From: an uncultured Bacteroidales bacterium
Lineage (GTDB): Bacteria; Bacteroidota; Bacteroidia; Bacteroidales; F082
NCBI GenBank assembly: GCA_946408345.1
Contig: CAMJRR010000010.1
Coordinates: forward strand, 1-64,000
Direction: 5' to 3'
DNA: 64,000 bases
Shown piece by piece: positions 1-64,000 of the stretch; position 1 is the stretch's first letter; each line of letters begins with the position of its first letter. A program made the translations under genes and the position numbers. The notes beneath the pieces are model-generated. The model was not told where the DNA came from. It searched no databases and was given only the letters and a program-made list of their open reading frames with translations.

Positions 1-2
1 GT

Positions 3-257
3 TACATGGCCGTGATGAACGGTGCTGATATCATCGTCATGACGGGTGGCATCGGTGAGAATGCCTGGTTCATGCGCGAAGCCATCCTCGAGAACATGGA
101 AGGCCTCGGCATCGAATTCGACGCTGCCATCAACAAGGAAATCATTGGCGATGCTGGCGTCATCTCAACGCCTAACTCCAAGGTTACTGTGGTGGTGTAT
201 CCTACCGATGAAGAGTTTGTCATTGCACAGGATACTTATAATCTGGTGACAAAATAA
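3..257 (+). CDS. ackA: Acetate kinase, C-terminal end (5' truncated by window)
   Basis: This is the last 84 codons of acetate kinase, which interconverts acetyl phosphate plus ADP with acetate plus ATP in the cytoplasm. The visible part reads YMAVMNGADIIVMTGGIGEN, the conserved strand and glycine-rich turn of the ASKHA-fold C-terminal domain (TGGIGEN), followed by the typical end with a VISTPNSKV segment. The reading frame is open from base 3, so the true start lies left of the window. In this phylum ackA usually follows pta, which would be further left. A hairpin and a U-run terminator follow the stop. Confidence 0.93.
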   Translation, partial: YMAVMNGADIIVMTGGIGENAWFMREAILENMEGLGIEFDAAINKEIIGDAGVISTPNSKVTVVVYPTDEEFVIAQDTYNLVTK

Positions 258-272
258 AAAAAACTTTGAAGT

Positions 273-289
273 GACGGTGTAACACCGTC
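273..289. repeat. Short perfect palindrome GACGGTG/CACCGTC
   Basis: A 7-8 bp perfect inverted repeat sits 16 bases after the ackA stop. The same GACGGTG...CACCGTC core recurs in the hairpin at 7131-7158, so the two may be members of one small intergenic palindrome family. Confidence 0.5.
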
Positions 290-302
290 TCAATTACTAA
301 CA

Positions 303-336
303 ACGGTGCCCGACTCAAGTTGGGTGCCGTTTTTTT
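303..336 (+). terminator. Rho-independent terminator after ackA
   Basis: An 11-13 bp stem (ACGGTGCCCGA against TTGGGTGCCGT, with G-T pairs) and a very small loop are followed directly by seven T residues. The 190 bases between here and the next gene are AT-rich, and I see no TAnnTTTG promoter in them. Confidence 0.85.
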
Positions 337-530
337 GTCATTACATAAATTCCCATAAATCAACCACGAATTGTTCACAAATTAGAATTATGATAATTTA
401 CACACTGAATATCAAAATATTACAATGCTTTTTAAAAAACACAAGTTCTTCAGACTAATAAAACGCACAAGTTGTCTCTATAAGTCAAAATCGGTAAACA
501 AATTATGTTCAACTAAAAAATCAGAAAACA

Positions 531-1559
531 ATGAAAAACATCAATTCAATTTCAAAAAGGGTCATGATTACCCTGTTCGTCCTGCTACTGAGCGTGGTGG
601 GCATGAAGAACACATTCGCACAAGGCCAAGTGGCCATCCTGCAACACAACGACACACTCAGCGCCTTCTATGGCCCCAATGCCCTTAACTTGGCGCACAC
701 CGCCGCTGCCGATGGTGACATCATCACCCTTTCGAGTGGCAACTTCAACGGTTGCACCCTTTCCAAGGCTGTCACCATCCATGGCGCCGGTTGCGTTGAC
801 GACCCAGAAAGCCATCTTGCCCCCACCCGCATTCCCGGTAACTTGAGCGTTTCAAAACCTGACGGAACATCGCCACTTACGATGGAAGGTATTTGGATGG
901 GTGAAATAAGGTACAGCTGTAGTTATCCATACACACAGAATGTAAGATTCATTAAATGTAATATTGACTATTTGCGTCCTTGGTCATATAATAATAGTAA
1001 TGACTTTTACTTTGTGAATTGTATCATTAAAGATTTTCGCTACTATGGCAATGGCTTGTTGATTCAAAACAGCGTGGTCAGGTTCTCATTGTACAATCAA
1101 ACTGACCAAAACAATATGAACATCATCAACAACTCCGTGGTATGCCTTAACAATAATGTAAACATAGGTAACACGAGAGGATACAACTGCATACTTGCTT
1201 CGGGTGATAACAATGGTGCGCCAAACAGCACTTTCTACAACTGCGTTGAAATCCAGACGGGCAACTCCAACATCTTTGAAGGCCAACTGAACGAATCCAA
1301 CATGCAGGTGAGCAGCTATGATGAGGTGTTTGAGACCTTTGCCGGAACAGTGGAGTACAACGAAAACTACCAACTGAAAAGCGATTTTGCCTCTTCCTTC
1401 TTGGGCAACGACGGCACAGAAGTAGGCATACACGGAGGTTTGTTACCTTATAACACACGGCCTTCTTACATGTATATCAGAACCACTAATGTGGCAGGCC
1501 AAACCACTGAAGACGACAAATTGAGCGTTGAGATTGAACTCATCTCAAGCGGTAACTAA
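531..1559 (+). CDS. Secreted protein of unknown function, parallel beta-helix-like
   Basis: A 342-residue exported protein. Residues 1-31 form a signal peptide with a basic start, a hydrophobic core (MITLFVLLLSVVG) and a cleavage region ending in TFAQ. The body has short strand-turn repeats rich in Asn, Ile and aromatic residues (patterns such as VRFIKCNIDYL, FYFVNCIIKDF, LLIQNSVV), the look of a right-handed beta-helix of the pectate-lyase or polymorphic-outer-membrane type. No catalytic motif was recognised. There is no T9SS tail; the protein stops at SSGN. The next gene, a large T9SS protein, starts 18 bases later, so the two are probably co-transcribed and may act together at the cell surface. 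Alternative in-frame starts upstream are less likely because the signal peptide starts here. Confidence 0.75.
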   Translation: MKNINSISKRVMITLFVLLLSVVGMKNTFAQGQVAILQHNDTLSAFYGPNALNLAHTAAADGDIITLSSGNFNGCTLSKAVTIHGAGCVDDPESHLAPTRIPGNLSVSKPDGTSPLTMEGIWMGEIRYSCSYPYTQNVRFIKCNIDYLRPWSYNNSNDFYFVNCIIKDFRYYGNGLLIQNSVVRFSLYNQTDQNNMNIINNSVVCLNNNVNIGNTRGYNCILASGDNNGAPNSTFYNCVEIQTGNSNIFEGQLNESNMQVSSYDEVFETFAGTVEYNENYQLKSDFASSFLGNDGTEVGIHGGLLPYNTRPSYMYIRTTNVAGQTTEDDKLSVEIELISSGN

Positions 1560-1577
1560 CCTAAGACCTTTACAGCC

Positions 1578-4500
1578 ATGAAACGCTATTTTATCACTTT
1601 ATGTTGCCTGTTGCTCTGCATGGTAGCGAGGTCGCAAAACGCCTACGACTACCACTGTTGGTTCGACCAGGACTTCGCCAATGAGCAGACAGGGGCATTG
1701 GGCAACGGGCAACTGCTTTTGGATGCTTCCAGTTTAGAGGCTGGGCTCCACACCCTCTATGTGATGTTGGAAGGCGAACAACTGACCACTGCCGAGAACT
1801 ACATGTTCTACAAGGCTCCTGCCGAAAACCCGACCAACCTGGACAACCTGACCTATCTTTGCTGGTTCGACCAAGACATCGAACACAAACAGACTGGGAC
1901 TTTGGGCAACGGACAGCTACTATTGGATGCCTATGATTTATCGGCTGGCCTTCACACCCTCTATGTGATGTTGGAAGGCGATCAATTGACTACCGCCGAG
2001 AATTACATGTTCTATAAGGCTTTTGTCGAAAACCCGACCAACTTGGACAGTCTGACCTATCATTGCTGGTTCGACCAAGACATTGAGCACAAACAGACGG
2101 GAGCATTGGGCAATGGACAACTGCTATTGGATGCCGATGATTTATCGGCTGGCCTCCACACCCTTTATGTCATGCTCGAAGGTGAACAACTGACTACCGC
2201 CGAGAATTACATGTTCTACAAAGCTCCTGCCGAAAATCCGACCAACTTGGACAACCTAACCTATCATTGCTGGTTCGACCAAGACATCGAACACAAACAA
2301 ACGGGAGCATTGGGCAACGGGCAACTGTTTTTGGATGCCGATGATTTATCGGCTGGTTTGCACACGCTTTATGTCATGCTCGAAGGCGAACAACTGACCA
2401 CTACCGAGAACTACATGTTCTACAAGGCCCCAATCATAGACCCGATTAACATGAACAATTTGGTATTCCAGTATTGGTTTGATGAGGATTTCGAACATAG
2501 CCAAACGATCCCTTTCAGCACAGGACAATTCCTTTTGGATGCTTCGGCACTTGAAGACGGCTCTCATGTCATCAACATCATGCTGAAGGGCGAGACGCTT
2601 ACCGCTGCCGAAAGCTATAGTTTCGAAAAAGGGTTCAATGGTCACATCATCATTACCATGGCCAACCCCTCTGATGGCGGCGTGATAACAGGTGCCGGTG
2701 CTTATGAAGAAGGACAAATGTGCACTGTGAAAGCTATTGCCAACCCCAACTACGCTTTTGTCAACTGGACGGAGGACGACAATCCCGTGTCAAATAACCC
2801 CACCTACAGCTTCGAGGTAACTGAAGACAGAACCTTGACAGCCAACTTCAACTACAATCCAGTAGGCAACTTCACCTATATGTACCCTTACAACAACTAT
2901 CCTGTCACTACCCTGCCCATCAATTTCTCATGGAATGCCGTGTCGGGCGCACAACACTACGACTTGTATCTCTGGAACACCAACGAGCAGGTTCCTGACG
3001 AGCCTATCGTCTCGGGTCTAACCACTGGGTATTACTCATGTGCTTCGCTACCTAACCATGAGACCTACCAATGGTTCGTAAAGGCCTACAATCCTTACAA
3101 TGTCAGCTACTCCAACATCAGATACTTCACTTTGGATGTTGATCCTGCCATCAATGTCAGCACAAACAACATCCATTTCGGGGAAGTGGCCTTGAACCAA
3201 AGTGCCTCTCACACCCTGCAAGTGTCAGGCGTTATCCTTGAAGACGATTTGAACATCGAAATCGTAGGCGAAGATGCAACCATGTTCTCCTTCACTGAAT
3301 CCACTAACTGGAACAACACGACTGGCGGTAACCTTACCGTCACTTTCACCCCCACTGCAGTACAATACGAGTACCATGCAACGCTTGTCATCAGCAGCGG
3401 TTCACTCACACAGTCTGTGGCCTTGTCAGGCAGTGTTGCCAATGTCTATGTCTTCAACACTTACGTCGACGAAGATGTGTATGCCATGAACAGCATCATC
3501 CCGATTCACGGTACCGTCAAAGACAACGAAAACACGCCTGTGGCCAACGCAGAAGTGGAAATCGGCATCCATGTGATGGGGCTGAAACGCAGTCTGCAAG
3601 CCACGACCAATGAAAACGGCGAGTTTGCCGCCGAATTTGACCCTATGGATTCTGAATCAGGTTATTACACCGTCAATTCAGGTCATGTCGGCAACAACAG
3701 CACTGCCGTCCATGATGAATTCAACATCCCTGGCATGACCGTCGTTGCCGACAATTATATCCTGTGTGCAGTGACCCAAAACCAACCCAAGACAGCATCC
3801 ATCAGCATGAGGAACAAGTGCAACTTGGAACTGAACGACATCCAAGTTTCCGTTATCTCCGCTCCTGAAGGCTGTTCCATCAACTTCATGCCTTTGAACC
3901 TTGGTGGCTTGGAAACCAGCGACCTTGTTTATACCGTGAACGGCGCCCAACTGACCCAGGGCAACTATTACCAAGAAATCAAGCTGAAAGCCACCAGCGA
4001 CCTTGGAGCAGAAACCAATTTCAGCATCTGGTACTATTGCGCTGAACCTAAAGGCATCCTTGACGTCAGTCCAAAGCAACTCACTACCAACATGACCAGA
4101 GGACAAAGCAAAATCGTCGATGTGAAGTTGAGCAACAACGGCACAGCTGCCACAGGTGAAATCACCATCGACTTGCCCGAAACAGAATGGATGTCGGTGG
4201 TCGGAAACGACACCTTGCCTTCGCTGGCCGTGAATGACTCGGCTTACTTCTCGTTGCGTCTTTCGCCCGACGAAAGCACCCCGCTCATCCCGTTTGAAGG
4301 CAACATCGCCATCAACAGCGAGCACGGCGAATTTGCCAGCCTTCCTTTCAGCATCACGGCTGTATCAGAATCAACAGGTGCTTTAACGGTTGATGTCACC
4401 GATGAGTTCACCTATTATGGCAATGGCTCACATTTGGCCAACGCCGAAGTGACCCTGAAAGGCTACTATTCGCTTGAGACGGTGGCTCATGGCTATACCG

Positions 4501-7103
4501 ATGTAAACGGCATGTTCAGCATGGAAGACCTCCCTGAAGGGTATTACAGAGTCAACGTGAAAGCTGACAGACATTCGGAGTTCAACGAAATCATCCTCAT
4601 CGAAGCGGGTACGACCAACCAAAGAGACATTTTCCTGCAATATCAAGCAGTTACCTACTCATGGGAGGTCATCCCAACCGAAATTGGCGACGAATACACC
4701 ATCATTTTGGACGGTACTTTTGAAACCAATGTTCCCGCTCCCGTGGTCATCATCGAGGCTCCGCATCAAATCCCGGACTTCGAGGACTCTTACTCTTTCA
4801 ATTATGTTGTCACCAACCACGGCCTTATTGACGCTTACGGAATGGTGTTGCATGTGCCGGAAGACGACGAATTCCTGTTCACGCCCCTGTATGACCATAA
4901 AGACACGCTTTTCGCTCAATCCAGCATTGTAATTCCCTGTGTGGTCACCCACAGAGACAATGACACCATTGAATGTGCCGATTGGGGACGCACATGGATG
5001 GAATACCACTACACCAGTGGCCCACACTCAATTTATGGATATGGACAAGCCTATACCATACTTGGCACAGATCTCTGCGACAATGCCTTACCTACGGTAG
5101 GTGGTGGTGGCATTGCTGGCGGTGGTGGTGGCGCTCCTGGCTACGGTGGTGGCGGTGGAGGAGGAGGCTCTTCCATTATCAACAACTACCCTGTCATTAC
5201 ACCTACGAACTCCGTTTGCGTGCAAGTTGTTGTGGAATTCGAGCAACATCTGGTCATGACTCGCGAAGCCTTTGAAGGCACCTTCACCGTGCGGAATGGC
5301 TATGACACAGAATCCATGGAAAGCATCGGACTCAACTTCACGGTGAAAGACGAAGACGGGAACGACTGCACCCACCTGTTCCAAATCACTACCACTTCGT
5401 TAGAAGGTCTCACTAGCATCGACGGCGACGGTTCTTTAGGCGGCGGAATGCAAGGCATGGCCAAGATCCTGTTCATTCCCACCAAGGAAGCCGCACTTAC
5501 TGAGCCCAAGGTCTATTACTTCGGCGGAACCTTCTCATTCGTCGACCCGTATTATCAAGAAGCACTCACATACGACTTGTATCCTGTCGAAATGACCGTC
5601 AATCCCAGCCCCGACCTCTACATCGACTACTTCATGCAGCGCGACATCATTGGCGACGACGCCCTCACCGAAGGTGTGGTTGAGCCCAGCGTCCCTGCCG
5701 AACTCGGTGTCATCATTAACAACAAAGGTGTTGGCACTGCCAAGAATGTCATCCTTGAAACCGCTGAACCAAAGATTGTTGAAAACTCACAAGGACTTAT
5801 CATCGACTTCTCGATGTACGGTGCCTCTTTCAACGGCAACGAGGCACAACTCGGTCTGATGGAAATACCTTTCGGCAACATCGAAAGCGGTCGCACCGCT
5901 GTGGGCGAATGGCTATTCACCAGCTCGCTGCTTGGCCACTTCGTCTCCTACGAAGCCCATGTCATCCACAACAACAGCTACGGCAATCCCGACTTGAGCC
6001 TTGTCAGCCACCTCGACATCCACGAACTGATTCATCCTATCCGCGCCTACAGCGACCTTGACGATGGCATCAACGACTTCCTGGTCAATGACGTGCCTGA
6101 CCAACATAGCTATCCCGATTCCATCTATTTCTCCAATGGTGGTAGAACCGGCGTCAGCATCGTCAACAACATCAGCTTCGACCATTACGTCACGCCTCAA
6201 GACACCATTGTCACCCTCACGGTCAGACCCTCAAAAACAGGTTGGAACTACGGTGTTGTCGATGACCCAGGGAGTGAATACGTACTTGTCGGCTGCAAGA
6301 GGAACGTTGATAACCAAATCATTCCGCTGCACAATGTTTGGCAAACCTTCGTCACTCTGCGCGATGGAGAGGAGCCTATCTATGAGAACAAACTGCATTT
6401 TGTGGATACGCTCTCCAATGGTCGCCAAGACTACACTTATACCCTCATCTATAGTCTGAACGAACCCACCTCGCCATATCAAATCAACATCGAGGACGAA
6501 ATCTGCGAAGGCGAGGACTACACCACGAATGGCTTCAATCTGACAGAGCTTTCTGCCGGGACATACGACGAAACCTTGTTTGTCCACAATCCTTATGGCT
6601 TCGACAACATTGTCTCGCTGCACCTAGTGGTTTACGAAACGCCCGAAGTACAGATTCAAATCGACACCATCTATGATAATGGCATTAGTTTCAGACTCAC
6701 GGCAACAGGTGCCGAAAGCTATGAATGGTCGACAGGAGAGACTACAGCTTCCATCGTCGTATCACCCATCGAGTCAACAACCTATACAGTGGTAGGCTCC
6801 AATGCTCATGGTTGCTCCGACATCGCAGAGGTAACAGTCACAGGAGGAACGGGAGTCGAAGAAGTCAGCATGGCTTTTTCAGCAGAGGTTTACCCAAATC
6901 CCGCCCACAACAAGCTGTTCATCAAGACCTCAGAAACCATCAATACCATTGAGATCTTCTCAATGACAGGCACCTTGGTGCAGTGGCAATCCTGCTGGTC
7001 CGACAACATCGAAATCGATGTCCAGAACCTCAGCATTGGCATGTATGTCATCCGATTGGTTGGCAACCACGCGGTCGAGACTAAGAGATTTGTAAAAGAA
7101 TAG
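1578..7103 (+). CDS. 1841-residue multidomain surface protein with T9SS sorting domain
   Basis: A very large exported protein. Signal peptide at residues 1-20 (hydrophobic LCCLLLCMVA, then RSQ). Residues 25-364 hold five tandem units of about 68 residues starting YHCWFDQD and containing LHTLYVMLEGEQLTTAENY. Next come an InlB B-repeat-like unit (ITMANPSDGGVITGAG... FVNWTEDD), a fibronectin-like region and a HYDIN/ASPM-type immunoglobulin fold (INVSTNNIHFGEVALNQ). Two carboxypeptidase-regulatory-like folds follow (GTVKDNENTPVANAEVEI and ANAEVTLKGYYS). A glycine-rich hinge lies near residues 1175-1200. The long region after it I do not recognise beyond beta-sandwich character. The C-terminus has VYPNPAHNKLFIK and ends GMYVIRLVGNHAVETKRFVKE, a type A T9SS sorting domain. 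The protein is therefore expected to cross the outer membrane by T9SS and be anchored or released at the surface. No enzyme motif was seen; adhesion or scaffolding is inference. Confidence 0.85.
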   Translation: MKRYFITLCCLLLCMVARSQNAYDYHCWFDQDFANEQTGALGNGQLLLDASSLEAGLHTLYVMLEGEQLTTAENYMFYKAPAENPTNLDNLTYLCWFDQDIEHKQTGTLGNGQLLLDAYDLSAGLHTLYVMLEGDQLTTAENYMFYKAFVENPTNLDSLTYHCWFDQDIEHKQTGALGNGQLLLDADDLSAGLHTLYVMLEGEQLTTAENYMFYKAPAENPTNLDNLTYHCWFDQDIEHKQTGALGNGQLFLDADDLSAGLHTLYVMLEGEQLTTTENYMFYKAPIIDPINMNNLVFQYWFDEDFEHSQTIPFSTGQFLLDASALEDGSHVINIMLKGETLTAAESYSFEKGFNGHIIITMANPSDGGVITGAGAYEEGQMCTVKAIANPNYAFVNWTEDDNPVSNNPTYSFEVTEDRTLTANFNYNPVGNFTYMYPYNNYPVTTLPINFSWNAVSGAQHYDLYLWNTNEQVPDEPIVSGLTTGYYSCASLPNHETYQWFVKAYNPYNVSYSNIRYFTLDVDPAINVSTNNIHFGEVALNQSASHTLQVSGVILEDDLNIEIVGEDATMFSFTESTNWNNTTGGNLTVTFTPTAVQYEYHATLVISSGSLTQSVALSGSVANVYVFNTYVDEDVYAMNSIIPIHGTVKDNENTPVANAEVEIGIHVMGLKRSLQATTNENGEFAAEFDPMDSESGYYTVNSGHVGNNSTAVHDEFNIPGMTVVADNYILCAVTQNQPKTASISMRNKCNLELNDIQVSVISAPEGCSINFMPLNLGGLETSDLVYTVNGAQLTQGNYYQEIKLKATSDLGAETNFSIWYYCAEPKGILDVSPKQLTTNMTRGQSKIVDVKLSNNGTAATGEITIDLPETEWMSVVGNDTLPSLAVNDSAYFSLRLSPDESTPLIPFEGNIAINSEHGEFASLPFSITAVSESTGALTVDVTDEFTYYGNGSHLANAEVTLKGYYSLETVAHGYTDVNGMFSMEDLPEGYYRVNVKADRHSEFNEIILIEAGTTNQRDIFLQYQAVTYSWEVIPTEIGDEYTIILDGTFETNVPAPVVIIEAPHQIPDFEDSYSFNYVVTNHGLIDAYGMVLHVPEDDEFLFTPLYDHKDTLFAQSSIVIPCVVTHRDNDTIECADWGRTWMEYHYTSGPHSIYGYGQAYTILGTDLCDNALPTVGGGGIAGGGGGAPGYGGGGGGGGSSIINNYPVITPTNSVCVQVVVEFEQHLVMTREAFEGTFTVRNGYDTESMESIGLNFTVKDEDGNDCTHLFQITTTSLEGLTSIDGDGSLGGGMQGMAKILFIPTKEAALTEPKVYYFGGTFSFVDPYYQEALTYDLYPVEMTVNPSPDLYIDYFMQRDIIGDDALTEGVVEPSVPAELGVIINNKGVGTAKNVILETAEPKIVENSQGLIIDFSMYGASFNGNEAQLGLMEIPFGNIESGRTAVGEWLFTSSLLGHFVSYEAHVIHNNSYGNPDLSLVSHLDIHELIHPIRAYSDLDDGINDFLVNDVPDQHSYPDSIYFSNGGRTGVSIVNNISFDHYVTPQDTIVTLTVRPSKTGWNYGVVDDPGSEYVLVGCKRNVDNQIIPLHNVWQTFVTLRDGEEPIYENKLHFVDTLSNGRQDYTYTLIYSLNEPTSPYQINIEDEICEGEDYTTNGFNLTELSAGTYDETLFVHNPYGFDNIVSLHLVVYETPEVQIQIDTIYDNGISFRLTATGAESYEWSTGETTASIVVSPIESTTYTVVGSNAHGCSDIAEVTVTGGTGVEEVSMAFSAEVYPNPAHNKLFIKTSETINTIEIFSMTGTLVQWQSCWSDNIEIDVQNLSIGMYVIRLVGNHAVETKRFVKE
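1650..2669 (+). repeat. Five tandem 204-bp units inside the 1841-residue protein gene
   Basis: Units start at 1650, 1854, 2058, 2262 and 2466, an exact 204-bp (68-codon) period. The first four encode nearly identical peptides (CWFDQD, QTGALGNGQLLLDA, LHTLYVMLEGEQLTT, MFYKAPAENPTNLDNL); the fifth has diverged strongly. Near-identity at DNA level points to recent duplication or ongoing unit-number change by recombination or slippage. Confidence 0.9.
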
Positions 7104-7130
7104 TTGTATTTTCCCTCTAAGTTTCAATTT

Positions 7131-7158
7131 GTAGAGACGGTGCAAGCACCGTCTCTAC
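7131..7158. terminator. Perfect hairpin between convergent genes
   Basis: A 13-bp perfect inverted repeat, GTAGAGACGGTGC aa GCACCGTCTCTAC, lies between the T9SS gene (plus) and the PAS-like gene (minus). It may act as a bidirectional terminator, although the T-runs are weak. Its core matches the palindrome at 273-289, which suggests a mobile or repeated intergenic palindrome. Confidence 0.6.
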
Positions 7159-7162
7159 TATT

Positions 7163-7498
7163 TTATCCGCGATCGTAATGCGGCATCTCTTCCGGCAAGA
7201 TGATGGAGAACTCGATGAGTCCGCCAACGACCTTTTTCTCGTCGTCCTCGTACCATGGAGTCTGGTAAATGAGTTTTTTCTTGCCTTTTTTCGAAATCGT
7301 GTAGACATTGGTAGCGGCATCGTCCAAAAGATGACGGATGATTTGCTGCGAGCGTTCGTTGTGGCATTTCATCAAGTCGCGGCCACGGGCGTCGCCATTC
7401 ACTTCAATAGAACTGTCGTTTTGGTAAAGGATTTCGCCGTCTTTGGCACTGATGGTAATGGCTATGTTCAAGCCTTTAAGATAATCAAGTTGATTCAT
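7163..7498 (-). CDS. Small PAS-domain-like protein
   Basis: A 111-residue cytoplasmic protein beginning MNQLDYLKGLNIAITISAKDG. The pattern of an N-terminal helix, then strands reading GEILYQNDSSIEVNG, then GRDLMKCHNERSQQIIRHLL, then a strand pair (KKLIYQTPWYEDDEKKVVGGLIEFSIIL), matches a single stand-alone PAS fold. There is no output domain. The reading frame extends 51 codons further upstream, but those codons overlap the lptF gene and lie beyond the promoter element at 7518-7525, so the ATG at 7498 is preferred. It is divergent from the LptF/G permease gene. Function is unknown; ligand or redox sensing is inferred from the fold only. Confidence 0.75.
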   Translation of the reverse strand: MNQLDYLKGLNIAITISAKDGEILYQNDSSIEVNGDARGRDLMKCHNERSQQIIRHLLDDAATNVYTISKKGKKKLIYQTPWYEDDEKKVVGGLIEFSIILPEEMPHYDRG

Positions 7499-7517
7499 AG
7501 TGTGTGTATTTTTTCGG

Positions 7518-7525
7518 CAAAGATA
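7518..7525 (-). promoter_or_regulatory. TAtcTTTG promoter element of the PAS-like gene
   Basis: A Bacteroidota -7 element (TAnnTTTG) on the minus strand, 20 bases upstream of the ATG at 7498. It nearly abuts the divergent lptF promoter element at 7535. Confidence 0.65.
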
Positions 7526-7534
7526 GAATTTTTC

Positions 7535-7542
7535 TAACTTTG
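7535..7542 (+). promoter_or_regulatory. TAacTTTG promoter element of the LptF/G permease gene
   Basis: A Bacteroidota -7 element 20 bases before the ATG at 7562. The two divergent elements are only nine bases apart, so polymerases at one site would block the other. Confidence 0.7.
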
Positions 7543-7561
7543 CAGCGTTCTTTTTTACAAA

Positions 7562-9040
7562 ATGAAGAAACTTTACCGTTATATCACCAAATCGTTTTTT
7601 GGTACCTTTGTGCTCACCTTTTTCATTGTGGTGTTCATTTGGGTGATGCAATTCGTGTGGCTATATGTTGACGATTTGGTCGGCAAAGGATTGGAAATCA
7701 AAATTATAGCCGAACTTTTGTTTTACACTTCCATCACTGCCATTCCCATGTCGTTGCCTTTAGCCTTGCTGTTGGCTCTACTAATGTGCTTTGGCAACAT
7801 GGGTGAACACTATGAACTGGTGGCGATGAAAGCGTCAGGCATATCCATTTGGCGTGCCATGCGGCCTTTATTGACTTTTGCATTGGCTCTCAGCGTATTG
7901 GCATTCTTTATCTCCAACAGTCTCATCCCCATAGCCACCCTCAAATGGCGCACTTTGCTCACCGATGTGCAACGGCAAAAATTGGCCTTCAACATTAAGG
8001 AAGGTGTGTTTTACAAGGACATCGACAACTATGTCATCTTTGTGGAAAAGAAAGGCAAAGACGGAAGCCATATCTACGGTGTGAAAATTTACGACCATTC
8101 CGACCATATGGGGAACACCAAAATCATCTCAGCCGATTCGGGTATGATGGCAATGAGTCCCAACCAGCGCAACATCCTCTTTACGCTATACAATGGCTAC
8201 AACTACACAGACCTAACCCCTGAAAACTACAAGGAAACGCGACCCTTTGAACGAATGTCGTTCAAACAGGAGCAGATCAAATTCAGTTTGGCTTCGTTCG
8301 ATTTGACACGATCAAATGAAGACATATACAAGTCTTACCAGCAGATGATGAACATCCGCCAGCTCTCCACCTCCTTGGACTCGCTCGAACGACGCTATGA
8401 CAACAAACAAGAAACCTTTACCCAAGGGTTCGCTCGAAGATGGACCAACTATTACAGCATGCATACTGGCGTTCCTCCTGAAGGCCAGCCCACTGCCCTT
8501 CCTGACAGCATCGTAGCAGACACTTGCATTACCTTGAGCTGGCCGTTACTTGCCAAATTCGACGATGAGACGAGAACCTCCATTATAAACATGGCTATCG
8601 GAAGTGCACAAAACGCCAAAGACAATGTTGGCTTCAACAAGTTGGACCTCAATTCTCAAGTCGAGAATATCAACAAGCACCGAAAGGAATGGCACAAGAA
8701 GTTTACCTTGAGCATCGCTTGCATCATTTTCTTCTTCATCGGGGCACCATTGGGTAGCATCATCCGCAAAGGTGGATTGGGTCTGCCCGTAGTTATCTCC
8801 GTGGTGTTTTTCATCATCTATCACCTCATTTCGACCATTGCAGAGCGCATGGCCGTCTTCGGCGACCTCAATATGTTCCTTGGAGTATGGCTTTCATCAC
8901 TTGTGCTGTTGCCCGTTGGGCTGTTCTTCACCTTCAAAGCCACTACCGATGCTGCCCTGTTCGATGGAGACAGCTGGAAGAAAGCCTTTCAACGGTTGTT
9001 TAGAAAAAAAGGTGGGAATAAGATCGAATTAAAAACATAA
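7562..9040 (+). CDS. LptF/LptG family permease (lipopolysaccharide export)
   Basis: A 492-residue inner-membrane protein of the YjgP/YjgQ family, the permease half of the LptB2FG transporter that lifts lipopolysaccharide from the inner membrane to the periplasmic bridge. Three membrane segments are visible near the N-terminus (about residues 10-35, 55-80 and 97-122), then a long periplasmic beta-jellyroll region, then three more segments (about 375-395, 402-424 and 432-455). The start MKKLYRYITKSFFGTFVLTFF is typical of the family in this phylum. LptF and LptG cannot be told apart here. Two glycosyltransferase genes follow on the same strand, consistent with envelope-glycan work. LptC is encoded far away at 44193-44753. 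Confidence 0.9.
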   Translation: MKKLYRYITKSFFGTFVLTFFIVVFIWVMQFVWLYVDDLVGKGLEIKIIAELLFYTSITAIPMSLPLALLLALLMCFGNMGEHYELVAMKASGISIWRAMRPLLTFALALSVLAFFISNSLIPIATLKWRTLLTDVQRQKLAFNIKEGVFYKDIDNYVIFVEKKGKDGSHIYGVKIYDHSDHMGNTKIISADSGMMAMSPNQRNILFTLYNGYNYTDLTPENYKETRPFERMSFKQEQIKFSLASFDLTRSNEDIYKSYQQMMNIRQLSTSLDSLERRYDNKQETFTQGFARRWTNYYSMHTGVPPEGQPTALPDSIVADTCITLSWPLLAKFDDETRTSIINMAIGSAQNAKDNVGFNKLDLNSQVENINKHRKEWHKKFTLSIACIIFFFIGAPLGSIIRKGGLGLPVVISVVFFIIYHLISTIAERMAVFGDLNMFLGVWLSSLVLLPVGLFFTFKATTDAALFDGDSWKKAFQRLFRKKGGNKIELKT

Positions 9041-9100
9041 CAGCTGCCTCAGTGTGAATGTCCTACAACAATTAAACCATTAATCGACTAACAATTCAAC

Positions 9101-10318
9101 ATGAAAATACTCCTACTCTGCAACAAGCCACCCTACCCGGCCTCCGAAGGCGGTCCCATGGCGATGAACAGCATCATCACTGGACTATTGGAAGCTGGGC
9201 ATCAAGTCAAGATACTGGCTGTCAACAGCGAGAAATTCAACATAAAAGAATCGGACATCCCTGACGAATACAGAAAAAAGACAGGCATTGAACTCATTGA
9301 TGTTGACCTCAGTATCAGGCCCCTGAAAGCTTTCACCAACCTCTTCACCAGAAAATCTTATCATGTGGAGCGTTTCATTTCCAAAGAGTTTAGGGAAAGG
9401 CTCATCAAAGTGCTCGAAAAAGAGCAGTTTGACGTGGTGCAGCTGGAAATGCTTTATATGGCACCTTATGTCGACGATATCCGCGCCCACTCAAAAGCCA
9501 TGATTGTGCTACGCGCCCACAACGTGGAACATAAGATTTGGGAACGCATCGCCAAAGAGACAAAGTTCTTCATTAAACGCTGGTATATCAACCACTTGGC
9601 TAAGACTTTGAAAGAGTACGAACTCAACGCATTGGAGACCGTTGACGGCATTGCTGCCATCACCCGCAAAGACGCCGCCTTCTTTAGGAAATACTGCTCC
9701 AAGCCCATCATCGACATCCCGTTTGGCGTTTATCCTGAAGAATTTACTCCAAAATACGAGATTGAAGGTAAGCCCAAGTTCTACCACATCGGTTCCATGA
9801 ACTGGATGCCCAACGAGGAAGGTATCCATTGGTTCATTGACGAGGTGCTACCAAAGACAGTGGAGAAAGTGCCCAATTTCGTCTATCATCTGGCAGGACG
9901 TAATATGCCCGAATGGCTCACCACAATGAAGGATCCGCATATCAATGTCATCGGTGAAGTGCCTGACGCCAAGGAGTTTGTCACCCATCACGACGTGGCC
10001 ATAGTTCCTTTGCTTTCGGGTAGCGGCATCCGCATCAAAATCATAGAGTCAATGGCCTTAGGTAAGACCGTCATCACCACCCGCGTGGGGGCTGAGGGTA
10101 TCCTCTATGACGAGGAAGTCAACATCATCATCGCAGAAAACAAAGCCAAGATGGTGGAAGCCATTCGCAGCCTCAACGAAAACCCCGAAGTCGCCGTTCG
10201 TATAGGGCAAGCCGCAAGAAAACTGGTGGAAGAGACATACGACAACCGCAAAATCATCGCCCGTCTATTGATGTTCTATGAGCAGATTAAGCCAGGGAGT
10301 AAGATTAGTTTCTTGTGA
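9101..10318 (+). CDS. Glycosyltransferase, GT4 type
   Basis: A 405-residue cytoplasmic or membrane-associated glycosyltransferase of the GT-B fold. The N-terminal Rossmann half starts MKILLLCNKPPYPASEGGPM, with the glycine-rich acceptor loop. The C-terminal half has the donor-binding region: YHIGSMNWMPNEEGIHWF, then VIGEVPDA, VAIVPLLSGSGIRIKIIESM and ALGKTVITT, the EX7E-like region of GT4 enzymes that use nucleotide sugars. It begins 60 bases after the LptF/G permease and may be read through from it. Acceptor and sugar cannot be told from sequence; a role in lipopolysaccharide or capsule is inferred from context. Confidence 0.88.
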   Translation: MKILLLCNKPPYPASEGGPMAMNSIITGLLEAGHQVKILAVNSEKFNIKESDIPDEYRKKTGIELIDVDLSIRPLKAFTNLFTRKSYHVERFISKEFRERLIKVLEKEQFDVVQLEMLYMAPYVDDIRAHSKAMIVLRAHNVEHKIWERIAKETKFFIKRWYINHLAKTLKEYELNALETVDGIAAITRKDAAFFRKYCSKPIIDIPFGVYPEEFTPKYEIEGKPKFYHIGSMNWMPNEEGIHWFIDEVLPKTVEKVPNFVYHLAGRNMPEWLTTMKDPHINVIGEVPDAKEFVTHHDVAIVPLLSGSGIRIKIIESMALGKTVITTRVGAEGILYDEEVNIIIAENKAKMVEAIRSLNENPEVAVRIGQAARKLVEETYDNRKIIARLLMFYEQIKPGSKISFL

Positions 10319-10435
10319 TTGCCATTGGCCCATGACTTATGGCCTATGTCTGCCCAAACGTAAAGGCAAGCCTTTGGCCATAAGCCATAGTCAACAATTC
10401 AACAATTAAACAACTCAACAATCAACAAAAAACTT

Positions 10436-10443
10436 TATCTTTG
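10436..10443 (+). promoter_or_regulatory. TAtcTTTG promoter element of the second glycosyltransferase
   Basis: This element lies 18 bases upstream of the ATG at 10462 and overlaps an upstream in-frame TTG at 10441, so it rules out the longer start. The intergenic stretch before it holds an inverted repeat (CTTATGGCC ... GGCCATAAG, about 10336-10386) and CAACAAT-rich runs. Confidence 0.7.
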
Positions 10444-10461
10444 CCCCCTAATTCCGATGAG

Positions 10462-11637
10462 ATGAAGATTTTCGTTCTCCTGCCCCGCATCCCTTATCCG
10501 CTCGAAAAAGGCGACAAGTTGAGAGCTTTCAACCAGATAAAACAACTCTCCAAACACAATGAGATTGTTCTCTGTGCCTTGAATGACGATTCGAAAGTCA
10601 GCGAGCAAGATGCCTTCCATGCCCTTCAGCCCTACTGCCAATCCATCAACTTCATCAAAATCACCAAGCCCCAAATCGCCTTGGGTCTCGTCCGAGCCTT
10701 TTGTAAAGGATTGCCCTTACAATGTGGCTACTTCTTCAATCGCAAAGCATCCAAGAGAATCAATGCCTTGATTGCCAAACATAAACCTGATATGCTCTTT
10801 GGGCAGCTGCTACGCGTGGCAGAATACATCCGCCACAAGAACCTTCCCAAAACCATGGATTATCAAGATATTTTCTCATACGGCATGAAACGCCGCGCCG
10901 ACATCGCTTCGCCAATTACGCGACCTATATATAATATGGAGTATCATCGACTGAAACGCTACGAGGCCACTATCTTCGACGATTTCGATGTGAAAACCAT
11001 CATCAGCGAACCAGACAGAACTTTGTTCCCACATGAGAAACGCAACGAGATCCTTATCATCCCCAATGGCGTCGACCACGACTATTTCAAGCCGCAGGAG
11101 TGCGAAAAACGATACGACCTCGTTTTCACAGGCAACATGAGCTATCCGCCCAACGTGAACGCAGTGGAGTACTTGGCTGAAGAAATCATGCCTGTCGTAT
11201 GGAAAACCTTGCCCGAAACAAAGCTCTACATCGCAGGTGCCACTCCCGATCCAAAAGTGAAGAAAACTGCATCAGACAAAATCATCGTCAGTGGCTGGCT
11301 CGACGACATCCGCGATGCCTACGCCAAAAGCCGCGTCTTCATCGCCCCCATGCGCATCGGGACAGGATTGCAAAACAAACTGTTGGAAGCCATGTCGATG
11401 CGCCTGCCTGCTATTACCTCGCCCTTGGCTAATGCCTCGCTTGGAGCGAAGCCCAATGAGGAAATCCTGATTGGCAGCAATGCCGAAGAAGTGGCACAAC
11501 ATATCATCACCCTCTTGACCGACAAAGAAAAGGCAGAACGCCTTGCCCAAGCGGGATTCGATTTCACCAATAGGGTGTACGACTGGGGCAAAGCGACAGC
11601 AATTATGGAAAATGCCATGATTTCAGCCATTGGCTGA
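10462..11637 (+). CDS. Glycosyltransferase, GT4 type
   Basis: A 391-residue GT-B glycosyltransferase starting MKIFVLLPRIPYPLEKGDK, with the acceptor-side glycine/lysine loop seen in sugar transferases of exopolysaccharide clusters. Donor-side motifs are IIPNGVDHDYFKP, VFTGNMSYPPNVNAVEYL, LYIAGATPDPKV, then VSGWLDDIRDAYAKSRVFIAPM and GTGLQNKLLEAMSMRLPAI (the EX7E-like segment). The start at 10462 is chosen because an upstream TTG lies inside the promoter element. It is related in layout to the preceding transferase and probably acts in the same envelope-glycan pathway. Donor and acceptor are unknown. Confidence 0.88.
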   Translation: MKIFVLLPRIPYPLEKGDKLRAFNQIKQLSKHNEIVLCALNDDSKVSEQDAFHALQPYCQSINFIKITKPQIALGLVRAFCKGLPLQCGYFFNRKASKRINALIAKHKPDMLFGQLLRVAEYIRHKNLPKTMDYQDIFSYGMKRRADIASPITRPIYNMEYHRLKRYEATIFDDFDVKTIISEPDRTLFPHEKRNEILIIPNGVDHDYFKPQECEKRYDLVFTGNMSYPPNVNAVEYLAEEIMPVVWKTLPETKLYIAGATPDPKVKKTASDKIIVSGWLDDIRDAYAKSRVFIAPMRIGTGLQNKLLEAMSMRLPAITSPLANASLGAKPNEEILIGSNAEEVAQHIITLLTDKEKAERLAQAGFDFTNRVYDWGKATAIMENAMISAIG

Positions 11638-11692
11638 AGACGACCTGCTTTCTCGCTTCTCGACAAACAATAACTAATTGTCTTGAGGCTTT

Positions 11693-14600
11693 TTATCCCA
11701 CCACAATATTCACAATCTTCTTCGGCACATAAATGACTTTGCGTATCTGCTTGCCCTCAATCCACTTGGCGGCTTCGGGGGCAGCGAGCACGGCGTCTTG
11801 CACCTCGTCTTGATTCATCGTGACGGGCAGCTCCATATTAAAGCGCATCTTGCCATTGAAGCTGATGGGATAGTTGAAACTGTTCTCTACCGTCTTACTC
11901 TCGTCGTAAACAGGGAACGTGGCATTCACCACTGAGGTCTCATGACCCATCAAGTGCCAAAGTTCTTCTGCAATATGCGGGGCGTAAGGCGAAATCATAA
12001 TGACCAAAGGTTCAAGCACTTCGCGTTTGTTACACTTGAGGTCGGCCAGCTCGTTGACGCAAATCATGAAGGCCGAAACGACCGTGTTGAACGAGATACT
12101 CTCGATGCCTTCTTCCTCCTTCTTGATGAGTTTGTGTAGGCTCTTCAGCTCAGGTGCTGTGGCAGGCTCATCGCTCACGCAGAACTCATTGTTTTCGTCG
12201 TGGAAGAGCCTCCAGAACTTGCGCACAAAACGGAACGTACCTTCGATGCCTTGCACATCCCATGGCTTGGACTGCTCCAATGGGCCAAGAAACATCTCAT
12301 AGAGACGCAGTGTGTCGGCACCATATTTCTCTACGAGGTCATCGGGATTCTGCACGTTGAATTTCGATTTCGACATCTTCTCGATTTCCATGCCGCAAAC
12401 ATATACATCCTTGCCCTCGTCATCCTTCTCAAAGATGAACTGCGCATCATGCAGGTCGTCGCGCCAGGCTCGGAAAGCCTCAATGTCAAGGACGTCACAG
12501 ACCTCACCATTGATAACTGGCTTGCTGATCATATTGATGTCCACATGCACCTTATCAGTAAACTCCTCACGGTCGGGTATGTTCTTGGATACATATATTC
12601 TACCGCCTTTGTAGGCCTCGCCTTCGACGAAAGCAGGCACTTCTTTGCCGGCAACCAAGTCCTTGATCTTTTGCTCCACCTTGTCCGTGCCATTAATATA
12701 GTCATTCACTACATCAACAATCGGGACCAGCAAAAGCTTGTAACCCTTTTCATCGGCATACTCCTGCCAAGGCTCAGCCACCTTTTCAAGATTGCCCATG
12801 CGGTTGATTTCGATGAGGATACCCTTCTCGGGGCAGAAGAAGTCGAAACGACGGCGACCGTCCTTGAAATCCTTTTCGAACTTCACGCCCAGTTTGTTGT
12901 CCTTGATGAGACGCCAAACGCCGTATTCGCACAATTTCTCCATATTAGAGCGATAAGCAAAGCTGGAACGACCTTGGATCATGCCTTGGTTAATCATCCT
13001 TTGGAAAGGTTCGTCCTTGCATGACAAACCGATGTCATACAAGAACTTGCACCAGAAACGGCTATAAATCAGGTGGCCAGTGGCGTGTTCGGCACCACCG
13101 ATATAGAGGTCGACGTTCTGCCAATAGTCGTTGGCTTCACGGCTGAAGTATTCCTTGTCGTTGTGCGGGTCCTCATAGCGGAAATAGTAACCGCTGGAAC
13201 CAGCAAAGCCTGGCATGGTGTTGGTCTCGATGGGATAGCCTTCCTCGGTGACCCAGTTTTTTGCACGGGCCAAAGGCGGCTCACCCGTCTCGGTAGGCTT
13301 GTATTCGCTGATGGCAGGCAACTCAAGCGGCAGTTTCGACTCGTCCATGGCGTAAGGCATACCGTCTTTATAGTAAATTGGGAAAGGCTCACCCCAATAA
13401 CGCTGCCGGCTAAAGATGGCATCGCGCAGGCGGTAGTTGGTCTTGCCCGTACCGACGCCGAGTTTCTCCAATTCCTCAATCATCCGCTCGATGGCTTTCT
13501 TGACGGTCAGACCGTTGAGGAAGCCCGAGTTGACCAGCTCGCCGTCCTTGGCATCGAAGCTCTCCTCCCATGTGGAAGGATCGGTGGCCTCGGTGCCAGG
13601 TTTCTTCACCACCTGAATGATGGGCAAGTTGAAATGGCGGGCGAAGGCGAAGTCACGACTGTCGTGGGCAGGCACGGCCATGATGGCACCTGTGCCATAA
13701 CCCATCAATACATAGTCGGCAATCCAAATAGGCAGCTTGGCACCCGTGATGGGGTTGATGCCGTAGGCGCCTGTGAAAGCACCACTCACCTTGCGAACCT
13801 CAGCCATACGTTCACGCTCACTGCGGTTCTTAGTGCGGGTGATATATTCTTCCACCTCAGCGCGTTGCTCAGGTGTGGTGATTTCCGAAACCAGCTCATG
13901 CTCAGGGGCCAGCACCATAAAGGTGGTGCCAAACAAGGTATCAGCACGAGTGGTAAACACCTCTAAATCTATATCTTTACCATCAACCTTGAAGATAACA
14001 GAAGCACCCATTGACTTGCCAATCCAGTTGCGCTGCAAGTCCTTCACCGACTCGCTCCAATCCACTGTTTCGAGACCTTGAAGCAGGCGGTCGGCGTATG
14101 CGGTGATGCGGAGTTGCCACTGCTTCATCGATTTGCGCTCCACGGGGAAGCCTCCACGCACCGAGAGGCCGTCGGCCACCTCGTCGTTGGCGAGCACTGT
14201 ACCCAATCCTGGGCACCAGTTCACCATGGCCTCGGCTTGATAGGCAAGACGGTAGTTCATCAGCACCTCTTGTTGTTGCTTCTCGCTCATTGCCTTCCAC
14301 TCAGCGGCGGTGAAACTCAGCGGTTTGCTCTCTGCCACATTGAGGCCTTCGGTACCCTTTTCTTCGAAGCGGGCAATCAGCTTGCTGATGGGCAGGGCTT
14401 TCTGGCAGCCGTTGCAGTAGAACGAGTTGAACAACTGAAGGAAGGTCCATTGCGTCCACTTGTAGTAGCCTGGTTCGCAGGTGCGCACCTCGCGGTCCCA
14501 GTCGTAGCAGAAACCAATCTTGTCCATCTGTTCGCGGTAACGGTTGATGTTCTTTTCGGTTGTCACGGCAGGGTGTGTACCTGTTTGAATGGCATATTGC

Positions 14601-14857
14601 TCAGCGGGCAGACCATAAGCGTCATAGCCCATGGGATGCAGCACATTGAAGCCCTTCAGACGCTTGTAGCGTGCATAAATATCCGAGGCGATATAACCCA
14701 GAGGATGTCCAACATGCAGGCCTGCACCCGAGGGATACGGGAACATGTCCAAGACATAGAATTTCGGTTTATTGTGGTCAATATCAACCTTATAGATTTT
14801 GTTGTCGCGCCAGTACTGCTGCCACTTTTTCTCGATTTCGATAAAGTTATAATCCAT
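11693..14857 (-). CDS. leuS: Leucyl-tRNA synthetase with a nuclease-like insertion
   Basis: LeuRS charges tRNA-Leu with leucine. The class I signatures are present: [10 protein letters not shown] (HIGH motif, about residues 47-56) and [12 protein letters not shown] (KMSKS, about residue 826). The editing domain is present too ([19 protein letters not shown], and [13 protein letters not shown] with the conserved Asp). The length is 1054 residues, about 100 more than I expect for this family in the phylum. The excess is one block, about residues 639-767 (12557-12943), between [10 protein letters not shown] and VHVDINMIS. In it, [20 protein letters not shown] and [10 protein letters not shown] resemble the core of DUF559-type PD-(D/E)XK nucleases. 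The reading frame is intact throughout, so this is an insertion and not a frameshift. The ATG at 14857 lies downstream of a TAttTTTG element. Confidence 0.95.
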
Positions 14858-14894
14858 ATAACGAGGTGTTTTTTGCTGTTTTTGAAAGAAACTG

Positions 14895-14902
14895 CAAAAA
14901 TA
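14895..14902 (-). promoter_or_regulatory. TAttTTTG promoter element of leuS
   Basis: A minus-strand Bacteroidota -7 element, 37 bases upstream of the leuS start. Confidence 0.65.
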
Positions 14903-14909
14903 GTGTTTT

Positions 14910-15317
14910 TTAGAATGTAACAGCGGTAAATTCTTGACCTAATTGGTGAATTTGCTGTAAAATCTGAGCCTCACGCTCTTGAGACGGCTTTTTGAAGCCG
15001 TTGATATAATTGCGCAACAATCCCGCATTAATGCCAGCTTTTAATGCAAACTGACCCACGTTGATTTCTGGATGGGTTAAGAAAAAGCGCTGCATCTCAC
15101 TGGGTTCCGCCTCATCGTAAGTGAAACTCTCAAAACTGACATCCACATCCAATTTCCGCCAATGGATGCCGATTGTACTGATTTCATATTCTTCGCGTTC
15201 CGTATCAGAAGCCTTTAACAAATCTTTATACCAAAGCAAGGACTGACGATAGGTCTTCCCATCGTCACCACGGCCATAGAGCCATTCACCTTCAAACCAT
15301 ATTTTATTAATCTTCAT
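14910..15317 (-). CDS. DUF2442 plus helix-turn-helix protein (possible antitoxin)
   Basis: A 135-residue protein. Residues 1-70 ([20 protein letters not shown], then [12 protein letters not shown] and [20 protein letters not shown]) match the DUF2442 fold. The C-terminal half ([20 protein letters not shown], then [16 protein letters not shown]) is an XRE-like helix-turn-helix. Its start overlaps the end of the DUF4160 gene by 11 bases, which implies translational coupling. DUF4160 and DUF2442 genes are often adjacent in bacteria and have been proposed as a toxin-antitoxin pair. The DNA-binding half would fit an autoregulating antitoxin; this is inference. A second ATG one codon upstream (15320) is equally possible. 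Confidence 0.8.
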
Positions 15318-15561
15318 CATCTTCTGGTTTAAAGATTTCATACCAACGATTGATAATGATGTCAGCATTCTCGTGGATGGCGCGTTCAATACGTTTCAAG
15401 TCATTAGCTTTGATGTTATTTGAACTCTCAAAAACGAAGCCTTCCCCGTCCCAGACGAATTTAGCATCACCATTATGGCCTCTTACATGCACATGAATAG
15501 GCTCATGCTCATGGGAAAAAAACATAAAAATAAAACCATACTGTCTAAATAATTCTGGCAT
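15307..15561 (-). CDS. DUF4160 domain protein (possible toxin partner)
   Basis: An 84-residue protein with the full DUF4160 signature: MPELFRQYGFIFMFFSHEHE, PIHVHVRGHNGDAKFVWDGE, and a C-terminal [13 protein letters not shown]. The HEHEPIHVHV block is the conserved core. It is the first gene of a two-gene unit with the DUF2442/HTH gene and has its own promoter element at 15585-15592. Biochemical activity of the family is not established to my knowledge. A toxin role is inferred from the overlapping pair and the small sizes. Confidence 0.85.
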   Translation of the reverse strand: MPELFRQYGFIFMFFSHEHEPIHVHVRGHNGDAKFVWDGEGFVFESSNNIKANDLKRIERAIHENADIIINRWYEIFKPEDDED

Positions 15562-15584
15562 AATCAGTTTGTTTAATCATACCG

Positions 15585-15592
15585 CAAAAATA
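15585..15592 (-). promoter_or_regulatory. TAttTTTG promoter element of the DUF4160-DUF2442 unit
   Basis: A minus-strand -7 element 23 bases before the DUF4160 start, placed as expected for this phylum. Confidence 0.65.
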
Positions 15593-15734
15593 GGTATTAT
15601 TTTTGATTCCCGAAGGTGTTTAAAGCAAAAATTGCAAAGCTCTGCTTATATTTATGGGTTTTTGCAGGAGGAAATGACAAAGTAAAGCCACATAGAAAAA
15701 GCAACCATGTTGGCCACCTATCTTTATGTTGCTT

Positions 15735-16034
15735 TTAGATGTCTTTAACCACTCCTATTTCTTCAGGTAGATTATCAATTCTCCAAACTGCAATAAAGCC
15801 AGTACTTCTTATCGAGTTTTTTTGAAACAAAGCATAGACATCAACATCTGATGTCATAAAAGGAGCTATCGCTCTTTGTGCATCCATATATTGCACGAAA
15901 TACTGTTTATAATGTTCCTGTTCTCTTTCATCGGTTGGCATAATGATTATTTCATCTATGACATTCCCGTTCACCTCTTTTCCAACCAAATGTTCATTGG
16001 CTTCCGCCAATTTGATTGCATTAAAGAAATCCAT
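15735..16034 (-). CDS. Small hypothetical protein
   Basis: A 99-residue soluble protein beginning MDFFNAIKLAEANEHLVGKE. It has alternating helix and strand segments (DEIIIMPTDEREQEHYKQYF, FIAVWRIDNLPEEIGVV), no signal peptide and no known motif. It sits 16 bases after the BspA-like gene and is probably the last gene of that minus-strand unit. Its AT content is higher than that of the flanking housekeeping genes. I do not recognise it. Confidence 0.6.
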   Translation of the reverse strand: MDFFNAIKLAEANEHLVGKEVNGNVIDEIIIMPTDEREQEHYKQYFVQYMDAQRAIAPFMTSDVDVYALFQKNSIRSTGFIAVWRIDNLPEEIGVVKDI

Positions 16035-16050
16035 AATTCTTGTTTTTTGT

Positions 16051-17826
16051 TTATTCTACAACCACTTTAATTCTTCTATTTTCAATAGCAACAATATAAA
16101 TTCCCGCACCATAAACCATTATTTTATTGTCTTTCCCTTCATAAATCTTTTGTCCTCGCATATTATAAACAATAATTTTTGATGTATCCTCCATCCCTTC
16201 TATATGAATAGACCTATTCTCAGTAACTACTTTAATATCAGACAAAGCGTTTTCATCCACCTCTATTCCTTGTTGAAAAACAGCAGTTATTGTTCTGTCA
16301 CCATACACAGGGAAAGAAATTTGACTACTTATTGGACTTCCTGTGAATGTATACCCATTTTCAGACCAATGCACAAATGAATTACCAGGGGTTGGAATTG
16401 CCCGAAGGCTAACAGTTGCTCCATAAGGATATTCTCCAGAACCTTCAACAACACCGTATTCAACATTATTGCTGATTGCAGTAACACTAATCATTTTAGC
16501 AAAGACAGCAGTTAGAAATCTATTGCTATCAACATAAAAAGAATATGGATTCATAGATGAAACCACACTGCCAGATTCTTTCCAGCCAATAAATCCGTAT
16601 CCGAAGTTTGTAGTAGCAGTCACAGTAACATAATCTCCATAATGATAGATACCACCTCCTTCAACAGAACCGTATTCTGGATTATTGCTTGATACGGAGA
16701 TTTCATAATCTTCATATGGCTCATCCCAATCAAATTCAACGATATTAAAAAAGTTGCGCCATCCGTCTGCCGCTTGATAAACAATTAATGACCCTCTTGG
16801 AACATAAAGGGGTGTGAACAAAAATGTTTCATTGGTGAATTGTGGCGCACGCGGAGGAGTTCTATTCAACACCTTTACCTTAGCATTATTGCCTGTAACC
16901 GAAATATCTGTACTATAGTATAAACTTGTTACATCTGTACCTATCACAAATTCTTCGCATTCCATTTCATCAATAAAACTACTTGGATATTCTATTGTAT
17001 TAATATACACTTTCTTTAATGTTGGGATATCAGATAGCATCGATGGAATATAGTCTCCACTTCTCACAAAATAGGCATTTTTTGAGAAAATGTTGATTTC
17101 TTCAAGCCTTCCAAAGCTGCCATTCCCATATATCTCAATGATATTTTCTGGAATATCAAGGCATTTAGTACCTGCTATCATCCCCCCTTCAATTCTTGTA
17201 ACCGATGGTCCAAAGCAAATAGCACTTATGCTACATATAGATAGGCCAAAAGAGTTATTATTATAATTACCGATTTCAGCAAAGTTTCTGCCACAATATA
17301 CTGAGTCAACCTGAGTATAATTAAAAACAGACCCATCTGGTTCAAGAATCGTATTTCCGTCTTCAAAAACAAGTTCATCCAAATCACAGCGAGAAAAGGC
17401 CTTATTTGTAATTTGTCTTGTATTGGCGGAAATGGTCAACCTTTTTAATTGAGGACAATGCTGGAAACCGCTAATGACTTTTGCTGATAAATGTAAATCT
17501 TCAACCTCACAACCATCAATATGAAGATACTCTAAATTGTTTGGTAATATCAGCGTTCTAACTGTAGAACAAGAATTTTGCATATCAACTTTTGGGACAC
17601 TGAACACTCTTTCTCCATATTCAACAGTTTCAGGAACTTTTAAAGTAGTTGCTGTCGTGTCCACTCTTCCTACGGCACATAGGGTGAGATCGTTTATTGA
17701 AATAACATTATAGTAAATGCCGTTAATTTTTAGGTCGTATGTTGGTGATGCGGATTCTTTAGATGTTTGTGCTTTGGCATTACAAAATAAAAACATTGTA
17801 ACGACTACAAATAATAACCTTTTCAT
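16051..17826 (-). CDS. BspA-like leucine-rich-repeat surface protein with InlB B-repeats
   Basis: A 591-residue exported protein. Signal peptide at residues 1-20 (LLFVVVTMFLFCNAKAQ). Residues of about 60-340 carry LRR_5/BspA-type repeats (LILPNNLEYLHIDGCEVEDL, LKRLTISANTRQIT, LDIPENIIEIYGNG). Two InlB B-repeat-like domains follow (SVEGGGIYHYGDYVTVTATT ... GFIGW; VVEGSGEYPYGATVSLRAIP ... FVHW). The end (IIVYNMRGQKIYEGKDN ... GIYIVAIENRRIKVVVE) resembles a T9SS sorting domain lacking the usual YPNP block. The family is linked to host or matrix adhesion. The gene is visibly more AT-rich than leuS and ruvB on either side, which suggests acquisition. It starts 7 bases after the small upstream gene. 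Confidence 0.85.
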   Translation of the reverse strand: MKRLLFVVVTMFLFCNAKAQTSKESASPTYDLKINGIYYNVISINDLTLCAVGRVDTTATTLKVPETVEYGERVFSVPKVDMQNSCSTVRTLILPNNLEYLHIDGCEVEDLHLSAKVISGFQHCPQLKRLTISANTRQITNKAFSRCDLDELVFEDGNTILEPDGSVFNYTQVDSVYCGRNFAEIGNYNNNSFGLSICSISAICFGPSVTRIEGGMIAGTKCLDIPENIIEIYGNGSFGRLEEINIFSKNAYFVRSGDYIPSMLSDIPTLKKVYINTIEYPSSFIDEMECEEFVIGTDVTSLYYSTDISVTGNNAKVKVLNRTPPRAPQFTNETFLFTPLYVPRGSLIVYQAADGWRNFFNIVEFDWDEPYEDYEISVSSNNPEYGSVEGGGIYHYGDYVTVTATTNFGYGFIGWKESGSVVSSMNPYSFYVDSNRFLTAVFAKMISVTAISNNVEYGVVEGSGEYPYGATVSLRAIPTPGNSFVHWSENGYTFTGSPISSQISFPVYGDRTITAVFQQGIEVDENALSDIKVVTENRSIHIEGMEDTSKIIVYNMRGQKIYEGKDNKIMVYGAGIYIVAIENRRIKVVVE

Positions 17827-17833
17827 AATATCA

Positions 17834-18121
17834 TCATTTCATTAAGCCCATAATCTGCAATTTGTCAATGACAAACTTGAAGTTACATAATTCTTTTCTC
17901 CTATTTTGATAAAAACTAATTATGGCATCTTGAGAGTAGTCTTTGAATTTTCCTGAAAGGATTTCCATAAAAAGATTATCAAACTCTTCATCTATTCTTT
18001 CCTCATTCATTACTAATTGATATGCAACCATAAGAAGTCGGCCACTGTCATTCGGACTTGCAAACAAGTCGGGCAGCAGATTAACATAGTTTTTAATTGC
18101 ATTGGTTAATTCTTGTGTCAT
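17834..18121 (-). CDS. Small hypothetical helical protein
   Basis: A 95-residue protein starting MTQELTNAIKNYVNLLPDLF and ending KLQIMGLMK. It is mostly alpha-helical, with an acidic stretch (MNEERIDEEFDNLFMEILSG). There is no signal peptide or known domain. The frame is open 51 codons further up but would then cross the palindromic region, so the ATG at 18121 is preferred. It lies directly upstream of the BspA-like gene (7 bases). Function is unknown. Confidence 0.6.
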   Translation of the reverse strand: MTQELTNAIKNYVNLLPDLFASPNDSGRLLMVAYQLVMNEERIDEEFDNLFMEILSGKFKDYSQDAIISFYQNRRKELCNFKFVIDKLQIMGLMK

Positions 18122-18174
18122 ATCTTTTTCATTTTTTAGTTCCTCAGCCCCTAAGGAACAACCATGAACAAAAG

Positions 18175-18372
18175 AAGCGTGGAACTGACTATGCCACGCT
18201 TTGAATCGTAGGTCGTAGGAAATACCTTTAACACAAACATAGATAGTAGCCCCACGCAAAGCGTGAGAAACCACTATGCTATCTTCTGTGTTAAATTCGC
18301 AAATTTCCTACGTTTACGATTCAAAAGACAAGCATAACGCTTCTATAAGACGGACTTGGCATACCAAATCCG
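18175..18372. repeat. Nested palindromes (MITE-like or structured RNA)
   Basis: Main arms at 18200-18223 (TTTGAATCGTA, ggt, CGTAGGAAAT) and 18303-18325 are inverted repeats that match at all but a few positions. Inside them, TTTAACACA (18227-18235) pairs with TGTGTTAAA (18287-18295), and CACGC aaa GCGTG (18253-18265) forms the tip. Two further hairpins flank the block: AAGCGTGG/CCACGCTT (18175-18201) and CGGACTTGG/CCAAATCCG with one mismatch (18351-18372). The whole block can fold into a long cruciform or a multi-stem RNA. It lies in a 560-base gene-free region upstream of the 17834-18121 gene. Confidence 0.75.
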
Positions 18373-18467
18373 AGAGCAAAAATAGAGAAAAATGGGGAAA
18401 TGCAAGAGGATTACAAAAAAATTCTTGCTGAATGGTGTCATTCCTGCAATCCTACTCAAACTTATTC

Positions 18468-18611
18468 ATTAAGGCTCTCAATCAAGCAGTCAAATGTAAT
18501 GCGGACCGATTCCCCGAGGATTTTATGTTCAAACTAAAAAAAGAGGAATGGATTGAAATTGAAAGAGTTAGTAATATGTCGTCACAAAATGTGATGACAT
18601 CACTACAATGA
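18468..18611 (+). pseudogene. ORF6N-domain gene fragment
   Basis: A 47-codon open stretch ending at a TGA reads IKALNQAVKCNADRFPEDFM, then FKLKKEEWIEIERVSNMS. This is the centre of the ORF6N domain found in phage-related and stand-alone DNA-binding proteins (family pattern LNQAVKRNxxRFPEDFMFxL). Upstream codons do not continue the domain and there is no start codon. The downstream half, normally ending in an EQGV-type motif, is missing. It is a decayed remnant, probably of an acquired or prophage-derived gene. The rest of the 18373-18685 stretch holds nothing else I recognise. Confidence 0.7.
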
Positions 18612-18685
18612 CGCCCTCGACCAATTAAGGGAAACAAAAGCCCAACCTCGCAAGCGGATTGGTTACAAACCTGAAAAATAGAATC

Positions 18686-19717
18686 TTACTCAAACAACGT
18701 CATCTCCCCCGTAGGCTTAATCCGAGTCTTCCCCAAATGCTTGTACGCCAAATCGGTGCATTCACGGCCACGGGGTGTGCGCATGATGAAGCCCTCCTGG
18801 ATGAGGAACGGCTCGCAGACCTCTTCGATGGTACCAGGATCCTCGCCCACCGCCGTAGCAATGGTGTTCACACCCACAGGACCACCCTTGAACTTGTCGA
18901 TGATAGTCGAGAGGATCTTGTTGTCCATGTCATCAAGGCCATGCTCGTCCACATTGAGAGCTTTCAGACCAATTTTCGCAATGTCTAAAGTGATGGTGCC
19001 GTCGCCTTGGATTTGAGCAAAGTCACGAACGCGACGCAACAACAGGTTGGCAATACGCGGTGTGCCACGGCTACGACGCGCAATCTCGAAGGCTGCCGTG
19101 TCGTCGATGGGCACGCGCAGAATGCTAGCCGAACGCTTCACAATCTTGGCCAAAGTGTGCGCATCGTAATACTCCAAACGCAAATTGATACCAAAGCGCG
19201 AACGCAAAGGTGCAGTCAACAAGCCACTTCGAGTGGTGGCACCAATCAAAGTAAAGGGATTCAGCGTAATCTGGATACTACGTGCACTCGGTCCAGTCTC
19301 CAGCATGATATCAATGCGGAAATCCTCCATCGCGGAATAGAGATATTCCTCCACCACGGGACTGAGGCGGTGAATCTCATCAATGAAAAGTACATCGTTG
19401 GGTTCAAGGCTAGTAAGCAAACCCGCAAGGTTGCCAGGCTTGTCAAGCACAGGACCCGAGGTCATCTTCATGCCAACCCCCAATTCATGCGCAATGATAT
19501 GCGACAAAGTCGTCTTACCCAAGCCCGGAGGACCATGTAAAAGGGTATGGTCGAGGGCTTCGCCACGCTGCGCTGCAGCTTTCACGAAAACGCGCAAATT
19601 GTCAACCACTTGCTTCTGTCCCGCAAAGCTTTCAAACATATCGGGACGCAAGGCGTTTTCAAGGTCTTTTTCGGCCTTCGACAGGTGACTTCCGTTAGCA
19701 TCAAGGTTGCTGTTCAT
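18686..19717 (-). CDS. ruvB: Holliday junction branch-migration ATPase RuvB
   Basis: RuvB is the hexameric AAA+ motor that, with RuvA, migrates Holliday junctions in recombination repair. At 343 residues it has the usual length. Motifs are [20 protein letters not shown] (Walker A), [14 protein letters not shown] (Walker B), [18 protein letters not shown] (sensor 1 and arginine finger region) and the C-terminal winged helix ([20 protein letters not shown]). The ATG at 19717 is chosen: the frame is open upstream, but those codons lie above the promoter element at 19735-19742. It is divergent from the SPOR-protein gene. Confidence 0.96.
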
Positions 19718-19734
19718 AGTTTTCTTTTGCGGCA

Positions 19735-19742
19735 CAAAGATA
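19735..19742 (-). promoter_or_regulatory. TAtcTTTG promoter element of ruvB
   Basis: A minus-strand -7 element 17 bases before the ruvB ATG. It supports the shorter start. Confidence 0.7.
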
Positions 19743-19780
19743 CAACTTTCGACCGAAATTTGCATATCATCAAAAAAATG

Positions 19781-19788
19781 TATCTTTG
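19781..19788 (+). promoter_or_regulatory. TAtcTTTG promoter element of the SPOR-protein gene
   Basis: A plus-strand -7 element 20 bases before the ATG at 19809, followed by the common CAG context. Confidence 0.7.
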
Positions 19789-19808
19789 CAGTCTAAAACA
19801 ATTTCATC

Positions 19809-20219
19809 ATGAAGCGTATTATTTGCCTCTCCATATTCTTTGCTTGGGCTACCCTTGCATTCGCTCAAAACCATGGTTCTCTGCATATTGACCAAGATAG
19901 TCGCATCGGAAGTCTCATCGCCAAGCAACGCTCACTTTACAAAGTCGACAGCTCTTTCAGTGGCTACCGTATCCATATTTTCAGCGAAATCGGCAACGAG
20001 GCCTTGGACCATGCCAAAGCAGTAAAAAGCAACTTCGAGAAGGCTTTCCCCGACATACCCATCTATTTGACTTATGAGGAGCCTCATTTCCGTCTACGTG
20101 CCGGCGATTTCCGCAACCGTGTAGAGGCTGAGAAATGCCTTCGCCGCATCAAGCCCCGTTTCAAAGAGGCCTTCGTCACGGCAGACATGATTTACCGACC
20201 CAAAATTAATGCAGAATAA
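19809..20219 (+). CDS. Exported SPOR-domain protein
   Basis: A 136-residue periplasmic protein with a signal peptide at residues 1-20 (IICLSIFFAWATLAFAQ). A SPOR domain spans about residues 55-135: GYRIHIFSEIGNEALDHAKA, FPDIPIYLTYEEPHFRLRAG, DFRNRVEAEKCLRRI, then AFVTADMIYRP. SPOR domains bind denuded peptidoglycan glycan strands, often at the division septum. The gene stands alone between ruvB (divergent) and a convergent dehydrogenase gene. A role in cell-wall or division processes is inferred from the domain. Confidence 0.88.
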   Translation: MKRIICLSIFFAWATLAFAQNHGSLHIDQDSRIGSLIAKQRSLYKVDSSFSGYRIHIFSEIGNEALDHAKAVKSNFEKAFPDIPIYLTYEEPHFRLRAGDFRNRVEAEKCLRRIKPRFKEAFVTADMIYRPKINAE

Positions 20220-20221
20220 TA

Positions 20222-20263
20222 AATGCAGAATGGCGTGAAGCGAGTCCGAAACCATTCTGCATT
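20222..20263. terminator. Bidirectional hairpin between convergent genes
   Basis: An 11-12 bp perfect stem (AATGCAGAATGG against CCATTCTGCATT) with an 18-base loop sits between the stops of the SPOR gene and the dehydrogenase gene, with T/A-rich flanks on both sides. Confidence 0.65.
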
Positions 20264-20278
20264 CTTAATTCTACATTC

Positions 20279-21199
20279 TTAATTTAAATACTCCTCAACA
20301 TTACGGACAACAATTCCAAGTCTTAAAACAAACGCCTCTTCGGTGGCAAAACCAATGTGAGGCAGCATGATAAGATTGGGCGCTTTAAACAACGGATTAT
20401 CCAATTTCAAAGGCGGTTCTGTACCATAAACGTCAGTGGCCGCACCAGCTATCTTTCCTTGCTTTAAGGCGTTAGCCAAAGCTGTTTCATTCACCACGGG
20501 ACCACGAGCAGTATTAATTAATATGGAGCTCGGCTTCATCAAAGCGAAGTCTTTTTCCGTAATGAAATCACGGGTTTCAGCATTCAAAGCGATGTGCAAC
20601 GTGACAATATCGGATTCCTTCAACAAGGTCTCCTTGTCTACAAAGGTCACTCCTTCAATTTGCTTTGGCGTGCGATTCCAAGCCAGCACTTTACCTCCAA
20701 AGGCATTGGCCAACTTGGCCACACGTTGACCGATATTGCCCATGCCAATGATACCGATGGTCTTGCCACTAATCTCGCGCCCAGGCATGATGCCCTTGCG
20801 GTTGCATTGGCGCGTGATAGCATCGTTTTCAAGCACCTTGCGATACAGGTCAATCATCATGGCAATAGCAAGTTCGGCTACGGCCTCGGTACTGTAACCC
20901 GCCGCATTTTTCACGATAATACCGCGACGTTGGCATTCCTCCATGTCGATATGGTCCAAACCCGTAAAGGCAATAGAGAGCATCTTCAGGTCGGGACAGG
21001 CATCGAGGAAATCTTTGCGCAAAGGAATGTTGCTCTCGATGATGACCTCCGCCCCTTCGGCACGGCGTTTCAACTCATCAAGGTTTTCGTTGCGGTCGGG
21101 ATAAATAACGACTTCGTGACCAGCCTTTTTCAAGCCTTCGCAAGCGGCTTCAATTTGCTGGACTTTCAAGCCCAACGACTCCAAAAAGACAATTTTCAT
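20279..21199 (-). CDS. D-2-hydroxyacid dehydrogenase, NAD(P)-dependent
   Basis: A 306-residue cytoplasmic oxidoreductase that reduces 2-keto acids to D-2-hydroxy acids or the reverse. The Rossmann signature is IGIIGMGNIGQRVAKLANAF (GxGxxG) with a basic residue after beta-2 (AWNRTP). Catalytic residues of the family are visible: Arg in INTARGPVVNE, Glu in TDVYGTEPPLKLDNP and His in IMLPHIGFATEEA. The substrate (glycerate, phosphoglycerate, lactate or other) cannot be read from sequence. No C-terminal ACT domain is present, so it is not a long-form SerA. Its start overlaps the ridA stop by 4 bases. Confidence 0.92.
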   Translation of the reverse strand: MKIVFLESLGLKVQQIEAACEGLKKAGHEVVIYPDRNENLDELKRRAEGAEVIIESNIPLRKDFLDACPDLKMLSIAFTGLDHIDMEECQRRGIIVKNAAGYSTEAVAELAIAMMIDLYRKVLENDAITRQCNRKGIMPGREISGKTIGIIGMGNIGQRVAKLANAFGGKVLAWNRTPKQIEGVTFVDKETLLKESDIVTLHIALNAETRDFITEKDFALMKPSSILINTARGPVVNETALANALKQGKIAGAATDVYGTEPPLKLDNPLFKAPNLIMLPHIGFATEEAFVLRLGIVVRNVEEYLN

Positions 21200-21570
21200 T
21201 TTGCGGCAATCATTTCGATTTCGACCAATGCCTTCTTAGGCAGTTCCTTCACGGCGAAAGCAGCACGAGCGGGATAATCACCCTTGAAATATTTGCCATA
21301 CACAGTGTTCATCTCGCCAAAATAGCTCATATCTGCCAAATAGCAGGTCGACTTCACCACATTGTCGAAGGTGCAACCCGCTTCATTGAGGATGGCTTCA
21401 AGGTTTTTCAAACTTTGCTCAGTCTGAGCACTGACACCTTCCGGTATTTCGCCCGTGGCGGGATTGATGGGAAGCTGGCCCGAAATAAATACCATTCCGT
21501 TGGCCTCAATGGCTTGACTATAAGGTCCGATGGCTCCTGGAGCCTTTGTTGTTGCGATAACTTTTTTCAT
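21196..21570 (-). CDS. ridA: RidA family enamine/imine deaminase
   Basis: A 124-residue protein of the YjgF/YER057c/UK114 family. RidA hydrolyses reactive 2-aminoacrylate and related imines made by PLP enzymes. Family blocks are AIGPYSQAIEANGMVFISGQ, the stretch around LPINPATGEIPEG, LEAILNEAGCTFDNVVKSTC and YPARAAFAVKELPKKALVEI (with the conserved Arg that binds the substrate carboxylate). It overlaps the downstream dehydrogenase gene by 4 bases and has its own promoter element. The pair may share a role in keto-acid or imine detoxification. Confidence 0.94.
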   Translation of the reverse strand: MKKVIATTKAPGAIGPYSQAIEANGMVFISGQLPINPATGEIPEGVSAQTEQSLKNLEAILNEAGCTFDNVVKSTCYLADMSYFGEMNTVYGKYFKGDYPARAAFAVKELPKKALVEIEMIAAK

Positions 21571-21622
21571 TGTTACTGAGTTTGTCGAATTATTGTTTCA
21601 AAATTTATAGGATTTCTGAGTG

Positions 21623-21630
21623 CAAAATTA
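21623..21630 (-). promoter_or_regulatory. TAatTTTG promoter element of ridA
   Basis: A minus-strand -7 element 52 bases upstream of the ridA start. Confidence 0.55.
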
Positions 21631-21663
21631 AGAAAAAAGCTCATTGAGTTCATCGAAATATAT

Positions 21664-21671
21664 TACCTTTG
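21664..21671 (+). promoter_or_regulatory. TAccTTTG promoter element of the DivIC/FtsB-like gene
   Basis: A plus-strand -7 element. The 110-base leader that follows includes a degenerate copy (about 21703-21726) of the palindromic element seen at 54552 and 58479. Confidence 0.6.
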
Positions 21672-21783
21672 CACTCGGAATTTATAAAAATCCATGCTTA
21701 GACAAGCCCAGCAACCTGCTTCGACTACTCTTAGCAAAACTACTTCAGAAAGGAGCCTTAATATTTCAACAAACTCATTAGCC

Positions 21784-22080
21784 ATGACATTCAGGGAAGT
21801 CTTACGCAAACTCAACAACCGCTACGTTTACACCACTGTGATTTTTGTGGTGGTCATCCTCTTTATTGACCAATTCAACCTTTTCGAACAAATCAGGCTC
21901 AGCAGAGCACTGAAAGACCAAAAACAACAAATCGAGTACTACGAAAAGGAAATCTCGGCCAATAAAGAATATCTCAACGCTTTGCAAAACGACACTGCCA
22001 CAATGGAAAAGGTGGCGCGCGAACAATATCTGATGAAGCGTGACAACGAAGTCATCTATCTAATTGAAACCCAAGAATGA
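21784..22080 (+). CDS. Septum formation initiator (FtsB/DivIC-like)
   Basis: A 98-residue bitopic membrane protein: a short cytoplasmic start, one membrane segment (YVYTTVIFVVVILFIDQF), then a coiled coil (LSRALKDQKQQIEYYEKEIS) and the conserved end (MEKVAREQYLMKRDNEVIYL). This is the FtsB/DivIC layout. Such proteins join FtsL and FtsQ in the divisome to trigger septal wall synthesis. An in-frame ATG 30 codons upstream (21694) lies in a region derived from a palindromic repeat, so the ATG at 21784 is preferred. Its stop overlaps the next start (ATGA). Confidence 0.88.
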   Translation: MTFREVLRKLNNRYVYTTVIFVVVILFIDQFNLFEQIRLSRALKDQKQQIEYYEKEISANKEYLNALQNDTATMEKVAREQYLMKRDNEVIYLIETQE

Positions 22081-24542
22081 AGTCTTCCACCCGTCCAAGG
22101 ATCCTTCTCACCCTATTCCTTCTGTCTTTCATTCTTTTCTCAGAAGCACTTTTTGCACAGTCACACACCCTAAGCGGTAGAATCACTGATGAGCGCAACC
22201 GTCAGCCTTTGGCTTTCGTCAATGTGGTCGTCAATGAAGGGCAACAGGGCGTCATTAGTGACATTGACGGGAAATATGAGATTACCTCCAACGAACCTAT
22301 CGTAAAAGTCAAGTTTTCGTCCATCGGCTACGAGCCCAAGGAGTTACTTTTGCAAGCCAACCCAAAAAAATGCAATGTCGCACTGACATCTAAGACTTTT
22401 GAACTAGGGGAAGTCACTGTTGAAGCAGGCGAAAATCCGGCCCATCGCATCATCGACAGTCTCTTGGCCCATCGTAAAGCCAACAATCCTAATTCGTTGG
22501 ACTCCTATCGTTACAATATCTACGACAAAATGGTTATCACTATCGATAGCAGCAGTTTCGGTCAAGCTTTGGCCAACGACACCGCTCTTGAGATGACCAA
22601 TCTTCAGCTATTCGACAGTATCATGAAAAAGAGCGACTTGATGGTAATGGAAACGGCCTCCGAAGTGCTATTTAAGTCGCCCGACCGCAAGTTGCAACAT
22701 GTGCTCGGCACCAAAGTGGCTGGCATGAAGGAGCCAACTTTCATCTATCTGGTCAACAGCATGCAAAGTATCAGTTTTTATGACGAAACCGTCAATATTA
22801 CTGGTACAGAATATGTCAACCCGATTAGTAGAGGAAGCAAGCGGCATTATTTCTTCACTTTGGAAACTGTTCAACCTATTGGGCAAGGCGACTCGCTCTA
22901 TGTGATTTCGTTTCACCCAATGCGAGGCAGCACTTTTAACGGTTTGCGCGGCACGATGACCATCAACTCCGACGGCTGGGCCTTGCAAAGCGTGAAAGCC
23001 TCACCCAATGATGCAGGTGGTATTTTCGTTGCCGACATTCAACAACTTTACCAAAAAGTGGAAGGCCAATGGTTTCCAAAACAACTTAACACTAATTTGA
23101 AATTCCCCAGCATGGTGGTCAGTGTGGACGGTAACACCTTCCCCATGGTCGCCATCGGCAAGAGTTATCTCAGTGACATTGAAATCAACCCCGAACTCAG
23201 CAAACGACAGTTCTCTGACATCGAAATCAAAGTGGACCCCGATGCCGCCTATCGTGACGAGACTTTCTGGAACCAGCACCGAATCGACTCACTCACTGAA
23301 AGAGTGAGAGCCACCTATTTTCTCGTCGACTCCCTCACCGAAGACAGCAACATTTTCGACCGCGTATTAGGCTTTACTGACAAACTATTGTATGAATCTG
23401 CTATCACAGCGGGACCCATCAACCTCGACCTCAACAGAATTATTAACTTTTCTGGAACAAGAGGATTCTATTTTGGCATTGGCGCCAGCACCAACGACAG
23501 ACTCTCGCGATGGTTCAGTCTCCGTGGTTCCTTCGGCTATTGGACTCGGATAAAAAGCCTTGACTACAACGGTGGCCTCAAGCTGAAACTCAACCGACAA
23601 CGGCAAATGGAACTCGATTTCCAATACTCCCAAAGGTCGGAGCCCATGGGTGAATTTGGCGGTCTTCTCGAAATGGAAAACAACTCCTTCTTATCCACTT
23701 CCAATTACAAATACACTTTTTACGAAAACATCCGCACCCGCAGAGACCGTTTCGACCTCACTTTTTCAACTCGCTTTGCCCGCTATTTCAAAGCATACCT
23801 CAACCTCAGCAGTAGCCGCAAGCACTATAATGCCCAATTCTTCCATGTCCCGTCTGACTCGTTGACGGATGGTCGATTCACCATAGCCGAGCTGAAACTC
23901 AGGTTCGCCTACAATGAAAAGTTTCTCAGCACGCCCCAAGGCATTCGCTCATTAGGCACCCTCTACCCTATCGTATGGATTTCGTATCAACATGCCTTCC
24001 CCAACCTAATTGGCGGAGAGTTTGAGTATGACCGATTCAAGTTTGAAGCATCCAAATATTTCTACACGCATTATATAGGAGTCACCAAACTCATGTTGCA
24101 AGCAGGCTATGCCACGGAATCATGCCCCGTCATGGAGACTTTCAACATCCTTGGTACTTACGACCGCTTCGGACTATATTCACCAGGCAGTTTCAGCACC
24201 ATGCGCTTGGATGAGTTTTTCTGCGACCGTTTCGTTGCCCTTTATCTCAGCCATAATTTCAACGGGATGCTTTGGAAGACTAACTCACAATGGTTTAAGC
24301 CAGAGCTATCCATCATTACAAACATCGGCTGGGGTGACATGCGACGTGCCGAAGCTTTCCCTGAAAAGAATTTCAAGACGATGGAAAAAGGCTACTTTGA
24401 AAGTGGCTTCGTCATCGACGGACTGTTGGCCACACCTTTTACTAAAATCGGTGCAGGAGTGTTTTACCGTTATGGGCCGTATAGTCTTCCTAATGTTTGG
24501 GACAACTTTGCCTGGAAATGGAGTGCTATTATTGAAATGTAA
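22077..24542 (+). CDS. Outer-membrane DUF5686 protein with carboxypeptidase-regulatory-like domain
   Basis: An 821-residue outer-membrane protein. Signal peptide at about residues 1-27 (LTLFLLSFILFSEALFAQ). A carboxypeptidase-regulatory-like domain follows (LSGRITDERNRQPLAFVNVV ... GVISDIDGKYEI). The remainder matches the DUF5686 barrel, with many amphipathic strands (FSLRGSFGYWTRIKSLDYNG, FDLTFSTRFARYFKAYLNLS) and a short C-terminal strand (FAWKWSAIIEM). The family is common and poorly characterised in this phylum. The N-terminal domain is like that of TonB-dependent receptors, but no plug domain is present. It overlaps the FtsB-like gene by 4 bases and is followed 5 bases later by apbE, so the three form one transcription unit. 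Confidence 0.88.
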   Translation: MKSSTRPRILLTLFLLSFILFSEALFAQSHTLSGRITDERNRQPLAFVNVVVNEGQQGVISDIDGKYEITSNEPIVKVKFSSIGYEPKELLLQANPKKCNVALTSKTFELGEVTVEAGENPAHRIIDSLLAHRKANNPNSLDSYRYNIYDKMVITIDSSSFGQALANDTALEMTNLQLFDSIMKKSDLMVMETASEVLFKSPDRKLQHVLGTKVAGMKEPTFIYLVNSMQSISFYDETVNITGTEYVNPISRGSKRHYFFTLETVQPIGQGDSLYVISFHPMRGSTFNGLRGTMTINSDGWALQSVKASPNDAGGIFVADIQQLYQKVEGQWFPKQLNTNLKFPSMVVSVDGNTFPMVAIGKSYLSDIEINPELSKRQFSDIEIKVDPDAAYRDETFWNQHRIDSLTERVRATYFLVDSLTEDSNIFDRVLGFTDKLLYESAITAGPINLDLNRIINFSGTRGFYFGIGASTNDRLSRWFSLRGSFGYWTRIKSLDYNGGLKLKLNRQRQMELDFQYSQRSEPMGEFGGLLEMENNSFLSTSNYKYTFYENIRTRRDRFDLTFSTRFARYFKAYLNLSSSRKHYNAQFFHVPSDSLTDGRFTIAELKLRFAYNEKFLSTPQGIRSLGTLYPIVWISYQHAFPNLIGGEFEYDRFKFEASKYFYTHYIGVTKLMLQAGYATESCPVMETFNILGTYDRFGLYSPGSFSTMRLDEFFCDRFVALYLSHNFNGMLWKTNSQWFKPELSIITNIGWGDMRRAEAFPEKNFKTMEKGYFESGFVIDGLLATPFTKIGAGVFYRYGPYSLPNVWDNFAWKWSAIIEM

Positions 24543-24547
24543 GCCAT

Positions 24548-25642
24548 ATGAATATAATAATTGAGTTGTTCGGTCGGATCTGCAATCTGACCGATTGGAA
24601 AAAGGGATTTAAAACCCCAAAATTCACTTTCGGCGGATTACAAATCCGCCTAAACATAGCAATAAGTCTTGCTTATGGTCTTATACTACTTGCTTCTTGT
24701 AATTCTCAGCCCCCAAAAATCGTGCTGCAAGGCGAAGCCCAAGGCTCCTATTATGCCATCACCTATTTTGATGAACAAGGACGCAATTTCCAGCGTGAAA
24801 TCGACTCTATTTTCCATGCCGTTGATATGTCGGTCAACCTTTGGGTGAACAATTCCGTCATCTCGAAAGTCAATCGCAATGAAGAGGTTACACTCGATTC
24901 CATTTTCATCGACAATTTTCGCATTGCTCAAGAGGCCGCTAAACTTTCTGACGGATACTTTGACCCCACTATCTCACCTATTGTGGCCGCTTGGGGCTTC
25001 AGCTATAAAAATGGCGATACACTCACGCCACAACTCATCGACAGTCTGCGCGCCTTGGTAGATTATAGGAAAGTAAGAATTGAAAATGGAAGCGTCATTA
25101 AGGACAATCCTGCCATGACGTTGGACTTCAATGCCATAGCGCAAGGCTACACCTCCGACCTAATCGCCTCGTTTTTGGAAAGCCAAGGTGTGGTGAATTA
25201 TCTGGTCGACACGGGCGGCGAAATCATGGCCAAGGGTGGCAAGCCCAATGGTCAGTCGTGGATTGTTGGCATCGAGAAGCCAGCCGACAACTGGGATTCG
25301 GAACAAGTGGTACACACTCGCATCGCATTGCGCGACAAGGGCTTGGTCACCTCAGGCAGCACACGCAAATACGTGGAACGCAACGGCAAACGCTATTCAC
25401 ACTGCATCGACCCGAAGACAGGCTATCCTGTGGAACACAATGTGCTCAGCGTAACTGTTTTGGCTGAAAACTCCGTCTGGGCAGATGCCTTGGCCTCCAT
25501 CTGCATGGTGATGGGCATGGAGAAATCGCTACCACTCATCGAGAGCATGGACGGTGTGGAAGCATATTACATTTACGTCAACGAGCAGAACGCATTGGAG
25601 ACCTTTGCTTCGGAAGGGTTTGCAAAGCTTGTTGTGGACTAA
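24548..25642 (+). CDS. apbE: FAD:protein FMN transferase, lipoprotein
   Basis: ApbE attaches FMN from FAD to threonine in flavoproteins such as NqrB/NqrC or RnfD/RnfG. Family blocks are GSYYAITYFDE, SVNLWVNNSVISKVNRNEEV, DGYFDPTISPIVAAWGF, MTLDFNAIAQGYTSDLIASF, YLVDTGGEIMAKGGKPNGQS, GLVTSGSTRKYVERNGKRYS, HCIDPKTGYP and ENSVWADALASICMVMG. A lipobox (LASC) with a hydrophobic run before it predicts a periplasm-facing lipoprotein. Oddly, this signal is preceded by about 35 extra residues, and their DNA is made of two palindromes (24571-24651). No other ATG lies between them and the signal, so the annotated start is uncertain. Confidence 0.9.
   Translation: MNIIIELFGRICNLTDWKKGFKTPKFTFGGLQIRLNIAISLAYGLILLASCNSQPPKIVLQGEAQGSYYAITYFDEQGRNFQREIDSIFHAVDMSVNLWVNNSVISKVNRNEEVTLDSIFIDNFRIAQEAAKLSDGYFDPTISPIVAAWGFSYKNGDTLTPQLIDSLRALVDYRKVRIENGSVIKDNPAMTLDFNAIAQGYTSDLIASFLESQGVVNYLVDTGGEIMAKGGKPNGQSWIVGIEKPADNWDSEQVVHTRIALRDKGLVTSGSTRKYVERNGKRYSHCIDPKTGYPVEHNVLSVTVLAENSVWADALASICMVMGMEKSLPLIESMDGVEAYYIYVNEQNALETFASEGFAKLVVD
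24571..24651. repeat. REP-like double palindrome in the 5' end of apbE
   Basis: Arm pair one is TCGGTCGGAT, loop ctgca, ATCTGACCGA (24571-24595), 10 bp with one G-T pair. Arm pair two is GGCGGATT, loop aca, AATCCGCC (24633-24651), 8 bp perfect. A pair of small GC-rich hairpins of this form is typical of repetitive extragenic palindromes, but here they are read as codons 8-35 of apbE. Confidence 0.75.
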
Positions 25643-25929
25643 CGAGTATTGTGCCAACAGTTTGTACTCCTTGCGGGGAAATAAAAATGGTATAATAGAC
25701 AAAACTGGTTGGTAAGGTATGATGTAAATTACTGACAGTAAAGTACATAAAAGCGATTAATGGCAGTTAGATGAAATCGTTTTCATCAAAACACTTAGAT
25801 TGGTCTTGTAGAGTCGATAAGATTTATAGATAGACACAAGATTTTCAACAAATTATGCTGTTGGGTTTTTTAAGGCATTGGTGAAAATCCGGCATATCAT
25901 CAACCATTTTTGGCAACATTACCATAAAA
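25643..25929. other. Gene-free stretch between apbE and tRNA-Lys
   Basis: About 290 AT-rich bases with no supported gene. It contains a small palindrome (GATGAAA tcgt TTTCATC, about 25768-25785). Near 25659 there is a 10-base match to the 3' end of the tRNA-Lys gene (TTTGTACTCC, then a loose GCGGGG). No promoter element or RNA family was recognised. Confidence 0.5.
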
Positions 25930-25935
25930 ATAAAG

Positions 25936-25963
25936 AAAGCCGCTGAAAATCAGCGGCTTTTTT
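25936..25963 (-). terminator. Terminator of tRNA-Lys
   Basis: An 11-bp stem (AAAGCCGCTGA against TCAGCGGCTTT) lies directly after the tRNA 3' end on the minus strand. T-rich sequence lies on both sides, so it can also stop plus-strand transcripts. Confidence 0.8.
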
Positions 25964-25964
25964 G

Positions 25965-26037
25965 TACTCCCGCAGGGGGTCGAACCCTGGACACCCTGAT
26001 TAAGAGTCAGGTGCTCTACCAACTGAGCTACGGAAGC
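25965..26037 (-). tRNA. tRNA-Lys (anticodon CUU)
   Basis: A 73-base cloverleaf on the minus strand. The acceptor stem GCTTCCG pairs with CGGGAGT (G-T pairs at the end and inside), then discriminator A. D arm is GCTC..GAGC. Anticodon stem-loop is CCTGA CTCTTAA TCAGG with anticodon CTT. The T arm contains GTTCGAC. CCA is not encoded. The gene has a TActTTTG promoter at 26076-26083 and a 38-base leader that is nearly identical to that of tRNA-Phe. Confidence 0.95.
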
Positions 26038-26041
26038 ATCG

Positions 26042-26083
26042 TTTTAACAACGTTGAACCTCTCGGTTTGTGGGTGCAAAAGTA
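26042..26083 (-). promoter_or_regulatory. Promoter (TActTTTG) and shared leader of tRNA-Lys
   Basis: On the minus strand the element TActTTTG is followed by CACCCACAAACCGAGAGG and TTCAACGTtGTTAAAA. The same text, with about three changes, follows the tRNA-Phe promoter at 47808-47850. The leader includes a small hairpin (ACC gaga GGT). Confidence 0.8.
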
Positions 26084-26246
26084 CAACCTTTTTCCTTATG
26101 TTGGACGTTTTTCTCCAACTTTTTTTCTTTATTTAATTATATGATTGATATACAATTATTTACACAAAACCCATTTTCAGAGAATCCAATATAATTCAGT
26201 GTATCAGCATATCGCTGATAGCATCACCTTCCCAAAAAAAAGAATT

Positions 26247-27005
26247 TTACTGCTTAGTAAACCAAAACTTGAACTCACCCACTCTGGCCTTACTCACGAT
26301 AATCCGTTCTGGAGTTTCCATGATCAAGTTGATAGCCAACTTGTTACCAAACCACACCGAAACATCCTTAATGGCTTTACGTGCCACCACAAACTGGCGG
26401 TTGGCACGGAAAAACTCGTGGGGGTCAAGCTGGGCAATCAAATCGTCCAAAGTCTGCGTGAGGTAATAGGACTTATTGTCATAAGTAACCATCTTCACCG
26501 TCTTGGCTTCAATGTATGCATAAGCAACATTACTGACAGACAAAGGAACGAGTTTGTCGCGCTCTGGAAGCAAAAAATAATTTCTGAATTTCTTCTTTTC
26601 ACCCAATTGGGCTAAGAGTTTTTCAACTTGGTCGGAATTGACACGGGTCTCCGACAGTGTAAGTAATTTGTGCATGGCACGTTCCAATGCCTCCTTGCTA
26701 ACGGGCTTCAGCAGATAGTCGATGCTGTTCACCTCAAAGGCTTTAAGCGCATATTCGTCGTATGCTGTTGTGAAAATGACAGGACACGTAATGCTGACCT
26801 TATCGAAAATGGTAAACGAGGATCCGTCGGCCAAATGAATATCCATAAAGATGACATCGGGCATCGGATTCTCTTCAATCCATTCGACACTATCCTCAAT
26901 GGATTCAAGGACACCTACGATTTCAATACCCGGGCTGACCTCTCCAAGAAGTTTCTTCAGCGCTTTCGCAGCTATCATTTCATCTTCAATAATCAGTGCT
27001 TTCAT
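26247..27005 (-). CDS. LytTR-type response regulator
   Basis: A 252-residue two-component regulator. The receiver domain (about residues 1-120) has the acidic pair EDE at 7-9, the phospho-acceptor Asp55 in VIFMDIHLADG, Thr in VIFTTAYDEYAL and Lys in YLLKPVSKEAL. The LytTR DNA-binding domain covers about residues 145-252 (NYFLLPERDKLVPLSVSNVA, YAYIEAKTVKMVTYDNKSYY, FFRANRQFVVARKAIKDVSV, then a C-terminal FKFWFTKQ). It starts 4 bases after the sensor kinase stop. It ends the efflux operon, so it probably controls the upstream transporter or a linked envelope response (inference). Confidence 0.94.
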   Translation of the reverse strand: MKALIIEDEMIAAKALKKLLGEVSPGIEIVGVLESIEDSVEWIEENPMPDVIFMDIHLADGSSFTIFDKVSITCPVIFTTAYDEYALKAFEVNSIDYLLKPVSKEALERAMHKLLTLSETRVNSDQVEKLLAQLGEKKKFRNYFLLPERDKLVPLSVSNVAYAYIEAKTVKMVTYDNKSYYLTQTLDDLIAQLDPHEFFRANRQFVVARKAIKDVSVWFGNKLAINLIMETPERIIVSKARVGEFKFWFTKQ

Positions 27006-27009
27006 AGTA

Positions 27010-28197
27010 TTATTCGTTTTGTTTAAGAGGCAAAGTTACAGTAAAATTCGTTCCGTCGTCAAAAATTTCAACATTTTCGTTCCATTTTATTCGATATCGT
27101 TCCGAAAGATTGGCCAAGCCGATGCCACTTCCTTCCTCTTTCCCGATTTTTGGATGAATTTCATTGCTGACTATCAGATGGTTATCGTCATCCGTCATAA
27201 TATGGACCGTCAAAGGCTGACGTGAAGAGATGACGTTGTGCTTGATGGCGTTTTCAATCAGTCCTTGGATGGAAAGCGGCAAGACGTGGTAATTGTCGTA
27301 CTTTTCATGATTGATGTGATGGTCGAAAATCAGGTTGTCGCCATAGCGTATTTTCATCATCTTACAATAGGAACGCACACAATCCAACTCCTTTTCCAAG
27401 GTCACCATCTCCTCATTCTTTAAGGTGTAGCGCAACACAAAAGAAAGCTGATGGACAAAATCCTCGGCCTTGGTGGTATCAAGGTCGATAAGCGACTTCA
27501 AGGTGTTCAGCGAATTGAAGAGGAAATGGGGATCCATCTGAGTCTTCAAGGTTTCGTAGCGGGAAGTCAAGTTTTCGGCTCGCAGGGACTCGTTCTCGAC
27601 ATCGGCCATCTTCTCCCGATATTGTGAACGCACCAAATACGCCACCATGAGGGCAATGGTCATCAATGAGCAATCACCCAAATAGCCTCTCATGACATAC
27701 GAGAAAACCCTCCTATTCGGATCGGGCCAGTCAGGAAAGATGATCAGCTGAATTATGGTAAACATAGCACTCAACAGGAATGTTATTACCACTGTTCCCA
27801 CGATAATCACCGCCAATTCATCGCTTCGCCGCTTGAAATTCCTGGCAAATACAAATCTACAAAGCAACATCACCGCAAACACCATGATGAAGGTAAACGG
27901 GATGTTCAAGGCCACTTTTTGGTAAAAATCCAACTTATCTTCCTCGGGTGACATTGGGGGAGCCTCTCTGCGTTCTTGCGCCCTGGCACGGGCATCCAAA
28001 AACCGGATGATGTTTGATTTGCCTTCGGGATTTTCCGCTAACTGCTCCGTCTCTTTATTGGCAAAAGAGGGTCTTCCAAAATAATGGTTCAGGGTGTACA
28101 AAAAATAATACGCCATCGTAATGGCAAGTGAAAGAATAACTATTACTTTGATTGACAAGTATTTATCTACATCATTATTCGTATAATTCTTATTCAT
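27010..28197 (-). CDS. LytS/YehU-type sensor histidine kinase
   Basis: A 395-residue inner-membrane kinase. Four hydrophobic segments are visible (about residues 16-38, 100-122, 135-160 and 175-195). A linker helix then leads to the His_kinase domain with the phospho-acceptor in KTQMDPHFLFNSLNTLKSLI, and the ATPase part has an N box (LIENAIKHNVI) and a G box (GSGIGLANLSERYRI). An upstream TTG two codons earlier is possible, but ATG at 28197 is the better start. It sits between the permease gene (9 bases) and the LytTR regulator. The short loops suggest sensing of a membrane or cell-envelope signal. Confidence 0.93.
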   Translation of the reverse strand: MNKNYTNNDVDKYLSIKVIVILSLAITMAYYFLYTLNHYFGRPSFANKETEQLAENPEGKSNIIRFLDARARAQERREAPPMSPEEDKLDFYQKVALNIPFTFIMVFAVMLLCRFVFARNFKRRSDELAVIIVGTVVITFLLSAMFTIIQLIIFPDWPDPNRRVFSYVMRGYLGDCSLMTIALMVAYLVRSQYREKMADVENESLRAENLTSRYETLKTQMDPHFLFNSLNTLKSLIDLDTTKAEDFVHQLSFVLRYTLKNEEMVTLEKELDCVRSYCKMMKIRYGDNLIFDHHINHEKYDNYHVLPLSIQGLIENAIKHNVISSRQPLTVHIMTDDDNHLIVSNEIHPKIGKEEGSGIGLANLSERYRIKWNENVEIFDDGTNFTVTLPLKQNE

Positions 28198-28206
28198 AGG
28201 CAAGGG

Positions 28207-29427
28207 TTATTCGTATCTTAATGCATTAATCGGGTCGGTGCGCGAGGCCTTCAAGGCGGGGAAGAAGCCTGAGATGAGGCCCAAAATGGCGCACGAAACA
28301 AAGGAAATAATCATCCACCCCACATTGACAACGTATGGCAACGACATGGCCAGCGAAACCACGTATGACAGCAACAAGCCCAACAACAGACCAATCACGC
28401 CGCCAATAAGGCTCAAAATGATACTCTCTGTGAGGAACTGTAACAGAATGGCGGAGTTCTTCGCTCCGATGGACATGCGCAAACCAATTTCCTTGGTACG
28501 CTCCGTCACCGTGACATACATGATGTTCATGATGCCGATACAGCCTACCAGCAAAGAAATCAAGGCGATGGCGACCAAAACCGTGGTAATCATACCCGTC
28601 ATCGACGACATCATTTCCAGCATCTCCTGTTGGGTACGCACTTCGAAGTCATCGTTACCCCCTTCCGGAATTTTGTGCGATACCCGTAAAATACTTTCAA
28701 TCTCCTCCACAGCAGCTTCAGCCACATCTTCGGAGGCTGCCGAGCACACGATTTGCTGGATGTAATCGACACCCAACATACGCTTCTGCACCGTCGAATA
28801 AGGCATCACCACGAGGTCGTCCTGGTCCATGCCCATACCATTTTCTCCCCTTTCCTTCAACGTACCGATGACCTTGAAAGGCATATTGCCCACGCGGATG
28901 GTCTTGCCGATGGGGTCTTCACCCTCGTCGAACAGTTCCTCCACGATGGTCTGGCCAATCAAGCCGACCTTGGCATATTTCTTTACGTCTTCTTCCGTGA
29001 AGTTGACACCTGTGGCGATTTCGTATTTGCGGATTTCCAGATAGTCGGGTGAGCCACCATACACCGTTCCCGACCAGTTTTTGGAACCGTTCACCAACTG
29101 TCCACCGCTGTTGACCACGGGACTGACCATAGTGACATTCTTGGCCCCCTTGGCTATCAGTTCACAATCCCTAACTTTGAGCGACTGCACGTTGCTAGAG
29201 CCCATGCTGACGCCGCCACGCCTCTGGTTGGCGCGCATCACCATGATGAGGTTGGTGCCCATATCTGATAACTGATTGGCGGTGCTTTGCTTCAAGCCCT
29301 CACCCAAGTTAACCACCGCAATAACGGCAGCAATGCCGATGACGATGCCGAGCATGGAAAGGGCTGAGCGCGTCTTGTTGCGCAGCAGGGCTTTAGCCGA
29401 AATCCGTATGAGGTTCAGAATATCCAT
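28207..29427 (-). CDS. MacB-like ABC transporter permease
   Basis: A 406-residue FtsX-superfamily permease. It has an N-terminal membrane segment (SALSMLGIVIGIAAVIAVVN), a large periplasmic domain (about residues 45-280), and three C-terminal segments beginning VLVAIALISLLVGCIGIMNI, with the coupling segment VTERTKEIGLRMSIGA. This is the MacB_PCD/FtsX layout with the ATPase encoded separately. With the ATPase, the MacA-like adaptor and the TolC-like channel it should form a tripartite mechanotransmission pump. Substrate is unknown: macrolides, peptides, siderophores or lipids are all possible. It begins 1 base after the ATPase stop. Confidence 0.93.
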   Translation of the reverse strand: MDILNLIRISAKALLRNKTRSALSMLGIVIGIAAVIAVVNLGEGLKQSTANQLSDMGTNLIMVMRANQRRGGVSMGSSNVQSLKVRDCELIAKGAKNVTMVSPVVNSGGQLVNGSKNWSGTVYGGSPDYLEIRKYEIATGVNFTEEDVKKYAKVGLIGQTIVEELFDEGEDPIGKTIRVGNMPFKVIGTLKERGENGMGMDQDDLVVMPYSTVQKRMLGVDYIQQIVCSAASEDVAEAAVEEIESILRVSHKIPEGGNDDFEVRTQQEMLEMMSSMTGMITTVLVAIALISLLVGCIGIMNIMYVTVTERTKEIGLRMSIGAKNSAILLQFLTESIILSLIGGVIGLLLGLLLSYVVSLAMSLPYVVNVGWMIISFVSCAILGLISGFFPALKASRTDPINALRYE

Positions 29428-29428
29428 A

Positions 29429-30178
29429 TCAATAATCGTTGTCTACTGGCAGGGCTGCCAAAGCCTCGGCTGCCGATTTGGTCGCCACAGGCTCATCACG
29501 GAGGATATGACCGTCGCGAAGGAAGATAGTTCTACTCGTAAATACTGCAATATCAGACTCGTGCGTCACGAAGGCGATGGTCTTTCCTTGTTCGTGAAGG
29601 CTTTGGAAGAGGCTCATAATTTCGTACGAAGTACGGGTGTCGAGATTACCTGTGGCTTCGTCAGCCAACACGATGACGGGGTCGTTCACCAGGGCTCGGG
29701 CAATGGCCACACGTTGTTGTTGACCGCCCGAAAGCTGATTGGGCATGTGCCCCATGCGGTCTTTCAAGCCCACGAGTTCCAACGCGTGTTGCGCCCGCTC
29801 ATGACGCTCGCGGTGCGACACGTCGGGGTTATACACCAGAGGCAGCTCCACGTTCTCCAATGCCGAAGTGCGTGGCAAGAGGTTGTAGGACTGAAACACA
29901 AAGCCGATCTTTCGGTTGCGGATGTCAGACAGTTCGTTTTTGCTCCTCTCTCTCACCGAGATACCATCAATGAAATACTCGCCCGAAGTAGATTGGTCGA
30001 GGCAACCAAGGATGTTGAGCAAGGTCGACTTGCCGCTACCCGACGAGCCCATGATGCTCACGAACTCGCCTTGGCAGATGTCGAACGACACGCCTTTAAG
30101 CGCGTGAACTTCCTCACTGCCAACGATAAATGTCCGCTTGAGGTTCTCAACCTTGATGATGGATTGCTTCTCGTTCAT
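29429..30178 (-). CDS. MacB/LolD-like ABC transporter ATPase
   Basis: A 249-residue ATP-binding subunit. Motifs are SIMGSSGSGKSTLLNILGCL (Walker A), VFQSYNLLPRTSALENVELP (Q loop), LSGGQQQRVAIARALVNDP (signature) and VIVLADEATGNLDTRTSYEI (Walker B and D loop), with the H-loop His in FVTHESDIA. The sequence groups with MacB/LolD ATPases that drive FtsX-type permeases. It sits between the adaptor gene (11 bases) and the permease gene (1 base), within the efflux operon. Confidence 0.95.
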   Translation of the reverse strand: MNEKQSIIKVENLKRTFIVGSEEVHALKGVSFDICQGEFVSIMGSSGSGKSTLLNILGCLDQSTSGEYFIDGISVRERSKNELSDIRNRKIGFVFQSYNLLPRTSALENVELPLVYNPDVSHRERHERAQHALELVGLKDRMGHMPNQLSGGQQQRVAIARALVNDPVIVLADEATGNLDTRTSYEIMSLFQSLHEQGKTIAFVTHESDIAVFTSRTIFLRDGHILRDEPVATKSAAEALAALPVDNDY

Positions 30179-30189
30179 AACGGCAGGCG

Positions 30190-31431
30190 TTATTTTTTCT
30201 GTTGCTGGTTGCTGTTCCTGTTTCTACCGGGAGGGCCGGGCATGAAAGGATTCTCGCCCTTCTTCACTTCCTTCTCCTTCGTCACAAACTGCGCCGAAAG
30301 CACCACTGAGTCGCCGGCTTGCACCCCTTGTTCAATGATTTTGTAAGCACCATCGCTCATGCCTGTCTTGACAGGACGAGGCATCATGTCGTCGCCTCTT
30401 TTGAGCCATACCACAGTATGATTATCCTGGGGTTCGACTTCCTGCATCTTAGGTGGTCCTGGGCGTTGTCCTTCAGGCTTTTCGGCTTTGCGGATAGCCT
30501 TCAAAACTTGCTCATCGGGAGTAAAGTTGAACGCCTCAGCGGGTACAGCCAATCCCGTTTGCTCCTCGGTGACGATGGTCACACTGGCAGTCATGCCGGG
30601 GAAGAGTTTCTGGTCAGGGTTGGGGGCATCGATGATGACGGTATAGGTCACCACGTTGCTTGTGGTGGTAGGTTTCATGCGGATTTGGTTGACGGTGCCT
30701 TCAAACACATCGTCCATGTAGGCATCGACGGTGAAAGTCACGCGCTGTCCCATTTTCACTTGCCCAATGTCGGCTTCATCGACGTCGGCTTCCACCTGCA
30801 TCTTGGTCAAGTCGTTGGCCAAGGTGAACAAGGTAGGTGTGCTGAACGAGGCGGCCACGGTCTGGCCCACTTCCACGGCACGGTCGAGGACGATGCCATC
30901 GATAGGCGAATAGATTTCGGCGTAACCCAAATCCACCATAGCCTGGTCGTAGGCGGCTTGCGCGTTTCGTTTGCTCATCTGGGCCTGGGTGTAGGCGTTT
31001 TGAGCCTCTTGATAGGCTGCCAACGTGGCGGCATTCGCTTCATAAAGTTGTTTTGTACGTTCGTAGGTGAGTTTGGCATAATTGAGTTGGCTCTCGGCAG
31101 AGGTAAGGCTGGCCTTGGCACGACTCAGGCTCTGGTTGAGCGTCTGCTTGTCCAATTCGGCCATCAGCTGACCTTTCTTCACCACATCGTTGAAATCGAC
31201 ATAGATTTTTTCCACCTTACCCGACACTTGCGTACCGACTTCGACGGTCTCCACCGGCTCGATGGTGCCCGTCGCGGTGACCGTGTTCTCAACGGTGTAC
31301 TCCGCGACCACATGGGTACGGATAACCAATTCCTTGTTCGCTGATTTCTTGGCTTTTACAATCAATATCACAGCAATAGCCACGACGATAATACCTAAGA
31401 TAATCAGTCCTATTTTTCTTTTCTTTTTCAT
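30190..31431 (-). CDS. MacA-like periplasmic adaptor (HlyD family)
   Basis: A 413-residue membrane-fusion protein starting MKKKRKIGLI, with one N-terminal membrane anchor (IILGIIVVAIAVILIVKAKK). A lipoyl half (VEVGTQVSGKVEKIYVDFND), a coiled-coil hairpin (about residues 90-160), the second lipoyl half (YSPIDGIVLDRAVEVGQTVA) and a beta-barrel domain (VTFTVDAYMDDVFEG) follow in order. The C-terminus is Pro- and basic-rich. It would link the MacB-like pump to the TolC-like channel. An upstream in-frame TTG (31440) is less likely than ATG at 31431. Confidence 0.93.
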   Translation of the reverse strand: MKKKRKIGLIILGIIVVAIAVILIVKAKKSANKELVIRTHVVAEYTVENTVTATGTIEPVETVEVGTQVSGKVEKIYVDFNDVVKKGQLMAELDKQTLNQSLSRAKASLTSAESQLNYAKLTYERTKQLYEANAATLAAYQEAQNAYTQAQMSKRNAQAAYDQAMVDLGYAEIYSPIDGIVLDRAVEVGQTVAASFSTPTLFTLANDLTKMQVEADVDEADIGQVKMGQRVTFTVDAYMDDVFEGTVNQIRMKPTTTSNVVTYTVIIDAPNPDQKLFPGMTASVTIVTEEQTGLAVPAEAFNFTPDEQVLKAIRKAEKPEGQRPGPPKMQEVEPQDNHTVVWLKRGDDMMPRPVKTGMSDGAYKIIEQGVQAGDSVVLSAQFVTKEKEVKKGENPFMPGPPGRNRNSNQQQKK

Positions 31432-31488
31432 ATTTCGCAATTATCTGTTTTCGTTTTTTGCGGCTGCCACAGTGTGACAGTCCTACAG

Positions 31489-32793
31489 TCACAATTCGAT
31501 CGGTTTTCCCATGTAAATGTCCAAAATCTTGCGTTTCATCACCAGGGAATACTTGTTCTGAATGTAGGTATTCAACACGTTCAGGTAAGCGTTCTGTTGT
31601 TGCAGCAATTCCACCGTTGTGATTGTACCGTATTGATATTGAATATTATACGCATTAAAACTCTTACTGTAGGCATTCTCCTTTACCTGTGACACCTTAT
31701 AGGCATTGAAGGCCGAGACCACGTTGCGGTAGGCCTGCACCACCGATTGGCGCACCGTAAGGGCCGACTGCTCATAATCCAGTTGCGCCTGTTCCAAAGC
31801 AATACGGCTTTTCTTCACGTTGGCTTTGGTTTGACCACGACTATAAATCGGGATGCTCATCGAGACGCCCACACTCTCGGTCGGCTTGCCGTACCACTTC
31901 GAGTTGCCGTCGCCGTCGAACGAAAGCACACCCATACCCACGTTGGCATTGGCTGCGATGGTCGGGAAGTAGTTGCCCCGCGCCAAGTCGACACCCTTTT
32001 CGGCCAAACGGATATCGTAGTCGCTCATGCGCAAATCGGGCATATACTCCAACGCAAGGCTGACGGCTTCCTCCTCTTCGGGCAACGACGCCATCAAATT
32101 GTCAAGGTTATCCGTATCAGGGGAGATGATTCCCAAAACGTCAGTCGGGTTCATCGAAAGCAACACCTTCAAATCCAGCAGGTTGTTATCGATATTAATG
32201 CGCGTGTCGACCACATTGTTAGAGTCGCTGTAGTATTGTGCCTCAAGCAGCAGCAAATCACTTTCGAGGATGGCACCCACTTTGTGACGCGCACGGCCTT
32301 GCTTCATTTGCTCGCGGCTGGTGTTCAACACTTCAAGCTGATACTTCAGCAGCTCCTGATTGCCGAGAATCGTGAGGAAACTCTGCAAAATCTGGGTCGT
32401 CAGTTGGTTGTCATAACGTTCCAACTGCACCTCATTGCGCTCCATGTTGAGGCGGTTTTGCTCAATGGTTTTGCTGATGTTGCCGCCTTGATAAATCGTC
32501 ACGGAAGAGCCAACGCTCACGTTGCCCGAAGTGGACCAGCCGTTTTCATTATTAGAAAAGTTTTGTCCCACTGAGGCATTCAAGTTGGGCAGACGTTGTT
32601 GTTTCGACTGCTCGTAGGTCGTCTCCAAGGTCTCGCCAGTCAGTTCCATCGATTTGCGCTCGTAACTGTTGGCGAAGGCAAAACGGAGGCAATCCTCAAG
32701 CGAAAAGCGGTAGGAATTGGACTCTTGCGCCATACCTGTAGAAGCGAGCAAAGCGATAAAAACAATGGCCAATATCTTCATTAGCACCTTCAT
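31489..32793 (-). CDS. TolC-family outer-membrane efflux channel
   Basis: A 434-residue outer-membrane protein with a signal peptide (ILAIVFIALLASTGMAQ). Two OEP repeats of long helices and barrel strands are visible: FSLEDCLRFAFANSYERKSM at the start of the first, and EYMPDLRMSDYDIRLAEKGV beginning the second. It is the first gene of the operon tolC-like, macA-like, ATPase, permease, kinase, regulator, with a promoter element 21 bases upstream. A 57-base gap separates it from the adaptor gene and contains a short dispersed repeat. Confidence 0.93.
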   Translation of the reverse strand: MKVLMKILAIVFIALLASTGMAQESNSYRFSLEDCLRFAFANSYERKSMELTGETLETTYEQSKQQRLPNLNASVGQNFSNNENGWSTSGNVSVGSSVTIYQGGNISKTIEQNRLNMERNEVQLERYDNQLTTQILQSFLTILGNQELLKYQLEVLNTSREQMKQGRARHKVGAILESDLLLLEAQYYSDSNNVVDTRINIDNNLLDLKVLLSMNPTDVLGIISPDTDNLDNLMASLPEEEEAVSLALEYMPDLRMSDYDIRLAEKGVDLARGNYFPTIAANANVGMGVLSFDGDGNSKWYGKPTESVGVSMSIPIYSRGQTKANVKKSRIALEQAQLDYEQSALTVRQSVVQAYRNVVSAFNAYKVSQVKENAYSKSFNAYNIQYQYGTITTVELLQQQNAYLNVLNTYIQNKYSLVMKRKILDIYMGKPIEL

Positions 32794-32813
32794 AACTCGA
32801 CATTTAAGAAGCG

Positions 32814-32821
32814 CAAAGATA
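32814..32821 (-). promoter_or_regulatory. TAtcTTTG promoter element of the efflux operon
   Basis: A minus-strand -7 element 21 bases upstream of the TolC-family gene. No other promoter element was noticed in the operon, so it probably drives all six genes. Confidence 0.65.
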
Positions 32822-32877
32822 GAAAAAAACTCAAAAACTCAAAAATCAATAAAAATTGTTTTCTGATAAGTTTTTTG

Positions 32878-32885
32878 TATTTTTG
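32878..32885 (+). promoter_or_regulatory. TAttTTTG promoter element of the aquaporin gene
   Basis: A plus-strand -7 element, giving a leader of about 80 bases before the ATG at 32971. It is divergent from the efflux operon promoter. Confidence 0.65.
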
Positions 32886-32970
32886 CGGTATTGAAAAGAG
32901 CTATAAGAATTAAACCAAAGTTGTAAAACATCATTAAATCAACTAATAACTAACTAAAATTTAAAAAGTT

Positions 32971-33699
32971 ATGAAAACAAGTAACAAGTTCTTTGCTGAA
33001 TTGTTCGGCACATTCGTCTTGGTCTTTGGCGGTTGCGGAACCGCACTTTTCGGTCACGTCGGATTCCTTGGCGTAGCCATCGCTTTCGGTCTCACCGTGG
33101 TGGCCATGGCCTATGGTATTGGTCACATCTCAGGTGCTCACCTGAATCCTGCCGTGAGCTTCGGCGTCTTCGTCAATGGCCGCATGAGCCTTAAAGAAAT
33201 GCTCTGCTACTGGGCTGCCCAGTTCATCGGCGGTATCATCGCTGGCGCTTTGCTCCTCGTGATTTGGAATGCCATTGGCGGTGGCGCTACCGGCGTCTTC
33301 GCTTCCAACGGTTTTGGTGAAGCTTTCCAAAAGGCTTGCGGCGGTCCCGATACGGGCTACCAAGCCATCTCCACTGGCGGTGCCTTCCTCGTTGAGGCGC
33401 TGTTGACCTTCGTGTTCCTGATGGTCATCCTCGGCGTCACCGACAGCTGCCATGCCAACGGCAAGTTTGGCGGTCTGGCCATCGGTCTCACCCTGGTGCT
33501 CATCCACCTCATCAGCATCCCGCTGACCAACACTTCTGTGAATCCCGCCCGTTCACTCGGCGTTGCCTTGTTCTCAAAGTGCGACGGTTGGAGCGCCATG
33601 GGTCAAGTGTGGCTCTTCATCGTGGCCCCGCTCGTCGGCGCCTGCCTTGCCGGCCTTTGCTACAAGTGCATTTGCGGCTGCTGCAAAAAAGAGAAATAA
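32971..33699 (+). CDS. aqpZ: Aquaporin Z-like water channel
   Basis: A 242-residue inner-membrane channel of the MIP family with six membrane segments and two half-helices carrying HLNPAVSFG and SVNPARSLG (the two NPA boxes). The filter residues fit a water channel and not a glycerol facilitator: His in LTLVLIHLISIPLTNTSVNP and Arg in NPARS. The start MKTSNKFFAELFGTFVLVFG is typical of AqpZ. The C-terminal tail CYKCICGCCKKEK is unusual in having five cysteines in nine residues, placed on the cytoplasmic side. The gene stands alone, with its own promoter and terminator. Confidence 0.95.
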   Translation: MKTSNKFFAELFGTFVLVFGGCGTALFGHVGFLGVAIAFGLTVVAMAYGIGHISGAHLNPAVSFGVFVNGRMSLKEMLCYWAAQFIGGIIAGALLLVIWNAIGGGATGVFASNGFGEAFQKACGGPDTGYQAISTGGAFLVEALLTFVFLMVILGVTDSCHANGKFGGLAIGLTLVLIHLISIPLTNTSVNPARSLGVALFSKCDGWSAMGQVWLFIVAPLVGACLAGLCYKCICGCCKKEK

Positions 33700-33723
33700 T
33701 CTGATCATTAATTAATGGATTTC

Positions 33724-33772
33724 AGGCCGTTTCATTCGCTGGTGATACCGGCAATGAAACGGCCTTTCTTTT
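33724..33772 (+). terminator. Terminator after aquaporin
   Basis: A 13-bp perfect stem (AGGCCGTTTCATT against AATGAAACGGCCT) with a 16-base loop, followed by TTCTTTT. Confidence 0.85.
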
Positions 33773-33790
33773 ACATCAAAACACATTACC

Positions 33791-35761
33791 ATGAAAAAGT
33801 TATCTCTACTATTCCTAGCTTTCTTTTCGCTGTCGTTGGGTATTAATGCCCAACAACCGGCGACTCGGGCTTTCATCGACGAAGAGGGCGTAATCCGTAC
33901 CGAAACCATACAGACACAGCTGCCTCCAGCGGCCCGCGATGGTCTGACGCCCATGCCCGGCTTTCCTTTAACCTTTGCCTCCAACACCACCTACAAACCC
34001 ATGCGAGGCTTGGCTTTAGCAGACCTCAATAACGATGGCGCCGACGAAATCATCCTCTGCCACAACGAGGAAATCAACGTCATCGACGGGCAAGGCAACG
34101 TGCTTTGGACACAAGCCTTAGTCGGTGGCATGGCCCAATATCCTGCTGCCGTGGGCGATATCAACAAAGACGGCATTCTCGAAATTGTGGTCCTCACGGC
34201 CTACGGCAATGCCCGTGGCGGCTTCAACGTCTTCGATGCCAACGGCAACGTCCTGTTTTCGACAGTCACCAACAACAACCCGCTCATCTGCTCTCCCGTT
34301 TTGGCCGACCTCAACAACGACAGTGAGTTGGAAATCATCTTCTGCGGTCGTGGCAAAGCCTCGGCCAACATCTCTGCTGGCATCCATGTGTGGAACCTCC
34401 AAGGCGAGGAGATGGAAGGCTTTCCCTTCGAACTACCTTCTACACCTGCTTTCACTCCCACTTTGGCCGACATCGACAACGACGGTTCCCTTGAAATCTT
34501 CGCCTCCACAACCTCTGCTTTGTATTGCATCAGCCACACGGGCGAACTGCTCTATACGGTGGAAAGCAATGAGGCCTACAAATATTCTTACCAATCACCG
34601 CTCATTATTGATTTCGAAGGCGATGGCAACTGGAGTCTCGTTGGAGCCTGCCACGGCGACAACCCAAACCATTACGTACGCGATGCCCGCACGGGCGAAT
34701 ACCGTACAGGATGGCCCAAACCCGTCTCGTATTGGACCTACTCAGCCCCGACTGTGGCCAAAAACGGTGACCAATACGCCATCTTCATGGGCGTCTCTGG
34801 CGAAGGCAACGTGTTCTACCAATATGACATCGACGGCAATGTGGCCCCTGGCTTCCCGCTCAATCTGACCTCTGGCGTTGAAGGCTTTGTCTCTGTGGCC
34901 GACATCGACGGCGACGGCGAGAACGAAATCATCACCGACTTCAATCTGATGGACGGAAACGAAGGCTACATCCGCGCTTGGGAGATGGATGGTACGGAAA
35001 TCACCGAAGGCTTCCCTCTCCGCCCACAAGGTCTCTCCTATATGAATGGTGCCAACTTTGGTGACATTGACGGTGACGGCATGTTGGAAATCGTCACCTT
35101 GACCTATGTACAGAACTTCTCACCCGATGACCCAGTCTATGTCACTGCCTACGCCTTGAACCAACCTGTCGAAAACTTGGTCTACGGCACCTACAAAGGC
35201 AGCAACGACCGCATGGGCTGGATTCGTGAAGAAGAAGTGGTGGTTAGTTGCAATCCCGTGACCAACCTGATGGCTGAAACGGGTGGTGACGTATCCCAAG
35301 TGTATCTGCATTGGAGCGAACCCGAACCTGGCTCAACGGGCAACCTGTTAGGCTACCTCATCCAGAAAAATGGCGAGCTTCTGCAAGAATTCTTGGAAAC
35401 GCCGGAATATATGGATTTCGAAGTTGAGTTCTTCCAAACCTACGAATACGTCGTCATCGCTGTTTTCGACGACAACTGTGAGTCGGCTTGTGCCCCCTTC
35501 TCGGTAGAGGTGATTCCTGATGCCGTTCCAGAATACAGCAAGGAAGCCAAGGTCTATCCGAATCCTGCCAAGGACATGCTTCAGGTCGAAGGTGCTGGAC
35601 TCGCTCAGGTTGAGGTGTTCAACATCATGGGCCAAAGTGTGTTGCGCGTCGGTGAAAACTTTGAGGCTATCGACATCAGCCGCCTGCAAAATGGAATCTA
35701 TTTCGTGCGTATCAAAACCAATGATGGAGAAAAGACCGTGAAACTGGTTATTGAGAAATAA
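33791..35761 (+). CDS. FG-GAP/VCBS-repeat surface protein with T9SS sorting domain
   Basis: A 656-residue exported protein. Signal peptide at residues 1-20 (LSLLFLAFFSLSLGINAQ). At least six FG-GAP/VCBS-like blades with calcium-binding DxNxDG loops follow: LADLNNDGADEIILCHNEE, VGDINKDGILEIVVL, LADLNNDSELEIIFCGRG, LADIDNDGSLEIFAST, VADIDGDGENEIITD and FGDIDGDGMLEIVTL. Together they are predicted to form a beta-propeller. A fibronectin-like domain follows (about residues 490-580). The C-terminus has KVYPNPAKDMLQVEG ... GIYFVRIKTNDGEKTVKLVI, a type A T9SS sorting domain. No catalytic residues were seen; a binding or structural role is inferred. hemW starts one base after the stop. Confidence 0.88.
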   Translation: MKKLSLLFLAFFSLSLGINAQQPATRAFIDEEGVIRTETIQTQLPPAARDGLTPMPGFPLTFASNTTYKPMRGLALADLNNDGADEIILCHNEEINVIDGQGNVLWTQALVGGMAQYPAAVGDINKDGILEIVVLTAYGNARGGFNVFDANGNVLFSTVTNNNPLICSPVLADLNNDSELEIIFCGRGKASANISAGIHVWNLQGEEMEGFPFELPSTPAFTPTLADIDNDGSLEIFASTTSALYCISHTGELLYTVESNEAYKYSYQSPLIIDFEGDGNWSLVGACHGDNPNHYVRDARTGEYRTGWPKPVSYWTYSAPTVAKNGDQYAIFMGVSGEGNVFYQYDIDGNVAPGFPLNLTSGVEGFVSVADIDGDGENEIITDFNLMDGNEGYIRAWEMDGTEITEGFPLRPQGLSYMNGANFGDIDGDGMLEIVTLTYVQNFSPDDPVYVTAYALNQPVENLVYGTYKGSNDRMGWIREEEVVVSCNPVTNLMAETGGDVSQVYLHWSEPEPGSTGNLLGYLIQKNGELLQEFLETPEYMDFEVEFFQTYEYVVIAVFDDNCESACAPFSVEVIPDAVPEYSKEAKVYPNPAKDMLQVEGAGLAQVEVFNIMGQSVLRVGENFEAIDISRLQNGIYFVRIKTNDGEKTVKLVIEK

Positions 35762-35762
35762 G

Positions 35763-36986
35763 ATGGCTGGCATCTACATCCATATTCCTTTCTGCAACTC
35801 GAAATGCGCCTATTGCGGGTTCTATTCGCTGCCTTCCTTGAAGCTGAAAGAGCGGTTTTTAGAGGCATTGAAGGCTGAGATTGTAACGCGGAAAGATTAT
35901 TTGCAAGGCGATGCCGTCAATACGATATATTTCGGTGGCGGCACGCCTTCGCTGCTTTCCCTAAAGGAAATCGGCGAGTTGCTTCACCTTATTAATGCGC
36001 ATTATCCTGTCGCGTCTAATGCCGAAATCACCCTTGAGGCCAACCCCGACACGCTGTCGTTGGAATACCTAGAAGGTTTGCACCAACTCGGGGTCAACCG
36101 GCTCAGCATCGGCATCCAGAGCTTTTTCGACAACGACTTGAAGTATCTGAGCCGTCGCCACGACTCGCATCATGCCCAGCAATGCCTTGACTGGGCCAAA
36201 TTGGCTGGCTTCGAGAACATCAGCATCGACCTCATCTATGGCCTCCCCTCCTCCAAAGCCGAGCAATGGAACAAGAATTTGGACATCTTCTTTGCCTATA
36301 GTCTCCCCCACCTCTCGGCCTACGCGCTCACCCTGGAACCTAATGCCATTTTGACCAAACAGATTGAATTAGGAAAAGTACCACCCATTAATGAAGACGA
36401 TGCCCTCCGCGACTATGAAATCCTTTGCCAGCGTGCCGCCGAAAACGGTTATCTGCATTATGAAATTTCCAATTTCTGTAAATCGGGGATGCACTCGAAG
36501 CATAACGCCAGCTATTGGTTCGGGACGCCTTACATAGGCTTCGGGCCTTCTGCGCATTCGTTTGATGGTGGTTCACGGCAATGGAATGTTTCCAGCGTTG
36601 AACGTTATTGCGAGGCTTTCTCTGCCGCATCGCGTCATTGCGAGGAACGAAGCAATCCAGATACGGAAGCTTATGGCCTGGATTGCTTCGTCGTTCCTCC
36701 TCGCAATGACGCAAAGCGTGTCCAAGAACCAGTAATTGAAAAAGAACAACTTTCCCCTGAACAACACTACGACGAATACGTCATGCTGCGCCTGCGCACC
36801 CACTGGGGCATCGACTTGAAATGGATGAAACGCGAGATGGGTGAACGCTTCTCCGCCTATTGCGAGCAACATGCACAGCCTTTGATAGCCGAAGGCCGGC
36901 TTTCACAGACACGTGAATTCCTCTACCTCACAGACGAGCAGATGCTTTTCACCGATGGAGTGACAGAGGAATTGTTTTGGGAATGA
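35763..36986 (+). CDS. hemW: HemW-like radical SAM protein with in-frame palindromic insertion
   Basis: A 407-residue radical SAM protein related to coproporphyrinogen dehydrogenase; HemW proteins are heme-binding and probably act as heme chaperones. The cluster motif CNSKCAYCGF (CxxxCxxC) is near the N-terminus, followed by YFGGGTPSLL, LGVNRLSIGIQSFFDNDLKY and IDLIYGLPSS. The C-terminal HemN_C-like domain is LRTHWGIDLKWMKREM. Residues of about 290-317 (SRHCEERSNPDTEAYGLDCF, VVPPRNDAK) are unlike the family; they are encoded by a palindromic element (36632-36712). Start ATG at 35763 is preferred to an upstream TTG that lies within the preceding gene. Confidence 0.92.
   Translation: MAGIYIHIPFCNSKCAYCGFYSLPSLKLKERFLEALKAEIVTRKDYLQGDAVNTIYFGGGTPSLLSLKEIGELLHLINAHYPVASNAEITLEANPDTLSLEYLEGLHQLGVNRLSIGIQSFFDNDLKYLSRRHDSHHAQQCLDWAKLAGFENISIDLIYGLPSSKAEQWNKNLDIFFAYSLPHLSAYALTLEPNAILTKQIELGKVPPINEDDALRDYEILCQRAAENGYLHYEISNFCKSGMHSKHNASYWFGTPYIGFGPSAHSFDGGSRQWNVSSVERYCEAFSAASRHCEERSNPDTEAYGLDCFVVPPRNDAKRVQEPVIEKEQLSPEQHYDEYVMLRLRTHWGIDLKWMKREMGERFSAYCEQHAQPLIAEGRLSQTREFLYLTDEQMLFTDGVTEELFWE
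36632..36712. repeat. Palindromic element A, copy 1, in frame in hemW
   Basis: Inverted arms GCGTCATTGCGAGGAACGA... (36632-36660) and ...CTCGCAATGACGC (36678-36712), identical but for two 3-base gaps. The length of 81 bases is an exact number of codons, so the hemW frame stays open. A second copy lies at 54652-54753. Confidence 0.88.
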
Positions 36987-37117
36987 ATCTTTTTATTCCA
37001 AAACACAAAACCTATTGATTTCTTTCTTATTTTTGGATTCTCAGAATCTGTCATAAGGCATAGGTTTCCAACCCGTGTCAATTAAACAATTAAACAATCA
37101 ACAATTAAACAATTAAT

Positions 37118-38767
37118 ATGCTTAAATTCAAATCATTAATCCTATCCGCTCTTCTGCTCATCGGCCTGAACACGATGGCACAAGACGAAAACGAACAACG
37201 CGTCGGCGCCAACTGCACCAGCATCATGGTGGGCAAGAAAGCCTCTACCGACGGCTCTGTCATCACCTCCCACACCTGCGACGGCCGCTACCGCACCTGG
37301 ATGCGTTGGGAACCTGCCGCCGATTACAAAATCGCCGACACACCCAAAGGCAAAAAGAAAAAAGGTCAAGATGCCGAAGTCGTTGAAACGCACAAAGTAT
37401 ACAAAGGCACAATGCACACCGAAGACCCCTTCGACAACCGCAACGTGGAACTGGCGGGCGAAATCCCACAAGTGGCACACACCTACGCTTATCTTAACAC
37501 TGCTTATCCTTGCCTCAACGAGAAACAACTGGCCATCGGCGAGACCACTTTCTCTGGTCCTGATACCTTGGTCAACAACAAAGGCATGTTCATGATCGAG
37601 GAATTGGAACGTGTGGCCTTGATGCGCTGCGACAATGCCCGAGACGCCATCCAACTTATCGGTAATCTCGTCAAGGAATACGGTTATGGCGACGGTGGCG
37701 AGTGCATCACTATCGCCGACAAAAACGAAGTGTGGCAAATGGAAATCCTTGGCGAAGGCCCCGACAAAATCGGTGGCGTATGGGCAGCCAAGCGTATCCC
37801 CGACGACGAAGTGGGCGTTTCAGCCAACATTGCCCGTATCGGCAAACTTGAACGCGGAAGCAAGGACTTCTACTGCTCCGACAACTGCGAAGCCGTAGCG
37901 AAGAAATATGGCCTCTGGGATGGCAAGGGCGACTTCATCTTCTGGAAGGCTTTCCGCGCCTCTTACGGCGGTGGCAAAAACTACAGTGACCGCGAGTTTT
38001 TCATCCTTAGCCAGCTGGCACCTTCGTTGAACCTCAACCGCGACATGCCAGAACTACCCTTCTCCGTGAAACCCGATGAGAACGTCGATGTGCGCAAGGT
38101 GATGGAACTTTTCCGTAGCACCTATGAAGGTACCGATATGGACATGACACGCAACGTAAAAATGGTGGCCAAGAAGCGCACCGACGATGGCGTTGTTGAA
38201 GATACCATCATCAGCCCCGTAGCTAACCCCTGGGTGAGCAGTGCAATGATGAACACCATTAATTATTTGGCTCCTGGCACCATCAACTTCCAACGCACCG
38301 TGGCCGTGGCATGGAGCAGTTACCACCACATCATTCAATGCCGCAGCTGGATGCCCGACGAGATTGGCGCTATCTGCTGGATGGCCTGCGACAACCCAGG
38401 ACAAAGCCCTCGCATCCCAATCTTCTCAGGCTCCACTACCCTGCCTGAAGGTTTTGACAAATGCGGTCAACTACGTTACCGCGATGAGGCTTGGATTTGG
38501 CACTACCGCAAGGCCAACAAGCTGGCTACCGTGCAATGGGGTCGCACCAAGCAAACCCTCCTCGGCACTGCCAATCGTTTTGAGCAGAAAGCTTTCGATG
38601 AAATCCCCGCCATTGAAGGCAGAGCCCAAGCCTTGATTGCCGATGGCAAGAAGAAAGAAGCCACCGAACTCCTTAACCAATACACTACCGACTTCGCTGC
38701 TTCAACGCGTCAAGCATGGAAGGAAATGGAAAATAAATTTTGGTATTGGTTTGGCATGGGATTTTAA
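37118..38767 (+). CDS. C69-family dipeptidase, exported
   Basis: A 549-residue peptidase of family C69 (formerly U34), an N-terminal nucleophile hydrolase. Signal peptide at residues 1-22 (LKFKSLILSALLLIGLNTMA). The presumed nucleophile is Cys in RVGANCTSIMVGKKASTDGS, followed by the family block VITSHTCDGRYRTWMRWEP. Further blocks are QLAIGETTFSGPDTLVNNKG, YGDGGECITIADKNEVWQME, VSANIARIG and CRSWMPDEIGAICWMACDNP. It would cleave dipeptides in the periplasm. A lysine-rich insert (KGKKKKGQ) follows the first strands. It stands alone: an AT-rich leader with CAATTAAA-like runs precedes it and a terminator follows. Confidence 0.92.
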   Translation: MLKFKSLILSALLLIGLNTMAQDENEQRVGANCTSIMVGKKASTDGSVITSHTCDGRYRTWMRWEPAADYKIADTPKGKKKKGQDAEVVETHKVYKGTMHTEDPFDNRNVELAGEIPQVAHTYAYLNTAYPCLNEKQLAIGETTFSGPDTLVNNKGMFMIEELERVALMRCDNARDAIQLIGNLVKEYGYGDGGECITIADKNEVWQMEILGEGPDKIGGVWAAKRIPDDEVGVSANIARIGKLERGSKDFYCSDNCEAVAKKYGLWDGKGDFIFWKAFRASYGGGKNYSDREFFILSQLAPSLNLNRDMPELPFSVKPDENVDVRKVMELFRSTYEGTDMDMTRNVKMVAKKRTDDGVVEDTIISPVANPWVSSAMMNTINYLAPGTINFQRTVAVAWSSYHHIIQCRSWMPDEIGAICWMACDNPGQSPRIPIFSGSTTLPEGFDKCGQLRYRDEAWIWHYRKANKLATVQWGRTKQTLLGTANRFEQKAFDEIPAIEGRAQALIADGKKKEATELLNQYTTDFAASTRQAWKEMENKFWYWFGMGF

Positions 38768-38783
38768 TCCTCACAGACAGCAT

Positions 38784-38814
38784 AAAAAAGGAGAGCTCAC
38801 GCTCTCCTTTTTTT
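38784..38814. terminator. Bidirectional terminator between dipeptidase and BACON gene
   Basis: The stem GGAGAG ctcac... with GCTCTCC is flanked by six A and seven T residues, so it works in both directions between convergent genes. It touches the stop of the BACON-protein gene. Confidence 0.88.
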
Positions 38815-40480
38815 ATTGATGCTGGTTCACAGTGATAATCACCAAACTACCCGTTTCTCCGCTCAACTTGATGTGACCTGTTCGAGGTCGAGCACCCATC
38901 ATAGGATCAACTGTGACAGTAAGTATTTTATTGCCAAAACCACTTTGGGGCTCATAATGTATCCAATTCACATCGGCATTCACAGCCCACGATTGGTTCG
39001 AGGTCACCTGGATTTCATAACTGCCACCCTCTGGACGTACGTCAAGTTCGGTCTTGTCGGTTTCCAGAATATTGGGTTTGCCTTCCTGAACCACAATGAT
39101 GTTAGCCATCTCTTGCCCGTTATGAGCGGCAGACACAAAACCAATACGATTGTTAGGATCCGTATTGCTATCCACAGCAATGTCAAACTCAGCATCTCCC
39201 TCGCCTGAACTGGTTATCAGGGTAATCCAGCTGCTCGCTTGCAGTTGCCATGTTGTGTTCGAAGCCAAAGACAACGATTGCAACCCACCCGTATAAACAA
39301 CAAACACAGTATCGGCATCAAATTCAACCATTAGTGGAGTGTCACCAGGAGCTTGGGTGACAAAGAATTCATAATATAGGTTACCTGACTTTATGAAAAA
39401 GACATTCGTCCTTGGCTCAGTTAATATGTTCGGCTGAGCCGTCAAAACGACAGTGGCATTGCCTGTTCCCGATTGCTGCGAAATCGACAACCAGTCACAC
39501 GCCATATCAAACTCCCATCCAGTGTCGCAGTTGATACTGATCTCACGTTCTCCACCTTCTTTTTCAAATTGGAACTCAAGAGGAGAGACTTCAAGAAAGT
39601 GAGGATTGGGCGAAGCTTCCTGACGTATGCCGAGCATAGCTTGAGCACCACCAGCTGTGGTGAATAGCACCGTGGTTTGGCGTTGCTCATAACCAGGATT
39701 CTCGCCTAAAGTCACTCTGATTTCGGCATCACCCTGACCTTCAGTCTGACTCAAGGTAACCCAATCAACTTCCATGGATGCTGTCCATGCATCTTCCGTG
39801 AATACCGCAATAATCTTCGTTTCGCCTGTGCAGACAAATTCAAGATTCTTTGGCATGATCTCAATGCCCATAATTGGGTCAACCGTTTGAACTACATGAA
39901 CCTTATCAGAGGTGAGCGAACTCTCAAAGAACACATCGGCCTCACGCATTTCGATTTTTTCATCTTCAATTGGACTGACAGTCAAAGTAACCGTAGCATC
40001 GTCGAAGCCTTCCATCACCGAACAGGTAATCCATTGCGGAGTGGTAACGGTCCAATCCAAATTTGACGATATTTCAACTGTGAACTCACCACCCGCGCCT
40101 CCACATCGATAATTTTTCGGCGAAACATTGAGATAATACTGAGGCTGTGGGGATTGAGCTCCCTGTGTCAGATTCAAAGTAGCGGTATTGTCCTTGGTAG
40201 TGGCTTTGATTTGTGTGGACCTATCCTCTCCTGTCGTATTTGATTCGACAGTAAGGGTCAATGTGGCATCGCCCTTACCTGACATGGGTGAAACCACAAT
40301 CCATTCTGCTGAGGGGTTGATTGTCCAATCACCGTTTGATTTCAGCACGATCTCAACTGAGCCTCCTTGTGCATCAATCTCCTGGGTGGTAGTATCAAAA
40401 GACACTTCAACAGGTTTACGGCAACCCACAAAGGACATAGCCAAAGCTACGACAAACAATAGGTAATTAATTTTTTTCAT
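38813..40480 (-). CDS. Lipoprotein with six BACON domains
   Basis: A 555-residue lipoprotein: hydrophobic start (YLLFVVALAMSFVGC) with Cys20 as the lipidation site. The whole mature part is six tandem BACON-type immunoglobulin folds of about 85-90 residues. Each has a pattern like GGSVEIVLKSNGDWTINPSA, a conserved W, then an SG.G..T..VT strand (for example MSGKGDATLTLTVESN and SGEGDAEFDIAVDSN). BACON domains often bind carbohydrates, host glycans or mucin, or act as spacers on surface proteins. There is no catalytic module and no SusC/SusD partner nearby. It is convergent with the dipeptidase gene, and the bidirectional terminator overlaps its end. Confidence 0.9.
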   Translation of the reverse strand: MKKINYLLFVVALAMSFVGCRKPVEVSFDTTTQEIDAQGGSVEIVLKSNGDWTINPSAEWIVVSPMSGKGDATLTLTVESNTTGEDRSTQIKATTKDNTATLNLTQGAQSPQPQYYLNVSPKNYRCGGAGGEFTVEISSNLDWTVTTPQWITCSVMEGFDDATVTLTVSPIEDEKIEMREADVFFESSLTSDKVHVVQTVDPIMGIEIMPKNLEFVCTGETKIIAVFTEDAWTASMEVDWVTLSQTEGQGDAEIRVTLGENPGYEQRQTTVLFTTAGGAQAMLGIRQEASPNPHFLEVSPLEFQFEKEGGEREISINCDTGWEFDMACDWLSISQQSGTGNATVVLTAQPNILTEPRTNVFFIKSGNLYYEFFVTQAPGDTPLMVEFDADTVFVVYTGGLQSLSLASNTTWQLQASSWITLITSSGEGDAEFDIAVDSNTDPNNRIGFVSAAHNGQEMANIIVVQEGKPNILETDKTELDVRPEGGSYEIQVTSNQSWAVNADVNWIHYEPQSGFGNKILTVTVDPMMGARPRTGHIKLSGETGSLVIITVNQHQ

Positions 40481-40561
40481 CTGGATAAGAATTAATGATA
40501 TGAAAAATCAAATATGTTTTGGATTATAACGCAAGTATAGTCAGGTTAGTATACCTTATTC

Positions 40562-40597
40562 AAAAAAAGGTGCGTCGAAACAATCCCGACGCACCTT
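40562..40597 (-). terminator. Terminator of the envelope operon
   Basis: An 11-bp perfect stem (AAGGTGCGTCG against CGACGCACCTT) just after the PpiD-like stop. On the minus strand it is followed by a run of seven T residues. Confidence 0.88.
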
Positions 40598-40622
40598 CTT
40601 GTTTTGATGTTCAACAAAACGC

Positions 40623-42746
40623 TTAGAAAATCTCAGTTCTGTTGTCCTTAATCTTAGCTTGATCTCTCAAGGCTTGGTAGACGGCACCACCCAACACTTT
40701 GTTGGTATACTGGCTGGTCTTTTCCCTGATGATGTCGCTATAGTTTTCAGGAGTTTCAGGTTGCGTGAACTTCACGTTCTTGATAATGAAGGCACTGCTG
40801 TTGCCTGCGATGGGACCCAGCTCTTCGCCTTCCTTCATACCAAGGAGTTTACCGACAATGTCAGCTTCCACACCAAAGTTGCTCAACACACGGGATTCGA
40901 TGGCAATATCAGAAACCGTGGTAGATTCAGCGCCCAGCTCTTTGACCATTCTGTCGATATCGTTGCCACAAGCTTTCATCTTCTCGACAGCGATTTCACC
41001 CTTCTTCTTGTTGAGGACTTGATACTTGAATTGGTCAACAACAGCTTCCAATGGAGCATAGCCTTCGTGGACGACACCCGTCAGAGCAGCCACAACCAAC
41101 ATGTTGTCAAGTTCAAAGATCTTTTCTGAGACATCACCTTTCTTGGTCTTCTCATCGAAAGCCCAGCGGACAATCTCACGCGGATTCTCAATACCGGCAA
41201 TCTGATAAGTCGACTTGTTCATTCTCGGCATGGTGCGCTTGGTCAGACCTTGCTCCTCAATAGCCTGGTTGAATTGATCGTAGGTTCTATTCTCGGTAAC
41301 AAACTTGTTGGCTTCAGCATAGATGTTTTGATAGGTCTTTGTGCTTGCTGTAACTTCATGCGTCAGATAAGCCAAACGGGCTTTCGGCTGAGGCTCGGTC
41401 TTGCCCGTAACCTTAACGATGTGGTAACCGAACGGAGTTTCAACCACGCCCAGCGAACCCACAGGGTTGTTGATAACATACTCGTTGAACTGAGGAACCA
41501 TCTGTCCATCAGTAAACCAATCGAGGTCACCACCTTTATCCTTGGTAGCATCGGTATTGTACTCGGCAGCCAGCTCGGCAAACAGTTCGTCGTTGTTCTT
41601 GGCAGCTTTCAGCTGGGCCAGCAATTCGTTGGCCTTGGCTTCAGCTTGTTCCTTAGTAGTGACAGTATCTTGGCTGGCATAAGCACCTTTGTAACCAATC
41701 AAAATATGGCTGGCCTTCAGCGAGTCGGGACGGCTTTGGAGGTCAACAATGCGAACCAAGTTGAAAGCCTCGCCATCTTCATAAGGACCATAGACATAGC
41801 CAACACCATTGCCGTTGTCGAAAACAGCCTTCTCAACCTGCTCAGAAACATCCTTGCGGCCCACCCAAGTGCTGTCGTAACGCTTGTCGGAGTTGGCATT
41901 GACAAAGCTGATCACATTATCGGTATCAACCAGTTCTTGTCTCATGCCCTGGACGAGCTTCATAGCTTCCTGACGGTCTTCTGCCGAAGGTTTAATTTCG
42001 AAGACAACGTATTCAATGTCGCGTCTTTCATCCGTCTCGTAACGGTGCTTGTTCTCTTCATAGAAAGCCTTGTTGTCGGCATCGGTAACGGTCACCGTTG
42101 AATCAGGAATAGTGGTATAACGCAAGGCAACGACATCGGCCGAAGCTTTCATATTCTTTCTCTCATAATATTTCTGAGCCAAAGCGGTAGGAAGGAAATA
42201 GGAAGCCTTCACCAAATTGTTGAACTTGGTCTCCAAACGGTTCTGTTTCAAAGCTTTCTCGAAATCCAACCAGCGATTGTAATAATCAGCTGGAAGCTCG
42301 CTCAAGTTTTGGAGATATTGGGTCACACGCTGGGGATCGAAACCGTTGGCATCGCTGAAGCTCTGCACCACCCATTCATGCGGGTGTTCACCCGTCATCT
42401 GGTCCATAAGTTCCTCAGAGGTAATGCCGATACCTGAAGCATCGTATTCCTTGCCCATAATGTTTTCCTTAATCATCTCTTCCAACGTATTGTTGTAGAT
42501 GCTATAAGTCTCAGCGGAAGAGAGGTTGTTGCTGTTGGATGAAGACCTTCTGCTTTCAAGATTCTTTTCCTTGACCAATTCATAGTCTCTCACAGAAATC
42601 TTCTCGCCATCGACGACGGCCACCGACGGGCCCGTGTTTCTTCCCTGACTTTGGAAAAGGTCTTGTAAGACAAACGCTAACAATGCGATACCGATGATTG
42701 CAATCAACAATCCGGAACGTCTTCTGATTTTTTCAATTGCTGCCAT
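40623..42746 (-). CDS. PpiD/SurA-like periplasmic peptidyl-prolyl isomerase
   Basis: A 707-residue inner-membrane-anchored chaperone. It starts MAAIEKIRRRSGLLIAIIGI, a single signal anchor of the PpiD type. A SurA-N-like helical region follows (EEMIKENIMGKEYDASGIGI). A parvulin (PpiC) domain spans about residues 340-450 (LKASHILIGYKGAYASQDTV, AEYNTDATKDKGGDLDWFTD, GSLGVVETPFGYHIVKVTGK). A second degenerate helical and parvulin-like region precedes the end. It should aid folding of exported and outer-membrane proteins. It is the last gene of the envelope unit, with its own promoter element 55 bases upstream. Confidence 0.92.
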   Translation of the reverse strand: MAAIEKIRRRSGLLIAIIGIALLAFVLQDLFQSQGRNTGPSVAVVDGEKISVRDYELVKEKNLESRRSSSNSNNLSSAETYSIYNNTLEEMIKENIMGKEYDASGIGITSEELMDQMTGEHPHEWVVQSFSDANGFDPQRVTQYLQNLSELPADYYNRWLDFEKALKQNRLETKFNNLVKASYFLPTALAQKYYERKNMKASADVVALRYTTIPDSTVTVTDADNKAFYEENKHRYETDERRDIEYVVFEIKPSAEDRQEAMKLVQGMRQELVDTDNVISFVNANSDKRYDSTWVGRKDVSEQVEKAVFDNGNGVGYVYGPYEDGEAFNLVRIVDLQSRPDSLKASHILIGYKGAYASQDTVTTKEQAEAKANELLAQLKAAKNNDELFAELAAEYNTDATKDKGGDLDWFTDGQMVPQFNEYVINNPVGSLGVVETPFGYHIVKVTGKTEPQPKARLAYLTHEVTASTKTYQNIYAEANKFVTENRTYDQFNQAIEEQGLTKRTMPRMNKSTYQIAGIENPREIVRWAFDEKTKKGDVSEKIFELDNMLVVAALTGVVHEGYAPLEAVVDQFKYQVLNKKKGEIAVEKMKACGNDIDRMVKELGAESTTVSDIAIESRVLSNFGVEADIVGKLLGMKEGEELGPIAGNSSAFIIKNVKFTQPETPENYSDIIREKTSQYTNKVLGGAVYQALRDQAKIKDNRTEIF

Positions 42747-42800
42747 AGTTCTATTTTCTATTTACTATTTTTTAACTATTAAACTTCAAATTTGAGCGTG

Positions 42801-42808
42801 CAAATTTA
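42801..42808 (-). promoter_or_regulatory. TAaaTTTG promoter element of the PpiD-like gene
   Basis: A minus-strand -7 element in the 156-base gap between the CNNM/CBS gene and the PpiD-like gene. It suggests separate or additional transcription of the chaperone. Confidence 0.6.
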
Positions 42809-42902
42809 GTAAAGATTTCAACTCAAAGGGAGAATTGTTTGATTTTTATTTTTCAAAACCCCTGAATTTCGTTTTCAGATTTTCTATAAAACTGAAAAAC
42901 AG

Positions 42903-44189
42903 CTATTTATCCTTAATTTGCAATTCCACCTCATCCAATTTCATGTCAGAGGCTTTCAGGATTTTAACCCGATAATTGCCGATTTCAAGCACCTGACCTG
43001 GCTCGGGAATGCTTTCACAATAATGCAAAATCATACCCGCCAAGGTCTCATAGTCGTCAGAAACGGGCAAGTCAAGCTTATAAGTGTCATTGAGATAATC
43101 GATTTCAAGACGCGCCGAGAAGACAAAAGTATTGTCGTCCACCACCTTTTCTGTTTCATCCTCTACATCGTATTCATCGTCAATCTCGCCAAAAATCTCT
43201 TCCACCACATCTTCCATCGTAACTATGCCTGCCGTGCCTCCAAACTCATCAACGACGGCTGCTACACCCTGTCTGTGTTGAATCAAATGTTTCAATAACC
43301 GGTCGGCGGTATAAGTCTCGGGGAAGAAGTCAATCTTTCGGATGAGGTCAGTCAAGGCCACATCACGATGCTCAGCAACAGTGCGCACCACATCATTCAA
43401 GTGGACATAACCGACAATGTCATCGATGCTTTCACCTATCACAATCAATTTGGAGTGTTTGGTCTCCTCGAATCGGGCTTTCACAGCCTCTACGCTATCG
43501 GTCAGTTTCACCGACTCTATCTCATTGCGCGGGCCCATGCACTCGCGAAGCTTCACCGAACGGAATTCCATCACATTCTGGAAAAGCTGTATCTCCTGCT
43601 GCATATCTTCATCGGCTTCCTCCGGGTCGGCATATTCGGCAATGTAATCATTCAAGTCGATAGTTGAAAAGCGATATTCCTCTTTATCTACCTTTAGCCG
43701 TAGGATATACTTGATGATAAACTCCGATATACCCGTGTAGATAAGAATCAACGGATATAACAGGCAATAGCAGATGAAGGTAGGCAAAGCGAAAAACGAA
43801 AGGATGGCATTGGGGTCGATGCGAAACAAGACTTTGGGTAAAAACTCACCCACCAATAATACCAGCAAAGTCGCAAGGATGGTCTTCACCAACAGCACCA
43901 TGAAATCGTTATTGAGCGAAAGGAATTGCAACCAATGGACAACGGAGCCATCCAACAGTTGTGACATGCTCATGCCATAGATGATAAGGGCGATGTTGTT
44001 GCCTAAAAGCAGAGAGGTCATGAAACGTGACTGGTCCTTCAGAAAAAGCCTAATGATTTTGGCTGAGAAAGTATTCTTGGTCAGTTCCACCTCAAGCTGC
44101 AAACGGTTGATACTGTTGAAGGCAATCTCAAGCCCCGAACACAGGGCAGAGAAAAACAAGGTAATGGCAACGACAATCCAACTATTCAT
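42903..44189 (-). CDS. CNNM/CBS/CorC-type membrane protein (HlyC/GldE-like)
   Basis: A 428-residue membrane protein. The N-terminal CNNM domain has membrane segments (WIVVAITLFFSALCSGLEIA; MVLLVKTILATLLVLLVGEF; ILSFFALPTFICYCLLYPLI). A CBS pair covers about residues 205-325 (ESVKLTDSVEAVKARFEETK; VVDEFGGTAGIVTMEDVVEE, the signature of the second CBS domain). A CorC_HlyC domain ends the protein (DYLNDTYKLDLPVSDDYETL). The family includes Mg/Co efflux proteins and GldE, which helps gliding and T9SS lipoproteins in this phylum. Either role is possible, and the T9SS substrates elsewhere in the window make a GldE-like role attractive. It lies 3 bases after lptC. Confidence 0.9.
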   Translation of the reverse strand: MNSWIVVAITLFFSALCSGLEIAFNSINRLQLEVELTKNTFSAKIIRLFLKDQSRFMTSLLLGNNIALIIYGMSMSQLLDGSVVHWLQFLSLNNDFMVLLVKTILATLLVLLVGEFLPKVLFRIDPNAILSFFALPTFICYCLLYPLILIYTGISEFIIKYILRLKVDKEEYRFSTIDLNDYIAEYADPEEADEDMQQEIQLFQNVMEFRSVKLRECMGPRNEIESVKLTDSVEAVKARFEETKHSKLIVIGESIDDIVGYVHLNDVVRTVAEHRDVALTDLIRKIDFFPETYTADRLLKHLIQHRQGVAAVVDEFGGTAGIVTMEDVVEEIFGEIDDEYDVEDETEKVVDDNTFVFSARLEIDYLNDTYKLDLPVSDDYETLAGMILHYCESIPEPGQVLEIGNYRVKILKASDMKLDEVELQIKDK

Positions 44190-44192
44190 GAC

Positions 44193-44753
44193 TCAATCCT
44201 CCTCATCCACATCGAGTAAAGCACTACCCGAATACATGGTATATTCTGAAAAGTCCTCACGTGCCACAAGGCTGTCGGCTTCAATCTGCTTGTCGGGGGT
44301 GACAATCTTCACATGCGAGCGAGTATATATCATCTTCAAGTCTTGATACCAGAATAATTTATCAGAATACATGGTCTCGTTGCTGCCGAAGTTTTGTACA
44401 ATCACGTTACCTTGTGCTTCAATTAATCGCATCTTGCCGTAGTTTTTGCCATAATCGGCATGGAGTTCCGTGGTCTTTTCCCCTTTGTCGTACATATAGA
44501 CATCGAAACCAAGAGGAAATTCCATGATATCATCCTCAGTCTCCATACGTATCATTCGAGGCGTGTGCAATTCCAGATTGACAATGCCCGAGTCGCTGCG
44601 GTAGAAAACCACACTGTCGGCCATAATACCCGACAATGTGTCGTCAGACCCCATGGCTTGCACGATGGCATCGGGGTTTGAACACGAAAACAACATCACA
44701 GCCACAAAGGCTGTGATGTTGAGTATGATTCCTATTTTTAGGTTGTGTTTCAA
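44193..44753 (-). CDS. lptC: LPS export protein LptC (lipoprotein)
   Basis: A 186-residue LptC/YrbK-fold protein. The start has a hydrophobic segment and a lipobox (VAVMLFSC), so here LptC seems to be a lipoprotein and not a bitopic protein. The periplasmic jellyroll strands follow the family pattern: LSGIMADSVVFYRSDSGIVN, LHTPRMIRMETEDDIMEFPL, TTELHADYGKNYGKMRLIEA, QGNVIVQNFGSNETMYSDKL and SHVKIVTPDKQIEADSLVAR. LptC passes lipopolysaccharide from LptBFG to LptA. It begins directly after the TPR gene stop and 3 bases before the CNNM gene, a common order in Bacteroidales. Confidence 0.92.
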   Translation of the reverse strand: MKHNLKIGIILNITAFVAVMLFSCSNPDAIVQAMGSDDTLSGIMADSVVFYRSDSGIVNLELHTPRMIRMETEDDIMEFPLGFDVYMYDKGEKTTELHADYGKNYGKMRLIEAQGNVIVQNFGSNETMYSDKLFWYQDLKMIYTRSHVKIVTPDKQIEADSLVAREDFSEYTMYSGSALLDVDEED

Positions 44754-46205
44754 TTACTTTCTTGCTCTGATGGTGGTGGTTTCACCGATCCAACCGCCAA
44801 CCTGGAAGGACTGACCTTCGCTATAGTCGTTGAAGAAGATGGTCTCCATCGACGGGAAGGCTGAAGTGTAGGAGCGAATCAAGCTGTTGGCTCTGTCAGC
44901 GATGGAAGGATCAATGGACTTGGCTTTGTTGCACTTGTCGACAGCAGCCCAGAACACTGACTTGCTTTCGATTTCACCGCTAAACTGCTTGGTGCTGCCA
45001 GCGTACAGCATGGCGATGAGGAGGTACGGCTCACCATTGGTCGGGTCAACCTGAGCGGCTCTTCTGAAGATGTCGCGAGCGCGAGAGAGGCTGCCCATGT
45101 TTTCGTAGCACATACCCAGGTTACGGTAGGCACGATACTTACGGTCGTTGTTCTCTGTCTTCGTAGCTTGTTCGAAGAAGGTGGCGGCTTCGCTATACTT
45201 CTTGTCCTTGAAGAACTTCACACCCAAGCTATAGGAAGCCTCCGGGCTGGGCTCAAGTTCGTTCAGCTTGACAGCAGCATCGAGGAAGAGTTTCGAGTCG
45301 GTGCAGTCTTTCTTATCCAAGATAGTGGTAATGCGCTTGAGGAGTACAACATCGTCGGGAGTTTCCTTCATCTTTGCACTAAACACCTTGATCAGGTCTT
45401 CGCACGAGGCGAAGGGTGAGAACAAATTGTCGAGATTGTTCTTCACACCTTTGTTGATGTTAATGTTCTTCTCGTTCTTCTCAAGTTGCTTGTCAAAGCC
45501 GGCCACAGCGTCAGCATCACCAGATGTTTCGGCTTCTTCCTTGGCAGTCTGGAGTTCAGTCTCAGTCTCAGCAAGGGCACCGATGTTGTTGTCGAGCACT
45601 TCAGAAAGCTCCTGATAGACATTGATGATAGTCATCTTTTCGGCCTTGTTGTTGTTCACCATGTCGATGGTGGCCTTGAAGTAGGCATCAATATAGGCAC
45701 CTTGCAGTTGTGAGGGGTCAAGGGCGACAGCGTCACGCAGTACGTTGTAGGCCTCTTCATAACGGTTCTTGTTATAGGTATAGATGAGCAAGCCCTTACG
45801 ACCCATGATGTTGGCCACCTGCGAAGCTCCCGTCTTCGGGTCGGTCGGGAAATACTGGGCTCTCGTATCCATCAACATGCAGAGGGTGTCGATATAGGCA
45901 TCTTTTTGCTGCGGGTTGGTACGAATGAAGTACTCCATGATCTTCTCACCGTTCGTGTAGACGAACTGGCTGGCACGAGGACAGTTGAGGAAAACCGACC
46001 TCCAAGCGTTGACCATCTCCATGCTGATGGATTCCGGAGCATACTTGGCGGCCTCCCATTGCTTGAAGTATTCACGATACATCGAAAGGTTGGTCACGCA
46101 GGCAACGCTATCGGTGCCGTACTTCGACTCTTTCACCTCTTGGGCGGATACACTCATTGCCATTCCAAAAGCAACGGCAATCATCAATAATCTTTTCGTT
46201 TTCAT
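44754..46205 (-). CDS. Exported tetratricopeptide-repeat protein
   Basis: A 483-residue protein with a signal peptide (LLMIAVAFGMAMSVSAQ). TPR-like helices cover most of it; the clearest are AVKLNELEPSPEASYSLGVK, KYSEAATFFEQATKTENNDR, KYRAYRNLGMCYENMGSLSR and IFRRAAQVDPTNGEPYLLIA. A coiled-coil segment near residue 210 is rich in Glu and Lys (TETELQTAKEEAETSGDADA). The stop abuts the lptC start with no gap. Position between an outer-membrane protein and lptC suggests an envelope-assembly role, which is inference. Confidence 0.88.
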   Translation of the reverse strand: MKTKRLLMIAVAFGMAMSVSAQEVKESKYGTDSVACVTNLSMYREYFKQWEAAKYAPESISMEMVNAWRSVFLNCPRASQFVYTNGEKIMEYFIRTNPQQKDAYIDTLCMLMDTRAQYFPTDPKTGASQVANIMGRKGLLIYTYNKNRYEEAYNVLRDAVALDPSQLQGAYIDAYFKATIDMVNNNKAEKMTIINVYQELSEVLDNNIGALAETETELQTAKEEAETSGDADAVAGFDKQLEKNEKNININKGVKNNLDNLFSPFASCEDLIKVFSAKMKETPDDVVLLKRITTILDKKDCTDSKLFLDAAVKLNELEPSPEASYSLGVKFFKDKKYSEAATFFEQATKTENNDRKYRAYRNLGMCYENMGSLSRARDIFRRAAQVDPTNGEPYLLIAMLYAGSTKQFSGEIESKSVFWAAVDKCNKAKSIDPSIADRANSLIRSYTSAFPSMETIFFNDYSEGQSFQVGGWIGETTTIRARK

Positions 46206-46279
46206 CTCTTCTTATTTTTAGTGTTTAACTTGTTTGTCTCTTGTTCAAATATCATTCCAAAATTTTCAGGCGGTTATTC

Positions 46280-47587
46280 TTATCTGTATTTGCGCTTCAT
46301 GAACCAATGCTCAAACACTGAAATGCCTACATTCATCTTGGCATAGCGTTCTTGTATCAAACCGCCTTCACGGGTACCATATTGTCCTATTTCAAAGGAC
46401 ACATTGACCTTCGACGGAGTCTTAGGTAGCGGCAACGACATTCCAGCCGTGGCACCTACCTTATTAATACTATGTTCCATGCCATCGTTTCCAGGCAGGC
46501 TGATGAAACCATGTTCATAGAATCCGCCGAAACGATAGGTAACACGTGAAAAATATCCCGAAACGGAAGTATGTCTTGGCGTGAATTCAGCTCCTGCCGA
46601 CACCGACCACGAGTTCTGAAGGGCATCGGTGACGCCCTCACGGGCAAATTTCGACCATTGCATCCAGTTGAAATCGGCGCCCACCGTCCAATCGCTACCT
46701 TTTTGCAAAGCCACACCCACACCAAAGCCTTGAGGCATGGTGATACGAGTTGGACCGGAAATATGTGCAACCGTATCGATGACATATTCTATTTCAGTAT
46801 CCATATCTTCCTCAATGGACCGGATAAACAAAGTCTGATCAGCTTTCAACTTGACTTTCTGAGTGTACGTGAGGCCGACACTTAAATCCATATCGTCACC
46901 CACATTCGTGTTGAAAAGCATACCATAATCGAACATGAAAGAGCTAACCATCACGTCGACACTACGCCTTGAACCGATATAGTAAATCGAGTCGGGAAAA
47001 TAGAGCGAGGTCTCGGTCTGTGTGTTACCAAAAACATAGTAAACATTGGCACCCACAGCAAAATGCTTGCCCAATTTGAAGGCGTTGCCAATAAAGGCCT
47101 GATTGAGTCCACCTTTGCCTTGGAAACGTGTGGTTGTATTACCCACTTCAGGAATTTCCTTGTCGATCTTCATAGTGTATCCTGTGGTACTATAAGGTTG
47201 CACGCCAAGTGCCACTTTCCACCATGGTGCCAGGCCAAAAGCCATCGAAACGTAGTCGAAAGAAGCGTTGTTGGCACGCTCAGAGAGACTCGCCGTACTG
47301 AAAGCGGAGGTCTTGAAATAAAAACCAGCATCAAAAAGGAAGGCCAATGAATCAATTTTGGCGTATGAAGCAGGATTTTCAGCATTAATCATACCGCCTC
47401 CAAACATGGCATTGGCCGCACCACCCATACCTTTCAGCCTGACATTCATCGACTTGTCACGCACTTGACCTACTCCAAACAAAGAATAGGGCGAGTCGGC
47501 ATCAGCTTGAGCCATGGTATCGAAGCTGAAACAAGCCAGCAGGCATATCAGCCAAATGTTTTTCAGAAAATGTGTTCTCATAACCAT
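46280..47587 (-). CDS. Outer-membrane beta-barrel protein
   Basis: A 435-residue protein with a signal peptide (ICLLACFSFDTMAQ) and a long series of amphipathic strands, for example YVSMAFGLAPWWKVALGVQP, FAVGANVYYVFGNTQTETSL and MDLSVGLTYTQKVKLKADQT. A start of the form SPYSLFGVGQVRDKSMNVRL, then GMGGAA, is common to a Bacteroidales outer-membrane family with FadL/PorV-like character. No ligand can be assigned. It is the first gene of the unit ending in lptC and the CNNM gene; the 74-base gap to the TPR gene shows no terminator. Confidence 0.85.
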   Translation of the reverse strand: MVMRTHFLKNIWLICLLACFSFDTMAQADADSPYSLFGVGQVRDKSMNVRLKGMGGAANAMFGGGMINAENPASYAKIDSLAFLFDAGFYFKTSAFSTASLSERANNASFDYVSMAFGLAPWWKVALGVQPYSTTGYTMKIDKEIPEVGNTTTRFQGKGGLNQAFIGNAFKLGKHFAVGANVYYVFGNTQTETSLYFPDSIYYIGSRRSVDVMVSSFMFDYGMLFNTNVGDDMDLSVGLTYTQKVKLKADQTLFIRSIEEDMDTEIEYVIDTVAHISGPTRITMPQGFGVGVALQKGSDWTVGADFNWMQWSKFAREGVTDALQNSWSVSAGAEFTPRHTSVSGYFSRVTYRFGGFYEHGFISLPGNDGMEHSINKVGATAGMSLPLPKTPSKVNVSFEIGQYGTREGGLIQERYAKMNVGISVFEHWFMKRKYR

Positions 47588-47807
47588 AACATCTTAGGCA
47601 CACACTTCCCTCTCTTCCTCCTTTATTCGAGTAGATGAGGGTTTAAGAGCGTGCAAATATCCGATTTTTTAACTCGTTAGACAAATTTTTATTGCTTTAA
47701 TTACAAGCTAATTTTGTTATATCACTGATTATCAACTAAAATGATATTTAAAAATAAAAAAATCACAATTTTTGAAGTTTTTTTCTTGCCAAATGGGAAA
47801 AATGTCG

Positions 47808-47850
47808 TATTTTTGCAGCCACAAACCGAGAGGTTCAACGTAGTTAAAAA
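47808..47850 (+). promoter_or_regulatory. Promoter (TAttTTTG) and shared leader of tRNA-Phe
   Basis: TAttTTTG (47808-47815) is followed by CAGCCACAAACCGAGAGG and TTCAACGTaGTTAAAA. This leader matches that of tRNA-Lys on the other strand at 26042-26075 at about 36 of 39 positions. A CTTG lies 19 bases before the -7 element, a plausible -33 element. Confidence 0.8.
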
Positions 47851-47854
47851 CAGA

Positions 47855-47930
<76 letters not shown>

Positions 47931-47938
47931 AAAAACGA

Positions 47939-47967
47939 AGAGACGCAAATATGCGTCTCTTTTTTTG
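47939..47967 (+). terminator. Terminator of tRNA-Phe
   Basis: A 9-bp perfect stem (AGAGACGCA against TGCGTCTCT) with a short AT loop, followed by seven T residues. Confidence 0.9.
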
Positions 47968-48067
47968 TTTCATTGATTCAGTTTAAGGCTGTCACCTTGT
48001 GGCCACCGATTTATTGCGATGTTGAGGCATAGTGGCAATCGCGAGCCGCAACCCACACAGCACAAAT

Positions 48068-48096
48068 AAAAAAGCGCTCCCAAAGGAAGCGCTTTT
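48068..48096 (-). terminator. Terminator after the fimbrillin-like lipoprotein gene
   Basis: A 9-bp perfect stem (AAAAGCGCT against AGCGCTTTT) 26 bases beyond the stop. On the minus strand the stem is followed by a T-run. The stretch 47968-48067 holds nothing recognised. Confidence 0.75.
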
Positions 48097-48121
48097 CTAA
48101 ATAGTTTCTTACTTACTAAGA

Positions 48122-49117
48122 TTAATAGTTAGCAAGATTGAATCCGTAATGCTTAATCACATTAGGAGCAACTTGGTGGTTGCGATCTGACATGTCAATC
48201 GTCTTAGTGCTACCATCAGCAAACGTAATGTCGATGGTGTAACCATGAGTAAGAGCCAAAGGACGCAGCACCATGTAGAAATGAGTGCAAGTAGCTTGAG
48301 TAGTACCAATCTGCACACCTTCCTCAGGCATGGTTAAAGTGAGAGTGTTACCTTTTTCAGTCACATTGTAACCCACTCTATTAAGGTACTGAGCCAATGA
48401 CTGCATATAGGCAGTGTTGTTGGGGTCATAATTGTTGAAGAGGCTCTGCATTTCGACAGGATCGACTTCGGGGATGATCAACTCAATCCAACCAGAGAGA
48501 TCAAAGCTGTTGTCAGTAATCTTGATTTCCTTGACGACAGTAGGACCATTGGGATCGAACATCATCATGTCATAAACACCGCAAATGTTTCTGAAGAAGA
48601 AAGCAGTTTCGGGTGTTTCGGTTTGGGCCAAATGCTCAACATTGTCAACCTTGGCAGCCATATACATAGCTCCCAACGGAACTCTGTCGGCACGATACTC
48701 TTGAGTAGGGGCAACATAGAACTGGCATTTATTTTCACCACCAGCCATTTCCGTATGAATGTTATTAGCGCCACCAGGATAGAAAGCATAATAAGCATCC
48801 AAAATGTCTTCAGCAACCTCACCAGTTCCACAATTCTCAAATCTAACATAATTGCCTTCTTGAACTGCAGCATACTGGGCGCAATGGCTATGAGTAGGAA
48901 CCTCGTTGTCAATGTTGAAAATCATGACTACGTCACCTTGTTCAAACATGACTTTGAGATTACCAGGAGCATAATAAGCTCTGTTCTCATCCACATTTTC
49001 TTCGACAAGCTCTTGGGTCTTTATCGTCAAAGCACTCTTTTGTTCTTGTTTTTTGCATGAGGTGAATGCTAATGCCACCAATGCAATCATGCAAAAGCAT
49101 CTAATTACTCTTTTCAT
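48122..49117 (-). CDS. Lipoprotein, fimbrillin-like
   Basis: A 331-residue lipoprotein: signal CFCMIALVALAFTSC with Cys21 as the lipidation site. The mature part is beta-rich with segments seen in fimbrillin or Mfa2-like proteins of the phylum: a first domain with GDVVMIFNIDNEVPTHSHCA and AYYAFYPGGANN, a middle with FFFRNICGVYDMMMFDPNGP and TVVKEIKITDNSFDLSGWIE, and a last strand region (HGYTIDITFADGSTKTIDMS). I cannot place it in a precise family. It starts 51 bases after the 42-residue peptide gene with no terminator between, so the two are probably co-transcribed from the element at 49372-49379. Confidence 0.7.
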   Translation of the reverse strand: MKRVIRCFCMIALVALAFTSCKKQEQKSALTIKTQELVEENVDENRAYYAPGNLKVMFEQGDVVMIFNIDNEVPTHSHCAQYAAVQEGNYVRFENCGTGEVAEDILDAYYAFYPGGANNIHTEMAGGENKCQFYVAPTQEYRADRVPLGAMYMAAKVDNVEHLAQTETPETAFFFRNICGVYDMMMFDPNGPTVVKEIKITDNSFDLSGWIELIIPEVDPVEMQSLFNNYDPNNTAYMQSLAQYLNRVGYNVTEKGNTLTLTMPEEGVQIGTTQATCTHFYMVLRPLALTHGYTIDITFADGSTKTIDMSDRNHQVAPNVIKHYGFNLANY

Positions 49118-49168
49118 TTTTTTTAATTCTCTTTTTTAGTTAGTAATCAGTTAATTGACAATTTAGAA

Positions 49169-49297
49169 TTAAGGATTCCAAGTGGTTCCACCTTCAATTC
49201 CAGAACCAGCAGTTCCACCCGCCATGAAATCCTTGTTCACATCGAGATTGATCAATTCAGCCTTTGGAGCTTCGTACATTTTGTTCATCTTTTTCAT
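49169..49297 (-). CDS. 42-residue peptide, candidate RiPP precursor
   Basis: A complete small reading frame. It begins MKKMNKMYEAPKAELINLDV, continues NKDFMAGGTAGSG, and ends IEGGTTWNP before TAA. The first 26 residues are charged and helix-prone, leader-like. The rest is rich in Gly and Thr, with two Gly-Gly sites (residues 27-28 and 36-37) and the end TTWNP, so a leader plus core layout is plausible. It has its own promoter element 75 bases upstream. Upstream on the same strand lie PqqD/RRE, S24/S26 peptidase, nucleotidyltransferase and HPr-kinase-like genes. That it is a precursor is inference; short proteins with a YxAPKAE-like start next to lipoprotein genes also occur in this phylum without known function. 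An alternative start is Met4. Confidence 0.7.
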   Translation of the reverse strand: MKKMNKMYEAPKAELINLDVNKDFMAGGTAGSGIEGGTTWNP

Positions 49298-49371
49298 TTT
49301 GTTTAGTTTTTAATTTGACTTATTGTTGTTAATTAATTGTTTCGTGCTTCCTTTTCACACTTTTGACGCTG

Positions 49372-49379
49372 CAAAAATA
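49372..49379 (-). promoter_or_regulatory. TAttTTTG promoter element of the peptide and lipoprotein genes
   Basis: A minus-strand -7 element in the gap after the nucleotidyltransferase stop. It lets the peptide gene be expressed separately and more strongly than the modification genes. Confidence 0.6.
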
Positions 49380-49409
49380 AATAATTAATTCATACGGAGA
49401 GAAAAAAAA

Positions 49410-50516
49410 TCACTTTTTTTGAATTTTTTTTCCAAAGCCCTTCTTCAAAGCAGTGTTCATCTCACGAAAAGCTTGGCCGGGAAAGAGGGCTGACAATTGG
49501 AAGAAATTGACAAAAATGCCTATAAAGGAATGCAATTTTTTCATACTTGTCCGTTTTGGCCTGTTGCGTTTGAAGCGGTTGGGGCGAAGGAAATTGCCTT
49601 CCGCCATAACCCGAGAGAAAAGTTTATGGGCACGACGCCTGCATGACGGTTCATAAAAAGGCATTTCGGCCTTAGGTAAGCCAAGATTCTCTACCAAAAG
49701 ATAGCCAAAAGTTTGCCACGGCTTCAACAAATGCATAGAAGTTATCCATTGGTACAACTTATCGGTATCGAGCTGATCATGATAGGCATGAAGTGTTATT
49801 GCCAAATCGGAAAGCTGTCTCCAACCCACACCCGTAGTCAGGAAATGATGCCAAGCATGGAAGAAAGTGTAAAAAACCATAAACTCCTTAGAAGGAATTG
49901 CCAATTTGAGACCTTCGAAATCGACATGCTGGGCTTTTTCATGCAGACCTTCACGTTCAATAGTTTCATAAACAGCCAATTCCTTATATCCTGACAAATC
50001 GGCACTAACACGGTGTATTTCCATGGGATAATGACCAAACTCAATATTATAGTGCCTGCCTGAATCCACTTCTTCCTCCCAATTGTAGCCACCGGGAATT
50101 GTGCGCAGAAGCTTACATGCCTCATGGAAGTCGTTGAGACCCACATAGAGGTCAATATCTCCGAATTGTCGTAAATTAGGATTGGGGTAAAGCATGGCCA
50201 AACTAAAACCCTTAAGCAATACTGGATCGATGTTGCGTGCTTGCAATAGCTTCACTGCCGAAACCAAAATGCGTTTCAACTGCATCTGGTTGATCAAGTT
50301 GAAGCGCATAGCCGATTGCATCTCGCCAAGCATGGAGTCAGACGGACGATCGTTTCCCTTTATCTGAGAGGCTACATCGCTCAACAGCACATTTGTCGCA
50401 TGATGTTTGGCAAGCCGCATGACAGCATCCCAATCCACCTCCCCTTCAATGACAGTAGGGGTGCCCCATAAAGCGGAACGCATCAAAGCAAAATACTGTG
50501 ACTCGGGATTTGTCAT
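49410..50516 (-). CDS. Nucleotidyltransferase-family protein (RiPP-cluster type)
   Basis: A 368-residue soluble protein of the NTP_transf_5 group. The catalytic-type core is ARNIDPVLLKGFSLAMLYPN, then LRQFGDIDLYVGLNDF, with Asp120 and Asp122 as the likely metal ligands. The later part is helical (FMVFYTFFHAWHHFLTTGVG). The basic C-terminal tail (FKRNRPKRTSMKK ... GFGKKIQKK) might bind a membrane or nucleic acid. In lasso-peptide clusters of the paeninodin type, proteins of this family sit beside an HPr-kinase-like peptide kinase. The gene follows the PqqD gene by 13 bases. The substrate is unknown. Confidence 0.82.
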   Translation of the reverse strand: MTNPESQYFALMRSALWGTPTVIEGEVDWDAVMRLAKHHATNVLLSDVASQIKGNDRPSDSMLGEMQSAMRFNLINQMQLKRILVSAVKLLQARNIDPVLLKGFSLAMLYPNPNLRQFGDIDLYVGLNDFHEACKLLRTIPGGYNWEEEVDSGRHYNIEFGHYPMEIHRVSADLSGYKELAVYETIEREGLHEKAQHVDFEGLKLAIPSKEFMVFYTFFHAWHHFLTTGVGWRQLSDLAITLHAYHDQLDTDKLYQWITSMHLLKPWQTFGYLLVENLGLPKAEMPFYEPSCRRRAHKLFSRVMAEGNFLRPNRFKRNRPKRTSMKKLHSFIGIFVNFFQLSALFPGQAFREMNTALKKGFGKKIQKK

Positions 50517-50529
50517 TTATTATACCTTA

Positions 50530-50799
50530 TTAATTAATAATCATGTCAGTCTCTTTCCAAGTTTGCAACAAAGCTGCCACGTCTTTCTCAGCCACATCGC
50601 GGGTAATACCATACTCATCTAAAAGAAGCTCTACTAAAGTTTCTGCTTCAAAATCCTTATCTTCAACCGATTTCCAAAGGAAAGCAGCCGATTCATTCAA
50701 CGAAATCATGCGGCTGAAATCAACCGCATCAAGTCCTTCAGCAACAAGAACAAACTCTTTGCCTAAAGAACGAAGTATGTAACCTTTTCTTGTCTTCAT
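50530..50799 (-). CDS. PqqD-family RiPP recognition element protein
   Basis: An 89-residue stand-alone PqqD-like protein: strands KTRKGYILRSLGKEFVLVAE, then AVDFSRMISLNESAAFLWKS, then helices TLVELLLDEYGITRDVAEKD, and the end VAALLQTWKETDMIIN. PqqD-type folds (RRE) bind leader peptides and bring them to modifying enzymes. It starts 1 base after the S24/S26 peptidase stop, and no PqqE-type radical SAM gene is near. Its presence makes ribosomal-peptide modification the best reading of the cluster. Confidence 0.88.
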   Translation of the reverse strand: MKTRKGYILRSLGKEFVLVAEGLDAVDFSRMISLNESAAFLWKSVEDKDFEAETLVELLLDEYGITRDVAEKDVAALLQTWKETDMIIN

Positions 50800-50800
50800 A

Positions 50801-51244
50801 TCAATATTGTTTACTTGTTAATTTAATCCATTTCCTATATATCTTCAGCATATATTTCCTTAGAAACAAAGTATGTCTCCATAGCCACGCTTTCCGAGGT
50901 TTATGCTGGCGATCATCAGGTGTTATGATTTCAACCACCTTACCAACCACATCATTGCGCTTCCCATGTTCGACATCATTCAGATTGCCATCGCCCATCA
51001 AAGTGAACTCTTCTCCATTAATGGCCACAATCCGATGCAAAACATATCGTTTCTCAAAATATGCCAACACAATATCACCCACACTTAATTTGTCAGTCTT
51101 CCTCAATTTAATGCGATCAACTTCCCCGCGTATGAAAGGAAGCATACTTCTACCTTTCGGGGTCATCACCACTTCGCGACCTTCACCAAGCAACCGTGCG
51201 ACTTCACCCAAAAGCACCTCATTCGGTAAGACTACTTTCTCCAT
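50801..51244 (-). CDS. S24/S26-family peptidase-like protein
   Basis: A 147-residue protein, MEKVVLPNEVLLGEVARLL onward. The serine-peptidase core is VVMTPKGRSMLPFIRGEVDR (SMLP, nucleophile Ser) and LSVGDIVLAYFEKRYVLHRI (His in place of the usual Lys, as in SipW or archaeal signal peptidases), then INGEEFTLMGDGNLNDVEHG. No membrane anchor is visible. Such genes are frequent in RiPP-like clusters of this phylum and could cleave a leader. The ATG at 51244 overlaps the end of the HPr-kinase-like gene by 26 bases; a longer frame (from 51289) is less likely because it overlaps more. Confidence 0.82.
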   Translation of the reverse strand: MEKVVLPNEVLLGEVARLLGEGREVVMTPKGRSMLPFIRGEVDRIKLRKTDKLSVGDIVLAYFEKRYVLHRIVAINGEEFTLMGDGNLNDVEHGKRNDVVGKVVEIITPDDRQHKPRKAWLWRHTLFLRKYMLKIYRKWIKLTSKQY

Positions 51245-52115
51245 GATGCTGTGTAACTGTATTATAACATAAGAAAGCGGCCTTATCATTAGGCAGACAA
51301 TCCAACGAATAACACGGCACCAAGTTGATTATCTTCACAATGGCAGTATGAAGTCCATCAGCCATTTCTTTGATAAACCGCAAACCCGAACAAGAAACAT
51401 ACATCGAAGCATAAGCCTGAGTCATCAGCTGTTGATGTATTTCATTTGTTTTGGCCTGATGCAAATCAACGATGGCACCCACAGGATAGTCTAAATTGCG
51501 GTAACAAGGTGTCTTACCACTCCAAGGAGAGCCATAAACCCGAATTTCACCATTGGGATCAACTCGAAGTACTGGATTATCGTCATTTAGCAATTCACAA
51601 CCTTCTATATTATTAATCCACAATTGACTATGCGTACTTTTTCCTGTACCACTCTTGCCCAAAAACAAATAGCCCTTACCATCCTTTACAGTAACTGATG
51701 AATGCATCAATAAGGTATCTTTTTTAGCAGTAACAAAAGCATACATCACCATAATCACAGTATTGATTGTGAACCTTAAACTCCCTAGAACACGAAATTC
51801 GGTCTCGGAAAAAGACTTATCAGCAATCATATACAAACGAATAGGAGCTTCCAACATAGGAGCAATCTCCATCAACCATTTCCCTTCCCATTCGTAAATA
51901 TCATAACGAGGCATGTCAGGAGAAGTGCAACACACTGTCACCTTCTGTTTTTGGGAAGTATCAGGCATTGAATCAATCATCCTAGCAGTAAAAACCAAAT
52001 TACTGTCATCTTCCACCTCAAAAGCCTCATAAGGCTTCATCTCACTCCAGGCGACATCGTTGTCAGGCATAACCACGGCAAATTTGTGACCCGCAACTTT
52101 ATACACTTTCTTCAT
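51219..52115 (-). CDS. HPr-kinase/PEPCK-like ATP-binding protein
   Basis: A 298-residue protein beginning MKKVYKVAGHKFAVVMPDND. The P-loop is in GKGYLFLGKSGTGKSTHSQL (about residues 153-160), followed by the acidic pair in CELLNDDNPVLRVDPNGEIR and then GSPWSGKTPCYRNLDYPVGA. This is the HprK C-terminal/PEPCK fold; no HPr-like partner is nearby. Relatives in lasso-peptide clusters phosphorylate the precursor peptide. The ATG at 52115 is chosen because the longer frame (from 52238) would cross the promoter element at 52132-52139. It is the first gene of the unit HprK-like, S24/S26, PqqD, nucleotidyltransferase. Confidence 0.86.
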   Translation of the reverse strand: MKKVYKVAGHKFAVVMPDNDVAWSEMKPYEAFEVEDDSNLVFTARMIDSMPDTSQKQKVTVCCTSPDMPRYDIYEWEGKWLMEIAPMLEAPIRLYMIADKSFSETEFRVLGSLRFTINTVIMVMYAFVTAKKDTLLMHSSVTVKDGKGYLFLGKSGTGKSTHSQLWINNIEGCELLNDDNPVLRVDPNGEIRVYGSPWSGKTPCYRNLDYPVGAIVDLHQAKTNEIHQQLMTQAYASMYVSCSGLRFIKEMADGLHTAIVKIINLVPCYSLDCLPNDKAAFLCYNTVTQHHGESSLTE

Positions 52116-52131
52116 TTTGCAAAAATTTGTG

Positions 52132-52139
52132 CAAAGATA
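52132..52139 (-). promoter_or_regulatory. TAtcTTTG promoter element of the RiPP-like cassette
   Basis: A minus-strand -7 element 17 bases upstream of the HPr-kinase-like ATG; divergent from lnt. Confidence 0.7.
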
Positions 52140-52211
52140 GTTTTTTTCTTGATATGATAGAACAATTGGGTGAAAATAGTCAACAAAAAAGGTTTTACCG
52201 CCAAAAAATCG

Positions 52212-52219
52212 TACCTTTG
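52212..52219 (+). promoter_or_regulatory. TAccTTTG promoter element of lnt
   Basis: A plus-strand -7 element 23 bases before the lnt ATG at 52243. An upstream in-frame TTG lies only 8 bases after it, which disfavours the longer start. Confidence 0.7.
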
Positions 52220-52242
52220 CCCGTTTTTTGAAGAACAATACG

Positions 52243-53910
52243 ATGAAAAGAAAGAAAGAAAATAATAATGCGACCCTTAGACACGATCAGGGATCGCGAC
52301 TTCGTAATATCATACTAGCCTTATTGACTGGTGGTTTGCTCACAGCTGCATGGCCCACTTGGGGTATTGCATCGCTGATTTTCATAGGGTTAGTTCCGTT
52401 ATTGTTGATCGAAAACCGTATTGCACAAGGCAAAAATGACAGAATGTTTTGGCTCTCGTTTCTAGCCTTCTTTGTTTGGAATGTGGCCACAACGTGGTGG
52501 GTGTGGAACGCCACTCCTGCCGCCATATTAGCATGGATACTGAACGCGCTTTTCATGACCATCGTATTCCAAGTGTTTCACCTCACGAAAAAGAAAGTGT
52601 GCAACAACCCGTGGGGTAACTTCTTCCTCATCCCCTATTGGATGGCTTTTGAGTTGCTCACTTACTGGTGGTCCATCAAATGGCCATGGTTGAACCTTGG
52701 TCATGCCTTTTCCACTCAACACGAATGGATTCAATGGTACGAATACACAGGTGTGGCTGGTGGAACACTTTGGATTCTACTTGTCAATATATTGATTACC
52801 AATATAATCCTATACTTTAAATCAAAAGAAACAAAGCCACTTCTTATTAGTATTGGTGCCGAGGTGGCGATAATCCTCGTGCCCATTCTTATCAGCACGC
52901 GTATCTACAAACATTACGAAGACCAAGGCGTTGACACGGAAGTTGTCGTTGTTCAACAGAACTGCGACCCTTGGAACGAGCAGTTCGACAGCCAATTCTA
53001 CGACCAGGTCATCCAAAACAACATTAATCTTTCATTGCCATTGGTAACTCCCAACACGCGGTTTGTCGTGAGTAGTGAATCAGCCATTCAAGAAGGCATC
53101 TGGCTGCAAGAGGTCGACAAAGTAAAGGCTGTCAATACATTGCGCGACTATGTCAAGAGATTTCCGCAGTTGGCATTCGTCATCGGCGGTACCACCTACG
53201 AGTGGGTGCCCAAAGGTATGGAAGATGATTTTCCAGCACGAGAAGCGGGACTTAATCGCTATTATTATTGCCACAATTCCGCCCTGCTCATCGACACAGT
53301 CCGCATGCAACATCGCAATAAATCGCAACTTACGCCAGCGGTGGAGGCTATCCCCGAATGGATGGGCTTTTTGAAGAACTATAGCCTTACCATGGGCATT
53401 GCACGTGGTACCCTAAAAACCGACCCCGAATCGAAAGTGATGGAATTTAGCGGACATAAAGTGGCTGTGCCCATCTGTTATGAATCAGCCTTTGGCGAAT
53501 ACGTCAGTTCGTTCTGCAAGAAAGGTGCCGACTTGCTCTTTGTCATCACAAACGACGGCTGGTGGGGCGATACACCAGGCTATAAGCAGCATTTCGAGTT
53601 CTCCAAGTTGAGAGCTATTGAGAATCGCCGTTGCGTTGCACGTTCAACCAACACAGGTCGCTCAGGATTCTTCAACCAGCGGGGCGATGTGCTGCAACAA
53701 ACCCAGTATTGGGTACCTGATGCTATTCGCGCTACACTGAAAGCCAACACGAAAGTGACCTTCTATGCCAAACACGGTGACTACCTCAGTCGAATTGCTG
53801 TTTATCTCACTTTTGTGCTACTCATCACATGGGGAGCTATGAGCCTCATCCGATGGAACCGGTCTGGTGAGAGAACTACCAAGAAAGCCAACAAGCGCAA
53901 AAAGAAATGA
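52243..53910 (+). CDS. lnt: Apolipoprotein N-acyltransferase
   Basis: Lnt adds the third acyl chain to the N-terminal Cys of lipoproteins. The protein is 555 residues: about six membrane segments in the N-terminal half (LLTAAWPTWGIASLIFIGLV, AILAWILNALFMTIVFQVFH and others), then a periplasmic nitrilase domain. The catalytic residues of the family are visible: Glu in VVSSESAIQEGIWL, Lys in RGTLKTDPESKVM and Cys in VAVPICYESAFGEYVSSF, followed by TNDGWWGDTPGYKQH. A final membrane segment precedes a very basic tail. The dus gene overlaps by 4 bases. The many lipoproteins in the window are its likely substrates. Confidence 0.95.
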   Translation: MKRKKENNNATLRHDQGSRLRNIILALLTGGLLTAAWPTWGIASLIFIGLVPLLLIENRIAQGKNDRMFWLSFLAFFVWNVATTWWVWNATPAAILAWILNALFMTIVFQVFHLTKKKVCNNPWGNFFLIPYWMAFELLTYWWSIKWPWLNLGHAFSTQHEWIQWYEYTGVAGGTLWILLVNILITNIILYFKSKETKPLLISIGAEVAIILVPILISTRIYKHYEDQGVDTEVVVVQQNCDPWNEQFDSQFYDQVIQNNINLSLPLVTPNTRFVVSSESAIQEGIWLQEVDKVKAVNTLRDYVKRFPQLAFVIGGTTYEWVPKGMEDDFPAREAGLNRYYYCHNSALLIDTVRMQHRNKSQLTPAVEAIPEWMGFLKNYSLTMGIARGTLKTDPESKVMEFSGHKVAVPICYESAFGEYVSSFCKKGADLLFVITNDGWWGDTPGYKQHFEFSKLRAIENRRCVARSTNTGRSGFFNQRGDVLQQTQYWVPDAIRATLKANTKVTFYAKHGDYLSRIAVYLTFVLLITWGAMSLIRWNRSGERTTKKANKRKKK

Positions 53911-54986
53911 GCAGCCCGTTGCTTTCTTTAGGACCTTTCCAAGGCATCACGGATGCACCTTTCCGCAACGTGTTCAAGCGACACTTTGGTGGTATTGACA
54001 AGTTCTATACGCCATTTTTCACGGGAATACATAAAGAGGACCACGCCAAGAACCTTCAAGGCGAGGAAATCGACCCAAAATACAATGATGTGGAGACATT
54101 GACTCCTCAAATTCTCAGCACTGATGCTGAGGAGATTCTGCGCTTTGCCAAGCAGTGCAAGCAGTTGGGTTATACGGAGATTAATCTCAACATGGGCTGC
54201 CCGTTCCCAAGAGTGGCCAACAAAAAAAGAGGCTGTGGTCTCCTGCCCTATCCCGACAAGGTGGAAGCCATGCTAGAGCGGGTTTTTGAAGAGATTGACA
54301 TCAAATTCAGCGTAAAATGCCGTTTGGGGTACTTCAATCCAGATGAAATCGATTCTATTATTCCGATTTTTAACAAGTTTCCTTTGAGCGAATTAATCAT
54401 CCACCCACGCATTGGGAAGCAACTTTACAAAGGTGAAGCTGATGCGGAACGATTTAAGGCATTAATACCTCAGATTAATGCACCCTTGGTGTACAATGGG
54501 GATATTGTTTCGGTGGAAAGTTTTATAAGGATTAATGGTATTCTGAATGACGGTCCTTCGACAGGCTCAGGAACCTGCAAAACTGTTGAGCAGTTCATGT
54601 TAGGACGGGGGCTTTTGGCGAATCCGTTTTTGGCGGAGGATATCAAAGCCTCCGTCATTGCGAGGCCTCATTCCGTGAAAACGGAAAACGACGAAGCGAT
54701 CCAGGAAAGCGTCTCCCTAGATTGTTTCGTTCCTCGCAATGACGCGAAGCGTGTGTCAAAAAAGGCCGAACGACTACACAACTACGTTATAGACCTGTAC
54801 AAGGACCGTCTGCACCATGCAGGAGGTAGCCCTAAGGTATTGGGCAGAATGAAGGAATTATGGTCCTACCTGATGAACAGCTTCGAGGAACCGCAAGTTG
54901 TGTGGCGGAAAATCAAGAAGATTAATGCATTGAAGGAATACGAAGATGCTGTTGAGACCATCTTCAAAGAGATAGCCATCAAATGA
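53907..54986 (+). CDS. tRNA-dihydrouridine synthase with two in-frame element insertions
   Basis: A 359-residue FMN enzyme that reduces uridine to dihydrouridine in tRNA D-loops. Family blocks are LGPFQGITDAPFRNVFKRHF, INLNMGCPFPRVANKKRGCG (catalytic Cys in CPFP), FSVKCRLGYFNPDEID, LIIHPRIGKQLYKGEADAER, PLVYNGDIVS and FMLGRGLLANPFL. Two stretches are foreign to the family. The peptide GPSTGSGT (residues 216-223) comes from palindromic element B. Residues of about 249-283 (SVIARPHSVKTENDEAIQES ... LDCFVPRNDAKRV) come from element A. Both keep the frame, so a full-length product is expected. Which Dus subfamily it belongs to is not clear. Stop of lnt and start here overlap. Confidence 0.92.
   Translation: MSSPLLSLGPFQGITDAPFRNVFKRHFGGIDKFYTPFFTGIHKEDHAKNLQGEEIDPKYNDVETLTPQILSTDAEEILRFAKQCKQLGYTEINLNMGCPFPRVANKKRGCGLLPYPDKVEAMLERVFEEIDIKFSVKCRLGYFNPDEIDSIIPIFNKFPLSELIIHPRIGKQLYKGEADAERFKALIPQINAPLVYNGDIVSVESFIRINGILNDGPSTGSGTCKTVEQFMLGRGLLANPFLAEDIKASVIARPHSVKTENDEAIQESVSLDCFVPRNDAKRVSKKAERLHNYVIDLYKDRLHHAGGSPKVLGRMKELWSYLMNSFEEPQVVWRKIKKINALKEYEDAVETIFKEIAIK
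54552..54575 (+). repeat. Palindromic element B half, in frame in the dus gene
   Basis: A 24-base tract (GGTCCTTCGACAGGCTCAGG, then AACC) identical to 58479-58502. It replaces or adds eight codons (GPSTGSGT) in a surface loop before the FMLGRG motif. Confidence 0.85.
54652..54753. repeat. Palindromic element A, copy 2, in frame in the dus gene
   Basis: Outer arms CGTCATTGCGAGG (54653-54665) and CCTCGCAATGACG, then CGAAGCGTGT. It shares with the hemW copy both arms, the ATTG(C/T)TTCGT inner arm and the right flank AAGCGTGT. It also has an inner hairpin CCGT gaaa ACGG. It is 102 bases, an exact number of codons. Confidence 0.85.
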
Positions 54987-55014
54987 AAAAGCCTCCCTTA
55001 CGAGAGGCTTTTAG
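54985..55014. terminator. Bidirectional terminator between dus and rocD
   Basis: A stem AAAAGCCTC against GAGGCTTTT with a small loop (ccttacga), lying on the dus stop codon, with A-run and T-rich flanks. The 70 bases after it to the rocD stop hold nothing. Confidence 0.8.
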
Positions 55015-55081
55015 TTTAATTGACCGCTATGAAGTCATAGACTCCCAAAGGTATGACACGACTTCAAAAGCTATCTATCAA

Positions 55082-56314
55082 TCATTCAAACGAAGCGATG
55101 GCCTTCTTGATGATTTCGATGGCTTCGCGCAGTTCGGCCTCGGTGATGACCAAGGGCGGAGCAAAACGAATGATGTGCTGATGAGTGGGCTTGGCCAGCA
55201 GGCCGAGATCACGCATCTTAAGGCACACGTCCCAAGCTTCCTTGCCATCTTTGGGCTTGATGATAACGGCGTTCAACAGACCTTTACCACGAACCTTCTC
55301 AATCATCGGGCTCTTGATCTTGCCGATTTCCTCGCGGAAGATCTTACCGAGACGCTCGGCGTTCTCCATCAGGTGTTCTTCCTTGATAACTTCAAGGGCG
55401 GCGATGGAAACGCGAGCAGCGATCGGGTTGCCACCGAAGGTCGAGCCGTGCTCACCGGGCTTGATGTTCAGCATGATGTCGTCGTCGGCCAACACGCAAG
55501 AGACGGGCACCACACCACCACCGAGGGCCTTACCCAGGATGAGGATGTCGGGGCGCACGCCTTCGTGGTCGCAAGCCAGCATCTTACCCGTACGGGCGAT
55601 ACCGCACTGCACCTCGTCGGCCATGAACAGCACGTTGTACTTCTTGCAGATGTCGTAGCACTTCTTCAGGTAGCCATCATCGGGCACATAGACACCAGCC
55701 TCACCTTGGATAGGCTCCAGCAGGAAACCAGCGATTTCCTTGCCTTCCTTGGCCAGCACTTGCTCCAGAGCATCGGGATCGTTGTAAGGAATGCGGATGA
55801 AACCGGGGGTCATAGGACCATAGTTGGCATACGACTCGGGGTCGTTACTCATCGTGATGATGGTGATGGTACGGCCGTGGAAGTTGCCTTCGCAGCACAC
55901 GATCTTCACCTTATCGTTCGGGATACCCTTTTTGACGACACCCCAACGACGGGCCAACTTCAAGCCTGTCTCGTCGGCTTCTGCGCCTGAGTTCATGGGC
56001 AATACCTTGTCGTAGCCGAAATATTCAGTCACATATTTCTCCCACACGCCGAGTGCGTCGTTATAGAAAGCACGGCTGCTGAGGGTGAGGCGTTCGGCCT
56101 GATCAGTCATGGCCTTGATGATTTTCGGGTGGCAGTGACCTTGGTTGACAGCGGAATAAGCCGAAAGGAAGTCGAAATATTCCTTGCCTTCGACGTCCCA
56201 CACTTTGGCGCCCTTACCCTTGGCGAGGACGACCGGCAGCGGGTGATAGTTATGGGCACCGTACTTGGCTTCCAGGTCCATAGCTTGTTGTGATGATGTG
56301 ATTTTCTCGATCAT
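55082..56314 (-). CDS. rocD: Ornithine aminotransferase
   Basis: A 410-residue class III PLP aminotransferase that moves the delta-amino group of ornithine to 2-oxoglutarate, giving glutamate semialdehyde and linking arginine, proline and glutamate metabolism. Evidence: [20 protein letters not shown] and [20 protein letters not shown] near the start, [20 protein letters not shown], the PLP-Asp233 in [16 protein letters not shown], the Schiff-base Lys262 in [15 protein letters not shown] and [18 protein letters not shown]. It stands alone, with its own promoter and terminator. A long reading frame on the other strand (54983-55990) is its shadow. Confidence 0.95.
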
Positions 56315-56363
56315 AACGTGTTACTTATTTAAGATTTAAAGATTTAAGATTCAAAATTGCGTG

Positions 56364-56371
56364 CAAAGGTA
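56364..56371 (-). promoter_or_regulatory. TAccTTTG promoter element of rocD
   Basis: A minus-strand -7 element 50 bases upstream of the rocD start. A GATTTAAGATTTAAAGAT-like direct repeat lies just downstream in the leader. Confidence 0.65.
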
Positions 56372-56380
56372 ATGTTTTTT

Positions 56381-57823
56381 TCAACCCTTTTCTATTTTGG
56401 TCTGTTTTTTCCAAACAATTTTGTAAGCCATGAACAAAACCACCGTGAAAAGCGCTATGGCCAAAAGACCGAAGAAGGCTAAACGGTAGTGATTACGCTG
56501 TGCTTTGAGAATTTCGATTTGTTCGTTTTGGGATTCGTAATGACAGAGGAGGTCTTGGGTTTCGTCTTGGAGTGCACTTATCTGATCATACAAATCATTG
56601 TTTTCGCGTTGTAGGACTTGTTTTTGCTCATCGAATGCATCAAGTTCAGCCACCATCTCCTCGAAACGCCCCAATCGGGCGTAATCCATGATAAGCGGTT
56701 TCTTTGCAACCGACTCCATCATGGTAATTCCAGTTTTCTTTGCTTCTTCAGCATAAAAATCAAGATAATGTAACGAGAGTGTAGCTTTTCCTTGCAAGGC
56801 GTACAACTGACCAAGGCTTAAAGCGGACTGCATCAAGCCAAAATGGTACTTGTTAGTCTCCGCCAAAGTGAATGCTTCCTTATAATATTTCAATGCAAGC
56901 GATTCGTTATGACGGTTCATAGCCACATTTCCCATTTCGACCAGCACATCTGACTTGGCATTCAACACGTTAACCATCTTTTCAGCTGACCATTCCACTT
57001 GTTCGATGCAACTCATTGCCTTGTCAAAATAATAACTGGCAGAATCATAATTCACAAATTGCTTTTCAAACAACAAGCCGTAATTTTTGTATATAACCAA
57101 CTGATAATCATAACTATCAGATTGTTCAAACACAGGGATAGCAATTTGATACAATTTCCTTGATTCACCATACCTCCCCCACTCCATGTAAATACTAGCC
57201 AAGTTTGCAGTAGCCTTAGCCTCTTCCATTATATTGTTTATAGACTTGTAATATGCCAGGCTTTTCTTGAAATTCTCTTCTGAACGTTCAAAGTCGTGCT
57301 TTTGATATTGAATGACGGCCATGTTGCCACATGTTTGAGCTATTGCCATTGTGTCGCAGCGTTTTTCGGCAAAAGGCAAGACCTTTTCATAAATCCTAAT
57401 CGCCGAGTCCATATTACCCCAAATCTGTTCAAAAAAAGCTTGGTTCCAAAGGTCTTCAAAAGCACGGTCTTCGTTTCCAATAGACATGTGCAAGTCAAAA
57501 GCCCGTTTCAGATAAACCTGCGCCAAATCAAGGTCGGCATGATAACTATATTGCATCCCCAAGGCATAAGTGGCATCGGCTTCCAAATCGGTTAAGCCCA
57601 AATGCTGAGCCTCTTTGATGGCCTTTTCTCCCCAATCTATACAGTCGTCATAGGAAACTTCGTAGAACTCCCAGGTCAACTCAATCATAGTTCTCACTTT
57701 GTCGCTACCTTCTTGTATGGCCAACACACTTTGCAAACTGTCTACAATACTAGTGTCCTCTTGAGCGGAAACCCACGTCGAGCAAATGGCTAAGGACAAT
57801 ATGAGCAGCAACCTTTTCATCAA
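56381..57823 (-). CDS. TPR protein with C-terminal coiled coil and membrane segment, no output domain
   Basis: A 480-residue protein: signal peptide (LLLILSLAICSTWVSA), about seven TPR units (ADATYALGMQYSYHADLDLA, AQTCGNMAVIQYQKHDFERS, AKATANLASIYMEWGRYGES, QSALSLGQLYALQGKATLSL), a coiled coil (ENNDLYDQISALQDETQDLL), then one membrane helix (AFFGLLAIALFTVVLFMAYK) and a 10-residue basic tail. This is exactly the sensor half of the phylum's TPR-type histidine kinases or LuxR regulators, but the protein ends after the helix and the kinase or DNA-binding half is absent. No remnant of it is seen before rocD. Its start overlaps the MBL hydrolase stop by 4 bases. Confidence 0.85.
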   Translation of the reverse strand: MMKRLLLILSLAICSTWVSAQEDTSIVDSLQSVLAIQEGSDKVRTMIELTWEFYEVSYDDCIDWGEKAIKEAQHLGLTDLEADATYALGMQYSYHADLDLAQVYLKRAFDLHMSIGNEDRAFEDLWNQAFFEQIWGNMDSAIRIYEKVLPFAEKRCDTMAIAQTCGNMAVIQYQKHDFERSEENFKKSLAYYKSINNIMEEAKATANLASIYMEWGRYGESRKLYQIAIPVFEQSDSYDYQLVIYKNYGLLFEKQFVNYDSASYYFDKAMSCIEQVEWSAEKMVNVLNAKSDVLVEMGNVAMNRHNESLALKYYKEAFTLAETNKYHFGLMQSALSLGQLYALQGKATLSLHYLDFYAEEAKKTGITMMESVAKKPLIMDYARLGRFEEMVAELDAFDEQKQVLQRENNDLYDQISALQDETQDLLCHYESQNEQIEILKAQRNHYRLAFFGLLAIALFTVVLFMAYKIVWKKQTKIEKG

Positions 57824-58461
57824 AGGAACATATTATATCTTCTTTCATCAAAGATGGTCGTGATTTCGCCGTGACCTGAATAGACCTCTGTATCATCGGG
57901 CAAATGGAACAGCCGCTCGATGATGTTCGTGCGAAGTTGCTCGTAGTTGCCTCCTGGGAAGTCGGTGCGGCCGATGCTGCGGCAGAAGAGCGCGTCACCC
58001 GTGAACACCCAACCCTCGATTTCGGCATAGAGACTTATACTGCCCATAGCATGACCTGGGGTGCTGATGACTTCTAGGGTACTTTCACCCACCTTTATGA
58101 CTTCGCCGTCTTCCAAGTCACGGTCGGGCAAGCCGCAGTCACCCGCGAAGGACATCCCAAACAACGTTGCTTGCTGTCGCGAGCGTTGAAAGTCGTTTTT
58201 CACGTTAGGATGTGCAGCCACCTCGATGCCGTAACGTTTTTTCACGGCTGCATTGCCAACAATATGGTCGATATGGCCATGCGTATTGATTGCCATCAGC
58301 GGCTTGAGGCCATGGCTATCGATGAAACCGAAGAGTTCATTTTCCTCGCCTGCATTGGAGCAGCCCGGGTCGATGATGACACATTCCTTGGTGTTGTCAT
58401 CGTAAACGACGTATGTGTTTTCCGCAAAGGGATTGAAGACAAATTGTTCCAGTTTAAGCAT
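57820..58461 (-). CDS. MBL-fold metallohydrolase (glyoxalase II-like)
   Basis: A 213-residue cytoplasmic metallo-beta-lactamase-fold enzyme. The metal site reads MAINTHGHIDHIVGNAAV (HxHxDH). The other ligands are His in VISTPGHAMGSISLY, Asp in VFTGDALFCRSIGRTDFPGG and His in EVYSGHGEITTI. The start FVFNPFAENTYVVYDDNTKE, then CVIIDPG, is typical of hydroxyacylglutathione-hydrolase-like proteins of Bacteroidales. The thioester substrate is not known. Element B lies in its leader (58479-58528) between promoter and start. It overlaps the downstream TPR gene by 4 bases. Confidence 0.92.
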   Translation of the reverse strand: MLKLEQFVFNPFAENTYVVYDDNTKECVIIDPGCSNAGEENELFGFIDSHGLKPLMAINTHGHIDHIVGNAAVKKRYGIEVAAHPNVKNDFQRSRQQATLFGMSFAGDCGLPDRDLEDGEVIKVGESTLEVISTPGHAMGSISLYAEIEGWVFTGDALFCRSIGRTDFPGGNYEQLRTNIIERLFHLPDDTEVYSGHGEITTIFDERRYNMFL

Positions 58462-58478
58462 AGTATCTTTTTTGGTAC

Positions 58479-58528
58479 GGTCCTTCGACAGGCTCAGGAA
58501 CCTAAGGTTGTTGAGTCTGTCGAAGCCC
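58479..58528. repeat. Palindromic element B, full copy, in the leader of the MBL gene
   Basis: Left arm GGTCCTTCGACAGGCTCAGG plus AACC (58479-58502), three-base loop taa, right arm GGTTGTTGAGTCTGTCGAAG plus CC. The arms match at about 18 of 21 positions. The left arm is identical to the copy in dus. Confidence 0.85.
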
Positions 58529-58546
58529 TACATTCTTTTGCGAGGG

Positions 58547-58554
58547 CAAAGATA
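58547..58554 (-). promoter_or_regulatory. TAtcTTTG promoter element of the MBL-TPR unit
   Basis: A minus-strand -7 element. The transcript leader of about 80 bases would contain the element B hairpin, which could affect expression. Confidence 0.6.
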
Positions 58555-58587
58555 AGGTTTTTTCCACAATAATCTAAAGAATTTGCC

Positions 58588-58595
58588 TATCTTTG
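58588..58595 (+). promoter_or_regulatory. TAtcTTTG promoter element of the TolB-like gene
   Basis: A plus-strand -7 element 18 bases before the ATG at 58614. An upstream in-frame TTG at 58593 lies inside this element and is excluded as a start. Confidence 0.7.
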
Positions 58596-58613
58596 TCCGC
58601 TAATTTGGTATTC

Positions 58614-61600
58614 ATGTTGTCGAAAAAAAGATACACGATTCTTTTTCTTTTGCTCTTTGCCATGGTTCCGCTGACTCATGCCCAATTCTACAATGGCATG
58701 AACATGTCTTTCGGAAAGAACCGCGTGCAATATGGCGACTTCCATTGGTCGTACTACATGAACGATAACTTCGACGTGTATTTCTATCAAGGTGGCAATG
58801 ATCTTGCCCAATATGCACAAGCCTATGCCAAAAACCAAATTCCGCAACTTGAGACTCGCCTCAACAGCCGCTTCGGAAAGAAAATACAGTTCATTGTGTT
58901 CAACAGCAAGGGCGACTTCAAGCAAAGCAACATCAACCTTGAGGAAGAAGAAAATGGCAACACGGGCGGCATCACCAAAATCATTGGCACGAAAGTCATC
59001 CTCTACTTTGACGGCGACTACACCCATTTTGAGGCACAAATCCGTGAAGGCATCACTCGATTATTATTCAACCAAGTGATAAACGGAACCAGCATCGGTT
59101 CACAAATTCGCAGCTCCTATCGTTACGACATCCCGCAATGGTTCCAAGACGGACTAATAGCTTTCATTGCCGGCAACTGGGACTGTCACAAGGAAGCTCA
59201 ATTACAACGTGGCATCATTTCAGGCAACTATAAGAAAATCAACCACCTTCGCGACGATGATGCTTTGATTGCAGGTTATTCTTTTTGGAACTTCATTGAC
59301 GAGAAATATGGCAGTAAGTCATTTAACGACATTCTGACTTTAGCTGAAAACTCACAAAATGTCAGGAAGGCACTACTTTACGTGACGGGCAAGGAATACA
59401 AAGCCTTGATTGAGGAATGGTTTGAATTCTATAAAACTCGTTATGAATCACTTATAACCAACCTACCCACCAGTCCGATGAAGCTGAAATACAAGAAATA
59501 CCGCACATTCACTCAACCTAGCATCAGTCCCAACGGAAAATACATCGCCTACGTCAGCAACGACGAGGGCAAAATCCGGCTTTGGCTTGAAGACCTGCAA
59601 AACGGCAAACGGCAACAATTGTTTAAAGCAGGCTATCGTTCGGATGAAAATATCGATACTTCATTTCCACTACTAGCTTGGCATCCCAACGGCGAGATCC
59701 TGTCGTTCATCCTTGAGGAAGAAGGCAAAATCCAGCTATACAACTTGGATGTCAACAGCGGAAAAAAAGCAAGCACATATCTTTTCGATTTCCAAAAGGT
59801 CAGTTCTTTCTCCTATGCTCATAAAAGTCGTAAGATTGTGTTAGCTGCCACCCGCATGGGCAAACCCGACATTTATGTCTACAACCTGTTTTCCAACACT
59901 TTGGAACAAATCACCAACGACTACCACACCGACCTGAATCCCGTCTTCACCTTTGACGACCGACAAATCGTGTTCAGCTCCAACCGCGATAACGACACAC
60001 TGAAAGTCGATGACAAAATCGGTTTCCAAAACAAGCAATTTGACCTGTTTGCTTACAATTATATTAATAAAGGTGCGGTGCTCCAAAACCTAACACAGCA
60101 GCGTTTTTCCAACAGCATCCTGCCCGAATCGCTAAAAGACGGAAGTCTGCTTTACTTGAACGACACCAGCGGCTACTATAATCTCTATCAAATTCGTTTC
60201 GACAGTGCCATCAGCCATATCGACACCATCGTTCATTACCGCTATTTCGGTAAGAAAGAGCAACTTACAGACTATTCATCCAATATCATCGATTACACTT
60301 ATCAGCCCCGCGACCACAAAGCCGCCCTGCTGATGACCGACGAAGACGGTGAAAAGTTTTTTATTTCCTCTATTCTTCAGGGACATGAACAAAACATCAG
60401 TCAAATAAGCCCTTATGCCCAAAAAAGGTTGATCGAAGAATGGGTCAAAAAAGAAAAGGACACAGTTGTAGAGCCCATTTCAAAGCATCGTTTTTCAACC
60501 AGCTACCGTTATGCTCGGAGAAAACGACAAATCAGTGGTGCCTTAGGGGTTGACTCCCTGCAAGTGGTGCAGGACAGCCGTCCTGCTCCCAAACCACGGC
60601 AAAAAGACACCCTTCAACGCCCGAACAATTATTATGTGGAGCTCTTCGCCGATGAGTTGATGAGCCAAATCGACTTCACCAGCATGAACTACAGTTACCA
60701 ACCCTTCAGCGGCGGCGGTATGCCCATCTATCTTAACTCGGGGTTCAACATCTTCCTTGGCACCAAGATGAAAGATTTGATGGAAGACTACAAAATCGAG
60801 CTTGGCGTGAAGCTCAACACCAGTCTCACGAACAACGAATACTTACTACGTTTCAGCGACTATAGCAAACGCTTGGACAAGAGCATTACGCTGCATCGTT
60901 ATGTCACCGACGACAACTCAAGCTACTACTACCGCACCTTTACCAACGAGGCCTTTTATACCTTGAGCTATCCTTTCAGCGAAATCCTGAGTCTGCGAGG
61001 CACGGCCATCTATCGCAATGACCATCGAGTCAACTTAGCTATCGACGACTACAGTCTTGCCGATAAAGATGTTTACGAGAACTGGGGTGGTTTGCGAGCC
61101 GAATTGGTTTACGACAACTCGAAGAAAATCGGAACTAACCTGCTCGTTGGGGCAAGAGGAAAAGTGTTTGCCGAATACTACCAACGCATCGCACGCAACA
61201 CCAATAACATGATTGTTGTCGGTTTCGATTACAGGAACTACACGCGTATCAGTCGCAACTTCATTTGGGCCAACCGCATTGCCGGCAGCAGTTCGTTCGG
61301 GCAACAGAAGCTCATCTATTACATGGGCGGTGTCGACAATTGGATCTTTGCCTCTTTCGACCAAGGTGCACCCGTTGACTACACGCAAAACTACGCTTAT
61401 CAGACCCTTGCCACCAACATGCGAGGCTTCCCACAGAACATCCGTAATGGTAACAATTTCGTGGTCTTGAATAGTGAATTGCGTTTTCCCGTATTCAGCT
61501 ATTTCACTAACCGACCCATCAACATGAAGTTCATCAAAGACTTCCAAATTGTGGCCTTTGGTGACCTCGGCACCGCTTGGACGGGCTGGAATCCATACGA

Positions 61601-61814
61601 TCCAAACAACTCGCTCTATAACACGCACATTAGTGACGGGAATCTAAACATCACCGTCACCGAGATGAAAGAACCTTTGGTGGGCGGCATTGGCTTTGGC
61701 CTACGCACCACCATCTTTGGTTACTTCATCAGAGGCGATATGGCATGGGGAATTCAAGATGGGCAAATCTCGAAGAAACCGCGTTATTATCTGTCGTTCA
61801 ATCTGGATTTCTGA
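58614..61814 (+). CDS. TolB-like beta-propeller and barrel protein
   Basis: A 1066-residue exported protein. Signal peptide: YTILFLLLFAMVPLTHAQ. The N-terminal part (about residues 20-280) resembles a peptidase-MA-like gluzincin fold whose HExxH helix is degenerate (EAQIREGITRLLFNQ), followed by DIPQWFQDGLIAFIAGN. A six-bladed WD40-like/PD40 propeller follows (TQPSISPNGKYIAYVSNDEG, PVFTFDDRQIVFSSNRDNDT). The last third is beta-rich (LGVKLNTSLTNNEYLLRFSD, FGLRTTIFGYFIRGDMAWGI) and ends in Phe like an outer-membrane barrel. Proteins of this layout are conserved in the phylum; an envelope role is inferred. The stop overlaps the convergent permease gene by 28 bases. Confidence 0.85.
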   Translation: MLSKKRYTILFLLLFAMVPLTHAQFYNGMNMSFGKNRVQYGDFHWSYYMNDNFDVYFYQGGNDLAQYAQAYAKNQIPQLETRLNSRFGKKIQFIVFNSKGDFKQSNINLEEEENGNTGGITKIIGTKVILYFDGDYTHFEAQIREGITRLLFNQVINGTSIGSQIRSSYRYDIPQWFQDGLIAFIAGNWDCHKEAQLQRGIISGNYKKINHLRDDDALIAGYSFWNFIDEKYGSKSFNDILTLAENSQNVRKALLYVTGKEYKALIEEWFEFYKTRYESLITNLPTSPMKLKYKKYRTFTQPSISPNGKYIAYVSNDEGKIRLWLEDLQNGKRQQLFKAGYRSDENIDTSFPLLAWHPNGEILSFILEEEGKIQLYNLDVNSGKKASTYLFDFQKVSSFSYAHKSRKIVLAATRMGKPDIYVYNLFSNTLEQITNDYHTDLNPVFTFDDRQIVFSSNRDNDTLKVDDKIGFQNKQFDLFAYNYINKGAVLQNLTQQRFSNSILPESLKDGSLLYLNDTSGYYNLYQIRFDSAISHIDTIVHYRYFGKKEQLTDYSSNIIDYTYQPRDHKAALLMTDEDGEKFFISSILQGHEQNISQISPYAQKRLIEEWVKKEKDTVVEPISKHRFSTSYRYARRKRQISGALGVDSLQVVQDSRPAPKPRQKDTLQRPNNYYVELFADELMSQIDFTSMNYSYQPFSGGGMPIYLNSGFNIFLGTKMKDLMEDYKIELGVKLNTSLTNNEYLLRFSDYSKRLDKSITLHRYVTDDNSSYYYRTFTNEAFYTLSYPFSEILSLRGTAIYRNDHRVNLAIDDYSLADKDVYENWGGLRAELVYDNSKKIGTNLLVGARGKVFAEYYQRIARNTNNMIVVGFDYRNYTRISRNFIWANRIAGSSSFGQQKLIYYMGGVDNWIFASFDQGAPVDYTQNYAYQTLATNMRGFPQNIRNGNNFVVLNSELRFPVFSYFTNRPINMKFIKDFQIVAFGDLGTAWTGWNPYDPNNSLYNTHISDGNLNITVTEMKEPLVGGIGFGLRTTIFGYFIRGDMAWGIQDGQISKKPRYYLSFNLDF

Positions 61815-63034
61815 GTGTCAGCCTTGCGCATGGCATGACGCACAGTGAGGAATGCCGAGGTACAACCTACCACCAGAATCGTGGCGAAAATCAAAAGCAC
61901 ATCCTTGAGTTTCAAAAGGACGGGATAAGCCTCCACGACATAGTTGCCACCTGTTCCGAACTTCACAAAACCGAACTGTTGCTGCAACAATACAAGAATG
62001 ATACCGAGCAAAAGACCGATGATACCGCCTGCCACGGAAATCAGCAAGCCTTCATTCATGAAGATTTTCTGAATCAGACGGTTGTCGGCACCCATAGATT
62101 TCAAGATTTCGGTGTCCTTGCGCTTGTCGATCATCAGCATGGAAAGCGAGCCAACCACGTTGAAAGTCGCCAAAACCAGAATGAAAGTAAGGATGACATA
62201 GACCGCCCATTTTTCGGAACGCATAATGCGGTAAAGCGTTTCTTGCTGCTCTTGTTGGTTTTTCACTGTAAAGCCCTCCCCTATCACGGCTTTCACTTCC
62301 TTTTTCACCTTATTAATATCGGCATTCTGGGCAGTGAAAAGCTCCACATTCGAGGCTTTGTTCTCGTATTCAAGTAGTTCGGAGAGCCAATCAAAAGGCA
62401 CTAGTACGAGTTTTTCATCTTGTTCTTGCTCGGTGGAGAAGACGCTACGCACAGTCAGCACATCGGAGTTGAAACTATTTTCAAGGCTCATCAGCGACGC
62501 ATTGCCGCGTTTGGGTACGTAGATGCGAACCATCGCGTAGGGGTTGTAGGCATTGATACCAAGATACCATGCCACACCTGCGCCGGGAATAGCAAAATAA
62601 TGTTCATCCTCATCTGAAAGAACCAAATCACCACCACCGAAAACAACTTCTTTCAAACGAGCAATCTTTTGGTACTCCAAGCCAACACCTTTCACCTGCC
62701 CAATATGCTGCTTGTCGTTGGCACGAAAAAGTGCATCTTCGGTAATTGTTGGAATCACATAATCAACACCTTGAATATCTTTAAGTTGACCCAAAGGAAA
62801 AGCGGTCAAGTCGATGGTCTTGCCTTTCACTGGTGCGATCTGCAAGTCGGGCGTGAGGCGGTTGTTCATCGAGGAAATCACCTTCTCCAGTCCATTGAAT
62901 GCCGACAGCACCACGATGAGCGCAAACGAGCCCACACTAATACCCAAAATGGAAATCCATGTGATGATATTAATGAGGTTGTGGCTCTTTTTGGCCAGCA
63001 GATAACGGTTTGCTATGAACAGCGGCAGTCTCAC
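61787..63034 (-). CDS. LolC/LolE-type lipoprotein-releasing ABC permease
   Basis: A 415-residue FtsX-superfamily inner-membrane permease. The N-terminal membrane segment is IITWISILGISVGSFALIVV, the periplasmic domain covers about residues 45-265, and three C-terminal segments follow (WAVYVILTFILVLATFNVVG; GLLISVAGGIIGLLLGIILV; VLLIFATILVVGCTSAFLTV), with the coupling helix MLMIDKRKDTEILKSMGADN. This matches LolC/E, which extract lipoproteins for transfer to the outer membrane. No LolD ATPase is adjacent; the ATPase at 29429-30178 belongs to another operon. It overlaps the rbfA stop by 4 bases. Confidence 0.9.
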   Translation of the reverse strand: MRLPLFIANRYLLAKKSHNLINIITWISILGISVGSFALIVVLSAFNGLEKVISSMNNRLTPDLQIAPVKGKTIDLTAFPLGQLKDIQGVDYVIPTITEDALFRANDKQHIGQVKGVGLEYQKIARLKEVVFGGGDLVLSDEDEHYFAIPGAGVAWYLGINAYNPYAMVRIYVPKRGNASLMSLENSFNSDVLTVRSVFSTEQEQDEKLVLVPFDWLSELLEYENKASNVELFTAQNADINKVKKEVKAVIGEGFTVKNQQEQQETLYRIMRSEKWAVYVILTFILVLATFNVVGSLSMLMIDKRKDTEILKSMGADNRLIQKIFMNEGLLISVAGGIIGLLLGIILVLLQQQFGFVKFGTGGNYVVEAYPVLLKLKDVLLIFATILVVGCTSAFLTVRHAMRKADTQKSRLNDR

Positions 63035-63375
63035 TTTTCGGGATGCAGCAGGTTGTCGATGTTTTCGATATAATCCAAGGAGTCGTCCTCGATGAAACGC
63101 AACTCAGGCACCACTCGCATCTGGTGACGGATACGGTTGCCCAGCAAGCCACGAATTGCCTTAGCATTTTGGCCTACCTCTTCCACGACCTTCTTCTTCT
63201 CGTCCACGCCGAACACACTCAGATACACACGCGCATACGACAAATCGGAAGTGACATTGACTCGAGTCACGGTAATCATCAGCGAAGGCACTTTCGGTTT
63301 CAGCTCCTTCTGGAAAATATCACCTAATTCTTTTAGTAACAGCTTGTTTACTTTTTCTAGTCTCTTACCCTCCAT
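63031..63375 (-). CDS. rbfA: 30S ribosome-binding factor RbfA
   Basis: A 114-residue KH-fold protein that binds immature 30S subunits and helps 16S rRNA 5'-end maturation. Family pattern: KRLEKVNKLLLKELGDIFQK at the start, then LMITVTRVNVTSDLSYARVY, SVFGVDEKKKVVEEVGQNAK, LGNRIRHQMRVVPELRFIED and DSLDYIENIDNLL. It has a promoter element and overlaps the downstream LolC/E-type gene by 4 bases; the two are usually adjacent in this phylum. Confidence 0.95.
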   Translation of the reverse strand: MEGKRLEKVNKLLLKELGDIFQKELKPKVPSLMITVTRVNVTSDLSYARVYLSVFGVDEKKKVVEEVGQNAKAIRGLLGNRIRHQMRVVPELRFIEDDSLDYIENIDNLLHPEK

Positions 63376-63398
63376 AATTCAGTTTTCTTTTTTGTTTG

Positions 63399-63406
63399 CA
63401 AAAATA
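63399..63406 (-). promoter_or_regulatory. TAttTTTG promoter element of rbfA
   Basis: A minus-strand -7 element 24 bases upstream of the rbfA start. Confidence 0.65.
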
Positions 63407-63457
63407 GGCATTTCTTTTGAAATCTTTCGGAAAAGCATTCAGTAAACTGAAAATGTT

Positions 63458-63465
63458 TATTTTTG
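63458..63465 (+). promoter_or_regulatory. TAttTTTG promoter element of the subtilase gene
   Basis: A plus-strand -7 element 30 bases before the ATG at 63495, divergent from rbfA. Confidence 0.65.
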
Positions 63466-63494
63466 CGAACTGAAACATAAATAATTACATTCCC

Positions 63495-64000
63495 ATGAAA
63501 TCAATCATTAAACCACTATTCATCTTGGCCATAATGGCTTTGTCCGTGTTTTCATACGCGCAGGAACCACAGCAAAGCCAAGAATCAACCACATATGTGG
63601 AAAACGAATTCATCATCTGGCTAGAGCAAGATGTGGATGCCGCAGACTTTGCCGCCAAGTCCAATACTGGAATCATGCCGAAAAGACAACTGTCCAAAAG
63701 GCTGAATATCTGGCTTTTCGAAATCAACGACAACAAAGAGCTTAGAGAAGACAAAATGCGCCGCTTAAACGCCAATGCTGATGTGCGTGTCATACAAAAC
63801 AACCATACCAACATCACATTACGCGAAGCGATTCCAGACGACCCCTTCTTTGGCCAACAATGGGCACCTGCCATTATGAACCTGCCGCAAGCTTGGGAGG
63901 AATTTACCACAGGCGGTGTCACGGCGACTGGCGACACCATCGTGGTTGCAGTCATCGACGGAGGTGCTGATTGGACCCATGAAGACCTGAATTGCTGGGA
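63495..64000 (+). CDS. Subtilisin-like serine protease, N-terminal part (3' truncated by window)
   Basis: The frame is open to the window edge (168 codons). It begins MKSIIKPLFILAIMALSVFS, a signal peptide ending in YAQ. A propeptide-like region follows (TYVENEFIIWLEQDVDAADF; a second part with LNANADVRVIQNNHTNITLR), then PDDPFFGQQWAPAIMNLPQA and the catalytic Asp block DTIVVAVIDGGADWTHEDL. This is the S8 family layout, in which the Asp motif is followed by His and Ser blocks outside the window. Many relatives in this phylum carry a T9SS tail, which cannot be checked here. Confidence 0.88.
   Translation, partial: MKSIIKPLFILAIMALSVFSYAQEPQQSQESTTYVENEFIIWLEQDVDAADFAAKSNTGIMPKRQLSKRLNIWLFEINDNKELREDKMRRLNANADVRVIQNNHTNITLREAIPDDPFFGQQWAPAIMNLPQAWEEFTTGGVTATGDTIVVAVIDGGADWTHEDLNCW

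Follow-up and report, generated by a model that had tools for sequence, protein, structure and literature searches.

Linear polyphosphorylated peptides (LPP), reported in May 2026 for the lpp cluster of Paenibacillus alginolyticus (Nat Commun, PMC13381572), are the described system that most closely resembles the locus studied here. According to the main text of that report, the LPP family is restricted to Bacillota, the network of related peptidases is found mostly, but not only, in this phylum, and the final product and its role were not known as of 2026. The precursor leader carries the motif YxxPxVLxHQxIxFETxxS, and the phosphorylated serine of LppA is located at position Y+18. Threonine or tyrosine was not used as acceptor by the kinase LppK, LppN had no visible effect, and the leader peptidase has an S29/H68/D93 triad. 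The string 'bacteroid' does not occur in this main text; the supplement may list members from Bacteroidota. Related enzymes are further found in the paeninodin and pseudomycoidin lasso peptide clusters (PadeK, PsmK, PsmN), for whose kinases a His-Lys-Asp-Asp motif has been published (PMC9266682, PMC8498205). A literature search covering open-licence PMC papers, preprints excluded, yielded no Bacteroidales version of LPP, and the main text of a Bacteroidales RiPP survey (PMC10352776) mentions neither nucleotidyltransferase nor HPr kinase.

The Bacteroidales cassette described here shares with LPP, as portrayed in the main text of that report, an HprK-like kinase, an SpI-like S26 peptidase with Ser-His-Asp, a discrete RRE and an NTP transferase, together with a YxxP leader, a serine near Y+18/19 in most copies, variable cores and a cluster without cyclase; an MsbA-like ABC transporter is also common to both, but is present in some Bacteroidales cassettes only. 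It differs from LPP in its host, in the absence of an exporter from the cassette analysed, in a leader without VLxHQxIxFET, in precursors scattered across the genome, each with a fimbrillin-fold lipoprotein gene as its neighbour, in a chromosomal site outside capsule loci and in the missing serine of its own adjacent peptide. With the paeninodin and pseudomycoidin clusters, as outlined in the cited descriptions, it has in common an HprK-like protein with His-Lys-Asp-Asp, an NTP_transf enzyme and a discrete RRE, whereas it uses an S26 leader peptidase and contains no lasso cyclase in the cluster and no B2 match in 99 genomes; the leader reads YxxP, where paeninodin leaders have WxxP, and a conserved C-terminal serine is missing. 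As LPP with the same enzymes had already been published (PMC13381572), the modification type which the original prediction regarded as potentially new is not new.

Organisation of the cassette

The window, i.e. the whole 64-kb stretch of DNA analysed, had been predicted to carry five same-strand genes in tight order, and all five open reading frames are present on the minus strand. The gene of the HprK-like kinase (51219–52115) overlaps that of the S26-like protease (50801–51289, or up to 51244 with the start used by the majority of its relatives), which is separated by 1 base from the PqqD gene (50530–50799) and this in turn by 13 bases from the NTP_transf_5 gene (49410–50516). The predicted overlap and gaps of 1–13 bases apply to these four genes, but the peptide gene (49169–49297) is located outside the tight run, 112 bases past the NTP_transf_5 gene. 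A lipoprotein gene (48122–49117), which was not part of the original prediction, starts 51 bases past the peptide gene and goes with it. The grouping is beyond chance, because all 37 S26 loci of the genus also hold the HprK and PqqD genes and 34 of them the NTP_transf_5 gene.

On the minus strand at 49372–49379, 82 nt ahead of the start codon of the peptide, we identified a promoter-like element TAnnTTTG (TATTTTTG). The same element precedes 30/30 cassette peptides tested, 73–97 nt upstream of the ATG, as compared to a mean of 2.0 and a maximum of 6 in a single-base shuffle control; it is a putative promoter motif. A pattern scan of the window revealed no convincing YxxP peptide besides the known one, and no MsbA-like ABC exporter is encoded in its cassette.

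The four enzymes

The HprK-like kinase (298 aa, LppK/PadeK-like) has a P-loop GKSGTGKST and the His-Lys-Asp-Asp residues, which are kept among its homologues in 65/65 (His), 65/65 (Lys), 64/65 (first Asp) and 65/65 (second Asp) sequences. Comparison with NCBIfam yielded weak matches to ScmC (3.3e-7) and HprK_rel_A (2.1e-4), both below cut-off. SynChlorMet (ScmC, TIGR04249) and HPr-rel-A (TIGR04352) cassettes likewise contain an HprK-related protein, but the window kinase scores far under the curated cut-offs, with 29.9 of 125 bits and 20.5 of 200 bits, respectively. SynChlorMet and HPr-rel-A cassettes also have PqqD-type partners. The NCBIfam identities HPr-rel-A, ScmC, GeoRSP and lasso PqqD were rejected, all scores being far under cut-off.

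The soluble signal peptidase I-like S26 protease is encoded by a 162-aa reading frame, with a start at 51244 (147 aa) fitting most relatives, and contains S48, H85 and D100, each of which is kept in 60/60 homologues. It matched the archaeal-type signal peptidase I family TIGR02228 below cut-off (5.6e-7). Its peak 19-residue hydropathy is 0.86, and by hydropathy no signal-peptide-like stretch was seen in any of the four enzymes. The NTP_transf_5 enzyme (368 aa, LppN/PsmN-like; PF14907, 5.5e-41) shows K102-G103 and D120-x-D122, with all four residues conserved in 47/47 homologues. The kinase and the nucleotidyltransferase, which had been recognised as a known combination, are indeed the pair of phosphorylated-peptide systems.

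The PqqD protein (89 aa; PF05402, 6.4e-16) matched TfuB1 (6jx3_B) among PDB sequences with an E-value of 0.004. Its structural model (pLDDT 87) is most similar to the lasso B1 RREs TbiB1 and TfuB1 with bound leader (TM ~0.72), and the protein accordingly resembles the leader-binding RREs of lasso B1 type. Sequence and model comparison with RREs solved together with leaders thus support the leader-binding function originally proposed for this protein.

Distribution in the genus and the order

Searches with the S26 protein gave matches in 37/99 genomes of the genus, and the four enzymes and the peptides were found in the same 34/99 genomes. Three loci with PqqD, HprK and S26 but without NTP_transf_5 gene and detected peptide count against an LPP-type system. 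In the genus the cassette is located between the genes of Lnt and an outer-membrane protein. At this site, 32 genomes contain the whole block, three the lipoprotein only and six nothing; the enzymes and the peptide are therefore absent together from nine genomes, in one of which (L249) the contig stops just past the lipoprotein and the site is seen on the Lnt side only. Presence and absence require at least four changes on an Lnt tree, two of them forced by well-supported branches; the tree stems from a fast search, with SH-aLRT as its sole support measure.

The original prediction had listed a B2 protease, a lasso cyclase and a dedicated exporter as missing. The B2 family PF13471 gave no match in 99/99 genus genomes, and inspection of the cluster between Lnt and the outer-membrane protein gene revealed no cyclase-like gene. 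The window's cassette is exporter-free, which counts against an LPP-type system, as does the occurrence of the ABC type of locus L028 in 4/99 genus genomes at E<=1e-80. MsbA-like exporters are encoded in two cassettes of the genus and in one additional genus locus that has the peptide and the NTP_transf_5 gene.

Among 393 genomes of the order, 56 contain an HprK homologue; HprK homologues are also found under Prevotella names. The genus-built peptide profile A3 detected 16 positive genomes, 15 of which also have an HprK homologue, as compared to 56/393 overall. With profile A5, HprK was found in 28/31 peptide-positive genomes at E<=1e-3 and in 35/47 at E<=0.05, although these values are partly circular, as A5 was partly seeded with peptides of HprK-positive genomes, whereas A3 derives from the genus only. 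Two observations count against an LPP-type system: 21/56 HprK-positive genomes show no peptide match at E<=0.05, and three genomes (G409, G460, G462) have a peptide match at E<=1e-3 and no HprK. The Fisher values calculated in the analysis take no account of shared descent. In other families of the order the enzymes are clustered in varied orders. The peptide is located inside a PqqD-peptide-HprK-S26 cluster in two of these families (L268, L275) and adjoins HprK in a third (L261). MsbA-like exporters were present in 10 of the inspected loci, which were the best-scoring 28 of the 56 HprK loci.

Precursor peptides in the cassette and elsewhere in the genome

The 42-aa precursor-like peptide of the window has a YxxP leader (Y8, P11). 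A peptide follows the four-enzyme unit in 32/32 genus cassettes with the gene order of the window, in two cases on visual inspection alone; units of this order without peptide, which would have spoken against the original prediction, were not found. YxxP occurs in 31/31 complete cassette peptides, and M1, K2, Y8, A10, P11, A13 and E14 are invariant in 30 of them. The hallmark of the peptide is this YxAPxAE leader and not, as initially assumed, its richness in glycine. By eye the leader shows an alternating, beta-strand-like pattern, and the cores behind it vary. These peptides lack the VLxHQxIxFET stretch of the LPP motif, which counts against an LPP-type system. Their comparison with Pfam and NCBIfam gave nothing above a cut-off.

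Profile A1, which was built from cassette peptides, gave 97 matches, consisting of 31 cassette copies and 66 located elsewhere. Exclusion of G152:C197, G155:C85, G146:C40 and the long-frame matches L182 and L187 from the latter left 61 small peptides in 58/60 loci. Such dispersed copies occur in 25/34 cassette-positive genomes, since eight genomes have a single match and the extra match of G146 lies in a 441-aa frame, and in 0/65 others; independence from the profile applies to the dispersed copies and to the lack of matches in these 65 genomes, but not to the cassette matches. The enzymes have several clients, including the window peptide, and most of these are encoded elsewhere in the genome; two dispersed peptides of the window's own genome lie at loci L152 and L167.

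Serine at Y+19 is present in 58/61 dispersed and 14/31 cassette copies, and in 120/120 database peptides, these being the best 120 of 400 retrieved with a profile of such peptides. Small Bacteroidales reading frames of this family are mostly unnamed or 'hypothetical' in the listed sources. The window peptide itself has glycine at Y+19 and no serine in Y+18..21, and 12/31 cassette copies likewise have no serine in this range; as LppK did not use threonine or tyrosine, both findings count against an LPP-type system. Designation of the 42-residue peptide as the substrate is supported insofar as it is a constant, co-inherited partner of the enzymes, but it is one client among several and lacks the expected serine.

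The partner lipoprotein

The lipoprotein encoded downstream of the peptide (331 aa, minus strand) has a lipobox (...FTSC-21) and a predicted fimbrillin/adhesin-like fold. Its family directly follows 30/30 cassette and 59/61 dispersed copies, an open reading frame being counted as adjacent if its start lay between 120 nt (150 nt for cassettes) ahead of the peptide stop and 450 nt past it; the same profile matched 8/231 other neighbouring genes in dispersed loci. These counts are partly circular, as the family was first met as peptide neighbour and neighbours of this kind were used to build its profile A4; a stricter lipobox-based criterion gave 47/61 dispersed copies. The profile matches 4k4k (E 5.8e-7), and the structural model (pLDDT 85) resembles cell-adhesion proteins of Bacteroides (E to 4e-8, with TM of only 0.3–0.5) and Mfa3. 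An all-beta, fimbrillin-like fold is thus shared, by profile and model, with the fimbrillin/Mfa adhesins of Bacteroides and Porphyromonas (4k4k, 3t2l, Mfa3 5nf4), from which the family differs by its low TM values, the lack of Pfam matches in most members and the adjacent YxxP peptide. PF13149 was matched weakly by 1/18 members, and matches were otherwise confined to weak N-terminal ones to PG1828. Members have lengths of ~270–1200 aa and frequently contain additional modules. At five loci examined in cassette-negative genomes (L249–L253) the lipoprotein stands without peptide. The pairing recurs in several other families of the order, and large surface proteins unmatched by the lipoprotein profile adjoin the peptide in f111 and some others.

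Function of the cassette

We consider it likely, with a probability of roughly 0.77, that the cassette represents the LPP RiPP machine in a Bacteroidota form and serves both the adjacent precursor and several dispersed ones, because the core enzymes are shared, their catalytic residues are kept, the PqqD model corresponds to lasso B1 RREs and peptides and enzymes co-occur. By analogy with the published Bacillota system, the PqqD-type RRE would bind the YxxP leader in beta-strand form, and the HprK-like kinase would phosphorylate, perhaps repeatedly, the conserved serine ~19 residues past the tyrosine. The phosphate may in addition receive a nucleotidyl or sugar group from the NTP_transf_5 enzyme. 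The RRE would also present the leader to the S26-like protease, whose cut is expected just before that serine, releasing a linear core of ~14–36 residues which in dispersed copies usually ends near Trp or Phe. The gene pairing suggests that the core, once exported, might act together with the fimbrillin-fold surface lipoprotein encoded beside each precursor.

A degenerate paeninodin-type lasso cluster, or tailoring genes left over from one, would account for the HprK, nucleotidyltransferase and RRE common to both, but is highly improbable in view of catalytic residues intact over many families and of an S26 peptidase of the type described in the main text of the LPP report (PMC13381572); a lasso origin was rejected on the missing B2 matches in 99/99 genus genomes. 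Almost as hard to maintain, and very unlikely, is that the enzymes act on the lipoprotein with the peptide as a mere guide or passive small reading frame: the nearly constant adjacency of both genes and the serine missing from the window peptide would fit, yet the RRE motif sits on the peptides, three genomes keep the lipoprotein without the four enzymes and the peptide, and the lipoprotein has a lipobox whereas the enzymes lack signal-peptide-like stretches.

Cores that vary while the leader stays constant, many genomes with several pairs, a patchy presence with at least four changes on the Lnt tree and one lipoprotein beside nearly every peptide could also point to a secreted toxin or signal with its immunity or receptor protein, matured by one shared cassette per genome. 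Typical immunity lipoproteins are small, whereas those found here reach 1200 aa, often with added modules, and some stand without peptide; this explanation therefore appears rather unlikely. More plausible, if short of even odds, is that the peptides are structural or assembly partners of the lipoproteins (strand donor, plug or tether), prepared by the enzymes without any diffusible product. The near-constant lipoprotein neighbour as compared to the control, its recurrence in several other families, the resemblance to adhesion and fimbrial proteins in profile and model and the strand-like leader pattern all fit such a role, but the five peptide-less lipoprotein loci and the large surface proteins paired with peptides in f111 and some other families do not. 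Joined with the LPP-type assignment, this leads to the tentative and on balance improbable proposal that linear phosphate-bearing peptides made by an LPP-type machine of Bacteroidales are dedicated to fimbrillin-fold surface lipoproteins, which they would serve as ligand, plug or tether.

The LPP-type assignment offers an interpretation of a group of small Bacteroidales reading frames, and since scattered precursor-lipoprotein pairs share one distant maturase, searches for single clusters would probably miss them. The adjacency of peptide and lipoprotein is a first functional lead for the family of ring-less phosphorylated peptides, and by tying LPP-type enzymes and precursors to a specific class of surface proteins it makes their role testable. 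If the proposed partnership is true, one maturase acting in trans would supply custom modified peptides to an adhesin-like family encoded throughout the genome, and RiPPs would have a new role as components of a surface structure, in place of that of secreted antibiotics.

Conservation of the cassette and its peptide

All five genes of the original prediction (HprK-like kinase, S26 signal-peptidase-like protease, PqqD, nucleotidyltransferase and 42-aa peptide) were recovered on the minus strand at 49169-52115. The tight arrangement claimed for them holds for the first four genes but not for the peptide, which lies 112 bases past the nucleotidyltransferase (NTP) gene. Pfam searches assigned the NTP product to NTP_transf_5 (5.5e-41) and confirmed PqqD (6.4e-16), while the kinase matched HprK-like families weakly (ScmC, 3.3e-7; HprK_rel_A, 2.1e-4) and the protease gave a weak S24/S26 match below the cut-off (TIGR02228, archaeal-type signal peptidase I, 5.6e-7). 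No membrane segment was found in the S26 protein (highest 19-residue hydropathy 0.86), and neither Pfam nor the profile-family search matched the 42-aa peptide to any family. A lipoprotein gene (48122-49117, minus strand, 331 aa) starts 51 bases after the peptide. The chromosomal site of the cassette is fixed: Lnt/Dus and an outer-membrane protein gene flank it (window 46280-47587 and 52228-54986).

Residue conservation among homologues was nearly complete: Ser48, His85 and Asp100 of S26 were kept in 60/60, Lys102-Gly103 and Asp120-x-Asp122 of NTP in 47/47, and the His, Lys, Asp and Asp of HprK in 64-65 of 65. This last motif is the one published for lasso-tailoring kinases. The structure model of PqqD (pLDDT 87) matched best TbiB1 and the lasso B1 protein 6jx3, both of which were solved with leader peptide bound.

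Searched with the S26 protein, 37 of the 99 genomes of the genus gave a homologue, with HprK and PqqD at every one of these loci and NTP at 34. The order HprK-S26-PqqD-NTP was conserved in 32 of the 34 NTP-bearing loci, and the YxxP peptide follows in 32/32; 30 were identified by script and two (L080 and L072) by eye, the contig of L072 stopping nine codons into the peptide. At the two remaining loci (L028, L078) the order was NTP-HprK-S26-PqqD-ABC and no adjacent peptide was found. Three diverged PqqD-HprK-S26 trios (L029, 5981-7561; L030, 6188-7798; L083, 6338-7915), in which NTP was absent and no YxxP peptide was detected, adjoin a conserved gene for 338-351 aa and are possibly a related system with a different client. 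The 14 named relatives are uncultured Bacteroidales or Bacteroidia; several are titled deer rumen or gut, and those with RUG names are presumably rumen genomes.

A profile built from 30 cassette peptides (A1, E<=0.1) matched 34 of the 99 genus genomes, precisely the 34 carrying all four enzymes; no peptide was found in the genus where the enzymes were absent. Additional copies outside the cassette, here called dispersed peptides, were present in 25/34 enzyme-bearing genomes versus 0/65 others. The site beside Lnt, bounded on its far side by the outer-membrane protein gene where the contig extends that far, held block and lipoprotein in 32 genomes, the lipoprotein alone in three (L249-L251) and neither in six (L282-L287). 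Enzymes without peptide, or peptide without enzymes, occurred in none of the 41 genomes. On the Lnt tree of these genomes the block requires at least four gains or losses, at least two of them forced by well-supported branches.

Distribution across the order

The HprK profile matched 56 of 393 order genomes (E<=1e-10). The genus-built peptide profile A3 matched 16 of 393 (E<=0.01), 15 of which had an HprK homologue; the one without it, G462 (89% complete), comes from a genus with HprK-positive members. All 28 best-scoring HprK loci carried at least one of S26, PqqD, NTP or ABC in flanks of about 1.5 kb, the ABC transporter in 10. The peptide lies within PqqD-peptide-HprK-S26 clusters in families f90 and f91 and adjoins HprK in f20, and two f30 genomes (G408, G547) gave weak peptide matches (E 0.0016 and 0.009) less than 1 kb from HprK. 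Two results count against the association: the broader profile A5 (E<=0.05) found no peptide in 21 of the 56 HprK-positive genomes, and three HprK-negative genomes had a peptide match at E<=1e-3. When the HprK homologue from an f60 genome served as query, 7900 of 8000 scored proteins reached E<=1e-10; among the 120 matches listed, those named by organism were Prevotella.

A partner lipoprotein

Members of one lipoprotein family lie directly downstream of 59 of the 61 dispersed peptides examined and of all 30 cassette peptides tested; of the remaining neighbours at the dispersed loci, 8 of 231 genes matched this family. Peptides upstream of the same family recurred in several families of the order; in f111 and some others, the peptide gene is next to, or comes after, genes for different large surface proteins. 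Among solved structures, the lipoprotein profile A4 matched 4k4k, a cell-adhesion protein of Bacteroides (E 5.8e-7). The window lipoprotein, when modelled (pLDDT 85), matched Bacteroides adhesion proteins and Mfa3, with E down to 4e-8 yet modest TM-scores of 0.3-0.5. Partner-family lipoproteins also occur without cassette or peptide (L249-L253), and the lipoprotein is therefore able to stand alone; L252 (5788-9648, 1286 aa) and L253 (6772-8271, 499 aa) are from cassette-negative genomes.

The motif TAnnTTTG, which we take to be the Bacteroidota -7 element, was located 73-97 nt upstream of 30/30 cassette peptides (shuffle mean 2.0); of the dispersed ones, 28/61 have it no more than 160 nt upstream (shuffle mean 5.2). 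With this placement, the peptide-lipoprotein pair looks like a transcription unit of its own beside the enzyme operon.

Two further loci were observed. L163 (G121:C43, 3768-9050), distant from the cassette, is ordered lipoprotein-NTP-ABC-peptide-lipoprotein: the NTP gene encodes a second NTP_transf_5 enzyme, the transporter is MsbA-like, the peptide is of the YxxP type and the closing lipoprotein has 706 aa. In L225 (G415, 1501-2610, 369 aa) a YxxP peptide-like N-terminus shares one open frame with a lipoprotein-like signal and body; the two may be fused in nature or joined through an assembly error.

Comparison with linear polyphosphorylated peptides

Four of the five enzyme traits of the linear polyphosphorylated peptides (LPPs) are present in the window cassette, whereas the LPP exporter is absent from it and the peptides lack the full LPP leader motif; YxxP is common to both. 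In the LPP report (PMC13381572), core Ser3 (Y+18 by motif, counted from the leader Tyr) is polyphosphorylated and not replaceable by Thr or Tyr, and cleavage by the leader peptidase LppS is aided by the RRE. In most of our copies Ser is found one position further, at Y+19: in 58/61 dispersed and 14/31 cassette copies, and in 120/120 of the database matches listed, a count which is not independent because these were retrieved with a profile made from the same peptides. By analogy with LPPs, the leader would be cut two residues before this Ser (GVL/CAS in dispersed copies, the slash marking the cut).

The window peptide itself has Gly at Y+19, so that it may be a client that stays unphosphorylated or one with a regulatory part, if the analogy holds; the two dispersed peptides of its genome (L152, L167) look canonical. 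A Cys two residues ahead of the Ser (LCAS/LCSS) was observed in 52/61 dispersed peptides (L128-L187), in 0/31 cassette copies and in 120/120 of the database matches listed, and may take part in further modification.

Taken by analogy, the Bacteroidales system is probably LPP-like in its working and a member of the LPPs in the broad sense. The LPP report describes LPPs as restricted to Bacillota and of unknown role, and their peptidase network as mostly Bacillota (PMC13381572); no Bacteroidales version was found in the literature searched, namely open-licence PMC papers without preprints. What seems to be new is that the system occurs in Bacteroidales, that its precursors are dispersed and that they are paired with fimbrillin-fold lipoproteins.
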